Source: Solobacterium sp. (GTDB lineage Bacteria; Bacillota_I; Bacilli_A; Erysipelotrichales; Erysipelotrichaceae). From it: 38,584 nucleotides of DNA. Positions 1 to 38,584 of this stretch are shown here, in pieces. The notes beneath the pieces were generated by a model that saw only the letters and a program-made list of their open reading frames with translations, searched no databases and was not told the origin of the DNA. The translations under genes were made by a program, and so were the position numbers. Location: contig JAFOMZ010000098.1 in assembly GCA_017421125.1 (NCBI GenBank), positions 1-38,584 of the forward strand, in the 5' to 3' direction. Within the stretch, counting starts at the first letter, position 1. Every line of letters begins with the position of its first letter.

Positions 1-2
1 AT

Positions 3-65
3 CTTGATCAGATCATTGCTTCTCTCAAGGAACCACCGCCTGATCTTGAAATGGTTCAAAGTTGA
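3..65 (+). CDS. possible C-terminal tail of an unrecognised protein (cut by window edge)
   Basis: A short open frame enters from the left edge and stops at TGA 63-65. It reads as a plausible hydrophilic C-terminus ending PPPDLEMVQS. Twenty residues are too few to name a family. It could equally be noise, because the minus-strand T-box leader points into this same stretch and should have its own gene here. Confidence 0.2.
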   Translation, partial: LDQIIASLKEPPPDLEMVQS

Positions 66-185
66 TTTTTAGCTTTTGCAGCACCACCTGTTTTTAATAC
101 GGACTTTTTTCGTAATACTTATGTCTATTTATTCACACTTTCTTTCTCCTTCTATTACAGTTAAAGTTCTATCAGGGAGGCCCTT

Positions 186-420
186 AAGAACAAAAAAGCC
201 GCCCTTGTCCAGGGACGACTGTTGATCGCGGTACCACTCTGGTTGCCGGCACAAATATACCGGCCTCTCTGTTCCTTAACGGGGAATTGCGGTTTTCCAT
301 ACTGTCAGTTCCGGAAAACTCCTCACAGATGCGGTTCACTGTATGCGGTGCCGCCGGACTTCCACTCTGTTCCGGCTCGCTGATGGACGTGTACAGCTAC
401 TCTTCTGTTCATCGGATTAA
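186..420 (-). promoter_or_regulatory. T-box leader (tRNA-sensing transcription attenuator)
   Basis: Read on the minus strand, this stretch has the ordered parts of a T-box riboswitch. Near the 5' end is a stem I base with GATGA and AGTA elements (ACAGA near 405 pairs with TCTGT near 328). A stem III hairpin (GCCGG ... CCGGC, about 244-264) follows. The conserved T-box core AGAGTGGTACCGCG lies at 227-240, and a terminator hairpin with a T6 tail at 191-219. In this family, uncharged tRNA pairs with the specifier triplet and with the T-box bulge, which stabilises the antiterminator and lets transcription continue into an aminoacyl-tRNA synthetase, biosynthesis or amino-acid transport gene. I could not fix the specifier codon by eye. 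No intact gene follows on the minus strand within the 185 bases left. Confidence 0.85.
191..219 (-). terminator. T-box attenuator terminator
   Basis: On the minus strand a GC-rich hairpin (GTCGTCCCT / AGGGCGGC with a bulged U) is followed by TTTTTTG. It lies directly after the T-box core and is the mutually exclusive partner of the antiterminator. Confidence 0.75.
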
Positions 421-425
421 TCATG

Positions 426-454
426 ATGATAAAAGAACGGAACTTTGATGTCAA
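426..454 (-). promoter_or_regulatory. sigma-A type promoter of the T-box leader
   Basis: On the minus strand a perfect TTGACA (454-449) is followed by a 17-base spacer and TATCAT (431-426). This predicts a transcript start near 419, just before the GATGA element of the leader. Confidence 0.75.
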
Positions 455-599
455 CCTAAGGAAAATCAAAAATTGTAAATTTGACGAAAATACGGCAAAG
501 TATGAAAAAGTTTTCAAAAGTGCTATGGCGGGATGAATATCAGAAAAAGTTCTGTTTCCGGCTGCTGTATGCATAAGTGTCATGCCGGTGCAGTACATG

Positions 600-608
600 T
601 GATATGAT
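600..608 (+). promoter_or_regulatory. extended -10 promoter candidate for the AEC permease
   Basis: TGA TATGAT forms an extended -10 element about 95 bases before the permease start. No good -35 is visible. The leader in between holds only a small GGACC/GGTCC hairpin near 664-676. Confidence 0.4.
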
Positions 609-704
609 GAAACAGCTTCAAAAGACAGCTGCGGGAAAAAGCACTGCAGTCCTGACTGAGAAGCGGACCTCAGGTCCCTATTATATAAATGTGAGGTTTA
701 ACAT

Positions 705-1643
705 ATGCAAAGTCTGTTCATAGCGGCAAGGGCAGTGATCCCGGTCACCCTGATCATGATCCTGGGTGCCCTGACAAGGAAATTCGGAACAGTCAGTGAA
801 AAGTCATTCAAGGATTTCAACTGGGTCGTATTCCATTACTGTCTGCCGATCTCATTGTTCATGAATATCGTGAATGCAGACATGAATTCCATCAGCAACA
901 TCTCCCTGATCATATTCGCGATCGCATCGATCCTGGTCATCATCGGCGTATCGATGCTGTTGACGAGAAACAGTTCCCTCCCGGATGAAAAGCTGGGCGT
1001 CATCGTCCAGGGACTGTTCAGGACGAACTTCGCGATCCTGGGCGTCCCGATCGTAGAAGGGATCTACGGAGCGGGAAATGCCGCGGTCGCGTCCGTCATG
1101 ATCGCGTTTGTCCTGCCGGTATTCAACATCACGGCAGTGCTTGTGCTGGAGAAATACTCGGGAAAACAGGGTGACCTGAAGCGGACCCTGCTCAATGTGC
1201 TGAAAAATCCGCTGATCATCGGTGCGATGATCGGATTCGTATTCAAGATCCTCCGCATTCCGCTGCCTGAAATAGCAGCCGCGACGATCCAGTCATTCAA
1301 CAGGATGACGACACCGCTGTCATTATTTGTTCTGGGCGGATGCTTCAACTACACGTCGCTGGCAGACAATAAAAAACTGCTTGGCATCTATACTGTGCTG
1401 AAAATGATCGTGGTCCCCATGATCGTTCTGACGGCTGCGGTCATGATCGGCTACAGAGGGGAAGAACTGGTAACACTGCTGGTACTGTTCGGAGGACCTG
1501 CTGCGATCAGCTCCTATACGATGGCTGTCCAGATGGGACTGGATGGAGACCTGGCATCCCAGTGTGTCGTCATAACAACGATCGCCGTTGTTGTGACGAT
1601 GTTCCTGTTTATCACCGGTTTCAGCGCCCTCGGTCTGCTTTAA
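705..1643 (+). CDS. AEC (auxin efflux carrier) family permease
   Basis: This 312-residue protein is hydrophobic throughout, with about ten predicted membrane segments in the two-bundle arrangement of the Mem_trans/AEC family. The N-terminal half has FHYCLPISLFMNIV, typical of the family's first bundle, and the C-terminal half has a glycine-rich LFGGPAAISSYTMA segment near residue 265. AEC members in Bacillota export or import small organic acids such as malate and lactate, or amino acids. The substrate cannot be read from sequence. The ATG at 705 is preceded by GAGG with a seven-base gap. The gene is monocistronic, closed by a terminator shared with the convergent FRG gene. Confidence 0.85.
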   Translation: MQSLFIAARAVIPVTLIMILGALTRKFGTVSEKSFKDFNWVVFHYCLPISLFMNIVNADMNSISNISLIIFAIASILVIIGVSMLLTRNSSLPDEKLGVIVQGLFRTNFAILGVPIVEGIYGAGNAAVASVMIAFVLPVFNITAVLVLEKYSGKQGDLKRTLLNVLKNPLIIGAMIGFVFKILRIPLPEIAAATIQSFNRMTTPLSLFVLGGCFNYTSLADNKKLLGIYTVLKMIVVPMIVLTAAVMIGYRGEELVTLLVLFGGPAAISSYTMAVQMGLDGDLASQCVVITTIAVVVTMFLFITGFSALGLL

Positions 1644-1648
1644 AAAAT

Positions 1649-1690
1649 ACTGTGAGCATTGTGTGATCCACGATACTCACAGTTTTTTTA
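1649..1690. terminator. bidirectional terminator between AEC permease and FRG protein
   Basis: ACTGTGAG (1649-1656) pairs with CTCACAGT (1676-1683). T7 follows on the plus strand and the complement of A6 (1642-1647) gives a T-run on the minus strand, so the hairpin can stop both convergent transcripts. Confidence 0.8.
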
Positions 1691-2500
1691 GTCCTGATCT
1701 TTGACGAAATAATGTCTTGCGATCCAGGTCGAGATACCATCCAGACCCGGATATACGATACGCTCATTGACATTGTACTGATCCAGCATGTCGCGGATGC
1801 GCCAGCGCAGATCCTTGGAAATGATGTATTTGATGGTCTTCTGATTATCGTTGTTCGCGAAGAAATCAACGATGCTGTGCATGTGGGTAGGCACGATCGA
1901 GAAGAACGAATACTGGTTGACGATGCGGGGATCGATGGAAGGCGGTTCGATGAACATCATACTGCGGTCCTCCATGTCCTCGTCATACTGCCTCAGGCTG
2001 CTGCAGGCTTCATTGAACATGTCCACCGAATAGATCGTCGTATTGTATTTCTTTGTGACTGCCCTGTATGAAGCAGGAAGATGCCGATACTGTTCGTCCA
2101 GATCGACTCTCCATACGACACCGTCGTATTTGTTGATGTTGTCCATGTTCCGTTCCGTGACTGCGAAATGCAGGGCGATCAGCGGTGACCTGGACCAGTC
2201 AAGCAGTCTGGTAGGAAGCCCGTGGTGCTGGCCGAGTATCATCTGGCGCCAGATGGAATCCTTGATGGAGGGATCCTCCAGGGCAGCGTATTTTGTGAAG
2301 TTGCGCAGGATGGAAGGCTCGAGAATGGCTTTCTTTTCCTTACAGTTGCGGTCCAGGGAAGTGACGATCTCATAGTCGGCACGCGTCATACCGCGATAAA
2401 CATACAGATTCCTGTTCCTGTCGATGTCAGAACGGTATGTCTGTTCGGTCAGAAGGGGATAAAGGTCTTCCATAGTATTGACATAGATCTCTTTGATCAT
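1688..2500 (-). CDS. FRG domain-containing protein
   Basis: This 270-residue soluble protein carries the hallmarks of the FRG domain (PF08867). A Y-R-G triplet lies at residues 35-37 and the family's most conserved segment, QHHGLPTRLLDWS, at 91-103, followed by SPLIALHFA. No signal peptide or membrane segment is visible. FRG proteins are widespread, often in accessory regions, and their biochemical activity is not settled, so no reaction is assigned. The start at 2500 has AGGAG eight bases upstream. It is the last minus-strand gene before the shared terminator. A separate terminator at 2551-2576 isolates it from phosphofructokinase upstream, so it is probably transcribed alone. Confidence 0.85.
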   Translation of the reverse strand: MIKEIYVNTMEDLYPLLTEQTYRSDIDRNRNLYVYRGMTRADYEIVTSLDRNCKEKKAILEPSILRNFTKYAALEDPSIKDSIWRQMILGQHHGLPTRLLDWSRSPLIALHFAVTERNMDNINKYDGVVWRVDLDEQYRHLPASYRAVTKKYNTTIYSVDMFNEACSSLRQYDEDMEDRSMMFIEPPSIDPRIVNQYSFFSIVPTHMHSIVDFFANNDNQKTIKYIISKDLRWRIRDMLDQYNVNERIVYPGLDGISTWIARHYFVKDQD

Positions 2501-2550
2501 AAAGTGGTCTCCTAAGTACTTATATCATACCCGTTTTCCGGAAGGGATTC

Positions 2551-2576
2551 AAAAAGGCCATGGCTGGACCATGGCC
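2551..2576 (-). terminator. terminator of the phosphofructokinase gene
   Basis: A perfect eight-base-pair hairpin (CCATGGCC pairing with GGCCATGG around a five-base loop) is followed on the minus strand by five T. It lies just after the phosphofructokinase stop. Confidence 0.75.
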
Positions 2577-2589
2577 TGGAACCTTCCGC

Positions 2590-3669
2590 TTATTCGTCGC
2601 CGAATGAGATGCCGAGAAGCTTCGCTTCCTGGATGATGCTTGCGTTCGGGTCAACTGTTTTCAGATTGCCTGCTACTTCCTGCAGCGGGGCTTTTACGAT
2701 CTCACGGTTCCTGTAGGCAACCATGAATCCGTATTCTTTGTTGAGGATCAGCTGTCCTGCTTCAGCACCGAGACGGCTTGCAAATACTCTGTCATAAGGG
2801 CACGGTGCGCCGCCGCGCTGTGTATGTCCGGGAACGGTTACTCTGACTTCTCTGCCTGTTCTTTCAAGGATCTGGGCAGCCAGTTCATAGGATACTGACG
2901 GATATTCTGATTTAGCGAGCTTCTTCTTGTACTGCTTCTTTGTCAGTGCAGCGTCTTCTTTGGAGATCGCGCCTTCAGCGACAGCCAGGATCGTGAAGCG
3001 GTGTCCGCTCTTTGAACGCTCTTCAATCACTTCAATGACCTTGTCGATGTCATAAGGGATCTCAGGGAGAAGGATGATGTCTGCGCCGCCGGCGATACCT
3101 GCGTTCAGAGGCAGCCATCCAACTTTATGACCCATGATCTCAACGATGAATACACGGCCATGTGAACTTGCGGTCGTATGGATCTCATCGATCGCGCGTG
3201 TAGCGATATCAACAGCCGACTGGAAGCCGAATGTCATATCTGTTCCCCAGAGGTCATTATCGATGGTCTTCGGAAGGGAGATGACGTTAAGGCCTTCTTC
3301 ACTCAGCAGATTAGCTGTCTTATGTGAACCGTTGCCGCCGAGTACAACAAGGCAGTTCAGCTGAAGCTTGTAATATGTGTCCTTCATCGCTTCAACTTTG
3401 TTGACGCCTTTTTCATCCGGTTCACGGATTGTTTTGAACGGAACACGGCTTGTGCCGAGAATGGTTCCGCCAATCGTCAGAATGTTGGAAAAGTCTTCCT
3501 CGGTCAGAATTCTGAAATGGCTGTAAATCAGTCCTTTGTATCCTTCATCAAAGCCATAGAATTCAACGGGCTCTTTACTGTTGCGGGTAACTGTTTTGAA
3601 CACACCGCGCATAGCAGCGTTAAGTGCCTGGCAGTCGCCTCCGCTTGTAAGCATACCGATCCTTAACAT
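2590..3669 (-). CDS. pfkA: 6-phosphofructokinase (PfkA superfamily, divergent subgroup)
   Basis: This 359-residue cytosolic enzyme phosphorylates fructose 6-phosphate to the 1,6-bisphosphate in glycolysis. Visible motifs are the N-terminal SGGD loop (9-12), GGNGS (111-115), PKTIDND with the catalytic Asp (133-139), GTDMTFGF, MGHKVGW and the C-terminal PGHTQRGG. The Gly after GGN favours ATP over pyrophosphate. The Lys in PKTIDND is shared with PPi-dependent and Gly/Lys mixed subgroups, so the phosphoryl donor is not certain. Asn113 stands where classical enzymes have the Mg-binding Asp of GGDGS. The ATG at 3669 has AGGAGG eight bases upstream. The gene has its own promoter and terminator, so it is monocistronic. 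Confidence 0.9.
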   Translation of the reverse strand: MLRIGMLTSGGDCQALNAAMRGVFKTVTRNSKEPVEFYGFDEGYKGLIYSHFRILTEEDFSNILTIGGTILGTSRVPFKTIREPDEKGVNKVEAMKDTYYKLQLNCLVVLGGNGSHKTANLLSEEGLNVISLPKTIDNDLWGTDMTFGFQSAVDIATRAIDEIHTTASSHGRVFIVEIMGHKVGWLPLNAGIAGGADIILLPEIPYDIDKVIEVIEERSKSGHRFTILAVAEGAISKEDAALTKKQYKKKLAKSEYPSVSYELAAQILERTGREVRVTVPGHTQRGGAPCPYDRVFASRLGAEAGQLILNKEYGFMVAYRNREIVKAPLQEVAGNLKTVDPNASIIQEAKLLGISFGDE

Positions 3670-3730
3670 GTCATTATCCTCCTGAATGATAGTTATGATT
3701 ACCTGAAAAGGTATTTATCTACATACCTGT

Positions 3731-3760
3731 ATCATAACGCAAAAACTATCATAATCTCAA
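3731..3760 (-). promoter_or_regulatory. promoter of the phosphofructokinase gene
   Basis: On the minus strand TTGAGA (3760-3755), an 18-base spacer and TATGAT (3736-3731) lie about 60 bases before the pfkA start, immediately after the stop of the upstream gene. Confidence 0.6.
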
Positions 3761-3763
3761 TTC

Positions 3764-4597
3764 TTAATCATAATATGCCTCAATATTTTTGCCGTCCGAG
3801 ACGATGTTGACATTGCCCTGATAAGTCAGGAAAACCTGCGCGTCATATTTGTCCAGCAGTTCCAGTGTTTTGTCTTCACCGCCCTCGGAAGCAGAGCATG
3901 TAATAACAGCATATTCAGGCTGTACGGAAGGGATCAGGTTCTTCAGCTGCTTCTGATAATTGCCGTGATAAGGCACCTTCAGCACATCATAAGAAGTGCT
4001 GTTCGCGGAAAGGAATTCCCTGATCCGGTCATTCTGGGCGTCGCCCATCAGCAGGAAGGATGTCTGTCCGTACTGCACGGTTATGATCAGGGAAGAGTTG
4101 TTGGAATCATCCGAATCATAATCGTCTGCGTCCGGTCCGTCGACCGTATACTGGATGCCGTCCAGCGTAAAACAGATCTGTTCATCACCGAATACGATCT
4201 CACTCTCAATGCCCGCAGCCTTCAGGGCAGAGATCAGGTCGTCATATTCATTGCTGTCTTTGGGACAGTCGGATAAAAGGACACGCCTGACTTCAATTGA
4301 TTCCAGTATCTCATCGGCACTCCCGATATGGTCCTTGTCAAAGTGCGTCAGGATCAGCGTATCCAGAGTTTTGATATTCAGACTGTTCAGTGTACTCAGT
4401 ATATACGGTGCGAATCCGTCCAGACCTGTATCGATCAGTACAGCACTCTCATCGGTATAGAGCAGGATGGCATCTGCTTTTCCTGCATTGAAGAATGTTA
4501 CGAAAAGCTGATCTGCTCTGCTGTTCTCCTGAGCCGCGCATCCCATTGTCACTGCCAGGGCAGCGCAGAGGATCACTTTCCTGATGTGTTTCAGCAT
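3764..4597 (-). CDS. secreted metallo-beta-lactamase-fold lipoprotein, ComEC C-domain-like
   Basis: This 277-residue protein begins with a lipoprotein signal ending VTMGC, with the lipidated Cys at 20. It then carries a metallo-beta-lactamase fold with THFDKDH as the H-x-D-x-D-H metal motif, MGDA as the later metal-binding Asp strand, and KVPYHG as the C-terminal His loop. This set matches the hydrolase domain of ComEC/Rec2 and its free-standing relatives, which are proposed nucleases or phosphodiesterases. The substrate here is inferred only. The ATG at 4597 is chosen over a GTG six bases earlier, because AAGGAGG lies eight bases before the ATG and only two before the GTG. It probably acts on the outer face of the membrane. 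Confidence 0.85.
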   Translation of the reverse strand: MLKHIRKVILCAALAVTMGCAAQENSRADQLFVTFFNAGKADAILLYTDESAVLIDTGLDGFAPYILSTLNSLNIKTLDTLILTHFDKDHIGSADEILESIEVRRVLLSDCPKDSNEYDDLISALKAAGIESEIVFGDEQICFTLDGIQYTVDGPDADDYDSDDSNNSSLIITVQYGQTSFLLMGDAQNDRIREFLSANSTSYDVLKVPYHGNYQKQLKNLIPSVQPEYAVITCSASEGGEDKTLELLDKYDAQVFLTYQGNVNIVSDGKNIEAYYD

Positions 4598-4762
4598 ATG
4601 CACTTCCTCCTTGCCTGTATTGTAAGACAGAAAGATACATGAAATGTGAGGGTTAACTGAAGTTTACGGGAAAGTTTTCCTTTCCGGTGAACACAGACAG
4701 AGGAATCATTTTTCGTGTAAGAGCGGCTGAACGGAAACAGACGGTATGTTTTGCGGACAGAT

Positions 4763-4811
4763 AAAAAAGATGCAGTACCGCCGGCAGTGACTGCTGCTCA
4801 GCTGCTGCATC
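4763..4811 (-). terminator. terminator of the MATE transporter gene
   Basis: On the minus strand GATGCAG pairs with CTGCATC, with a second small hairpin in the loop, and a T6 run follows. It begins about ten bases after the MATE stop. Confidence 0.65.
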
Positions 4812-4820
4812 CTGTTATGA

Positions 4821-6197
4821 TCAGTTCAATGAACCGAATGCTTTCTTTTTCCACTTTCCCCGGCGGAATGCGAAGGCTGTCATCGCGGCGCCTAATACCC
4901 ATGAGATCAGCAGCGAGATAAAGATACAGGAGCTGCTGCCGTTGGGCAGGTCGGGAGTCCTTGTCATCCATGAGATCAGGTACGCAAGCGGCACACGGAT
5001 CAGGATCGTTGTGACCATTGAGATGATCATGGGCGTGACCGTATCCCCGGCACCTCTCATGACACCGGATATGGACTGGGTATATGCCATCGCAACATAA
5101 CCGATCATCAGGATCTTCAGCATGGAATAGCTCAGCTGGACCAGTTCTTCGGTGGATGTAAAGATATGCATCAGCGGTTTTCCGAACAGGAAGATCAGTG
5201 ATACAAGCACGATGGATGTTCCTACGGCGACCATGGTCCCTTCACGGGCACCCTGTTCGACACGGTCCATCTTGGCTGCGCCTACATTCTGGGCAGCGAA
5301 CGTTGTCATGGCAGAGCCGAATGAGAACGTCGGCATCATGACAAAGCCGTCGATACGCATCACGATGACGTTTGCGGCGATGAACATTTCCCCAAAGCTG
5401 TTGATCAGTGACTGCACGACAACGCTGGACATGGAGAAGATGACCTGTGTGAGTCCGGAGGGAAGTCCGACACGGATCAGCTCCCTGATGTATTTCATGT
5501 TGGGCTTCAGCATTTCCTTTTTAAATGTGAAGCAGTCCATGTGCATCAGCTTGCGCAGTGACAGGATCGCCGAAATAAACTGCGCGATGACCGTCGCGTA
5601 GGCAACACCCGGTACGCCGAGTCCGACATGTGCAACAAATATATAGTCAAGTACGGTATTGATCACGGTCGCGGTAAACAGGTAGACCAGTGCCGAGAAG
5701 GAATCGCCCAGTCCTCTCAGGATCGCGCCGAGGATAAAGTAGAACGCATTGCCGGCAATGCCCAGGAAGACGATCGTCAGATACTGCGCGCACCAGTCCA
5801 GTACGCTAGGCGGTGTATTGACGAGTCTCAGCATCGGCCTGATCACAAACGGTGTCATGCACATGATAAACAGGGACGCTGCCGCTGTAACGAATATGCA
5901 GGCGCCGATCGATCTGGCTAGATCGTCCTGCTGTCTGGCGCCGAAATACTTGGCGACAACGATGCCCGCACCGGTACTGATGCCGATGATCAGGACGAAC
6001 AGAAGATTCATGATCGGTCCGGCGGAACCGACTGCCGCAAGGGCGTTGTCACCGATAAATTTTCCGACTATGACACTGTCTGCCGTGTTGTATAACTGCT
6101 GCGCCACATTCCCTATCAACATCGGTACAGCGAATGCAACGATCTTCTGCCGGCAGCTGCCGTATGTCATGTCGATCTGCTGTGTAATGGAAGCCAT
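4821..6197 (-). CDS. MATE family multidrug/cation efflux transporter
   Basis: This 458-residue membrane protein has twelve hydrophobic segments in two homologous halves. The conserved MATE N-terminus reads PMLIGNVAQQLYNTADSVIVGKF, followed by ALAAVG, which is diagnostic. These proteins exchange Na+ or H+ for organic cations or drugs across the cytoplasmic membrane; the substrate is unknown here. The start is placed at ATG 6197 with GAGGTG immediately upstream. An in-frame GTG six bases earlier is part of that ribosome binding site. The gene is divergent from the sugar importer, and its C-terminus is Lys-rich and cytosolic. Confidence 0.9.
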   Translation of the reverse strand: MASITQQIDMTYGSCRQKIVAFAVPMLIGNVAQQLYNTADSVIVGKFIGDNALAAVGSAGPIMNLLFVLIIGISTGAGIVVAKYFGARQQDDLARSIGACIFVTAAASLFIMCMTPFVIRPMLRLVNTPPSVLDWCAQYLTIVFLGIAGNAFYFILGAILRGLGDSFSALVYLFTATVINTVLDYIFVAHVGLGVPGVAYATVIAQFISAILSLRKLMHMDCFTFKKEMLKPNMKYIRELIRVGLPSGLTQVIFSMSSVVVQSLINSFGEMFIAANVIVMRIDGFVMMPTFSFGSAMTTFAAQNVGAAKMDRVEQGAREGTMVAVGTSIVLVSLIFLFGKPLMHIFTSTEELVQLSYSMLKILMIGYVAMAYTQSISGVMRGAGDTVTPMIISMVTTILIRVPLAYLISWMTRTPDLPNGSSSCIFISLLISWVLGAAMTAFAFRRGKWKKKAFGSLN

Positions 6198-6272
6198 ATT
6201 CACCTCTGTTTCATAACACTAGCAGGAACAGCACAAACATGCAATCAGAACACATTGTTAAATGCAGGAAAG

Positions 6273-6281
6273 TGCTAAAAT
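6273..6281 (+). promoter_or_regulatory. extended -10 promoter of the sugar ABC operon
   Basis: TGC TAAAAT lies about 50 bases before the first operon gene, with TTGTTA at 6255-6260 as a poor, closely spaced -35. I see no CcpA-like cre palindrome that I would defend. Confidence 0.4.
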
Positions 6282-6332
6282 AAAATCAGATTACTTTTTT
6301 ATTCATAATATTCTGAATTGGAAGGGGACCTT

Positions 6333-7436
6333 ATGAAAATCGTATTAGAGCATCTGACAAAACGTTACCCGAACCGCAACAAGAAGATCGGCGGATTTGT
6401 TGTTGCGGTGGATGATTTCAACTTCGAGATCCCGGACGGACAGCTGATCGGTCTGCTCGGACCTTCGGGATGTGGGAAAAGCACTACGCTGAATATGATC
6501 TGCGGTCTTGAAACACCGACCGAGGGGAAGATCTATTTCGGCGACGATGATGTGACCGAACTGCCTCCCGAGAAACGCGGAGTCGGCATGGTGTTCCAGA
6601 GCTATGCCCTGTATCCTCACCTGACTGTCAGACAGAACATCATGTTCCCGCTGGAAAACCTGAAGGGGGCCCAGAAACTGACGAAGGAAGAGATGGAACG
6701 GCGTGCCCAGGAAGCGGCCGAGATGGTCCAGATCGAACGTCTGATGGACAACAAGCCTTCTGAAATGTCGGGCGGACAGCAGCAGCGTGTTGCCATTGCG
6801 AGAGCACTGGTCAAGAGACCGAGAGTCCTGCTTCTGGATGAACCGCTCTCCAACCTGGACGCAAGACTGCGACTGCAGACACGTGAGGAGATCCGCAGGA
6901 TCCAGCAGGAGACAAAGATCACAACTGTTTTCGTCACGCATGACCAGGAAGAAGCCATGAGCATCTCTGATATGATCGTCGTCATGTCTGCAGGTGTTTT
7001 CCAGCAGATGGGCAGACCGCAGGATGTATATGATCATCCGAAAAACCTGTTCGTAGCAAAGTTCCTCGGAACCCCGGCGATCAATGTCTTTGACGGAGCA
7101 GTCAGAGCAGGAAAACTGTACCTCGGTGAAGATGCGGTAATGGATGTCAGAGGTGTGGAAGACCAGGAGGTCTATGTTGGTATCCGTCCGGAGGGATTCA
7201 TCCTGGATGATAACGGACCGATGCACTGCGGCCTGAACAGAGTGGAAGTCATGGGAAGGGATACAACAGTCGTATCGACACATCCTTCCGCACAGACCGA
7301 CATGATCCGTGTGATCATTCCTTCCGAAAGCAGGACCGCTGCATTGGAAAACACAGTCAATTTCAGTCTGAAGCCGTTCAAGGTACATCTGTTCGATAAA
7401 GAGACCGAAGATACGATTCCGTTTACATACGAATAG
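6333..7436 (+). CDS. carbohydrate ABC importer ATPase, MalK/UgpC/MsmK type
   Basis: This 367-residue ATPase powers the importer encoded downstream. It shows Walker A GPSGCGKST, Q-loop FQSYALYPH, signature MSGGQQQR, Walker B RVLLLDEPLSNLD and the switch His in VFVTHD. About 120 C-terminal residues match the regulatory TOBE region of MalK/UgpC proteins. This class feeds glycerol-3-phosphate, maltodextrin or oligosaccharide importers and is sometimes shared between systems. The ATG at 6333 follows GGAAGGGG by five bases; a TTG fifteen bases earlier overlaps that site and is rejected. It opens a tightly packed four-gene operon, with a 12-base gap to the next start. Confidence 0.92.
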   Translation: MKIVLEHLTKRYPNRNKKIGGFVVAVDDFNFEIPDGQLIGLLGPSGCGKSTTLNMICGLETPTEGKIYFGDDDVTELPPEKRGVGMVFQSYALYPHLTVRQNIMFPLENLKGAQKLTKEEMERRAQEAAEMVQIERLMDNKPSEMSGGQQQRVAIARALVKRPRVLLLDEPLSNLDARLRLQTREEIRRIQQETKITTVFVTHDQEEAMSISDMIVVMSAGVFQQMGRPQDVYDHPKNLFVAKFLGTPAINVFDGAVRAGKLYLGEDAVMDVRGVEDQEVYVGIRPEGFILDDNGPMHCGLNRVEVMGRDTTVVSTHPSAQTDMIRVIIPSESRTAALENTVNFSLKPFKVHLFDKETEDTIPFTYE

Positions 7437-7448
7437 CAGGAGGTGCAT

Positions 7449-8339
7449 ATGTATAAAAACAGTGCAAAGGCCTGGCTGTATCTGCTGCCGGCCCTGATCT
7501 TCCTGTCCGTCTTCATGATCTATCCTTTGTTTGATGTCATGATCTATTCGGTAGAGGAAGGCTACAATTCCGCTTCCCAGACATACTTCGGCGTCGGTGC
7601 ATACAACTACAGATATGTACTGCGCGACCCGTATTTCCTGCAGGCGGTCAAGAATACATTTATCCTTGTTATCATCACGGTCCCCGTTTCGACCGGCGTG
7701 GCACTGCTGATCTCATTGGGACTGAATTCCATCCAGAAGCTGAGGGACCTGTTCCAGACGATCTTCTTCCTGCCGTATGTCACCAATACGCTGGCAGTCG
7801 GCCTGGTATTCATGATCCTGTTCAAGAAGACTCCGTATTCGGACGGCTTCATCAACCTGATCATCAATGCCTTCGGAGGGAACACGATCGACTTCATCGA
7901 AGGACCGTACTGGGCAAAGATGTTTGTCATGTGCTTCTATACCATCTGGGTGGTCATGCCGTTCAAGATCCTGATCCTGACCAGCGCGCTGGCATCGGTA
8001 GATAAAGATCTTTACAAGGCAGCCAAGGTAGACGGCGCGACCAGCTTCCGGATCTTCCGGAAGATCACGCTCCCGATGATCTCACCGATGATCTTCTATC
8101 TGATCATCACCGGATTTATCGGCGCATTCAAAGCATACAGCGATGAAGTTGCGATCTTCGGAACCAATCTGAACGCCGCAGGTATGAACACGATCGTCGG
8201 CTATGTCTATGACATGCTGTACGGTGACAGCGGCGGATATCCTTCCTACGCGAGTGCCGCGGCACTGATCCTGTTCGCGATCGTTCTGACCATTACGTGC
8301 ATCAATCTGCTGGCCAGCAGGAAGACTACGGTTTCGTGA
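7449..8339 (+). CDS. carbohydrate ABC importer permease, MalF/UgpA type
   Basis: This 296-residue inner-membrane protein has six predicted membrane segments. The EAA-loop of binding-protein-dependent permeases reads KAAKVDGATSFRIFRKITLP, and it docks the ATPase. The short form, without the large periplasmic P2 loop of enterobacterial MalF, is usual for Gram-positive UgpA/MsmF-type subunits. The ATG at 7449 has AGGAGG five bases upstream; a GTG at 7443 lies inside that site. It pairs with the following permease to make the membrane channel. Confidence 0.92.
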   Translation: MYKNSAKAWLYLLPALIFLSVFMIYPLFDVMIYSVEEGYNSASQTYFGVGAYNYRYVLRDPYFLQAVKNTFILVIITVPVSTGVALLISLGLNSIQKLRDLFQTIFFLPYVTNTLAVGLVFMILFKKTPYSDGFINLIINAFGGNTIDFIEGPYWAKMFVMCFYTIWVVMPFKILILTSALASVDKDLYKAAKVDGATSFRIFRKITLPMISPMIFYLIITGFIGAFKAYSDEVAIFGTNLNAAGMNTIVGYVYDMLYGDSGGYPSYASAAALILFAIVLTITCINLLASRKTTVS

Positions 8340-8347
8340 GGTGGACT

Positions 8348-9226
8348 ATGACAACGATGAATGAAATTCAACAGGCAAAAAAGTCCGCTGAAAGAAGCCA
8401 GCGTATCCGTACGGTCATCACATATACGCTGCTTGTCCTGTGGGGACTGATCGTCCTGTTCCCGTTTTACTGGATGATCCTGACATCACTGAAGAGCTAC
8501 AGCGCTTATAACAGCGAATATATTCCGAAACTCTATACAACAGCCCCGACATTCCAGAACTACGCGGATGCGTTTACGGCCGTACCGCTTGCCAGATACT
8601 TCGGCAATACGATCATCTTTACGCTGATAACGACCATACTCATGCTGGTGGTAACGATCCTTGCGGCATTTGCTTTCTCAAGGCTGGAATTCAAAGGAAA
8701 GAACCTTGTTTTCACGATGTTCCTGGCACTTATGATGATCCCCAATGAGCTGGTCATCATCACGAACTTCGTTACGATCACCAACGCAGGTCTGAGAAAT
8801 ACGTTTGCCGGTCTGATCCTGCCTTCAGTCGCCTCGATCTTCTATATCTATCTGCTGAAGGAGAATTTTGAGCAGATCCCGGAGGAACTGTATAAGGCGG
8901 CGAAGGTGGACGGCACGAGCGATCTCAAGTACCTGCTCAAGGTCATGATCCCGATCTGCCAGCCGACGATCGTCACGATCACGATCCTGAAAGTCATCGA
9001 ATGCTGGAACTCCTATGTATGGCCGAGACTGATCACAGATGACGCAATGTACTTCCTTGTTTCCAACGGTATTCAGGAGATCAGGGAAAACGGCTTCGGA
9101 CGTGAGAACATTCCCGCCATGATGGCAGCGGTCGTTGTCATCTCGGTTCCGCTGATCATTCTGTTCCTGATCTTCCACAAAAAGATCATGGCGGGTGTTT
9201 CCCGGGGAGGCACGAAAGGCGCATGA
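8348..9226 (+). CDS. carbohydrate ABC importer permease, MalG/UgpE type
   Basis: This 292-residue second permease has six membrane segments. Its EAA loop reads KAAKVDGTSDLKYLLKVMIP, and LFPFYWMILTSLK near the N-terminus is typical of MalG/UgpE/AraQ. The ATG at 8348 lies four bases after a GAGGTGG ribosome binding site that overlaps the upstream stop; ATG 8357 is an alternative. Its TGA overlaps the ATG of the binding-protein gene, so translation of the two is probably coupled. Confidence 0.92.
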   Translation: MTTMNEIQQAKKSAERSQRIRTVITYTLLVLWGLIVLFPFYWMILTSLKSYSAYNSEYIPKLYTTAPTFQNYADAFTAVPLARYFGNTIIFTLITTILMLVVTILAAFAFSRLEFKGKNLVFTMFLALMMIPNELVIITNFVTITNAGLRNTFAGLILPSVASIFYIYLLKENFEQIPEELYKAAKVDGTSDLKYLLKVMIPICQPTIVTITILKVIECWNSYVWPRLITDDAMYFLVSNGIQEIRENGFGRENIPAMMAAVVVISVPLIILFLIFHKKIMAGVSRGGTKGA

Positions 9227-10818
9227 GAAACTCATTATGGAAATGGATCCTTGGCTGTGCCTGCGCGCTGTCTCTGACAGGCTGCCACGGATCGCAGGGC
9301 ATAGAAGCGTTTGCTGTACCGGATCAATTTGATGAATCAAAGAATTATGAGATCACCTTCTGGGCGAAGAACGATACCAACAAGACCCAGACAAGGATCT
9401 ACGAAAAAGCCATTACTGATTTTGAAAAACTGTATCCGAACATTACCGTCAACATGAGGCTGTATACGGACTACGGCAAGATCTACAACGATGTCATTAC
9501 CAACATCGCTACGAATACGACGCCGAATGTATGCATCACATACCCGGACCATATCGCCACTTATCTGAGCGGCACGAATGTCATGGTCGAACTGGACGAA
9601 CTGTTTGCGGACGGCAATTACGGATTCGGCGGAAGCCGGCTGAAGTATGACGGTCCCGACAGCAACGAAATGATCATGGAATTCCTGGATGAATGCATCG
9701 TCTCGGGAGCACATTATGCCATTCCGTACATGCGTTCCACGGAAGCTGTCTACATCAACAAGACCTACGTGGAAAAACTCGGCTATGAACTGCCTGAGAC
9801 ATTGACATGGGACTTCATGTTCGAAGTCGCCGAGGCTGCTACAGCGAAAGACGCGTCCGGCAACTATAAAGTCAACGGGCAGAAGGTCATGATCCCGATC
9901 ATCTACAAGTCCACCGACAACATGATGATCCAGATGCTGAAGCAGAAGGGCGCCGGTTATTCCAACGAGAACGGCGAGATCGAGATCTTCAATGATACGA
10001 CCAAAGAAATTCTCTATGAGGTCGCAAAGCACGCAAAGACCGGTGCCTTCTCGACATTCAAGATCTCAAGCTACCCGGCGAACTTCCTGGATGCAGGTCA
10101 GTGCATCTTCGCGATCGACTCAACAGCCGGCGCGACATGGATGGGCACATATGCACCTCTGTCGGACATCAGCGCGGATAAGTTTGTTGAATTCGAAACT
10201 GCAGTCATGACAGTCCCGCAGTTCGATCCTTCCGATCCGTATATGATCTCGCAGGGACCTTCCGTCTGTATCTTCAACAAGCGTGATCCCCAGGAAGTCC
10301 TGGCATCCTGGCTGTTTGCCCAGTATCTGCTGACAAACGATGTCCAGATCGCTTATTCGGAAACAGAAGGATATGTTCCGGTAACGATGAAGGCAAGAAA
10401 CGACGCTGCTTACCAGGATTACCTGGCAAGAAGCGGGGAAGACAATGATCTGCACTACAACGTCAAGATCGAAGCAACCCAGCTCCTGCTGGAGAACACC
10501 GAACATACATTTGTAACACCGGTATTCAACGGTTCCACATCACTGCGTGACGCGGCAGGGCAGATGATCGAAAATGTCACCAAATCAGTCAACCGCAAGG
10601 AAACGATCGATGAGGCGTACATGGAAAAACTCTTCAGCAATGTTTCCGCCCTGTACCGTCTGGATCAGGGATCTGCTGCCGGAGCAGAATCCAGGGAAGA
10701 CCTGGGTCCGCTGCCTGCCACAGCGAAATGGATGCTTGGCATCCTGGCTGTCACATGGGTATGCATCGGCGTGTATGTCCTGCGCATGCGGGCAAAGCAA
10801 AAGAAAGAAACAGCCTGA
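9223..10818 (+). CDS. carbohydrate ABC importer binding lipoprotein, UgpB-like, with C-terminal membrane helix
   Basis: This 531-residue extracellular solute-binding protein (SBP family 1) captures the sugar or glycerol-phosphate ligand. The lipobox is LTGC with the lipidated Cys at 21. The mature part starts with YEITFWAKND, and AIPYMRSTEAVYINK near residue 160 is a typical UgpB/MalE-family hinge region. Family members are usually about 430-450 residues. The extra length here is a C-terminal tail with a hydrophobic helix near residues 502-522 (WMLGILAVTWVCIGVYVL), followed by RMRAKQKK, which looks like a stop-transfer anchor. The protein would then be held at both ends. The start ATG overlaps the upstream TGA. 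The ligand cannot be told from sequence. Confidence 0.9.
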   Translation: MRNSLWKWILGCACALSLTGCHGSQGIEAFAVPDQFDESKNYEITFWAKNDTNKTQTRIYEKAITDFEKLYPNITVNMRLYTDYGKIYNDVITNIATNTTPNVCITYPDHIATYLSGTNVMVELDELFADGNYGFGGSRLKYDGPDSNEMIMEFLDECIVSGAHYAIPYMRSTEAVYINKTYVEKLGYELPETLTWDFMFEVAEAATAKDASGNYKVNGQKVMIPIIYKSTDNMMIQMLKQKGAGYSNENGEIEIFNDTTKEILYEVAKHAKTGAFSTFKISSYPANFLDAGQCIFAIDSTAGATWMGTYAPLSDISADKFVEFETAVMTVPQFDPSDPYMISQGPSVCIFNKRDPQEVLASWLFAQYLLTNDVQIAYSETEGYVPVTMKARNDAAYQDYLARSGEDNDLHYNVKIEATQLLLENTEHTFVTPVFNGSTSLRDAAGQMIENVTKSVNRKETIDEAYMEKLFSNVSALYRLDQGSAAGAESREDLGPLPATAKWMLGILAVTWVCIGVYVLRMRAKQKKETA

Positions 10819-10828
10819 TCATCAATTA

Positions 10829-10858
10829 TTCACAGCTTTCCGTTAATTCAGTTATAAT
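10829..10858 (+). promoter_or_regulatory. promoter of the OB-fold-like lipoprotein gene
   Basis: TTCACA (10829-10834), an 18-base spacer and a perfect TATAAT (10853-10858) separate this gene from the ABC operon. Confidence 0.6.
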
Positions 10859-10892
10859 GAATTATGTTCCATTGAAAGGGGGAACGATTATC

Positions 10893-11642
10893 ATGAAGAA
10901 ATTTACGAAAGTATTACTCTCATCAGTTCTTGTTCTTGCGGCAGGATGCGGCTCCAAGAAAGAAGAAGCTCCTGCAGCCGGAGCTGATTCAGCAAAATCC
11001 GAAGGCGTCATGACTTATGCAGAATACGCAGCTGCTGAACTGAATTCAGAAGTTACGATCGAAGCTTATGTTCAGGGCAAACAGTCCTGGTGGAATGACA
11101 CAGCTACTGTCTATACACAGGACGCTGACGGCGCATATTTCCTGTATGGAATGGCATGCTCAGAAGCTGACTATGAAAAACTGGTCCCGGGCCAGAAGAT
11201 CAAGGTCACGGGCTACAAGTCTGAATGGTCAGGAGAGATCGAGATCACAGACGCTACATTCGAACTGGAAGAAGGCAACTGGGTCGCAACACCGACTGAT
11301 GTTACGGATCTCCTCGGAAAAGACGAACTGATCGATCATCAGAACCAGCTGGTCTCCTTCAAGGACATGACAGTTGAAGCGAAAAAGGATGACAACGGCA
11401 ATGATGTCGCATTCATGTACAACTGGGATGGCTCCGGTTCACAGGGTGATGACCTGTACTTCGACGTCTCCAAGGACGGCAAGACATACACATTCACTGT
11501 AGAAGCATATCTCTGTGACAGCAGCACTGATGTTTACAAGGCAGTTGAAGGACTTGCAGTAGGCGATAAAGTTGATCTGGAAGGCTTCCTGTACTGGTAT
11601 GAAGGCGTTAACCCGCACATCACAAAGGTTACAAAGAAATAA
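10893..11642 (+). CDS. secreted lipoprotein with predicted OB-fold-like domains
   Basis: This 249-residue lipoprotein has the lipobox LAAGC with Cys at 19, followed by an Ala/Glu-rich linker. Two similar beta-rich units follow, about residues 40-135 and 140-249. Each begins with a segment of the type EVTIEAYVQG and contains GQKIKVTGY or GDKVDLEGFL, a pattern seen in bacterial OB-fold (NigD/YgdI-like or tRNA_anti-like) secreted proteins. No catalytic residues stand out, and the acidic, aromatic-rich surface would suit ligand or ion binding. The ATG at 10893 has AAAGGGGG upstream. It sits directly behind the sugar importer but has its own promoter and terminator, so a link to uptake is only positional. 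Confidence 0.7.
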   Translation: MKKFTKVLLSSVLVLAAGCGSKKEEAPAAGADSAKSEGVMTYAEYAAAELNSEVTIEAYVQGKQSWWNDTATVYTQDADGAYFLYGMACSEADYEKLVPGQKIKVTGYKSEWSGEIEITDATFELEEGNWVATPTDVTDLLGKDELIDHQNQLVSFKDMTVEAKKDDNGNDVAFMYNWDGSGSQGDDLYFDVSKDGKTYTFTVEAYLCDSSTDVYKAVEGLAVGDKVDLEGFLYWYEGVNPHITKVTKK

Positions 11643-11658
11643 CAATGGATCGCGGAAG

Positions 11659-11682
11659 CGGGAGATCTGATCTCCCGTTTTT
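11659..11682 (+). terminator. terminator of the OB-fold-like lipoprotein gene
   Basis: CGGGAGA pairs with TCTCCCG around a five-base loop, followed by five T. Confidence 0.8.
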
Positions 11683-11955
11683 CTTATGCGCAGACAGAAA
11701 AGGCTCCGGGTGAGCCTGTTCTGTGTCATGGAGGGGGTATGTCATAGTACCTTCTGAGGTACGGCTGCTTTCTGTTCTGATACATGTATTTTATGACGGT
11801 ACCGGTGGCTTTTCCTGTCATAAAAACAGATAATCATGACTGCTTTTGTGATTTTTGTGTGCTTGATTAATATCTTCATCCGGTACATGTTTTTTTGTGT
11901 CAAGTGCCTTCATTGGTTGTAAAATGATGATAAAGAATAAGGAGATAGAAATCAT
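11683..11955. other. intergenic region with one strong hairpin and a promoter for the DUF937 gene
   Basis: After the terminator, 11694-11724 forms a hairpin (ACAGAA/TTCTGT closing AGGCTC/GAGCCT, loop CGGGT) without a T-tail. From 11800 the sequence is AT-rich. TAAAAT near 11917-11922 and AAGGAGA before 11956 serve the next gene. No coding frame is convincing. Confidence 0.45.
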
Positions 11956-12759
11956 ATGAATTTACTGCAGCTTTTACTGAGCGCTCTGCTTACCAATTCT
12001 TCCGTTAATTCCATGTCCAAAAAGACAGGATTGACATCCATTCTTGTAAGAAAGCTGATCATGGCAGCTCTGCCCATACTGATCAAGTATCTGACCAAGA
12101 ACGTCCTTTCACAGGGCGGCGCAGCATCCCTGCTGAACGCTCTGACACAGCATACAAGCAAGCGTTCCATGGCTGAACAGATCGACGAAGTTGACGAAGA
12201 AGACGGCGGCAAGATCATCCGTCATATCCTCGGCAATGACGAGAAGAAAGTCGTAGCTGACCTGGCTGAAGAAACAGGACTGAAGGGTGAGGAAGTTACC
12301 AGAGGTCTGGCAAGTCTCGCACCGGCTCTGCTCTCCGCACTCTCTGCGGCAGCAGCTTCTTCCGCTCAGCAGCAGACAGCAGCCGCAGCAGCACCTGCAG
12401 CAGCTCCCGCAGCTGATCTGACAAGCCTTTTCAACACATTCGCAGGACAGACAGTCCAGCAGGCACAGGCACAGGCTCAGCAGTCTTCCGGTGCAGCAGG
12501 CCTTCTGAATTCATTGCTCGGCGGAACATCACAGGCAGCGGCTCCTTCCGCAAATACATCAGCCGGCGCAGGTTCCCTGCTCAATCTGCTCGGCGGAGCA
12601 GCACAGGCAGCAGCACCTGCTTCAAATACAGCAGCCAGCGCCGGTTCCCTGCTCAGTCTGCTCGGCGGACTGGGTCAGACTCAGCAGCCTGTCCAGCAGC
12701 CTTCTGCTCAGATGGACGGCACGCAGCTGCTGAACATCCTCGCTTCCATGATGAAATAA
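11956..12759 (+). CDS. DUF937 family protein with Ala/Gln-rich repeat tail
   Basis: This 267-residue protein has an N-terminal DUF937 (YidB-like) domain, about residues 1-130. It has the expected helical LLQLLLSALL start, a central GGKIIRHILGNDEKKVVADLAEETGL segment and LASLAPALLSAL. The second half is low-complexity Ala/Gln/Ser with three units of about 24 residues, each opening with a GxLLxLLGG-type core (GLLNSLLGG, GSLLNLLGG, GSLLSLLGG). No signal peptide or membrane helix is evident. DUF937 proteins have no established biochemical role; the helical glycine-leucine cores suggest self-association. The ATG follows AAGGAGA by nine to ten bases. The gene is monocistronic. Confidence 0.8.
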   Translation: MNLLQLLLSALLTNSSVNSMSKKTGLTSILVRKLIMAALPILIKYLTKNVLSQGGAASLLNALTQHTSKRSMAEQIDEVDEEDGGKIIRHILGNDEKKVVADLAEETGLKGEEVTRGLASLAPALLSALSAAAASSAQQQTAAAAAPAAAPAADLTSLFNTFAGQTVQQAQAQAQQSSGAAGLLNSLLGGTSQAAAPSANTSAGAGSLLNLLGGAAQAAAPASNTAASAGSLLSLLGGLGQTQQPVQQPSAQMDGTQLLNILASMMK

Positions 12760-12778
12760 TCAAAACATGCTTCAGATC

Positions 12779-12810
12779 AGGATCCCTCATCATGAGCGGA
12801 TCCTTTTTTT
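12779..12810 (+). terminator. terminator of the DUF937 gene
   Basis: AGGATCC pairs with GGATCCT, with an inner CTCAT/ATGAG extension, followed by seven T. Confidence 0.85.
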
Positions 12811-12857
12811 CGCAGAATAAACACTTCCTGTTATGAAACCATGGAAGGAGAACACAT

Positions 12858-13859
12858 ATGGAATTAAGACTAGGCTATGCTGCAGAACTGTACACATCTT
12901 TTCTGGGGATCAGTGCCGGCTCCCAGCTGGATATCCTGGAAGAGTGGTTTCCGGGCCTGATCATTACGGTCAGGGAGAGACCCGGGAAACAGGAAGCAGA
13001 GTATGCGGATATGGAATACCGGATCTATGCGTCGCGGGATCACGGAAAACTGTATTCCGGAGGCAGCAGAAGGATCGCCCAGATCACCGGCAGGCTGATC
13101 GGCACCGCAAAAGGAAACCAGGAAAAGGAGCGGAAGACAGCAGAACTGATCCGCAAGCACCTGGCAAACCTGATGGTGACGGACATGGACCTGCTGAGCA
13201 GTCTGAAGGAACATGTATATAAGCATATTGAAGCATTTACCGACGAACAGACAGACGCGTTCGGTGAGACCGTACTGCAGGCTGTTCTGGAAATGGCTGA
13301 AAACAGGGCAGAAATGGATGAGTACAGTAAGAACAGCGAGCCGTTTCCCATGGATGATGAATGCTTTGACGGGATCCTTTACAATGCAGCGTATCAGCTG
13401 ACTCTGTATGACAGACAGAGCCTGGCAACAGCTTATCTCTGGCTGCTGATCGGAGGACTTCTGAGAAATGAAGCAGGCAGGGTATTGAGAATGTTCGACA
13501 GCTCCATGATCGCCGTGCACAGACAGGCAAGTGAAGATGGAACACTGCGTGACAAGATCCATTTCCTGTTTTTCCCGGAAGAATACGAGCCGGTATATTA
13601 CGGGGACGCATTCGATCAGAGATTCCCGGATGTGGAATGGTACTGTGATCAGTGCCTGGAACATCTGAATGAACAGGAGGGCTTTGATGATCATCTGCCG
13701 GTATGGCAGTGCAGGGTATGCGGCTGGCTGAATGTTCTTGAACCGGATGAGATCTACGAAAACCGGGAAGACGCCCTGAACGGGATCAGGCGGAGCGATG
13801 CCCGGCGCATGGAGGAAGCAGTTGCCCGCAGAAAGGCGGAACACCAGGAAAAACCCTGA
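12858..13859 (+). CDS. uncharacterised protein with C-terminal zinc ribbon
   Basis: This 333-residue soluble protein belongs to no named family that I recognise. Residues 1-240 are helical and charged, with no motif I can name. Near the C-terminus are two CxxC pairs, C263/C266 (WYCDQC) and C285/C288 (WQCRVCG), separated by LNEQEGFDDHLPVW. This spacing and the LNxQxGFDDH linker are typical of small zinc ribbons found in many gut Bacillota proteins. After it comes a short Arg/Glu-rich helical tail. The ATG at 12858 has GGAG eight to nine bases upstream. It is followed after 71 bases by the MerR gene on the same strand. Confidence 0.7.
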   Translation: MELRLGYAAELYTSFLGISAGSQLDILEEWFPGLIITVRERPGKQEAEYADMEYRIYASRDHGKLYSGGSRRIAQITGRLIGTAKGNQEKERKTAELIRKHLANLMVTDMDLLSSLKEHVYKHIEAFTDEQTDAFGETVLQAVLEMAENRAEMDEYSKNSEPFPMDDECFDGILYNAAYQLTLYDRQSLATAYLWLLIGGLLRNEAGRVLRMFDSSMIAVHRQASEDGTLRDKIHFLFFPEEYEPVYYGDAFDQRFPDVEWYCDQCLEHLNEQEGFDDHLPVWQCRVCGWLNVLEPDEIYENREDALNGIRRSDARRMEEAVARRKAEHQEKP

Positions 13860-13930
13860 TCGTTTTGGAAATATTTTGGGCATGGATACAGTCTGAACCT
13901 TCCGCTAAGATTTGCCTGCAGGTAAGCAGG

Positions 13931-14317
13931 ATGACGGAAGAACAGACATACCGTTCCCTAAGGGACACATCGATCCATCTGTACAGTGTATCGGAGATCT
14001 GCGCACTCACGGGAGTGACCAGAAAGACGCTCTTTTACTATGACAGGACCGGTCTCCTGAAACCTGTATGCAGAACAGGTTCACAGAACTTCAAACAGTA
14101 TGACGCTGAGTCGCTGATGCGGCTCCGCATGATCCTGAAATACCGCGAAGCAGGACTGCATCTGTCCGAGATCTCGGCGATCCTTGATGATCCGGGCTGT
14201 GACAGGGTCATGGTGCTGAACCGGGCAATGGAGAGAATGCAGCAGGAATGCAGTCAGACAAACGATCAGATCATTCGTCTTCAGGCAATGATCGGAAGAA
14301 TACAGGGAGGACAGTAA
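13931..14317 (+). CDS. MerR family transcriptional regulator
   Basis: This 128-residue DNA-binding regulator has the MerR winged-helix core: YSVSEICALTGVTRKTLFYYDRTGLL, then a second-helix region FKQYDAESLMRLRMI and the L-x-L-x-E-I segment. A short C-terminal dimerisation coiled coil follows with no clear effector domain or metal-binding Cys set, so the signal is unknown. MerR proteins usually bind a spacer-elongated promoter near their own gene. ATG 13931 is preferred, with AGGT about eight bases upstream; a longer reading from a TTG at 13865 lacks support. Its stop overlaps the ATG of the next gene by one base. Confidence 0.85.
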   Translation: MTEEQTYRSLRDTSIHLYSVSEICALTGVTRKTLFYYDRTGLLKPVCRTGSQNFKQYDAESLMRLRMILKYREAGLHLSEISAILDDPGCDRVMVLNRAMERMQQECSQTNDQIIRLQAMIGRIQGGQ

Positions 14318-14568
14318 TGAAAGAAAAAACGATTCTCATGTACGGTACCTACAAAACATCCGAACTCGAAACACTCAAGGAACTGTATGAACAGGCATCC
14401 GCTGAGTATACAACGGGTTCGCATCTGACGCACAGAGGACTTACTTATTATGTGATCGAAGGGCATGTGACATCGTCACAGCAGGAACAGATCAAAGAGT
14501 CAGCTGATCATATTGCGAAGACAAATTACCACTGGGGGAAGATGACATTCAGCAGAACGGTATGGTGA
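14317..14568 (+). CDS. small protein translationally coupled to the MerR regulator
   Basis: This 83-residue soluble protein begins MKEKTILMYGTYKTSELE and ends in a Trp-containing tail. No signal peptide, membrane segment or catalytic motif is seen, and I do not recognise the family. The start overlaps the MerR stop (TAATG), with GGGAGG nine bases upstream, so the two are almost certainly co-expressed. It could be the effector or partner of the regulator, but that rests on position alone. Confidence 0.7.
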   Translation: MKEKTILMYGTYKTSELETLKELYEQASAEYTTGSHLTHRGLTYYVIEGHVTSSQQEQIKESADHIAKTNYHWGKMTFSRTVW

Positions 14569-14570
14569 AG

Positions 14571-14596
14571 AGCAGGGGAACATCCCCTGCTTTTTT
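14571..14596 (+). terminator. terminator of the merR-type operon
   Basis: AGCAGGGG pairs with CCCCTGCT around a five-base loop, followed by T6. Confidence 0.85.
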
Positions 14597-14627
14597 CCGC
14601 AGTCCGCAGGAACTGCTTGACACAAAG

Positions 14628-14658
14628 AAAAAAGGAACCGTTTATCCGCGGTTCCTTT
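14628..14658 (-). terminator. terminator of the DUF349 gene
   Basis: AAAGGAACCG and CGGTTCCTTT form a ten-base-pair hairpin, with a T-run on the minus strand just after the DUF349 stop. Confidence 0.85.
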
Positions 14659-14665
14659 ATAAGAT

Positions 14666-16033
14666 TCAGCTGAGCTTTGTCTTGAGATCGTCGATCTCTT
14701 TCTGTACGGATTCGATCTCGCCCTTCTTCAGATAGACGGATGTTTCGAGATCCTTTTTCATTGCAGGCTTCGGTACGATCGTCATACGGTATTCGAGGTC
14801 TTCGATCTGCTTGTTGAGTTCTTCGACCTTTGCCTGTCTGGCATCGATCTGATCCTGGAAACGTTTGTCGGCGATCGCTTTCTTAGCACTCCAGAATTCT
14901 TCCTTTGCTTTGCAGAATTCATCCCAGAGACGGTCGTTGTCATTCTTCCCGGAATAACCTGCTGTCTTCCATTCTCTGTCCAGAGCCTTCATACGCTCTG
15001 TCTTTTCCTTGCTGTAGTTCTTTTCAGCTGTGATAGCAGCTGCTTCTTCGATCAGGGCTGTCTTTGTTTCGATGCTCTTTGCCCACTGAGCGTTGCGCTC
15101 ATCGAAGAATGCCTGTCTGCGTGCGAAGAAGTCCTGGCGTACGTTATTGAATAACTGCCAGAGTTCATCGTCAATTTCACGTCCTGCGCTTCCTGCTGCT
15201 TTCCAGTCGTTGAACAGGTTGTTCAGCTGTTCGCCTGCAGCCTTCCAGTTGGAAGGATTGTCAGCGAGTTTCTTCGCATTTTCGATGACTTCTTCTTTCT
15301 TTGCTCTTGCGGCTGCGCGGTTTGCGTCGAGGTTGTCGAAATATTCTCTCTGTCTTCTGCGCAGATCGTTTTCGATCGCGTTGAAGCGGCCCCACAGATC
15401 ATCATCTGTGGAAGCTCCTGCGGAACCGATGTCGCTCAGTTCACCGCGGAGTGCTTTCAGCTGTTTTCTTGCTTCATTGAAGTTTGTGACTTCCTTGATC
15501 TCTTCAGCCTTGGCAAGCACTGCTTCTTTCAGTGTACGGTTAGCCTTGACTGTTTCGGCACGGGAATCATATCTGCCTGATACCAGTTCGAAACGCTTAG
15601 CATATTCTTCTTCTTTCGGGGTTTCCCAGTTGGGAAGTGCATTCCATGCTTCTTTGATCGCAGCGATCTTGGCTTCAGCGTCTTCGCTGTCGATCTCTTT
15701 CAGGACTGCTTCTGCTTCACGGCACAGTGACTGCTTTTTCAGGATGCCGTCTTCCATGACATTCAGTGCATCTTCCTTGTACTCTGTTCCATATTCAACA
15801 GCACCGCCTTCTTCAGCGGAATGCTGCCATGTAAACATCAGATATTTTCCGTTCACCTCGATACCGGTCCAGCGGCCGATTCCTTCCATCGTATCCTTCG
15901 GTTCAGTCGGATTTCCGTCAGCGTCTTTCGCGCCGTATAGGATCTCTACTGTCTTCCCGCCGAATGTGTTGTGTGCACGGGTCTTGGTTTTTGCACACGG
16001 ATCATTGAAATCAGGTCTGTTCTGCCAGTTCAT
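14666..16033 (-). CDS. DUF349 repeat coiled-coil protein
   Basis: This 455-residue highly charged helical protein contains at least three DUF349 units. They are recognisable by W-K-x-A-G followed by D-x-x-LW-x-x-F and an R-x-x-x-F/Y-F helix (DDLWGRF, DDELWQLF, NDRLWDEF). Residues 1-100 form a separate small domain with GRWTGIEVNGKYLMFTW, and the C-terminus is a long coiled coil. No enzyme motif is present. DUF349 proteins are common in Bacteroidota and some Bacillota, and a role in RNA or ribosome binding has been suggested by others. The start at 16033 is chosen for AAGGAG about eleven bases upstream; an in-frame ATG at 16063 with AGGTGA upstream would add ten residues and cannot be excluded. 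Confidence 0.8.
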   Translation of the reverse strand: MNWQNRPDFNDPCAKTKTRAHNTFGGKTVEILYGAKDADGNPTEPKDTMEGIGRWTGIEVNGKYLMFTWQHSAEEGGAVEYGTEYKEDALNVMEDGILKKQSLCREAEAVLKEIDSEDAEAKIAAIKEAWNALPNWETPKEEEYAKRFELVSGRYDSRAETVKANRTLKEAVLAKAEEIKEVTNFNEARKQLKALRGELSDIGSAGASTDDDLWGRFNAIENDLRRRQREYFDNLDANRAAARAKKEEVIENAKKLADNPSNWKAAGEQLNNLFNDWKAAGSAGREIDDELWQLFNNVRQDFFARRQAFFDERNAQWAKSIETKTALIEEAAAITAEKNYSKEKTERMKALDREWKTAGYSGKNDNDRLWDEFCKAKEEFWSAKKAIADKRFQDQIDARQAKVEELNKQIEDLEYRMTIVPKPAMKKDLETSVYLKKGEIESVQKEIDDLKTKLS

Positions 16034-16372
16034 ATAGTGTTGTTCTCCTTTTGATGTCAACATATATTATTTCACCTAAAACCATTTCAACACAAGATAT
16101 TTACTCTAATTTTTTTCAAAGAACTGTAAATATAAGTGAAATTTACATAGAAAAAGCATTATGCTGCACAAAGATGTAACGGATATTGATAATTGCGATA
16201 ATCATGCGTAAAACCTTATGAAACCATTTTTCAAACATCGCGCATTATTATGTCAAAAACAGACTTTTGTAAATAAAAAAAGCGTATGGAAAAATCCGAT
16301 TTATGAAAGTCAGTCACACTATGGCATGATCAGCAGCGGTATGATAATAAACGGATGGAGCGGGTTGATCAT
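16034..16372. other. AT-rich divergent intergenic region
   Basis: About 340 bases separate the DUF349 (-) and ACT-domain (+) genes. The sequence is markedly AT-rich compared with its neighbours and should hold both promoters. TATGAT at 16340-16345 is a candidate -10 for the plus-strand gene. I see no coding frame, strong hairpin or repeat in it. Confidence 0.5.
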
Positions 16373-16741
16373 ATGGAACTGGAAAAACTGCCGTACAGTC
16401 TGTCTGTATGCAAAGCAGGCAGAACAGCGGATATCTGCCTGGATGATGAGTTTTATTTTGTCGGCAGAACGGATGAGGAGATCTCTCTGGTATGCCGTAC
16501 AGAAAACGTGCCCGCAGGCGTGAAAGACAGGGAGGATGGCTGGAGAGCGTTCCGCATCCGGGGCATCCTGGATTTCTCATTGATCGGGATCCTTGCGGAC
16601 CTGTCCCGTATTCTGGCAGAGAACAGGATCGGGATCTTTGCTGTGTCGACATTCAATACCGATTACATCCTGGTCAGGGAAGAAAACTATGACAGGGCTC
16701 TGGAAGTGCTTGCGGAAGCAGGGTACACGATCCTTCCCTGA
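16373..16741 (+). CDS. ACT domain-containing protein (COG3603 type)
   Basis: This 122-residue small cytosolic protein is of the ACT_7 type. The N-terminal half has YSLSVCK and DDEFYFVGRTDEEISLVC, and the C-terminal half has the ACT-like SLIGILADLSRILAENRIGIFAVSTFNTDYILV. Such proteins are thought to bind amino acids; the ligand is unknown. ATG 16373 is used with GGAG about 12 bases upstream. An ATG at 16355 lies on the same frame but lacks a ribosome binding site. Confidence 0.8.
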   Translation: MELEKLPYSLSVCKAGRTADICLDDEFYFVGRTDEEISLVCRTENVPAGVKDREDGWRAFRIRGILDFSLIGILADLSRILAENRIGIFAVSTFNTDYILVREENYDRALEVLAEAGYTILP

Positions 16742-16838
16742 TCATTGAAATGATGGAAAGGTCTGCATAAGCGGATATTTTTTTGATTGTGGTACAGTTG
16801 CGCAGGTTCTGATAAATGAAGAACAGGCAGACTCATAT

Positions 16839-16844
16839 TATAAT
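16839..16844 (+). promoter_or_regulatory. -10 element before the zinc-ribbon/TPM operon
   Basis: A perfect TATAAT lies 30 bases before the start codon. The matching -35 is weak. Confidence 0.45.
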
Positions 16845-16874
16845 GAGAATACAGCAGCTGCTTCAGGAGGTTTT

Positions 16875-17948
16875 ATGACGACAATAAGCGAATATAAATG
16901 CCCCAACTGCGGAGGCCCGCTTGAGTTCAGCAGTGAAAAACAGAAACTTTGCTGTCCGTTCTGCGACAGTGAATATACTGTTGAAGAATTCAATGCGGCA
17001 CCATTGCAGACAACAGTGTCGGAAGACGACTCATGGAACGGTGTGATCGAAGCCGGTCAGTGGGATGACAGTGAACTGGCTGGACTGGCCGAATATATCT
17101 GCCGTTCATGCGGAGGTACGATACTGACCGACAAAACGACTGCGTCAGCCACCTGCCCGTACTGTGACAATCCTGTCGTAATGAACGATCAGGTCTCTGA
17201 TGCCCTGAGGCCTGAGTATGTCATTCCGTTCAAGCTGAACAAGGATGCGGCCAGGGCGGAGTTTGAAAAACACCTGAAAGGAAAGAAGCTTCTTCCCAAA
17301 GCATTTACCGAAGGAAATCATATTGATGAGATCAAAGGAATCTATGTACCTTACTGGATCTTTGATGCGGATGTAGACGCCAAGTTCTCCTATGATGCCA
17401 AAACAGAGAATACATGGAAAGAGAATGATGAAGAGGTAACGGAAACAAAGATATATAAGCTGTTCCGTAAGGGAACGCTGCGCTTTGAAGCGATCCCTGT
17501 GGATGCTTCTGTCAAGATGCCGGATGACCTGATGGAATCGATCGAGCCGTTTGATCTGTCGGAAGCTGCTGTGTTCAATCCCGGATATCTTGCCGGATAT
17601 TCCGCCGACCGTTACAGCATCGGTACGGATGAAACGATCGAAAGGGCAAGAGAACGTCTGGAAAAGTCGGTCAGGGATATCTTCCTGGACAGTGTATCGG
17701 ACTATACGGATGTTCAGGAGACATTCTCACAGATACTCCCGGATATTCAGGCAAGATATGTCCTGTATCCTGTATGGATCCTGAATACAGTCTGGAATGA
17801 CAAAACATATACATTCGCGATGAACGGACAGACCGGAAAATTCGTCGGTGATCTTCCGATCGACCGGTCTGCCTACCGGAAATGGTTCGCTGTATACGGC
17901 GCAGGCATTGCGGCAGCCATCTATCTGCTCGCAAACCTGCTGCATTAA
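16875..17948 (+). CDS. TFIIB-type zinc-ribbon protein with C-terminal membrane helix
   Basis: This 357-residue protein has two zinc ribbons: C9/C12 with C27/C30, then a second CxxC pair set near residues 76-96 (CRSCGG ... CPYCDN). A beta-rich middle region contains IKGIYVPYWIFDADVD and YVLYPVWILNTVW, which is typical of the proteins often annotated as PriA-like zinc ribbon proteins although they are not helicases. A single hydrophobic helix (about 336-356) anchors the C-terminus. The ATG follows AGGAGG by five bases. It is followed after ten bases by the TPM gene, a pairing common in Bacillota that suggests an envelope-related role. Confidence 0.8.
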   Translation: MTTISEYKCPNCGGPLEFSSEKQKLCCPFCDSEYTVEEFNAAPLQTTVSEDDSWNGVIEAGQWDDSELAGLAEYICRSCGGTILTDKTTASATCPYCDNPVVMNDQVSDALRPEYVIPFKLNKDAARAEFEKHLKGKKLLPKAFTEGNHIDEIKGIYVPYWIFDADVDAKFSYDAKTENTWKENDEEVTETKIYKLFRKGTLRFEAIPVDASVKMPDDLMESIEPFDLSEAAVFNPGYLAGYSADRYSIGTDETIERARERLEKSVRDIFLDSVSDYTDVQETFSQILPDIQARYVLYPVWILNTVWNDKTYTFAMNGQTGKFVGDLPIDRSAYRKWFAVYGAGIAAAIYLLANLLH

Positions 17949-17958
17949 GGAGGGGAGA

Positions 17959-18441
17959 ATGATGAAGAAAGTATTATTGCCGGCAGTCATATCCCTGATG
18001 ATGAGCACACTGGCTGTACCGGTCTTTGCCCAGGGTGATGAATTTATACTGGACTATGACGGGTATCTGACGGCTGCCCAGAAAGCAGAACTGAATGAAG
18101 AAGCGCAGGAGATCCTGCGGGAAACAGGATATTCGGTACTCCTGCTGCTCGATGAAACAAATACCGGAAGCCTGGTCGATTATGCTGTCAGTGAATACAA
18201 TGCGCATGCGCCGTCTGCCGACGGGATCATACTGGCAGTCGATTCGGATGAATCTATGTATACGGTGCGGGAAACGCTGCCCAGTACATCGATGATGCCC
18301 AGTCTGAACGGATCTGGAACGCGTTCCTGTCGGATGAAGATATCTATGAGTGCGTTGATGAATACCTGGACTATGCAGAAGATCTGTTTGAACAGCACAG
18401 GGTCCCTGCAAGACCGGCAGAGACTTCCGCTGAACGGATGA
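17959..18441 (+). CDS. TPM-domain protein, N-terminal fragment (gene split by frameshift)
   Basis: This is the first 160-residue reading frame of a split gene. A signal peptide ends at about VPVFA. The first TPM (TLP18.3/Psb32/MOLO-1) domain begins LDYDGYLTAAQKAEL and continues to DGIILAVDSDESMYT. From about 18262 the frame becomes nonsense, while the other frame continues perfectly with GAGNAAQYIDDAQSERIWNAF and joins the second fragment. Restoring one base near 18262 would give one protein of roughly 394 residues. The ATG 17959 follows AGGAGGGG. TPM proteins are membrane-associated and linked to phosphatase or chaperone-like roles. Confidence 0.75.
   Translation: MMKKVLLPAVISLMMSTLAVPVFAQGDEFILDYDGYLTAAQKAELNEEAQEILRETGYSVLLLLDETNTGSLVDYAVSEYNAHAPSADGIILAVDSDESMYTVRETLPSTSMMPSLNGSGTRSCRMKISMSALMNTWTMQKICLNSTGSLQDRQRLPLNG
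18255..18270 (+). other. site of the TPM gene frameshift
   Basis: Upstream the sense frame reads SDESMYT. Downstream the sense frame is shifted by one and reads GAGNAAQYIDD. A single inserted base between ACG and GTGCGG, or the equivalent, restores one continuous protein. Confidence 0.7.
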
Positions 18442-19142
18442 CGGACTTTACCGGGAAACTGGACGGTTCCCAGCTGACAGCCCTGATCCAGAAAATGGAT
18501 GCGGTCAGTACGGAACACGGCATTACCGTCGCCGGTGCTCTGACAGACACACTGGACGGTATGGATGTACAGACATACGCAGACCAGTTCTTTGATCTCA
18601 ACGGTCTGGGTTACGGTCCCACAGACAGCGGCGTCCTGCTCCTCATCAGTGAAGAGGACAGGGAATTTGCTCTGTCCACAAAAGGAAAAGCGATCGGCGC
18701 GTTTACCAATGCCGGTCAGGAATACCTGATCAAACAGCTGAAGTCTGACATGAGCAAGGGCAATTATTACAAGGTCTTTGATGCATATACGGATCTGGCA
18801 GATCAGTTCCTCGTACAGGCTGAAACAGGAAAACCCTATGACAAGGGAAATCTTCCGAAAAAGGCACTCAGCCTGATCTGGATCCCGCTGTCACTTCTGC
18901 TCGGCGCTCTCGGCGCGCTTCTGCCCACAGGCGCAATGAAGTCACAGCTCAAGAGCGTATATACTAAAGAAAAAGCTGATTCCTATGTCGTAAAGGACAG
19001 TGTAAATATCGGCATCTCCAGAAACCGTCTGGTCGATACGGTCATCTCACGCCGCAAGATCGATCAGAAGACTTCATCAAAGGGCTCGGAAACACATACG
19101 ACAGACGGACAGACACATGGCGGAACACATGGAAAGTTCTGA
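18438..19142 (+). CDS. TPM-domain protein, C-terminal fragment (gene split by frameshift)
   Basis: This 234-residue frame contains a second, complete TPM domain (LTALIQKMDAVSTEHG to ADQFL), then a membrane helix (ALSLIWIPLSLLLGALGALL) and a basic, Ser/Gly/His-rich tail ending in GTHGKF, a feature of this family. Its ATG overlaps the TGA of the first fragment (ATGA), so coupled translation of a separate protein is possible. However, good coding sequence in this frame extends about 180 bases upstream of that ATG to the frameshift, showing that the ancestral gene was one. Confidence 0.75.
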   Translation: MTDFTGKLDGSQLTALIQKMDAVSTEHGITVAGALTDTLDGMDVQTYADQFFDLNGLGYGPTDSGVLLLISEEDREFALSTKGKAIGAFTNAGQEYLIKQLKSDMSKGNYYKVFDAYTDLADQFLVQAETGKPYDKGNLPKKALSLIWIPLSLLLGALGALLPTGAMKSQLKSVYTKEKADSYVVKDSVNIGISRNRLVDTVISRRKIDQKTSSKGSETHTTDGQTHGGTHGKF

Positions 19143-19161
19143 TTGCAAGGAAAGGTATTAC

Positions 19162-20352
19162 GTGAAATACAAGTATCTGAATCTCAAATATGCACTGATC
19201 AACATATTCTACATGTTCCTGATCTGCTCGACAGTCGGCTATGCGGCAAACTTCCTGCTGGCAAAGGGATTTTCCAATTCTGCGGTAGGAGCCGTTCTTT
19301 CCTGCGTCAGTATATTCGGCGTCATTCTGCAGGCAGTATTCGCGCCGCTGATCGACCGCTCGGATAAGCTGACCGAAAAAGGGTTCGTATCCATCACACT
19401 GATCGTTACGGCAGTCATTGCGCTGGCAATGTACTTCATGCCGGATGCGTCATTCCTTCTGCTGGCACTGACGACAGTCAGCTTCAGCGCTGCTTCGTCC
19501 GGACTGCCGTTTATCAACTCCATCGCATTTATCTATGAGAAGGTGGGACAGACGATCAATTACGGACTGTGCAGAGGACTTGGCTCTGCAGCGTATGCTG
19601 TGGGATCTTTCCTGATCGGACAGTTCCTGAGTCTGAGCTTTCACAGCGGAAAAGCTCCGGCAGGATATCTGCCGCTGATCTACATGGTGATGGCCCTGGT
19701 CACACTGGCTGCGGTGCAGACGCTTGAAACACCGCAGGCGGAAAAGGAAACACCTGAAAGCGGGAGCACAAAGATCAATTACGGACAGTTCTTCCGCAAA
19801 TACAGACATATCCTGCCGGTACTGGCAGGGATGATCATGATCTACACATGCCACATGCTGATAAACAACTTCATGATCCATGTCATCACAAATGTCGGAG
19901 GGAATGCCTCAAACCAGGGAACGGCATTGTTCATCCAGGCAATGGTGGAGCTTCCTCCGATGTTCCTGTTTGCCAGGATCATGCAGAAGAAGGATGTCGA
20001 CAGCATCATGGTGCTGGCAGGCATCTGCTTCAGCATCAAGCATCTCTTTGTATGGCTTTCCCCGGATATCAGGTCCCTGTATCTGAGCATGGGCCTGCAG
20101 ATGCTGGGCTATGCGCTGCTGATCCCTTCGTCCGTATATTTCGCAAACAAGCACTTTGATGAACAGGACCGCAACCAGGGACAGGCAGTGATCGCATGGA
20201 CAACAACGATCGGCGGCATCATCGCGTCAATGCTGGGCGGTGTGCTGATGGATCATCTGGCAGTGTCAACTGTCCTGCTGATCGGGTCCCTGATCTCACT
20301 GATGGGTACATTATTGATGGTAAAGGGCATCACCTCTTTAAAGAAAGGATGA
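19162..20352 (+). CDS. MFS transporter, LacY/MFS_1-like
   Basis: This 396-residue membrane protein has twelve predicted segments. The N-terminus KYLNLKYALINIFYMFLIC and the motif IDRSDKLTEKG between segments 2 and 3 match the sugar or nucleoside:H+ symporter branch of the major facilitator superfamily (MFS_1_like). The Pro/Gly-rich second half ends LLMVKGITSLKKG. The start is set at GTG 19162, with AAGGAAAGG six bases upstream. Earlier ATGs at 19117 and 19132 lie inside the preceding gene and would add a polar extension unlike the family. The next gene starts four bases after its stop, so the two are co-transcribed. Confidence 0.85.
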   Translation: MKYKYLNLKYALINIFYMFLICSTVGYAANFLLAKGFSNSAVGAVLSCVSIFGVILQAVFAPLIDRSDKLTEKGFVSITLIVTAVIALAMYFMPDASFLLLALTTVSFSAASSGLPFINSIAFIYEKVGQTINYGLCRGLGSAAYAVGSFLIGQFLSLSFHSGKAPAGYLPLIYMVMALVTLAAVQTLETPQAEKETPESGSTKINYGQFFRKYRHILPVLAGMIMIYTCHMLINNFMIHVITNVGGNASNQGTALFIQAMVELPPMFLFARIMQKKDVDSIMVLAGICFSIKHLFVWLSPDIRSLYLSMGLQMLGYALLIPSSVYFANKHFDEQDRNQGQAVIAWTTTIGGIIASMLGGVLMDHLAVSTVLLIGSLISLMGTLLMVKGITSLKKG

Positions 20353-20356
20353 TCAC

Positions 20357-21229
20357 ATGGAATTAAGCGGTTTGATCGGACATGCTGAGGAAGCGAGACT
20401 GCTCGGCATCATCGTTTCACAGGATCATGAACAGAAAGCACGCTGGATGCTGGAGGCACCGTTCAGAAGGAACGTGTATTCTGCCGCAAAAAGCTTCACA
20501 TCCGCGGCAGTCGGCATCGCCGTCAGGGAAGGGCTGCTCTGTCTGGATGAGAAACTGGTCGATGCGTTCCCGCATGACCTGCCTGAAGTCATATCGGATA
20601 ACCTGGCTGCGGCGACTGTCAGGGATCTTCTGACCATGTGTCTTGGACAGGAGAAGGGATTCCTGATGGGAGCGGACAGACCGTATTACGAAAACAGGAA
20701 CTGGGCACAGCTTGCGCTGTCCAGGCCGTTCGTATACCGGCCGGGAACACATTTTGTCTACAACAATTCAGGACAGTATCTTGCAGGGCTCCTGGTACAG
20801 AGGCGCAGCGGTACAGACCTGGTCCATTATCTGATGCCAAGGCTGTTTGAACCGATGGGCATCCAGCTTCCTACATGGGAGACCGATCCCAACGGCAATA
20901 CATTCGGTGCCGGCGGACTGTTCCTGACAGTCGACGAACTGCATCAGTTCGGCCTGCTGTATGAACAGAAGGGCAGATGGAACGGGAAACAGCTGGTGCC
21001 TGAAGAATGGGTCAGGGAATCGACACGGAAACAGGCGGACAACGGCCGGGAAGGATACGGATATCTGTTCTGGCGGGGAAAACACGATTCCTACAGGGCA
21101 GACGGCAAATTTGAACAATACACGATCGTATATGAAGACAAAGGCGCAGTCGTCACAGCCTGTGCCGAGAGCCGTATCAGCGGAAACGTGCTCCGGCTGA
21201 TCGAAGAATACATATATCCGCAGTTATAA
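20357..21229 (+). CDS. serine hydrolase of the class C beta-lactamase/DD-peptidase fold
   Basis: This 290-residue protein has SxxK as S42-A-A-K45 (YSAAKSFTS), Y-x-N as Y135-N-N137 and a GAGGLFLTVDEL segment, all typical of the Beta-lactamase (PF00144) esterase/amidase group. It has no signal peptide, so it is probably an intracellular esterase, amidase or peptidase rather than a true beta-lactamase. The short form (290 residues versus 350-400) lacks the usual N-terminal extension. It is co-transcribed with the MFS symporter, which fits import of a conjugate followed by cleavage, but that is inference. AAAGGATG precedes the ATG. Confidence 0.85.
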   Translation: MELSGLIGHAEEARLLGIIVSQDHEQKARWMLEAPFRRNVYSAAKSFTSAAVGIAVREGLLCLDEKLVDAFPHDLPEVISDNLAAATVRDLLTMCLGQEKGFLMGADRPYYENRNWAQLALSRPFVYRPGTHFVYNNSGQYLAGLLVQRRSGTDLVHYLMPRLFEPMGIQLPTWETDPNGNTFGAGGLFLTVDELHQFGLLYEQKGRWNGKQLVPEEWVRESTRKQADNGREGYGYLFWRGKHDSYRADGKFEQYTIVYEDKGAVVTACAESRISGNVLRLIEEYIYPQL

Positions 21230-21256
21230 GAGCAGGGTAAACCTGTTCTTTTTTTT
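21229..21256 (+). terminator. terminator of the MFS/serine-hydrolase operon
   Basis: AGAGCAGG pairs with CCTGTTCT (one G-U), followed by eight T. It starts within the stop codon. Confidence 0.75.
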
Positions 21257-21398
21257 CCCTGTCTGGATGTCCGGATAAAAATGAACGTCAGCCCAAAAAC
21301 CAAGGAGATTTCCGGACTGTTGTCGGCGAATTGATGCGAGGTTCGGATGAAACCGGTCTGAAAAAAGCTCACGCAGGACATAAAGAAATACGGTTCAA

Positions 21399-21407
21399 TG
21401 GTATAAT
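21399..21407 (+). promoter_or_regulatory. extended -10 promoter of the large secreted protein gene
   Basis: TGG TATAAT, a perfect -10 with a TGn extension, lies 49 bases before the start codon. No convincing -35 is present. Confidence 0.6.
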
Positions 21408-21455
21408 TTTCTGTAACAATGGCATTCAGAAACATATGCCGGAAAGCAGGGTCGT

Positions 21456-24400
21456 ATGAAGCAGAAACGTATTGTCTTATGGCTTCGCGTAATGCTGAGC
21501 TTTGTTCTGTGTATGACACAGAACATGACAGTGTTTGCGGAAGAGGAATCGGAAACAATAAGAGAAGAAGAAATGACAGAAACACTGCCCGAGGTGACGG
21601 AAGAAACCGGATCCGGGGAAGTTTTGGAAGAGGAAGAATCCGCTGAGGAAGATACTGAAACGGGTTTAAAAGCTGAGATCTCTGAAGAGGCTGACGTAAC
21701 AGAAGGTGAAGAAACTGAACCGGAGGCCGCGGATGAATCATACGAAGATGTGCCGGATGAAGAATATTACGTTGAGTATGACGGCTTTGCGCACATCCTT
21801 CAGGAAGGCAGCATGCTTTACAGCAGAGAAGAAGCGTCTGCTTTTGCCGGAGGTTTTACATACCCTATCGATGAGAACTTTGATGAGCTTACCGATCGGC
21901 TGACAGCTGCTGCCTTAATCCGTGACGGTGAACTGGATGTCAGAGATCTTGGGATCCCGGCAAGCGAAGCGGGCAATGTATTTCAATACCTTATCAACAA
22001 TAATCCGCAGCTTTTCTATGTGAAGGGGCAAATTGGTTTTTTTTCCAATCCGGCAACTGGAATGGTCACGACATATGCCCTGCAGTACGATAATTACACA
22101 TCGTCGGATATCGATGCTTTTCATGCAAAGGTATCGGAAATCCTTTCAGGCATCGACAATTCATGGAATGACGAACAGAAGGCGCTGTACCTCCATGACG
22201 TCCTGGTCATTAACAATACATATGACGAAACATATTCAAAATCCAACGCGTATAACGCACTTGTCGAAGGGACATCTGTGTGCCAGGGGTACTCGCTTGC
22301 TTATAAATACCTGCTGAACCAGGCCGGGATTGCATGCGACATCATATCAAGCGATGAACTCGTACATGCCTGGAATGCTGTTACGCTGAATGGCATGACA
22401 TATTATGTGGATGTGACCTTTGATGACCCGACAGGCACTTACAGGATGTACTGCAGCCACGAAAACTTCCTGTTAAGCAGGGATGAAATGATCGAAGCGG
22501 GACATGATTCCGATGACTGGGTGAACACCAGGGGGGATGTTGTTTTCGATACACTGGCGATGGAGTCATATCCGGGAGCTTACTGGTCTGAATGTAAAAC
22601 AAGGATTCCCGCTGTGCAGTCCCTCTGGGCGTATACAAAAAATGACAAGAATATCTATGTTCATGATTATTCTTCAGGTACGGACAGCCTCCTGACCGAC
22701 GAACTCCAGGGTATCTGGCATGATCCCGCAAATCCCGGATCTTATTACACGAAATATTATGCCTCGCTCGATTCTTATCATAACTTCTTCCTTGCTTCCC
22801 AGGAGGATGCGGTTTATACCGTCAAAACAGACGGGACTGTCAGTGAAATCGGAAAGCTTGATGAAGACGAACTGGCATACGGACGTATTTACGGGATTCA
22901 GACCGTTAACGATACAGTCAGATATGATGTTTATTGCAACCCGGATATTAACGGCGAACTGCAATTTGATTATTTCGACATTCCCGCTTCTGAAGAAGGC
23001 GGAAATCGTTTTCCGGTGGAGGATTACTTTGACGAACTCACCAGGAGGCTGATTGAAGCGGCAGCTAACCAGGAACACATCCTGGACGTCGCAGACCTGC
23101 AGATTCCGGAAGAAGACAGCGATTATGTGTTCTATTACCTGATCACCCATAATCCGCAGCTGTTCTATGTGACCGGGACAGGAAGCCATACGACAAACTT
23201 TACATATGTCGGGACATATACTCTGCAGTATCCCGGATACACACAGTCAGATATCGATTTGTTTGACGAAAGAATCTCCCGGATCCTCTCCGGTATTGAC
23301 AGCAGCTGGAATGATGAACAGAAAGCACTGTACCTGCATGATGTGCTCGTGACCGAGACAGCAGTTGACACGACAGGGAACAGCCGGAGTATTTATGATG
23401 CGCTGGTCATGGGTGAAGCCACGAGCCGCGGTTACGCGCTTGCTTATAAATACCTGCTGAACCAGGCCGGGATTGAATGTGACATTATCGGAAGTCCTGA
23501 ACTCAGCCATGCCTGGAATGCCGTGGTGATCAGTGGGAAGACATATTATGTTGATACAGTAAAGGATGATCAGGACGAGAACTATGTCATGTACTGCGGT
23601 CACGCCAATTTCCTGAGAAGCAGAGAAGGAATGCGAGAAGAAGGCCACAGTACAACAGACTGGCTCAATACGAAAGACGAGAATGTATACAATACGCTGG
23701 CACTCGAAGAATACCCGGTGAACTGGTGGAAAGACAGCACGACAAAGATCCCATCTGCCGGGAAGCTTTACGCGTATACGAAGAAAGATCCTGCATCAGG
23801 AATCTGGGTCCATGACTACAGTGACGGGACAGACCGTGTTCTGACATCGGAACTGAACGGCACATGGGATAAATTGGATGGAGAAGGTGCCTGGACAGAC
23901 AATTTCACATCGCTCGATTCTTATCATGACCAGTTCCTTGCCTCCCGGCAGGACAGTGTATACCTCATTAAAACTGACGGAACAGTCAGGAAGGTCTATG
24001 CGTTGGAAGACAGTGAAATGAACAGAGGCCGAATCTACGGCATCAAAACGACCGGTGACCAGGTGAGGTACTGGGTTTACAGCGGACCGGGAAGTGACAA
24101 CTACCAGTACACTGACTGTTTTGATATTCCTGATGAACAAGAGGTCGTCCATGTGACATCGCTGGTGTTCAATGTCTCAGAACCGACAGTCTGCATACCG
24201 GGAACCCAGGTGAACTTCACGGTCACAGTCCTGCCGGAAGAGGCGGATGATCGCAGTGTGACCTGGGAAAGTGACCATCCGGAGACCGCTGCTGTCGATG
24301 ATGAAGGAAAGATGACTGCGGTGGCGCCCGGAACAGCTGTGATTACTGCAAGGTCTGTTTCTGATCCGGATGTCTTTGCTGAGCATCAGGTTATCATAAA

Positions 24401-27062
24401 ACCGGAAGTTTCTTCCGTAACGATTTCCGAGAAAGATGTGGTGATGGAAAAAGGTGAAACATACCAGCTTACGGCAGAAGTTCTGCCGGCAGATGCCATC
24501 AGTACGAAGGTGACATGGTCATCTGATAATGAATTCGCTGCGTCAGTTGACGAAAACGGACTGGTAACGGCACTGAAAGGAGGGACGGCGATTATTGTTG
24601 CCCTGACGGAAAGCGGGCAGCTTGCGGATGCCTGCACGGTGACTGTCATTGCCCATCCGGAAAGCATACAGATCATTGAATTTGATCCGGCAACCATGGA
24701 GGAAACAGTCCTTTCTGATATTGCGCTTGAGGAAGGAACAGAAAAACAGCTGGTTGCGAAAGTGATGCCCCTGGATACCTCTGATAAGAGAGTGACATGG
24801 TCTTCGGACCATCCGGAAACTGCGGAAGTGGACCGGGACGGTCTTGTCAGGGCAGTCTCCATCGGTACGGCTGTCATTACCGCAAAAACAAATGACGGTG
24901 GGCTGAGTGCTTCCGTGACAGTGACTGTTACCGAGATCCCGGTCAGGGGGATCCGTATCCTGAACGAAGTGAAATACCTGCCGATTGGAAAAGAAATACA
25001 GATCATATATGCCATTGAACCGAAGAACGCAACTCACCAGGAAGTGACATTTGAAAGCAGTAATCCTGAAATCGCCCCGGTCAGTGAAACCGGTGTCGTG
25101 ACAGGTGTTTCTGAAGGGATAGCGGTGATTACCGTACGGTCAGGGGAGTTCAGCGATGATTTCACAGTCGAAGTCACGCAGGATGGCATTTACACCAATG
25201 AGGTCCCGAAGACATTTGAATACACCGGCTCTGCCATCAAACCGGCAGTGCAGGTATATGACTCCGGGCAGCTGCTGAAGGCAGGGACGGATTATACCCT
25301 CACATATAAGAACAACATCAAAGCAGGAACGGCGACGATCACCCTGAAGATGAAGGGCAACTACACCGGAAGTGAGACGATCACGTTTGAAATCCTGCCG
25401 TTATCCCTGCAGGATGAAAGGGTCAGGACGGAAGAACTGACCCTGCAGACGACGGGAAAGATGCTGAATCCCGCACCAGTGGTGTATTTCGGTACGAAGA
25501 AGCTTGTCAAAGGAACCGACTATACGATCGCTGCGTACACGCTGGACGGTGAGGACTGGGACAGGAAGAGTCCCGGTGAAGTGACACTTACCATTCAGGG
25601 AAAGGGTAATTATTCCGGTGAGATCACTGTCAAAGCATCTGTCGTGCCAAAGGGGAATACCCTGATCCCGGTAAACAAACTCACTGTTTCTGCGAAGAGC
25701 GTGAAATACCAGGATCTTGACGGGGATAACTTCGAAGAAGAAATCATCCCGAACCTGACCGTGAAAAACGGGAAGCAGAAGCTGGTGTATCCGGATGACT
25801 TTATCGTTGCTGAAATACCTTCGGCTTACCGAAATACCGGGACACTGAGATTTGTGATTGAAGGCACCGGGAAATACACCGGCAGAAGGACTGTGAGTAT
25901 GAAGGTGACCGGTATCTCCCTGACTGACAAAAAGATGAAGAATGCAAATATCGGGACATATATGTATAACGGGAAACCGCAGACACTGCAGGATGGATTC
26001 GGACTGACATATAACGGTATTGATCTGGAACCGGAAGACTTCGTGATCCTGGAGGACACATATACAAACAATGTGAATGCAGGGACTGCTTCTGTCCAGG
26101 TCGAAGGAAGAAGGGGATTCACCGGCAAACGTACCGTGAAGTTCACCATTCTGCCAAACAGTGAAGTAATTACACTGGATGATATTACATATGAAGAAGA
26201 AGTACCGTATGCAAAAGGCGGGGCGAAAGCACAGATCCGGGTGTATGACGAAGAACTCGGGCTGCTTGCCGAAGGGAGGGACTATACAGTCACCTATACC
26301 GGCATTACCAGGATCGGAACAGGGTCCGCCACAGTGAAGTTTAAAGGCAACTACAAAGGGACGGATTCACAGGTTGTGTATTATAACATTCTGCTGAAAG
26401 ATATCCCTGAAACGGAAGTTACGGTGAAAGATGTTGTGTACAGCAGTACTGCCGGTAAGTATAAGAGCACGCCTTCCCTGAAGGATACAGACAAAAAAGC
26501 CCTGAAGGCGGGGACGGATTATCTGAAGTCATATGTATATGAGCTGGACAATGAGGACGGTACATATACACTGCTTGGCGCAAAAGACAAAGTGCCTGCT
26601 GGTTCAAAGATCAGGGTCACCGTCACCGGGAGGAATAATTACACCGGCACAGCGTATGGGTACTACCGGGTGATTTCCAAAGGGGCGGACATCAGTAAAG
26701 CGGTGTTCACAGTCACTTCTCGGCAATACACAGGGGAAGCAGTTACGCTGGACGGGAGTTCATTCACAAAAGCACTGATCAACAAGACAACAGATCTTGT
26801 TTATGGTGTGGATTATGAGATTGTAAGCTACGCAAACAACATCAAAAAAGGAACAGCTTCCGCCACGCTCCACGGTATCAACAATTACGGCGGATATAAG
26901 ACGGTGAAATTCAAGATCACGGAGAAGCCGCTGAGTGAGCACTGGCTGGACAGAAACAGCCCGCTGACACTTTCCGGGATCAACAACATTTATGAAGCGT
27001 CGAATGTAACAGTGGAATTCCTGAAAGCGAGGCTGGGAAAAGAGGACTTTTATTTCCAGTAA
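21456..27062 (+). CDS. large secreted protein: two transglutaminase-like modules, Ig-like domains and beta repeats
   Basis: This 1868-residue protein has a signal peptide ending near TVFA, then a Glu/Thr-rich linker to about residue 110. Two homologous modules of about 381 residues follow. Module 1 has a transglutaminase-like triad C276, H304 (HAWN) and D319. Module 2 has the same spacing, S657, H685 and D700, so its Cys is replaced. Four Ig-like group 2 domains (VTWSSD, GTAVITA) span about 898-1243. Seven beta repeats of 70-90 residues run to about 1855, with cores such as AGTDYTLTYKNN and GNYTGS. No LPxTG or other anchor is seen, and the C-terminus looks truncated by the in-frame stop (see next entry). 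It probably acts outside the cell on proteins or wall peptides. Confidence 0.88.
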   Translation: MKQKRIVLWLRVMLSFVLCMTQNMTVFAEEESETIREEEMTETLPEVTEETGSGEVLEEEESAEEDTETGLKAEISEEADVTEGEETEPEAADESYEDVPDEEYYVEYDGFAHILQEGSMLYSREEASAFAGGFTYPIDENFDELTDRLTAAALIRDGELDVRDLGIPASEAGNVFQYLINNNPQLFYVKGQIGFFSNPATGMVTTYALQYDNYTSSDIDAFHAKVSEILSGIDNSWNDEQKALYLHDVLVINNTYDETYSKSNAYNALVEGTSVCQGYSLAYKYLLNQAGIACDIISSDELVHAWNAVTLNGMTYYVDVTFDDPTGTYRMYCSHENFLLSRDEMIEAGHDSDDWVNTRGDVVFDTLAMESYPGAYWSECKTRIPAVQSLWAYTKNDKNIYVHDYSSGTDSLLTDELQGIWHDPANPGSYYTKYYASLDSYHNFFLASQEDAVYTVKTDGTVSEIGKLDEDELAYGRIYGIQTVNDTVRYDVYCNPDINGELQFDYFDIPASEEGGNRFPVEDYFDELTRRLIEAAANQEHILDVADLQIPEEDSDYVFYYLITHNPQLFYVTGTGSHTTNFTYVGTYTLQYPGYTQSDIDLFDERISRILSGIDSSWNDEQKALYLHDVLVTETAVDTTGNSRSIYDALVMGEATSRGYALAYKYLLNQAGIECDIIGSPELSHAWNAVVISGKTYYVDTVKDDQDENYVMYCGHANFLRSREGMREEGHSTTDWLNTKDENVYNTLALEEYPVNWWKDSTTKIPSAGKLYAYTKKDPASGIWVHDYSDGTDRVLTSELNGTWDKLDGEGAWTDNFTSLDSYHDQFLASRQDSVYLIKTDGTVRKVYALEDSEMNRGRIYGIKTTGDQVRYWVYSGPGSDNYQYTDCFDIPDEQEVVHVTSLVFNVSEPTVCIPGTQVNFTVTVLPEEADDRSVTWESDHPETAAVDDEGKMTAVAPGTAVITARSVSDPDVFAEHQVIIKPEVSSVTISEKDVVMEKGETYQLTAEVLPADAISTKVTWSSDNEFAASVDENGLVTALKGGTAIIVALTESGQLADACTVTVIAHPESIQIIEFDPATMEETVLSDIALEEGTEKQLVAKVMPLDTSDKRVTWSSDHPETAEVDRDGLVRAVSIGTAVITAKTNDGGLSASVTVTVTEIPVRGIRILNEVKYLPIGKEIQIIYAIEPKNATHQEVTFESSNPEIAPVSETGVVTGVSEGIAVITVRSGEFSDDFTVEVTQDGIYTNEVPKTFEYTGSAIKPAVQVYDSGQLLKAGTDYTLTYKNNIKAGTATITLKMKGNYTGSETITFEILPLSLQDERVRTEELTLQTTGKMLNPAPVVYFGTKKLVKGTDYTIAAYTLDGEDWDRKSPGEVTLTIQGKGNYSGEITVKASVVPKGNTLIPVNKLTVSAKSVKYQDLDGDNFEEEIIPNLTVKNGKQKLVYPDDFIVAEIPSAYRNTGTLRFVIEGTGKYTGRRTVSMKVTGISLTDKKMKNANIGTYMYNGKPQTLQDGFGLTYNGIDLEPEDFVILEDTYTNNVNAGTASVQVEGRRGFTGKRTVKFTILPNSEVITLDDITYEEEVPYAKGGAKAQIRVYDEELGLLAEGRDYTVTYTGITRIGTGSATVKFKGNYKGTDSQVVYYNILLKDIPETEVTVKDVVYSSTAGKYKSTPSLKDTDKKALKAGTDYLKSYVYELDNEDGTYTLLGAKDKVPAGSKIRVTVTGRNNYTGTAYGYYRVISKGADISKAVFTVTSRQYTGEAVTLDGSSFTKALINKTTDLVYGVDYEIVSYANNIKKGTASATLHGINNYGGYKTVKFKITEKPLSEHWLDRNSPLTLSGINNIYEASNVTVEFLKARLGKEDFYFQ
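22294..22332 (+). repeat. 39-base perfect direct repeat, copy 1
   Basis: This block encodes most of LAYKYLLNQAGI in transglutaminase module 1 and is identical to 23437-23475, exactly 1143 bases (381 codons) downstream. The flanks have diverged. Confidence 0.85.
23437..23475 (+). repeat. 39-base perfect direct repeat, copy 2
   Basis: Second copy, in module 2 of the large secreted protein. It is in frame with copy 1 and identical over all 39 bases. Confidence 0.85.
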
Positions 27063-27352
27063 ATGGACGGCGGCGCTGAAGAGATCAAAGATGCGGATAT
27101 CATCATCGTCAAACTGGAAAGCCAGGTCAAAATCACGGATGATGTATATGGTGACAGCACGCTTGGCTGGCTGCTGTCCCCGGAAGAAAACGGCTGGGGG
27201 ATTATCCCTGCAGTGTCACGCTGACATCGGGATATTTCTCCGATTGGCCGAAGACGCTCTTCGGTGAAGATGCAGTCGGTATGTACAGACTGACGCTGAA
27301 AGATACAGTTTCGGGAGAAGAAACGGCATATTATATCAGGGTCGGTGAGTGA
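27063..27352 (+). pseudogene. eroded C-terminal end of the large secreted protein
   Basis: Immediately after the TAA at 27060-27062 the same frame stays open for about 54 residues of normal composition (IKDADIIIVKLESQVKITDD ... LGWLLSPEENGWG). Then one base is missing in a run of five G (near 27195-27199). The shifted frame reads on with DYPCSVTLTSGYFSDWPKTL ... TAYYIRVGE and ends at TGA 27350-27352. TAA to a sense codon plus a sixth G would extend the protein by about 96 residues into what looks like a final beta domain. The piece has no ribosome binding site of its own. Confidence 0.7.
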
Positions 27353-27431
27353 ATAAAAAATAGGCGAGGTATGGGCAGGATGATATGATCCCGCCAAAGC
27401 AGACACACGAAATACATACGCTATGAATTTG

Positions 27432-27458
27432 TCCGGGGCGAAAGCCCCGGAATTCTTT
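27432..27458 (+). terminator. probable terminator after the large secreted protein gene
   Basis: TCCGGGGC-GAAA-GCCCCGGA is a perfect eight-base-pair hairpin with a GNRA tetraloop. The following ATTCTTT is only a weak T-run. Confidence 0.55.
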
Positions 27459-27513
27459 GAAGCTTTCGTTTTCCCCAACTTGTTTTGGATAGTCCTTTTT
27501 TGTGATCATCAGG

Positions 27514-27560
27514 CTGGCATTAACTGTATCTTGTGCTATAGTTAGTTAAGGCTAACTTAA
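27514..27560 (+). promoter_or_regulatory. promoter with overlapping DtxR/MntR-type operator
   Basis: CTGGCA (27514-27519), a 17-base spacer and an extended -10 TGC TATAGT (27534-27542) precede the ZIP gene. The imperfect palindrome TTAGTTAAGGCTAACTTAA at 27542-27560 starts on the last base of the -10 and ends 11 bases before the ATG. It agrees with the classical DtxR/IdeR box at 16 of 19 positions by my count, counting the degenerate centre. A bound metal-loaded repressor would block transcription, which fits control of a metal importer. Confidence 0.65.
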
Positions 27561-27571
27561 TAGGAGGTTTT

Positions 27572-28351
27572 ATGTCTGAACAGTTATTATTGGGTATTCT
27601 GATACCGTTTATAGGAACATCTCTGGGAAGTGCATGCGTCTTCCTGATGAAGAAAGAGATCAGGATCGGCACGGAAAGGATCCTGGCAGGCTTTGCGGCA
27701 GGTGTCATGACTGCCGCATGTATCTGGAGCCTGATCATTCCGTCCATGGAACAGTCAAAGCATCTCGGGGACCTGATGTTTGTTCCGGCAACCATCGGTT
27801 TCTGGACAGGGATCCTGTTCCTGCTTGTGATCGACCGCAGTGTCCCGCATCTGCATCTCAACAGCGATGTCCCTGAAGGGCCGCGCTCAGATCTGCCGAA
27901 AACTGTAAAGATGCTGCTGGCAGTAACGATCCACAACATACCTGAGGGCATGGCTGTGGGTGTGGTATATGCGGCATTGCTGAAGGGCACCGCGATCTCA
28001 TCAGCGGCTGCCTTGTCACTGGCGCTTGGCATCGCAATACAGAACTTCCCGGAAGGCGCGATCATTTCCATGCCTTTGAAGGCAGAAGGCATGTCCAAGG
28101 GCAAAGCCTTTGTCATGGGCGTTCTTTCCGGAGCAGTCGAACCGGCCGCAGCGCTGCTGACGACCGCGGCAGTCGGCACTGTTTCCGCGTTCCTGCCGTA
28201 TTTTCTGAGTTTTGCCGCAGGCGCGATGATGTATGTGGTGGTTGAGGAACTGATCCCGGATATGAGCCGGGGAGAACACTCCAATACCGGCACGATCGCA
28301 TTCGCAGCAGGCTTCACCGTTATGATGATCCTCGACACAGTGCTTGGATGA
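27572..28351 (+). CDS. ZIP family divalent metal transporter
   Basis: This 259-residue membrane protein has about eight segments. It shows the two ZIP metal-site motifs HNIPEG (121-126) and QNFPEG (157-162), plus the His-containing VPHLHL in the loop before segment 4. ZIP proteins of the ZupT/GufA group take up Zn, Mn or Fe from outside into the cytosol. The ATG follows AGGAGG by five bases. The overlapping DtxR-type operator points to Fe or Mn rather than Zn as the sensed metal; that is inference. The gene stands alone. Confidence 0.9.
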   Translation: MSEQLLLGILIPFIGTSLGSACVFLMKKEIRIGTERILAGFAAGVMTAACIWSLIIPSMEQSKHLGDLMFVPATIGFWTGILFLLVIDRSVPHLHLNSDVPEGPRSDLPKTVKMLLAVTIHNIPEGMAVGVVYAALLKGTAISSAAALSLALGIAIQNFPEGAIISMPLKAEGMSKGKAFVMGVLSGAVEPAAALLTTAAVGTVSAFLPYFLSFAAGAMMYVVVEELIPDMSRGEHSNTGTIAFAAGFTVMMILDTVLG

Positions 28352-28357
28352 TATGTC

Positions 28358-28386
28358 TTGTTTAAAAACATGAATCCTGTTTTAAT
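28358..28386 (+). promoter_or_regulatory. promoter of the ABC exporter operon, placed almost at the start codon
   Basis: TTGTTT (28358-28363), a 17-base spacer and TTTAAT (28381-28386) leave only eight bases before ATG 28395. No ribosome binding site is visible, so the transcript may be leaderless. Confidence 0.45.
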
Positions 28387-28394
28387 AATGCTTG

Positions 28395-30215
28395 ATGACA
28401 AAAAAACAGGAAAGATTTGAATCCGGAAACAGTCTGGTCCTATATTTTCTCAACGGCAGCAAGCGTTATTTCTTCTGCAGTATGCTTTTCGCGTGCCTCG
28501 TATCGCTCCTGGACCTGATCAACCCGAAGATCCTCGGTTATACGGTCGACTCAGTGATCGGTACAAAGGAATCAACGCTTCCGGCATGGGTCAATGCGCA
28601 GATCGCAAAGATCGGCGGAGCGCCGTTCCTGCGTACCCATCTGCATTACATTGCGTTCACGGTCGTCATGGTCGCACTGGTCGGGGCTTTCTGCCGGTAT
28701 GAATTCCGCCTGAACAATTCCAAAGGCGCGGAGACACTGGTCAAGCGGATGCGTGATACGCTCTTTGACCATATCATCCACCTGCCTTTTTCCTGGCACA
28801 GTGAAAACCGTACCGGTGATATTATCCAGAGATGCACATCCGACGTGGAAACGATCAAGATGTTCCTGTCCGAACAGCTGACAGCGCTGGTCAGGATCAC
28901 CGTGCTGATCGTCCTGTCACTGTACTTCATGTTTACGATCAGCCCGAAACTCACGATGGTCTCGCTGTGCTATATCCCGATCATCATCGGTTATTCCTTC
29001 CTGTTCCACAGACGGATCGGAAACGCGTTCCGGAACGCCGATGAGGAAGAAGGAAAGCTTTCATCGATCGCTCAGGAAAACCTGACCGGTGTGAGAGTCG
29101 TCCGTGCGTTCGGCAGGGAGAAATACGAACGGGAGCGTTTTGAAGACCAGAACAAGGATTATACGAATATGTGGATCGAGCTGATGCGCATCCTGTCACA
29201 GTTCTGGGCAGTCAGCGACCTGTTCTCCGGACTGCAGATCCTGACGGTCACGATCTTCGGCTCGATACTGTGTGTCAGGGGAGAGCTGACAGCAGGCGGT
29301 TATATCTCGTTTGTTTCCTATAACCTGATGCTGACATGGCCTGTCAGATCACTTGGAAGAGTCATTTCACAGATGTCCAAGGCCGGTATTTCGGTCGAAC
29401 GTCTGCGCTACATCATGAATTCCGAAGCAGAACAGGATAAGCCGGGTGCCCTCACGCCTGATCTGAACGGGGACATCGTCTTTGATCATGTGACCTTTGC
29501 CTATGAAAACGGAAATGCGGAAGTACTGCAGGATGTATCCTTTACGATCCCGCAGGGAACGACGTTCGGTATTCTCGGCGGTACCGGTTCCGGCAAGTCC
29601 ACGCTGATGTACCTGCTGGACAGACTGTATGATCTGCCGGAAGGACATGGAAAGATCACGATCAACGGAGTGGATATTGCCGATATGAAGGCAGAGTGGG
29701 TGCGCACCAACATCGGTATGGTGCTGCAGGAACCGTTCCTGTTTTCCCGCACACTGTCGGAAAACATCAAGATCGCAAGGCAGTCCGCGAATATGGCGGA
29801 GATCCGGGAAGCTTCCGGACGCGCTGCCCTGGATGAGGCGGTCGAACACTTTGACAAAGGCTACGATACCTTTGTCGGCGAACGCGGCGTAACACTTTCC
29901 GGCGGCCAGAAACAGAGGACTGCCATTGCCCAGATGCTCATCAGGAAACCGCCTGTCATGGTCTTTGATGATTCGCTTTCCGCAGTAGACGCGGAAACAG
30001 ACGCAAAGATCCGCAGATCGCTCCGTGAAGCATCCGAGGAGTCGACGGTCATCCTGATCGCGCACCGCATCACGACATTGATGAATGCCGATCAGATCGC
30101 AGTGCTGGACCACGGGAAGGTCGCCGAGATCGGCACGCATGAAGAGCTCCTGAACAATCATTCGATCTACCGCAGGATCTATGACCTTCAGATGAGCCAG
30201 GAGGTGGCAGAATGA
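28395..30215 (+). CDS. heterodimeric ABC exporter subunit with degenerate ATPase site
   Basis: This 606-residue half-transporter has six membrane segments (about 25-320), then an ATPase domain. Walker A GGTGSGKST lies near 395, Q-loop VLQEPFLFS, a canonical signature LSGGQKQR near 500 and Walker B VMVFDDSLSAVD near 523. The catalytic Glu after Walker B is Asp, the hallmark of the degenerate subunit of heterodimers such as BmrC/LmrC and TM287. It exports drugs, lipids or peptides with the next subunit. ATG 28395 lacks a clear ribosome binding site. Its TGA overlaps the partner's ATG. Confidence 0.9.
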   Translation: MTKKQERFESGNSLVLYFLNGSKRYFFCSMLFACLVSLLDLINPKILGYTVDSVIGTKESTLPAWVNAQIAKIGGAPFLRTHLHYIAFTVVMVALVGAFCRYEFRLNNSKGAETLVKRMRDTLFDHIIHLPFSWHSENRTGDIIQRCTSDVETIKMFLSEQLTALVRITVLIVLSLYFMFTISPKLTMVSLCYIPIIIGYSFLFHRRIGNAFRNADEEEGKLSSIAQENLTGVRVVRAFGREKYERERFEDQNKDYTNMWIELMRILSQFWAVSDLFSGLQILTVTIFGSILCVRGELTAGGYISFVSYNLMLTWPVRSLGRVISQMSKAGISVERLRYIMNSEAEQDKPGALTPDLNGDIVFDHVTFAYENGNAEVLQDVSFTIPQGTTFGILGGTGSGKSTLMYLLDRLYDLPEGHGKITINGVDIADMKAEWVRTNIGMVLQEPFLFSRTLSENIKIARQSANMAEIREASGRAALDEAVEHFDKGYDTFVGERGVTLSGGQKQRTAIAQMLIRKPPVMVFDDSLSAVDAETDAKIRRSLREASEESTVILIAHRITTLMNADQIAVLDHGKVAEIGTHEELLNNHSIYRRIYDLQMSQEVAE

Positions 30216-32023
30216 ACGAAGAAAAGAAGAACGTTTCTCTGCCCTGGTTCGGGATCGGCAGGGTCATTCCCTTCGCGAAGCCATATAAAAAGACGATCAT
30301 CCTCGCTGTGATCCTGGCGGTCATCAGCAGTATGATCGACAGCGCGTATCCGCTGTTCAACAGCTATGCGATCGACCATTTCATCGCACTGGGAACGCTG
30401 GACACGCTGCCGGTATTTGCGGCGCTTTACATCCTGACATTACTGATCCAGGTGCTGGACAACTATATCAGCGTCTACTGGTGCGGCCAGATCGAGATGA
30501 ACGTGGACAGGGATCTGCGCAACGCTTCATTCAACCATCTGCAGACACTGTCATTCTCTTATTTCAACCAGAACAACGTCGGTTATATCCATGCCCGCGT
30601 GATGAGCGATACCGGCAAGATCGGTGAACTTGTCGCCTGGAGAATGATGGATATCGTCTGGAACGGTTCCTATATCCTCTTTGTCCTGATCGTTATGCTG
30701 AGGATCAACGCAAGACTCGCAATGTATGTGCTGATCCTTGTGCCGATCGCTGTCCTGCTGATCAGCTGGTTCCAGAAACATCTTGTCACGCTGAACCGTG
30801 TGATCCGTGAAGTCAATTCAAAGATCACAGGAAACTTCAACGAAGGCATTACCGGTGCCCGTTCGATCAAGACGCTCGTCATTGAAGATACGATCAACGA
30901 GGATTTCAAAAAAGATACAACGGAAATGAAGCGGACATCCATTCACGCGACACATTACTCTGCGCTGTTCTCGGCAGCTGTCACGATGATGAGCTCCGCA
31001 GCACTTGCGATCGTGCTCTGGAAGGGCGGAAGCCTGAGTATGGAAGGCGTGATCAGGATCGGTACATTATCCGTATTCGTCTCCTATGCGCTGGGTATGA
31101 TGGAGCCGATCCAGAGTATCATCCAGACGATTTCCGCACTGATTGCTATTCAGGTCAACATTGAACGACTGACAAACCTGCTCGCAGCCCAGTCTGATGT
31201 GGCAGACCGTCCGGAAGTGATCGAAAAGTACGGAGATACATTCAACCCGAAGAAAGAAAACTGGGAAGAACTGTACGGGGACGTGGAATTCCGTGATGTC
31301 AGCTTTGTCTATCCTGACGGTACGGAGAAAGTCCTTGAACACTTCAACCTGAATGTTCCCCAGGGAACCAATGTCGCCATTGTCGGTGAGACAGGGGCAG
31401 GCAAATCAACACTGGTCAATCTCGTGTGCAGGTTCTATGAACCGACCGAGGGACAGGTGATGATCGACGGCAGGGATGCCAGGGAGCGTTCCCAGCTGTG
31501 GCTCCACAGCAACATCGGCTATGTGCTCCAGACACCGCACCTGTTCTCCGGAACAGTCAGGGATAACCTGAGGTACGGCAAGCCTGATGCGACGGATGAA
31601 GAGATCCTTGCGGCACTGAAGCTAGTCTCCGCTGACTTTGTCCTGGAAAAGATGGACAAGGGCCTCGACAGCAACGTCGGGGAAGGCGGTGATATGCTGT
31701 CGACAGGCGAAAAACAGCTGCTTTCCTTTGCCAGGGCGATCATCGCGGATCCCAGGATCCTTGTCCTGGATGAAGCAACGGCTTCCATCGATACATTGAC
31801 GGAAAAAGCGATCCAGGATGCGATCTCGATCGTCATCAAGGGCAGAACGTCCTTTGTGATCGCGCATCGTCTCTCTACGATCGTGAACGCGGACGTCATT
31901 CTTGTCGTCAGGGACGGCAAAATGGTCGAGCGCGGGACCCATCGCGAACTGATGAAACAGAAGGGCTATTACTACAGTCTCTATACCCGGCAGTTCGAGG
32001 AAATGGCTGCAGACATGGTCTGA
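30212..32023 (+). CDS. heterodimeric ABC exporter subunit with canonical Walker B
   Basis: This 603-residue partner subunit has six membrane segments and an ATPase domain. Walker A GETGAGKST lies near 391, Q-loop VLQTPHLFS, and Walker B RILVLDEATASID with the catalytic Glu near 517. Its signature is LSTGEKQ instead of LSGGQ. It therefore supplies the working Walker motifs while the upstream subunit supplies the working signature, leaving one competent and one degenerate ATP site. It matches the BmrD/LmrD/TM288 role. The start overlaps the upstream stop (ATGA), with GGAGGTGG upstream. The operon ends in a strong terminator. Confidence 0.92.
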   Translation: MNEEKKNVSLPWFGIGRVIPFAKPYKKTIILAVILAVISSMIDSAYPLFNSYAIDHFIALGTLDTLPVFAALYILTLLIQVLDNYISVYWCGQIEMNVDRDLRNASFNHLQTLSFSYFNQNNVGYIHARVMSDTGKIGELVAWRMMDIVWNGSYILFVLIVMLRINARLAMYVLILVPIAVLLISWFQKHLVTLNRVIREVNSKITGNFNEGITGARSIKTLVIEDTINEDFKKDTTEMKRTSIHATHYSALFSAAVTMMSSAALAIVLWKGGSLSMEGVIRIGTLSVFVSYALGMMEPIQSIIQTISALIAIQVNIERLTNLLAAQSDVADRPEVIEKYGDTFNPKKENWEELYGDVEFRDVSFVYPDGTEKVLEHFNLNVPQGTNVAIVGETGAGKSTLVNLVCRFYEPTEGQVMIDGRDARERSQLWLHSNIGYVLQTPHLFSGTVRDNLRYGKPDATDEEILAALKLVSADFVLEKMDKGLDSNVGEGGDMLSTGEKQLLSFARAIIADPRILVLDEATASIDTLTEKAIQDAISIVIKGRTSFVIAHRLSTIVNADVILVVRDGKMVERGTHRELMKQKGYYYSLYTRQFEEMAADMV

Positions 32024-32025
32024 TA

Positions 32026-32049
32026 AATACCACGCAATGTGGTATTTTT
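32026..32049 (+). terminator. terminator of the ABC exporter operon
   Basis: AATACCAC pairs with GTGGTATT around a five-base loop, followed by a T-run. It starts just after the stop. Confidence 0.85.
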
Positions 32050-32108
32050 ATTTACACATGAAGAATTGTTTAAGATTATGAAATAACGCTCTTGGCGGAC
32101 TGTTTCGG

Positions 32109-32117
32109 TGGTATGAT
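32109..32117 (+). promoter_or_regulatory. extended -10 promoter directly before the VTT protein start
   Basis: TGG TATGAT ends six bases before ATG 32124, so transcription would begin at or next to the start codon. No ribosome binding site is visible. Confidence 0.45.
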
Positions 32118-32123
32118 TGTGGC

Positions 32124-32723
32124 ATGATCAATATACCTCTTCCGCAATGGTTCGTAACATTTGACTGGCAGGCAGTCCTTGAAACATACGGTAATCTGTC
32201 ACCGCTTGTACCGATCCTGGTCGTATCCATGGAATCCTTCATACCGATGCTGCCGCTGACAGCGATCGTGGCATGGAATGTCGCGGCGTACGGTTTCTAT
32301 CTCGGAGCGATGTACAGCTGGGCCGGCACATGCATCGGCTGTACCGTATCTTTCCTGTTCTGGCGGGCGATCCTGGGACACAGGATGGAACGCTATGCCA
32401 TGAACCACGAGAAGGTCATGAAAGCCAGGAGATGCGTAAAACGGATCAAGCCCGGTACGCTGTTCCTGATCCTGATGATGCCGTTCACGCCGTCATCATT
32501 CATGAACTTTGCGTTCGGGGTATCCGTATATTCGAAACGCCGGTATCTGTTTACGCTCTATTGCGCCAAGGTCGCCATGATCACCATCCTGGCATTGATC
32601 GGACAGAGCCTGGTCCTGTCGCTGGATGAACCGCTGTTCATCATCACGGCAGTCGCCATGATCGCGATCATGCTGTACCTGTCCAAATCTGTCTTCAGGT
32701 TTGATGAAGAACCACAGGAATAA
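32124..32723 (+). CDS. VTT/DedA-like (TVP38-type) membrane protein
   Basis: This 199-residue protein has about five membrane segments. The segment LVPILVVSMESFIPMLPLTAIVAWN with the P-x-x-P pair, and the later F-L-I-L-M-M-P-F-T-P-S-S-F-M-N-F-AFG, are the re-entrant elements of the SNARE-associated/DedA family. Bacterial members include lipid scramblase-like DedA proteins; the cargo here is unknown. The start at 32124 has no visible Shine-Dalgarno sequence. Alternative starts further in would remove the first membrane element. It is probably monocistronic, with a terminator at 32733-32759. Confidence 0.75.
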   Translation: MINIPLPQWFVTFDWQAVLETYGNLSPLVPILVVSMESFIPMLPLTAIVAWNVAAYGFYLGAMYSWAGTCIGCTVSFLFWRAILGHRMERYAMNHEKVMKARRCVKRIKPGTLFLILMMPFTPSSFMNFAFGVSVYSKRRYLFTLYCAKVAMITILALIGQSLVLSLDEPLFIITAVAMIAIMLYLSKSVFRFDEEPQE

Positions 32724-32732
32724 GAAATACCG

Positions 32733-32759
32733 CAGATCTGCCGTGCAGGTCTGTTTTTT
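32733..32759 (+). terminator. terminator of the VTT protein gene
   Basis: CAGATCTGC pairs with GCAGGTCTG (one G-U) around CGT, followed by T6. Confidence 0.85.
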
Positions 32760-32848
32760 CTTGAAATCGGTGCGTTTCTGATACAGGGTAGCCTGTTCTG
32801 TAACATAATCAGCTGTAAGTTCCGTTCCGGAAGACAGGATTTGCAAGG

Positions 32849-32854
32849 TATAAT
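32849..32854 (+). promoter_or_regulatory. -10 element of the HAD/DegV operon
   Basis: A perfect TATAAT lies 24 bases before the HAD gene's ATG. The -35 region is poor. Confidence 0.5.
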
Positions 32855-32877
32855 AATGATGAAGGAGACTGACATTT

Positions 32878-33714
32878 ATGACGAAGAAGATTATTTTCCT
32901 CGATGTGGACGGAACACTCATTGACTACGAACAAAAACTTCCTTCATCTGCCAGACAGGCAGTCATCGATGCGCGGAAAAACGGACATCGTGTATATATC
33001 TGTACAGGCTGTTCCAGAGCTGAGATCGATTCCAAGCACTGGGATTTTGAACTGGACGGCATGATCGGCGGAGACGGTGCGTATGTTGAGGATCACGGAA
33101 AAGTGATCATGCATCAGAGACTGACCGAAGAACAGGTCAGACATGTAGTTGACTGGTGCACGGAACGCGGTATTATTTTCCGTGAAGAATGCAACAGCGG
33201 CATGTATATCTGCGACGGATATGAAGAGGGCTCTCTTCAGGCAAGGATCGCCTATATGAAAGGCAAGGGTGCCGATGTTCCGGAAGGATACAGACCGCCG
33301 CTTCCTTCACATATGATCTCCGGTGCCAATATGATCCGTGATGATGTGAACAAATTCAGCTTTGTGCTGAGATCATATCAGGATCATCTGGATTCGATCA
33401 AAGAATTCCCCGACCTGAAGGCAGGCACCTGGGGAGGCGTCGGAGAGGCTGCTCTTTATGGTGACCTTGGCGTCAAGAATATCAACAAGGCACATGCGAT
33501 CAATGTACTGCTGGACTACATCCACGCGGACGCGAAGGACGCCATCGCGTTTGGGGATGCAAAGGTGGACATTCCGATGTTTGAATGCTGCGGATACAGT
33601 GTGGCAATGGGCAACGCAGGCAAGGAATGCAAAGAAGCAGCGGATTATATTACAGATGATATCAACGAGGACGGACTGGCAAACGCATTCCGTCATCTCG
33701 GACTGATCGATTGA
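32878..33714 (+). CDS. Cof-type HAD-IIB family hydrolase
   Basis: This 278-residue cytosolic phosphatase has motif I DVDGT (Asp9 nucleophile, Asp11 acid/base), motif II ICTGCS, motif III Lys in the NKAHAINVLLDY region and motif IV FGDAKVDIPMF, with a large cap domain between II and III. Cof/YbjI-type enzymes remove phosphate from sugar phosphates, FMN, PLP precursors or related metabolites. The substrate is unknown. GGAG lies about ten bases before the ATG. The DegV gene starts 14 bases after its stop, so the two form an operon. Confidence 0.9.
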   Translation: MTKKIIFLDVDGTLIDYEQKLPSSARQAVIDARKNGHRVYICTGCSRAEIDSKHWDFELDGMIGGDGAYVEDHGKVIMHQRLTEEQVRHVVDWCTERGIIFREECNSGMYICDGYEEGSLQARIAYMKGKGADVPEGYRPPLPSHMISGANMIRDDVNKFSFVLRSYQDHLDSIKEFPDLKAGTWGGVGEAALYGDLGVKNINKAHAINVLLDYIHADAKDAIAFGDAKVDIPMFECCGYSVAMGNAGKECKEAADYITDDINEDGLANAFRHLGLID

Positions 33715-33728
33715 ACGGAGGTAGACTT

Positions 33729-34574
33729 ATGAACAGAAGGATCGTATCTGACTCCTCATCAAATGTTCTTGAACTGGAGGGCGTGGATTTCCGCTCCGTA
33801 CCGCTCAAGATCCTGATCGAGGGGAAAGAATATGTGGATAACAAGGACCTGGATGTCCCGGAAATGGTCGCTGAACTGATCGCGACAAAAAAACCGAACT
33901 CCTCATCATGCCCGAATCCCTTTGACTATGAAGAAGCTTATGAGGGAGCTGATGAAGTGTTCGTCGTAACGATCACCAGCGGACTGTCGGGATCATGGAA
34001 CTCAGCGGAAACAGCAGCCAAGTACTATATGGAGAAAAATGAAGGAAAAAAGGTCTGCGTGATTGATTCCCTGTCGGCAGGACCTGAGCTGCAGCTGATC
34101 ATTGAAAAGCTGGTGGACCTGTTCAAGGAAGACCTGACGTTTGAAGAGATCGTCGATCAGATCCATGAATACCAGAAACATTCGCATCTCGTATTTACCC
34201 TGGAGTCCCTGGCAAATCTTGCCAAGAACGGCAGAGTCAATCCCGCTGTCGCAAAGATCGCCGGACTGCTCGGTATCCGTTTCATCGGCATTGCCAGTGA
34301 AGAAGGCAAACTGCAGCAGATCTCAAATGTCAAAGGCATGAAGCGCGCTGTGGCAGCTACGCTGGACGCCATGAAGAAATACGGCTTCAACGGCAGAAAG
34401 GTCAGGATCGCTCACTGCCTGAATCCGGAGGCAGCCTACAGGCTGAGAGACCTGATCGCCGCTGAATTCCCGTTTGCCGATGTGATCGTCGAGGCTACGA
34501 CGGGCCTGTGCAGCTATTACGCAGAAAAAGGCGGCCTGATGATCGGTTTTGAAGACGGTCAGGCCGCAGACTGA
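33729..34574 (+). CDS. DegV family (FakB-type) fatty-acid-binding protein
   Basis: This 281-residue protein has the DegV start RRIVSDSSSN, the fatty-acid carboxylate loop TSGLSGSWNSA, VCVIDSLSAG and GLLGIRFIGI. In the FakAB system, FakB presents a fatty acid to the kinase FakA, which makes acyl-phosphate for phospholipid synthesis. ATG 33729 follows CGGAGG by eight bases. It follows the HAD gene closely. A small gene resembling one domain of FakA lies 2.4 kb downstream. Its stop lies three bases from the end of the convergent glycosyltransferase gene, with no terminator between. Confidence 0.88.
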   Translation: MNRRIVSDSSSNVLELEGVDFRSVPLKILIEGKEYVDNKDLDVPEMVAELIATKKPNSSSCPNPFDYEEAYEGADEVFVVTITSGLSGSWNSAETAAKYYMEKNEGKKVCVIDSLSAGPELQLIIEKLVDLFKEDLTFEEIVDQIHEYQKHSHLVFTLESLANLAKNGRVNPAVAKIAGLLGIRFIGIASEEGKLQQISNVKGMKRAVAATLDAMKKYGFNGRKVRIAHCLNPEAAYRLRDLIAAEFPFADVIVEATTGLCSYYAEKGGLMIGFEDGQAAD

Positions 34575-34577
34575 AAT

Positions 34578-35282
34578 TCATACATTTTCCTGTAAAGCGA
34601 GTTCATACTCTTCCTGAGTAATGTACTCGTTTTTTAACATGGCGGACAATACCCTGCGCTGGCGCGCGAGGGCCGCTTCATGTCCTGTTGAGAGCTGATA
34701 GACAGCGGGACGGTTCGGAATGCCGGCTAATATGGCTGCCTGGGCAACCGTCAGGTCGTTTCCGTTTGTCTGATAGTATCCCCGGGATGCCTGCTGCAGT
34801 CCCCAGAACCCGTCGCCGTAATAGTTCATGTTCGCGTAGATCGCAAACAGTTCTTCTTTGCTGTAAACATCCTCAAGCTCGGACATGATGAATACTTCCG
34901 CGATCTTTTCATCGATCCCGCGGCTGACGGACTGGTAGTAGAGGTTTTTGGCGATCTGCTGTGAGATCGTACTGCCTCCTTCTACCGCCTGTTTGGCACG
35001 CAGGTTTGCGATCACTGCCCTGATGAAGGCGACCCAGTCAAATCCTTCCCTGACGAAGTAGCGTTTGTCTTCGATCGAGACGACCGCATTGACAAAATCC
35101 TCATCAATATCGCTGAACGCCAGGCAGTCAGCGCATGTCTGATATGCTTCGGCAGCTGTTTCGACCGGAACATCTTCCACAGCTTTTCGATATGTCTGCC
35201 ATCCGCGGTATCCTGCATAGCCGGCGATCCCGGCTATGACCAGTACTGCCAGCAGGAACAGTTTTATGATTAATCGTTTCAT
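34578..35282 (-). CDS. monofunctional peptidoglycan glycosyltransferase (GT51)
   Basis: This 234-residue enzyme polymerises lipid II into glycan strands at the outer membrane face. It has an N-terminal membrane anchor (LFLLAVLVIAGIAGYAGY), the catalytic SIEDKRYFVREGFDW with the active-site Glu, GGSTISQQIAKNLYY, and the later EKIAEVFIMSELEDVYSKEELFAIYAN. The transpeptidase domain of class A PBPs is absent, as in MtgA/Sgt proteins. ATG 35282 lacks a Shine-Dalgarno sequence. On the minus strand GATAAT (35294-35289) ends six bases before it, so a leaderless transcript is possible. Confidence 0.9.
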   Translation of the reverse strand: MKRLIIKLFLLAVLVIAGIAGYAGYRGWQTYRKAVEDVPVETAAEAYQTCADCLAFSDIDEDFVNAVVSIEDKRYFVREGFDWVAFIRAVIANLRAKQAVEGGSTISQQIAKNLYYQSVSRGIDEKIAEVFIMSELEDVYSKEELFAIYANMNYYGDGFWGLQQASRGYYQTNGNDLTVAQAAILAGIPNRPAVYQLSTGHEAALARQRRVLSAMLKNEYITQEEYELALQENV

Positions 35283-35288
35283 GCATCA

Positions 35289-35294
35289 ATTATC
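35289..35294 (-). promoter_or_regulatory. -10-like element directly before the glycosyltransferase start
   Basis: GATAAT on the minus strand lies six bases before the ATG. A matching -35 is not convincing. Confidence 0.3.
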
Positions 35295-35390
35295 GGCTTT
35301 ACCGCTTGTAAAATCCAGTTACAGATATTTATGATTTGTTTAAGATTGCTGTTGTTGTAGAATGTGCATGCAGAAGACCAAGGAGAGACT

Positions 35391-36959
35391 ATGCTGAAAA
35401 TACATCAGATCAAATGCCCGATCGGAACGACCGCCGGCCCGGATGAGATCGCAGCGAAGCTGCGCTGCAGTCCGTCGGATGTTCTTTCTCATGAGATATA
35501 CCGGCAGTCGCTGGATGCCAGGGGCGATGAACTGCTGTGGTCATATACGGTCTTTGCAGAAGTACGGAATGAACATAAATACCTGCGTCTGAAGGATGTG
35601 GAGGAAGGACACAGATATACCTATGTCTGTCCGGAGGCGCCGCATCAAACACGACGTCCCGTGGTCGTCGGATTCGGACCCTCGGGAATGTTTGCGGGTC
35701 TGATCCTGGCGGAAAGCGGATTGAAGCCGATCATACTGGAACGCGGAAAAATGGTGGAACAGCGTTCAGAGGATGTCAGAACATTCTTTCAGGGCGGTGA
35801 ACTTGATCCGGAATCCAATGTCCAGTACGGGGAAGGCGGCGCGGGCACGTTCTCGGACGGCAAGCTGACATCCCGTTCCAAGGATCCCAGGGTCCAGAAG
35901 GTCCTGGAGGAATTCGTGGAAGCAGGGGCAGACCCTGCCATCATGTACCGGCATATGCCGCATCTTGGTACAGACCAGCTGCAGTCCATCGTCAGAAAGA
36001 TCAGGGAAAAGATCATTTCCCTGGGCGGAGAGGTATTCTTCAATACCAGGATGACATCTCTGGATATCAGGGACGGGAAACTGAGAGGCGTCTGTACGCA
36101 GATGGGCCTGTTTGAGGCGGATACCGTGATCCTGTGTCTTGGACACAGCGCATATGAAACATGGAAAACACTGTATGATCAGGGATTCATGATCTTCCAG
36201 AAAGACTTTGCGGCAGGGGTGCGTGTCGAGCATCCGCAGAGCCTGATCGATCAGAACCAGTACGGCGCTTACGCAGGACACCCGGACCTCGGTGCAGCTT
36301 CCTACCGCCTGACGCACAGAAGCTCTAACGGCAGAGGGGTCTATTCGTTCTGCATGTGTCCCGGTGGTATGGTGATACCTGCTTCGACGGAGGCAGGAGC
36401 GCTGGCTGTCAACGGGATGAGTGAAAGTTCACGCAGCGGGGATAACGCCAACAGTGCGATCCTCGTACAGGTCCGCACATCCGACTTTGACCGGGGACAT
36501 GCACTGGACGGCATTCTGTACCAGCAGAAACTGGAACAGAATGCTTACCGGACAGGATTCCGTGCTCCGTCCCAGAATATCAGGGATTATCTGAAGCACT
36601 GCGTCAGTGAACAGGCAGTGCTCACGTCCAGCTATCCGCTGGGAGTCGTCCCGACGGATATGCATGCATTGTTTACGGATGACATGAATGCCGCGCTGGA
36701 AGAAGGCTTTGCGTCCTTTGAACATAAAATACCCGGTTTTATCAGCCGGGGGATCATGACCGGGATGGAATCACGTTCCTCCTCCCCGATCCGGATGGAA
36801 CGGGATGATACGGGACAGTGCCCGGCATATGAAGGCATATTTCCTTGCGGAGAGGGCGCCGGTTATGCGGGCGGGATCGTATCCAGCGCGATCGACGGGA
36901 TCAGACAGGCAGAGAAACTGATCCGGTACCTGAATCAGAAGCCTGTCAGGCTGCCCTGA
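35391..36959 (+). CDS. FAD-dependent oxidoreductase (COG2509 type)
   Basis: This 522-residue flavoprotein begins with a small 80-residue N-terminal domain, then the dinucleotide-binding VVVGFGPSGMFAGLILAESG near 90-110 with ILERG at its end. It continues with YGEGGAGTFSDGKLTSR, the family's signature, and ends with FPCGEGAGYAGGIVSSAIDG, the FAD-closing motif. Proteins of this type are widespread in Bacillota and usually annotated only as FAD-dependent dehydrogenases; the substrate is unknown. ATG 35391 has AAGGAGAG upstream. It stands alone. Confidence 0.88.
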   Translation: MLKIHQIKCPIGTTAGPDEIAAKLRCSPSDVLSHEIYRQSLDARGDELLWSYTVFAEVRNEHKYLRLKDVEEGHRYTYVCPEAPHQTRRPVVVGFGPSGMFAGLILAESGLKPIILERGKMVEQRSEDVRTFFQGGELDPESNVQYGEGGAGTFSDGKLTSRSKDPRVQKVLEEFVEAGADPAIMYRHMPHLGTDQLQSIVRKIREKIISLGGEVFFNTRMTSLDIRDGKLRGVCTQMGLFEADTVILCLGHSAYETWKTLYDQGFMIFQKDFAAGVRVEHPQSLIDQNQYGAYAGHPDLGAASYRLTHRSSNGRGVYSFCMCPGGMVIPASTEAGALAVNGMSESSRSGDNANSAILVQVRTSDFDRGHALDGILYQQKLEQNAYRTGFRAPSQNIRDYLKHCVSEQAVLTSSYPLGVVPTDMHALFTDDMNAALEEGFASFEHKIPGFISRGIMTGMESRSSSPIRMERDDTGQCPAYEGIFPCGEGAGYAGGIVSSAIDGIRQAEKLIRYLNQKPVRLP

Positions 36960-36969
36960 GAGACATTCG

Positions 36970-36978
36970 TGCTATAAT
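36970..36978 (+). promoter_or_regulatory. extended -10 promoter of the FakA-like small gene
   Basis: TGC TATAAT lies 25 bases before the start codon, which has its own AGGAG. This gives the small gene its own transcript. Confidence 0.6.
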
Positions 36979-37003
36979 AGTTGCGTTAACAGGAGAAAAA
37001 CTA

Positions 37004-37261
37004 ATGGAACAGTTAGAATTTAAATTTGATACACAGCTGCTCATCGATGGTGAAAACCTTGATGAAGATGAGATCCATGACTATATCGATGAGCATTTCA
37101 AGGGAGACAGCCTGCTGGTGGTCGGTGATGACACACTGATCAAGATCCATTTCCATACGAATGAACCGTGGCTGGTCCTGGAATACGGACAGTCCATCGG
37201 TGATATCTATGACGTTGTTGTCGAGAACATGCAGCGTCAGCAGGAAGGTCTGAAAGGTTAA
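37004..37261 (+). CDS. stand-alone FakA (DAK2/YloV) middle-domain-like protein
   Basis: This 85-residue protein resembles one internal segment of the fatty acid kinase FakA (YloV): FDTQLLIDGENLDED, then GDSLLVVGDDTLIKIHFHTNEPW and a closing VVENMQRQQ. In full FakA proteins the same segment reads roughly YCTEF ... GDSLVVVGDDELVKVHVHTNDP ... IKIENMREQ. The H-x-H pair is kept, but the Cys of YCTEF is Asp here. The ATP-binding DhaL domain and the C-terminal domain are absent, so it cannot be a kinase. It may bind or modulate a FakA/FakB partner. The ATG has AGGAG upstream. Similar small proteins occur under the odd name kinase to dihydroxyacetone kinase. Confidence 0.75.
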   Translation: MEQLEFKFDTQLLIDGENLDEDEIHDYIDEHFKGDSLLVVGDDTLIKIHFHTNEPWLVLEYGQSIGDIYDVVVENMQRQQEGLKG

Positions 37262-37262
37262 C

Positions 37263-37290
37263 AAAAAAGGAAGCGCAAGCTTCCTTTTTT
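37263..37290. terminator. bidirectional terminator between FakA-like gene and CPBP gene
   Basis: AAAAAAGGAAGC-GCAA-GCTTCCTTTTTT is a perfect hairpin with T-runs on both strands, between two convergent genes. Confidence 0.9.
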
Positions 37291-37291
37291 G

Positions 37292-38221
37292 TCAGAGCAG
37301 GGTGAATGCCGCTGCGATATGGATCATGAACAGGAACAGGCATACCAGGATGCTGGATGATGTCAGCAGGAGTTTCCAGAGCGGCCATTCCCCGGCACCT
37401 GTCATCGGGAAGCCGAGCCTGAGCGCCTTGCGCGATATGCCGAACCCGGCAAGCAGGAACTGCATGACGATCAGGATGATCGACAGCCAGATCATGCGTT
37501 CCGGGATCTGCTGTATGACAAGATAGAAGATCTGGATGAATATGGAGATCCTGATCGTCGGACGGATGGAATGATACTTCAATGTGATGTGCGACAGGAA
37601 CCACCCGGTAAAGAATGCCGGGATGATCATAACGATATCGGTCTGCGCGATGGCATAGAGGAATGCGCTTGCCAGGACGCCGAAATATCTTCCGTAATGA
37701 CCGAGCTGCCGCTGTATGATGCCTCGGAAGATCAGTTCATCACTGATGGGCTTCAGAAAGACGAACAGCAGGATGTACAGGACATTGCACAGGATCTTTT
37801 CCTGTGAAGTAAATATGCCGAGATAGTCATATGAGATCCCTTTGGTGAATGAAGACAGTCCGATGGCTGACATGGCGGCGTACAGGCTGATCGAAATGAC
37901 AGCACCGATACTGTTCAGGGTGATCTGCTGCGTTTTTGTAATGCCTGCCGGTTTCAGGTAGTCACCGATGCGAAGGTGCAGGAATATGGAACTCAGTCCG
38001 AACGCAGTCAGGGGAATGATGACAAGCACAAGGGCTGAAACAAGCAGTCCGAGAATATCCTGGCTGTAGTTATATACCGTGCCGGGAAAGCGCGCGAAGA
38101 AAAGATCTGATCCGTAATACACGATCAGCGGCAGCAGGATATAGAAGCCAAGGGATCTTCCGAAATGGTTGATGCTCGCTTTGGCCTGTTTTCTGGTGAC
38201 TGTTTTCGGTGCTTCAGACAT
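37292..38221 (-). CDS. CPBP (CAAX protease/Abi) family membrane protein, catalytic residues altered
   Basis: This 309-residue membrane protein has about eight segments. The CPBP core is recognisable as SDELIFRGIIQRQLG (160-174), where the family's E-E-x-x-x-R is D161-E162...R166, and SAFLYAIAQTD (185-195), where the usual second-motif His appears to be Gln193. The later conserved His/Asn region also lacks a clear His. Active members are intramembrane metalloproteases or bacteriocin-immunity proteins; this copy may have lost proteolysis. ATG 38221 is chosen with GAGG six bases upstream; earlier in-frame starts at 38233 and 38257 lack support. TACAAT near 38246 may be its -10. Confidence 0.78.
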   Translation of the reverse strand: MSEAPKTVTRKQAKASINHFGRSLGFYILLPLIVYYGSDLFFARFPGTVYNYSQDILGLLVSALVLVIIPLTAFGLSSIFLHLRIGDYLKPAGITKTQQITLNSIGAVISISLYAAMSAIGLSSFTKGISYDYLGIFTSQEKILCNVLYILLFVFLKPISDELIFRGIIQRQLGHYGRYFGVLASAFLYAIAQTDIVMIIPAFFTGWFLSHITLKYHSIRPTIRISIFIQIFYLVIQQIPERMIWLSIILIVMQFLLAGFGISRKALRLGFPMTGAGEWPLWKLLLTSSSILVCLFLFMIHIAAAFTLL

Positions 38222-38297
38222 GCATGACCTCATAAAAAGATGTGCGTATTGTAACACATCAATGTGAAAAACAAGTGAACTGACTAAAAGTCATTAT

Positions 38298-38335
38298 AAA
38301 AAATGCCCGGTTTCTGTGAAAATCAGGCATTTTTC
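38298..38335 (-). terminator. terminator of the NAD(P)H-hydrate dehydratase gene
   Basis: AAATGCC and GGCATTT form a stem with a nested TTTC/GAAA hairpin. The minus strand continues into a T-run. It starts right after the stop. Confidence 0.7.
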
Positions 38336-38584
38336 TCAATATCCATGCTTGCGGAACAGCTGATCCATCAGCTGGGGATAGCATTCAAACGGGAAGGCCT
38401 GCATGCTGTGGGAGGAAAGACCGATATCCGCAAGATATCCGTGGATCCATACAGCCATGCATACGGCTTTGAATATATCGGCGGTAAATGACAGCATCGC
38501 TGTCATGATGCCGGTGAGCAGGTCACCGCTGCCTGCCTGGGCGAGGGCGGGATTTCCGCTCTGGTTGAAATAGTATTCTCCCGA
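38336..38584 (-). CDS. nnrD: ADP/ATP-dependent NAD(P)H-hydrate dehydratase, C-terminal part (cut by window edge)
   Basis: The last 82 residues of the YjeF C-terminal/ribokinase-like enzyme that repairs hydrated NAD(P)H. The visible NQSGNPALAQAGSGDLLTGI is the ligand-binding and catalytic motif (GSGD with the catalytic Asp), followed by the helix containing AVWIHGYLADI. The gene ends at TGA 38338-38336 with FRKHGY. The N-terminal two thirds lie beyond the window, so whether the epimerase domain is fused cannot be told. Confidence 0.88.
   Translation of the reverse strand, partial: SGEYYFNQSGNPALAQAGSGDLLTGIMTAMLSFTADIFKAVCMAVWIHGYLADIGLSSHSMQAFPFECYPQLMDQLFRKHGY

Follow-up and report, generated by a model that had tools for sequence, protein, structure and literature searches.

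We have identified, in a secreted surface protein of a gut bacterium, two transglutaminase-like (TG-like) modules in tandem, the first with a complete Cys-His-Asp triad and the second with Ser in place of the Cys. We propose that they form an active/inactive pair, in which module 2 is probably a pseudoenzyme serving as a non-catalytic partner of module 1 in cis. The protein is encoded in what we call the window, the whole 38,584-nucleotide stretch of DNA analysed, whose closest named genomes are Solobacterium MAGs (RUI216, RUI107 and others from goat or sheep gut) of the Erysipelotrichaceae; the bacterium is of the rumen type. The neighbouring genes, which encode a beta-lactamase-family protein (upstream) and a ZIP transporter (downstream), give no hint of function. 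The features of the locus are as follows.

21456..27062, + strand: whole ORF, a secreted surface protein of 1868 aa (translation; conserved in the sister genome, G103)
21456..21539, + strand: predicted signal peptide, residues 1-28, with the boundary ...MTVFA/EE (by reading the sequence)
21540..21782, + strand: acidic low-complexity linker, residues 29-109 (by reading the sequence)
21849..22985, + strand: module 1, residues 132-510, a TG-like domain of active type with a C-terminal extension (module alignment, AF2, TglA match)
22281..22283, + strand: codon of Cys276 (TGC), the catalytic residue of module 1 (translation)
22365..22367, + strand: His304 codon, module 1 (translation)
22410..22412, + strand: Asp319 codon, module 1 (translation)
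22611..22985, + strand: beta-propeller-like fragment of module 1, ~3 blades, residues ~386-510 (DSSP of the model; propeller matches)
22998..24131, + strand: module 2, residues 515-892, a pseudo-TG domain lacking the Cys, with the same extension (alignment, AF2, TglA match)
23424..23429, + strand: Ser657-Arg658 (AGC CGC), replacing Cys276-Gln277 (alignment)
23508..23510, + strand: His685 codon, kept in module 2 (translation)
23553..23555, + strand: Asp700 codon, kept in module 2 (translation)
23754..24131, + strand: beta-propeller-like fragment of module 2, residues ~767-892 (DSSP of the model; propeller matches)
24147..25175, + strand: four Big_2/Big-like bacterial Ig-like repeats, residues ~898-1240 (Pfam)
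25176..26954, + strand: further Ig-like repeats of the DYTVTYxNNxxxGTxxVxxxGNYxG type (~55% identity to the single-module relative L036)
27063..27349, + strand: cut-off, decaying C-terminal domain 3′ of the TAA stop (in-frame ATG; frameshift near 27200)

Each module consists of a TG-like domain of ~250 aa followed by ~130 aa of beta strands. No Pfam family matched the repeat stretch at 25176..26954, and the 1868-aa protein has no LPXTG motif.

Homology, active sites and predicted folds of the modules

The two modules are homologous rather than alike by chance, because they share 53% identity over 381 columns (E 7e-136). The Pfam family Transglut_core (PF01841) matches the whole protein in two stretches, with 34.8 bits against a curated cut-off of 23. 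The initial annotation had described identical triad spacing in modules 381 codons apart, with the Cys replaced and the His and Asp kept in the second copy, and translation agrees on each count: the triad of module 1 is C276/H304/D319 and its counterpart in module 2 is S657/H685/D700, with spacings of 28 and 15 residues in both and an offset of exactly 381 residues. The Cys-His-Asp triad of module 1 is complete and aligns with those of relatives; module 2 fails the same comparison, with S657 for the Cys. The idea that another Cys might move into the site does not hold, as C675 and C714 of module 2 align with the non-catalytic C294 and C333 of module 1 and no substitute is present.

The changes in module 2 extend beyond the Cys noticed at first. 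When 31 modules were aligned, the Cys-bearing rows showed conservation of 90% or more at 36 columns; module 1 departs from none of these (0/36) and module 2 from seven (7/36), the highest count of all rows. Three columns that are invariant in every Cys-bearing row are lost in module 2 (Y256>V637, C276>S657 and Q277>R658), and two further changes lie near the site (V275>T656 and T321>V702). Divergence between the modules amounts to ~1.1 substitutions per column, and their identity around the former site, 62-66%, is not below that of other segments. As judged from the alignment, the pattern in module 2 is one of a scaffold kept and a catalytic pocket altered, and the module presumably lacks catalysis.

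Structure prediction of both modules, which had been suggested as a check, returned a confident TG-like fold for each (AF2; pLDDT 90.8 and pTM 0.91 for module 1, pLDDT 90.0 and pTM 0.90 for module 2), and the models thus assign a TG fold to both, module 2 included. Their best structural match is in each case TglA (9crn), against which module 1 scores Z 20.9 and module 2 scores Z 17.8. The C-terminal ~130 aa per module are modelled as roughly 10 strands and match propeller fragments with Z about 10-11, among them the three-bladed fragments 6r5z (module 2) and Pizza3 3ww8 (module 1). These lengths, strand numbers and matches would fit a special form of the explanation we favour, in which the two ~3-blade fragments close into one six-bladed propeller and fix the active and inactive TG domains around it as a covalent pseudo-dimer. 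However, each module is modelled confidently by itself and the same fragment occurs in single-module relatives, and we consider such a closed propeller quite unlikely.

It has also been suggested, in the initial annotation, that the Ser form is a weak hydrolase, the Cys-to-Ser change having made module 2 a Ser-His-Asp enzyme such as a serine esterase or amidase. Although Ser, His and Asp stand at the exact spacing, and a single base separates the Cys codon TGC (22281) from the Ser codon AGC (23424), the four neighbouring residues listed above changed along with the Cys, Y256 and Q277 being invariant positions, and an Arg stands immediately after the Ser. The C277S mutant of TG2, likewise a replacement of Cys by Ser, has reportedly been used as an inactive form, and this too argues against conversion to a hydrolase. 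Because module 2 has lost other invariant pocket residues yet keeps the modelled fold, we favour a pseudoenzyme over a serine hydrolase.

Selection on module 2 and erosion of the 3′ end

In a sister species (G103, Solobacterium sp. RUI216), the two-module protein is found again, 99% identical across 1833 aa, and the contig encoding it is collinear with the window for ~20 kb (96.3% nucleotide identity). Ser657 and Arg658 are identical in G103. Ser657 is not a sequencing slip, because the sister species has the same Ser and module 2 appears to be under purifying selection. The initial annotation had pictured homologues with Cys at both sites, which would mark the Ser as a recent mutation; the sole other two-module relative of this type, that of G103, has Ser.

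Across the whole ORF, the window and G103 differ by 32.5 synonymous and 17.5 nonsynonymous changes (50 substitutions), giving a nonsynonymous/synonymous ratio of 0.16. Taken separately, module 1 has a ratio of 0.10 and module 2 one of 0.21, values that do not differ significantly. Module 2 has 6.5 nonsynonymous and 8.5 synonymous changes, against a neutral expectation of ~78% nonsynonymous (binomial p about 0.001-0.007, a range that comes from rounding the 6.5 changes). Its ratio lies below neutrality, and module 2 is therefore, by this comparison, under purifying selection, a conservation that is shallow in that it spans two closely related species and 50 substitutions. Module 2 has thus lost a conserved catalytic residue, is predicted to retain the fold and is under selection, as befits a pseudoenzyme.

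The 3′ end of the gene tells of erosion. Both species have an in-frame TAA (27060-27062) that cuts the ORF off from a domain of which ~95 more codons follow; other surface proteins of both genomes carry this domain as well (G000:C271:22578-22844, and at the very C-terminus in L223). In G103, an extra stop lies upstream of the cut-off domain, and in the window the domain itself is interrupted by a frameshift. The gene may be slowly declining. The main ORF is still open and constrained, but surface attachment may have changed. In a rival reading, module 2 or the whole gene is decaying after duplication and the second copy is functionless, a reading to which the loss of the C-terminal domain by stops in both species, its further breakage in the window and the slightly higher, though not significantly different, ratio of module 2 lend some support. 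We regard it as improbable: 1833 codons are open in both species, module 2 evolves below the neutral ratio and has a confidently predicted fold, and around the site the two modules have stayed well matched for their divergence.

Rarity of the tandem and loss of Cys among relatives

Two such modules in one chain were found only in the window and G103 among 70 genomes of the genus, 315 of the order and 45 named loci, and a phylum sample of 392 genomes held no other tandem of the same type. One candidate for a parallel case, L215, was rejected; its two TG modules are of different subfamilies and both have Cys. That locus (46-9000) encodes a Lachnospiraceae protein of at least 2984 aa carrying both of these modules. 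Matches to PF01841 occur in 59 of the 70 genomes of the genus and added no clue to the tandem. In our tree, modules 1 and 2 group with the single-module relative L070/L036 (support 99/97), and neither of two branching orders is rejected, one with modules 1 and 2 as a clade (p-AU 0.45) and one joining module 2 with L070 (p-AU 0.16). Because the tree joins both modules with L070/L036 but leaves the three unordered, the duplication is placed close to the split from L036/L070. Identity between L036 and the window protein is 50% across the module and 55% across the repeats; a C-terminal DUF4838 (Pfam, 280 bits) is fused onto this TG/Ig-like protein (L036, 2660-8653). G103 also has an ORF of ~3650 aa (L066) with one TG module and, by eye, many Big_2-like repeats together with leucine-rich repeats of the BspA-like kind.

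Inspection of the catalytic columns in all fetched relatives, with truncated and frameshifted matches left out, yielded 138 non-redundant cores with an intact triad and six without the Cys. An 'AHD' core in L216 was set aside, its Cys sitting in another frame owing to a frameshift. The six Cys-less cores are module 2, L174/L090, with Gly, and L144, L145, L151 and L157, with Ser; the other single-module relatives have the Cys. In Lachnospiraceae, L174/L090 reads AKGRGYALAYKY at the site, with Gly for Cys and His and Asp kept, and adjoins a gene that is 58% identical to it and whose site is intact. These adjacent genes (L217, G315:C10:105500-125000; L090), with an intact TG site in one and Gly-Arg for Cys-Gln in the other, both encode large secreted-type proteins. 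The four Ser cases are stand-alone surface proteins of the window's genus, from four genomes (G052, G014, G015 and G104), with Big_2 repeats in L047 (= L144) and L157 and SLH domains at least in L047. The His of their HAWN motif is lost or displaced (the motif reads DWFWN in L144, SWFWN in L145, PETWN in L151 and YFIN in L157). On the evidence of these alignments, Cys loss is recurrent among TG-like surface modules.

Of the six Cys-less cores, four have Arg directly after the position of the lost Cys; no Cys-bearing module has it there (Fisher p 9e-7, relatedness left out of account). Judged by taxon and subfamily, the four cases represent three lineages. A degenerate DNA pattern for R/S-G-Y/F-x-L/F-A-Y/F, run on 315 genomes, gave matches about as frequent as its reversed control and was dropped beyond the known cases.

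The relatives also speak against a serine hydrolase, in that all four parallel Ser cases have the HAWN His lost or displaced and the Lachnospiraceae case has Gly, not Ser. With the His lost or displaced in most other Cys-less cases, serine-hydrolase conversion is therefore unlikely as a general explanation, and for module 2, whose site residues changed with the Cys, we think it very unlikely.

Proposed mechanism and comparison with known systems

The TG fold also houses proteases and hydrolases. In the model we favour, the secreted protein would be presented on its Ig-like stalk, and module 1 would be a papain-like TG-superfamily enzyme that turns its Cys-His-Asp triad on extracellular proteins, as a crosslinking or deamidating transglutaminase or as a thiol hydrolase. 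Module 2 arose by internal tandem duplication and would then have become a pseudoenzyme, with fold, His and Asp kept and the nucleophile and several pocket residues lost. As a non-catalytic partner in cis, it would most likely bind substrate or hold module 1 in position through pairing of the modules; with Ser, His and Asp all present, residual chemistry is possible. The built-in pseudo-enzyme envisaged in the initial annotation is supported by sequence, selection, structure prediction and parallel cases; of the roles offered there, binding substrate, presenting an acceptor or regulating module 1, any may apply.

A broader view, which we hold to be rather doubtful, is that in gut Bacillota extracellular TG-like modules have been converted into non-catalytic binders again and again, with Cys-Gln often becoming Ser-Arg or Gly-Arg, and that such binders are at times coupled to an active copy, in the same chain in the window and in a neighbouring gene in Lachnospiraceae (L217), the half-propellers here joining the pair as a pseudo-dimer.

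Eukaryotic signalling offers well-studied tandems of an active and an inactive enzyme domain. A limited literature search turned up no such tandem described for bacterial extracellular TG-like proteins. If our proposal is true, the protein offers a small, expressible system for asking what an active module gains from a pseudoenzyme twin in cis, and a Transglut_core annotation of a gut surface protein need not mean catalysis. The recurrent Arg after the lost Cys is a simple sequence flag for further cases.

Among known systems, TglA of Streptococcus pyogenes (PDB 9crn, PF01841) is the best match to both modules in structure and in sequence (profile E 1e-18) and has the same VCxGY, HAWN and VDVTW motifs, but it has a single Cys-bearing module, and the solved chain lacks an Ig-like stalk and a Cys-less second copy. 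Single-module relatives within the genus, such as L036/L070 (Solobacterium RUI107), L037 and the window genome's own paralogue L038, have the same secreted layout of acidic leader, TG domain with extension and Ig-like repeats; they differ in having only one module, with the Cys present. The stand-alone proteins L144/L047, L145/L048, L151 and L157 resemble module 2 in having Ser for Cys, sometimes followed by Arg, and differ in lacking an active partner in the chain, in the lost or displaced His and in belonging to another TG subfamily. EPB42 (band 4.2), FBXO21 and menin have TG-like folds without a working catalytic site and act as scaffolds (PMC10318531); unlike the window protein, they are eukaryotic and intracellular and have no active copy in the same chain. 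In JAK kinases, an inactive kinase duplicate controls the active kinase within one polypeptide (JH1/JH2; PMC10211241), and in receptor tyrosine phosphatases, an inactive D2 domain recruits substrates beside the active D1 (PMC7320164). To both of these, the tandem described here is alike in design only, their folds being unrelated and their setting eukaryotic signalling.
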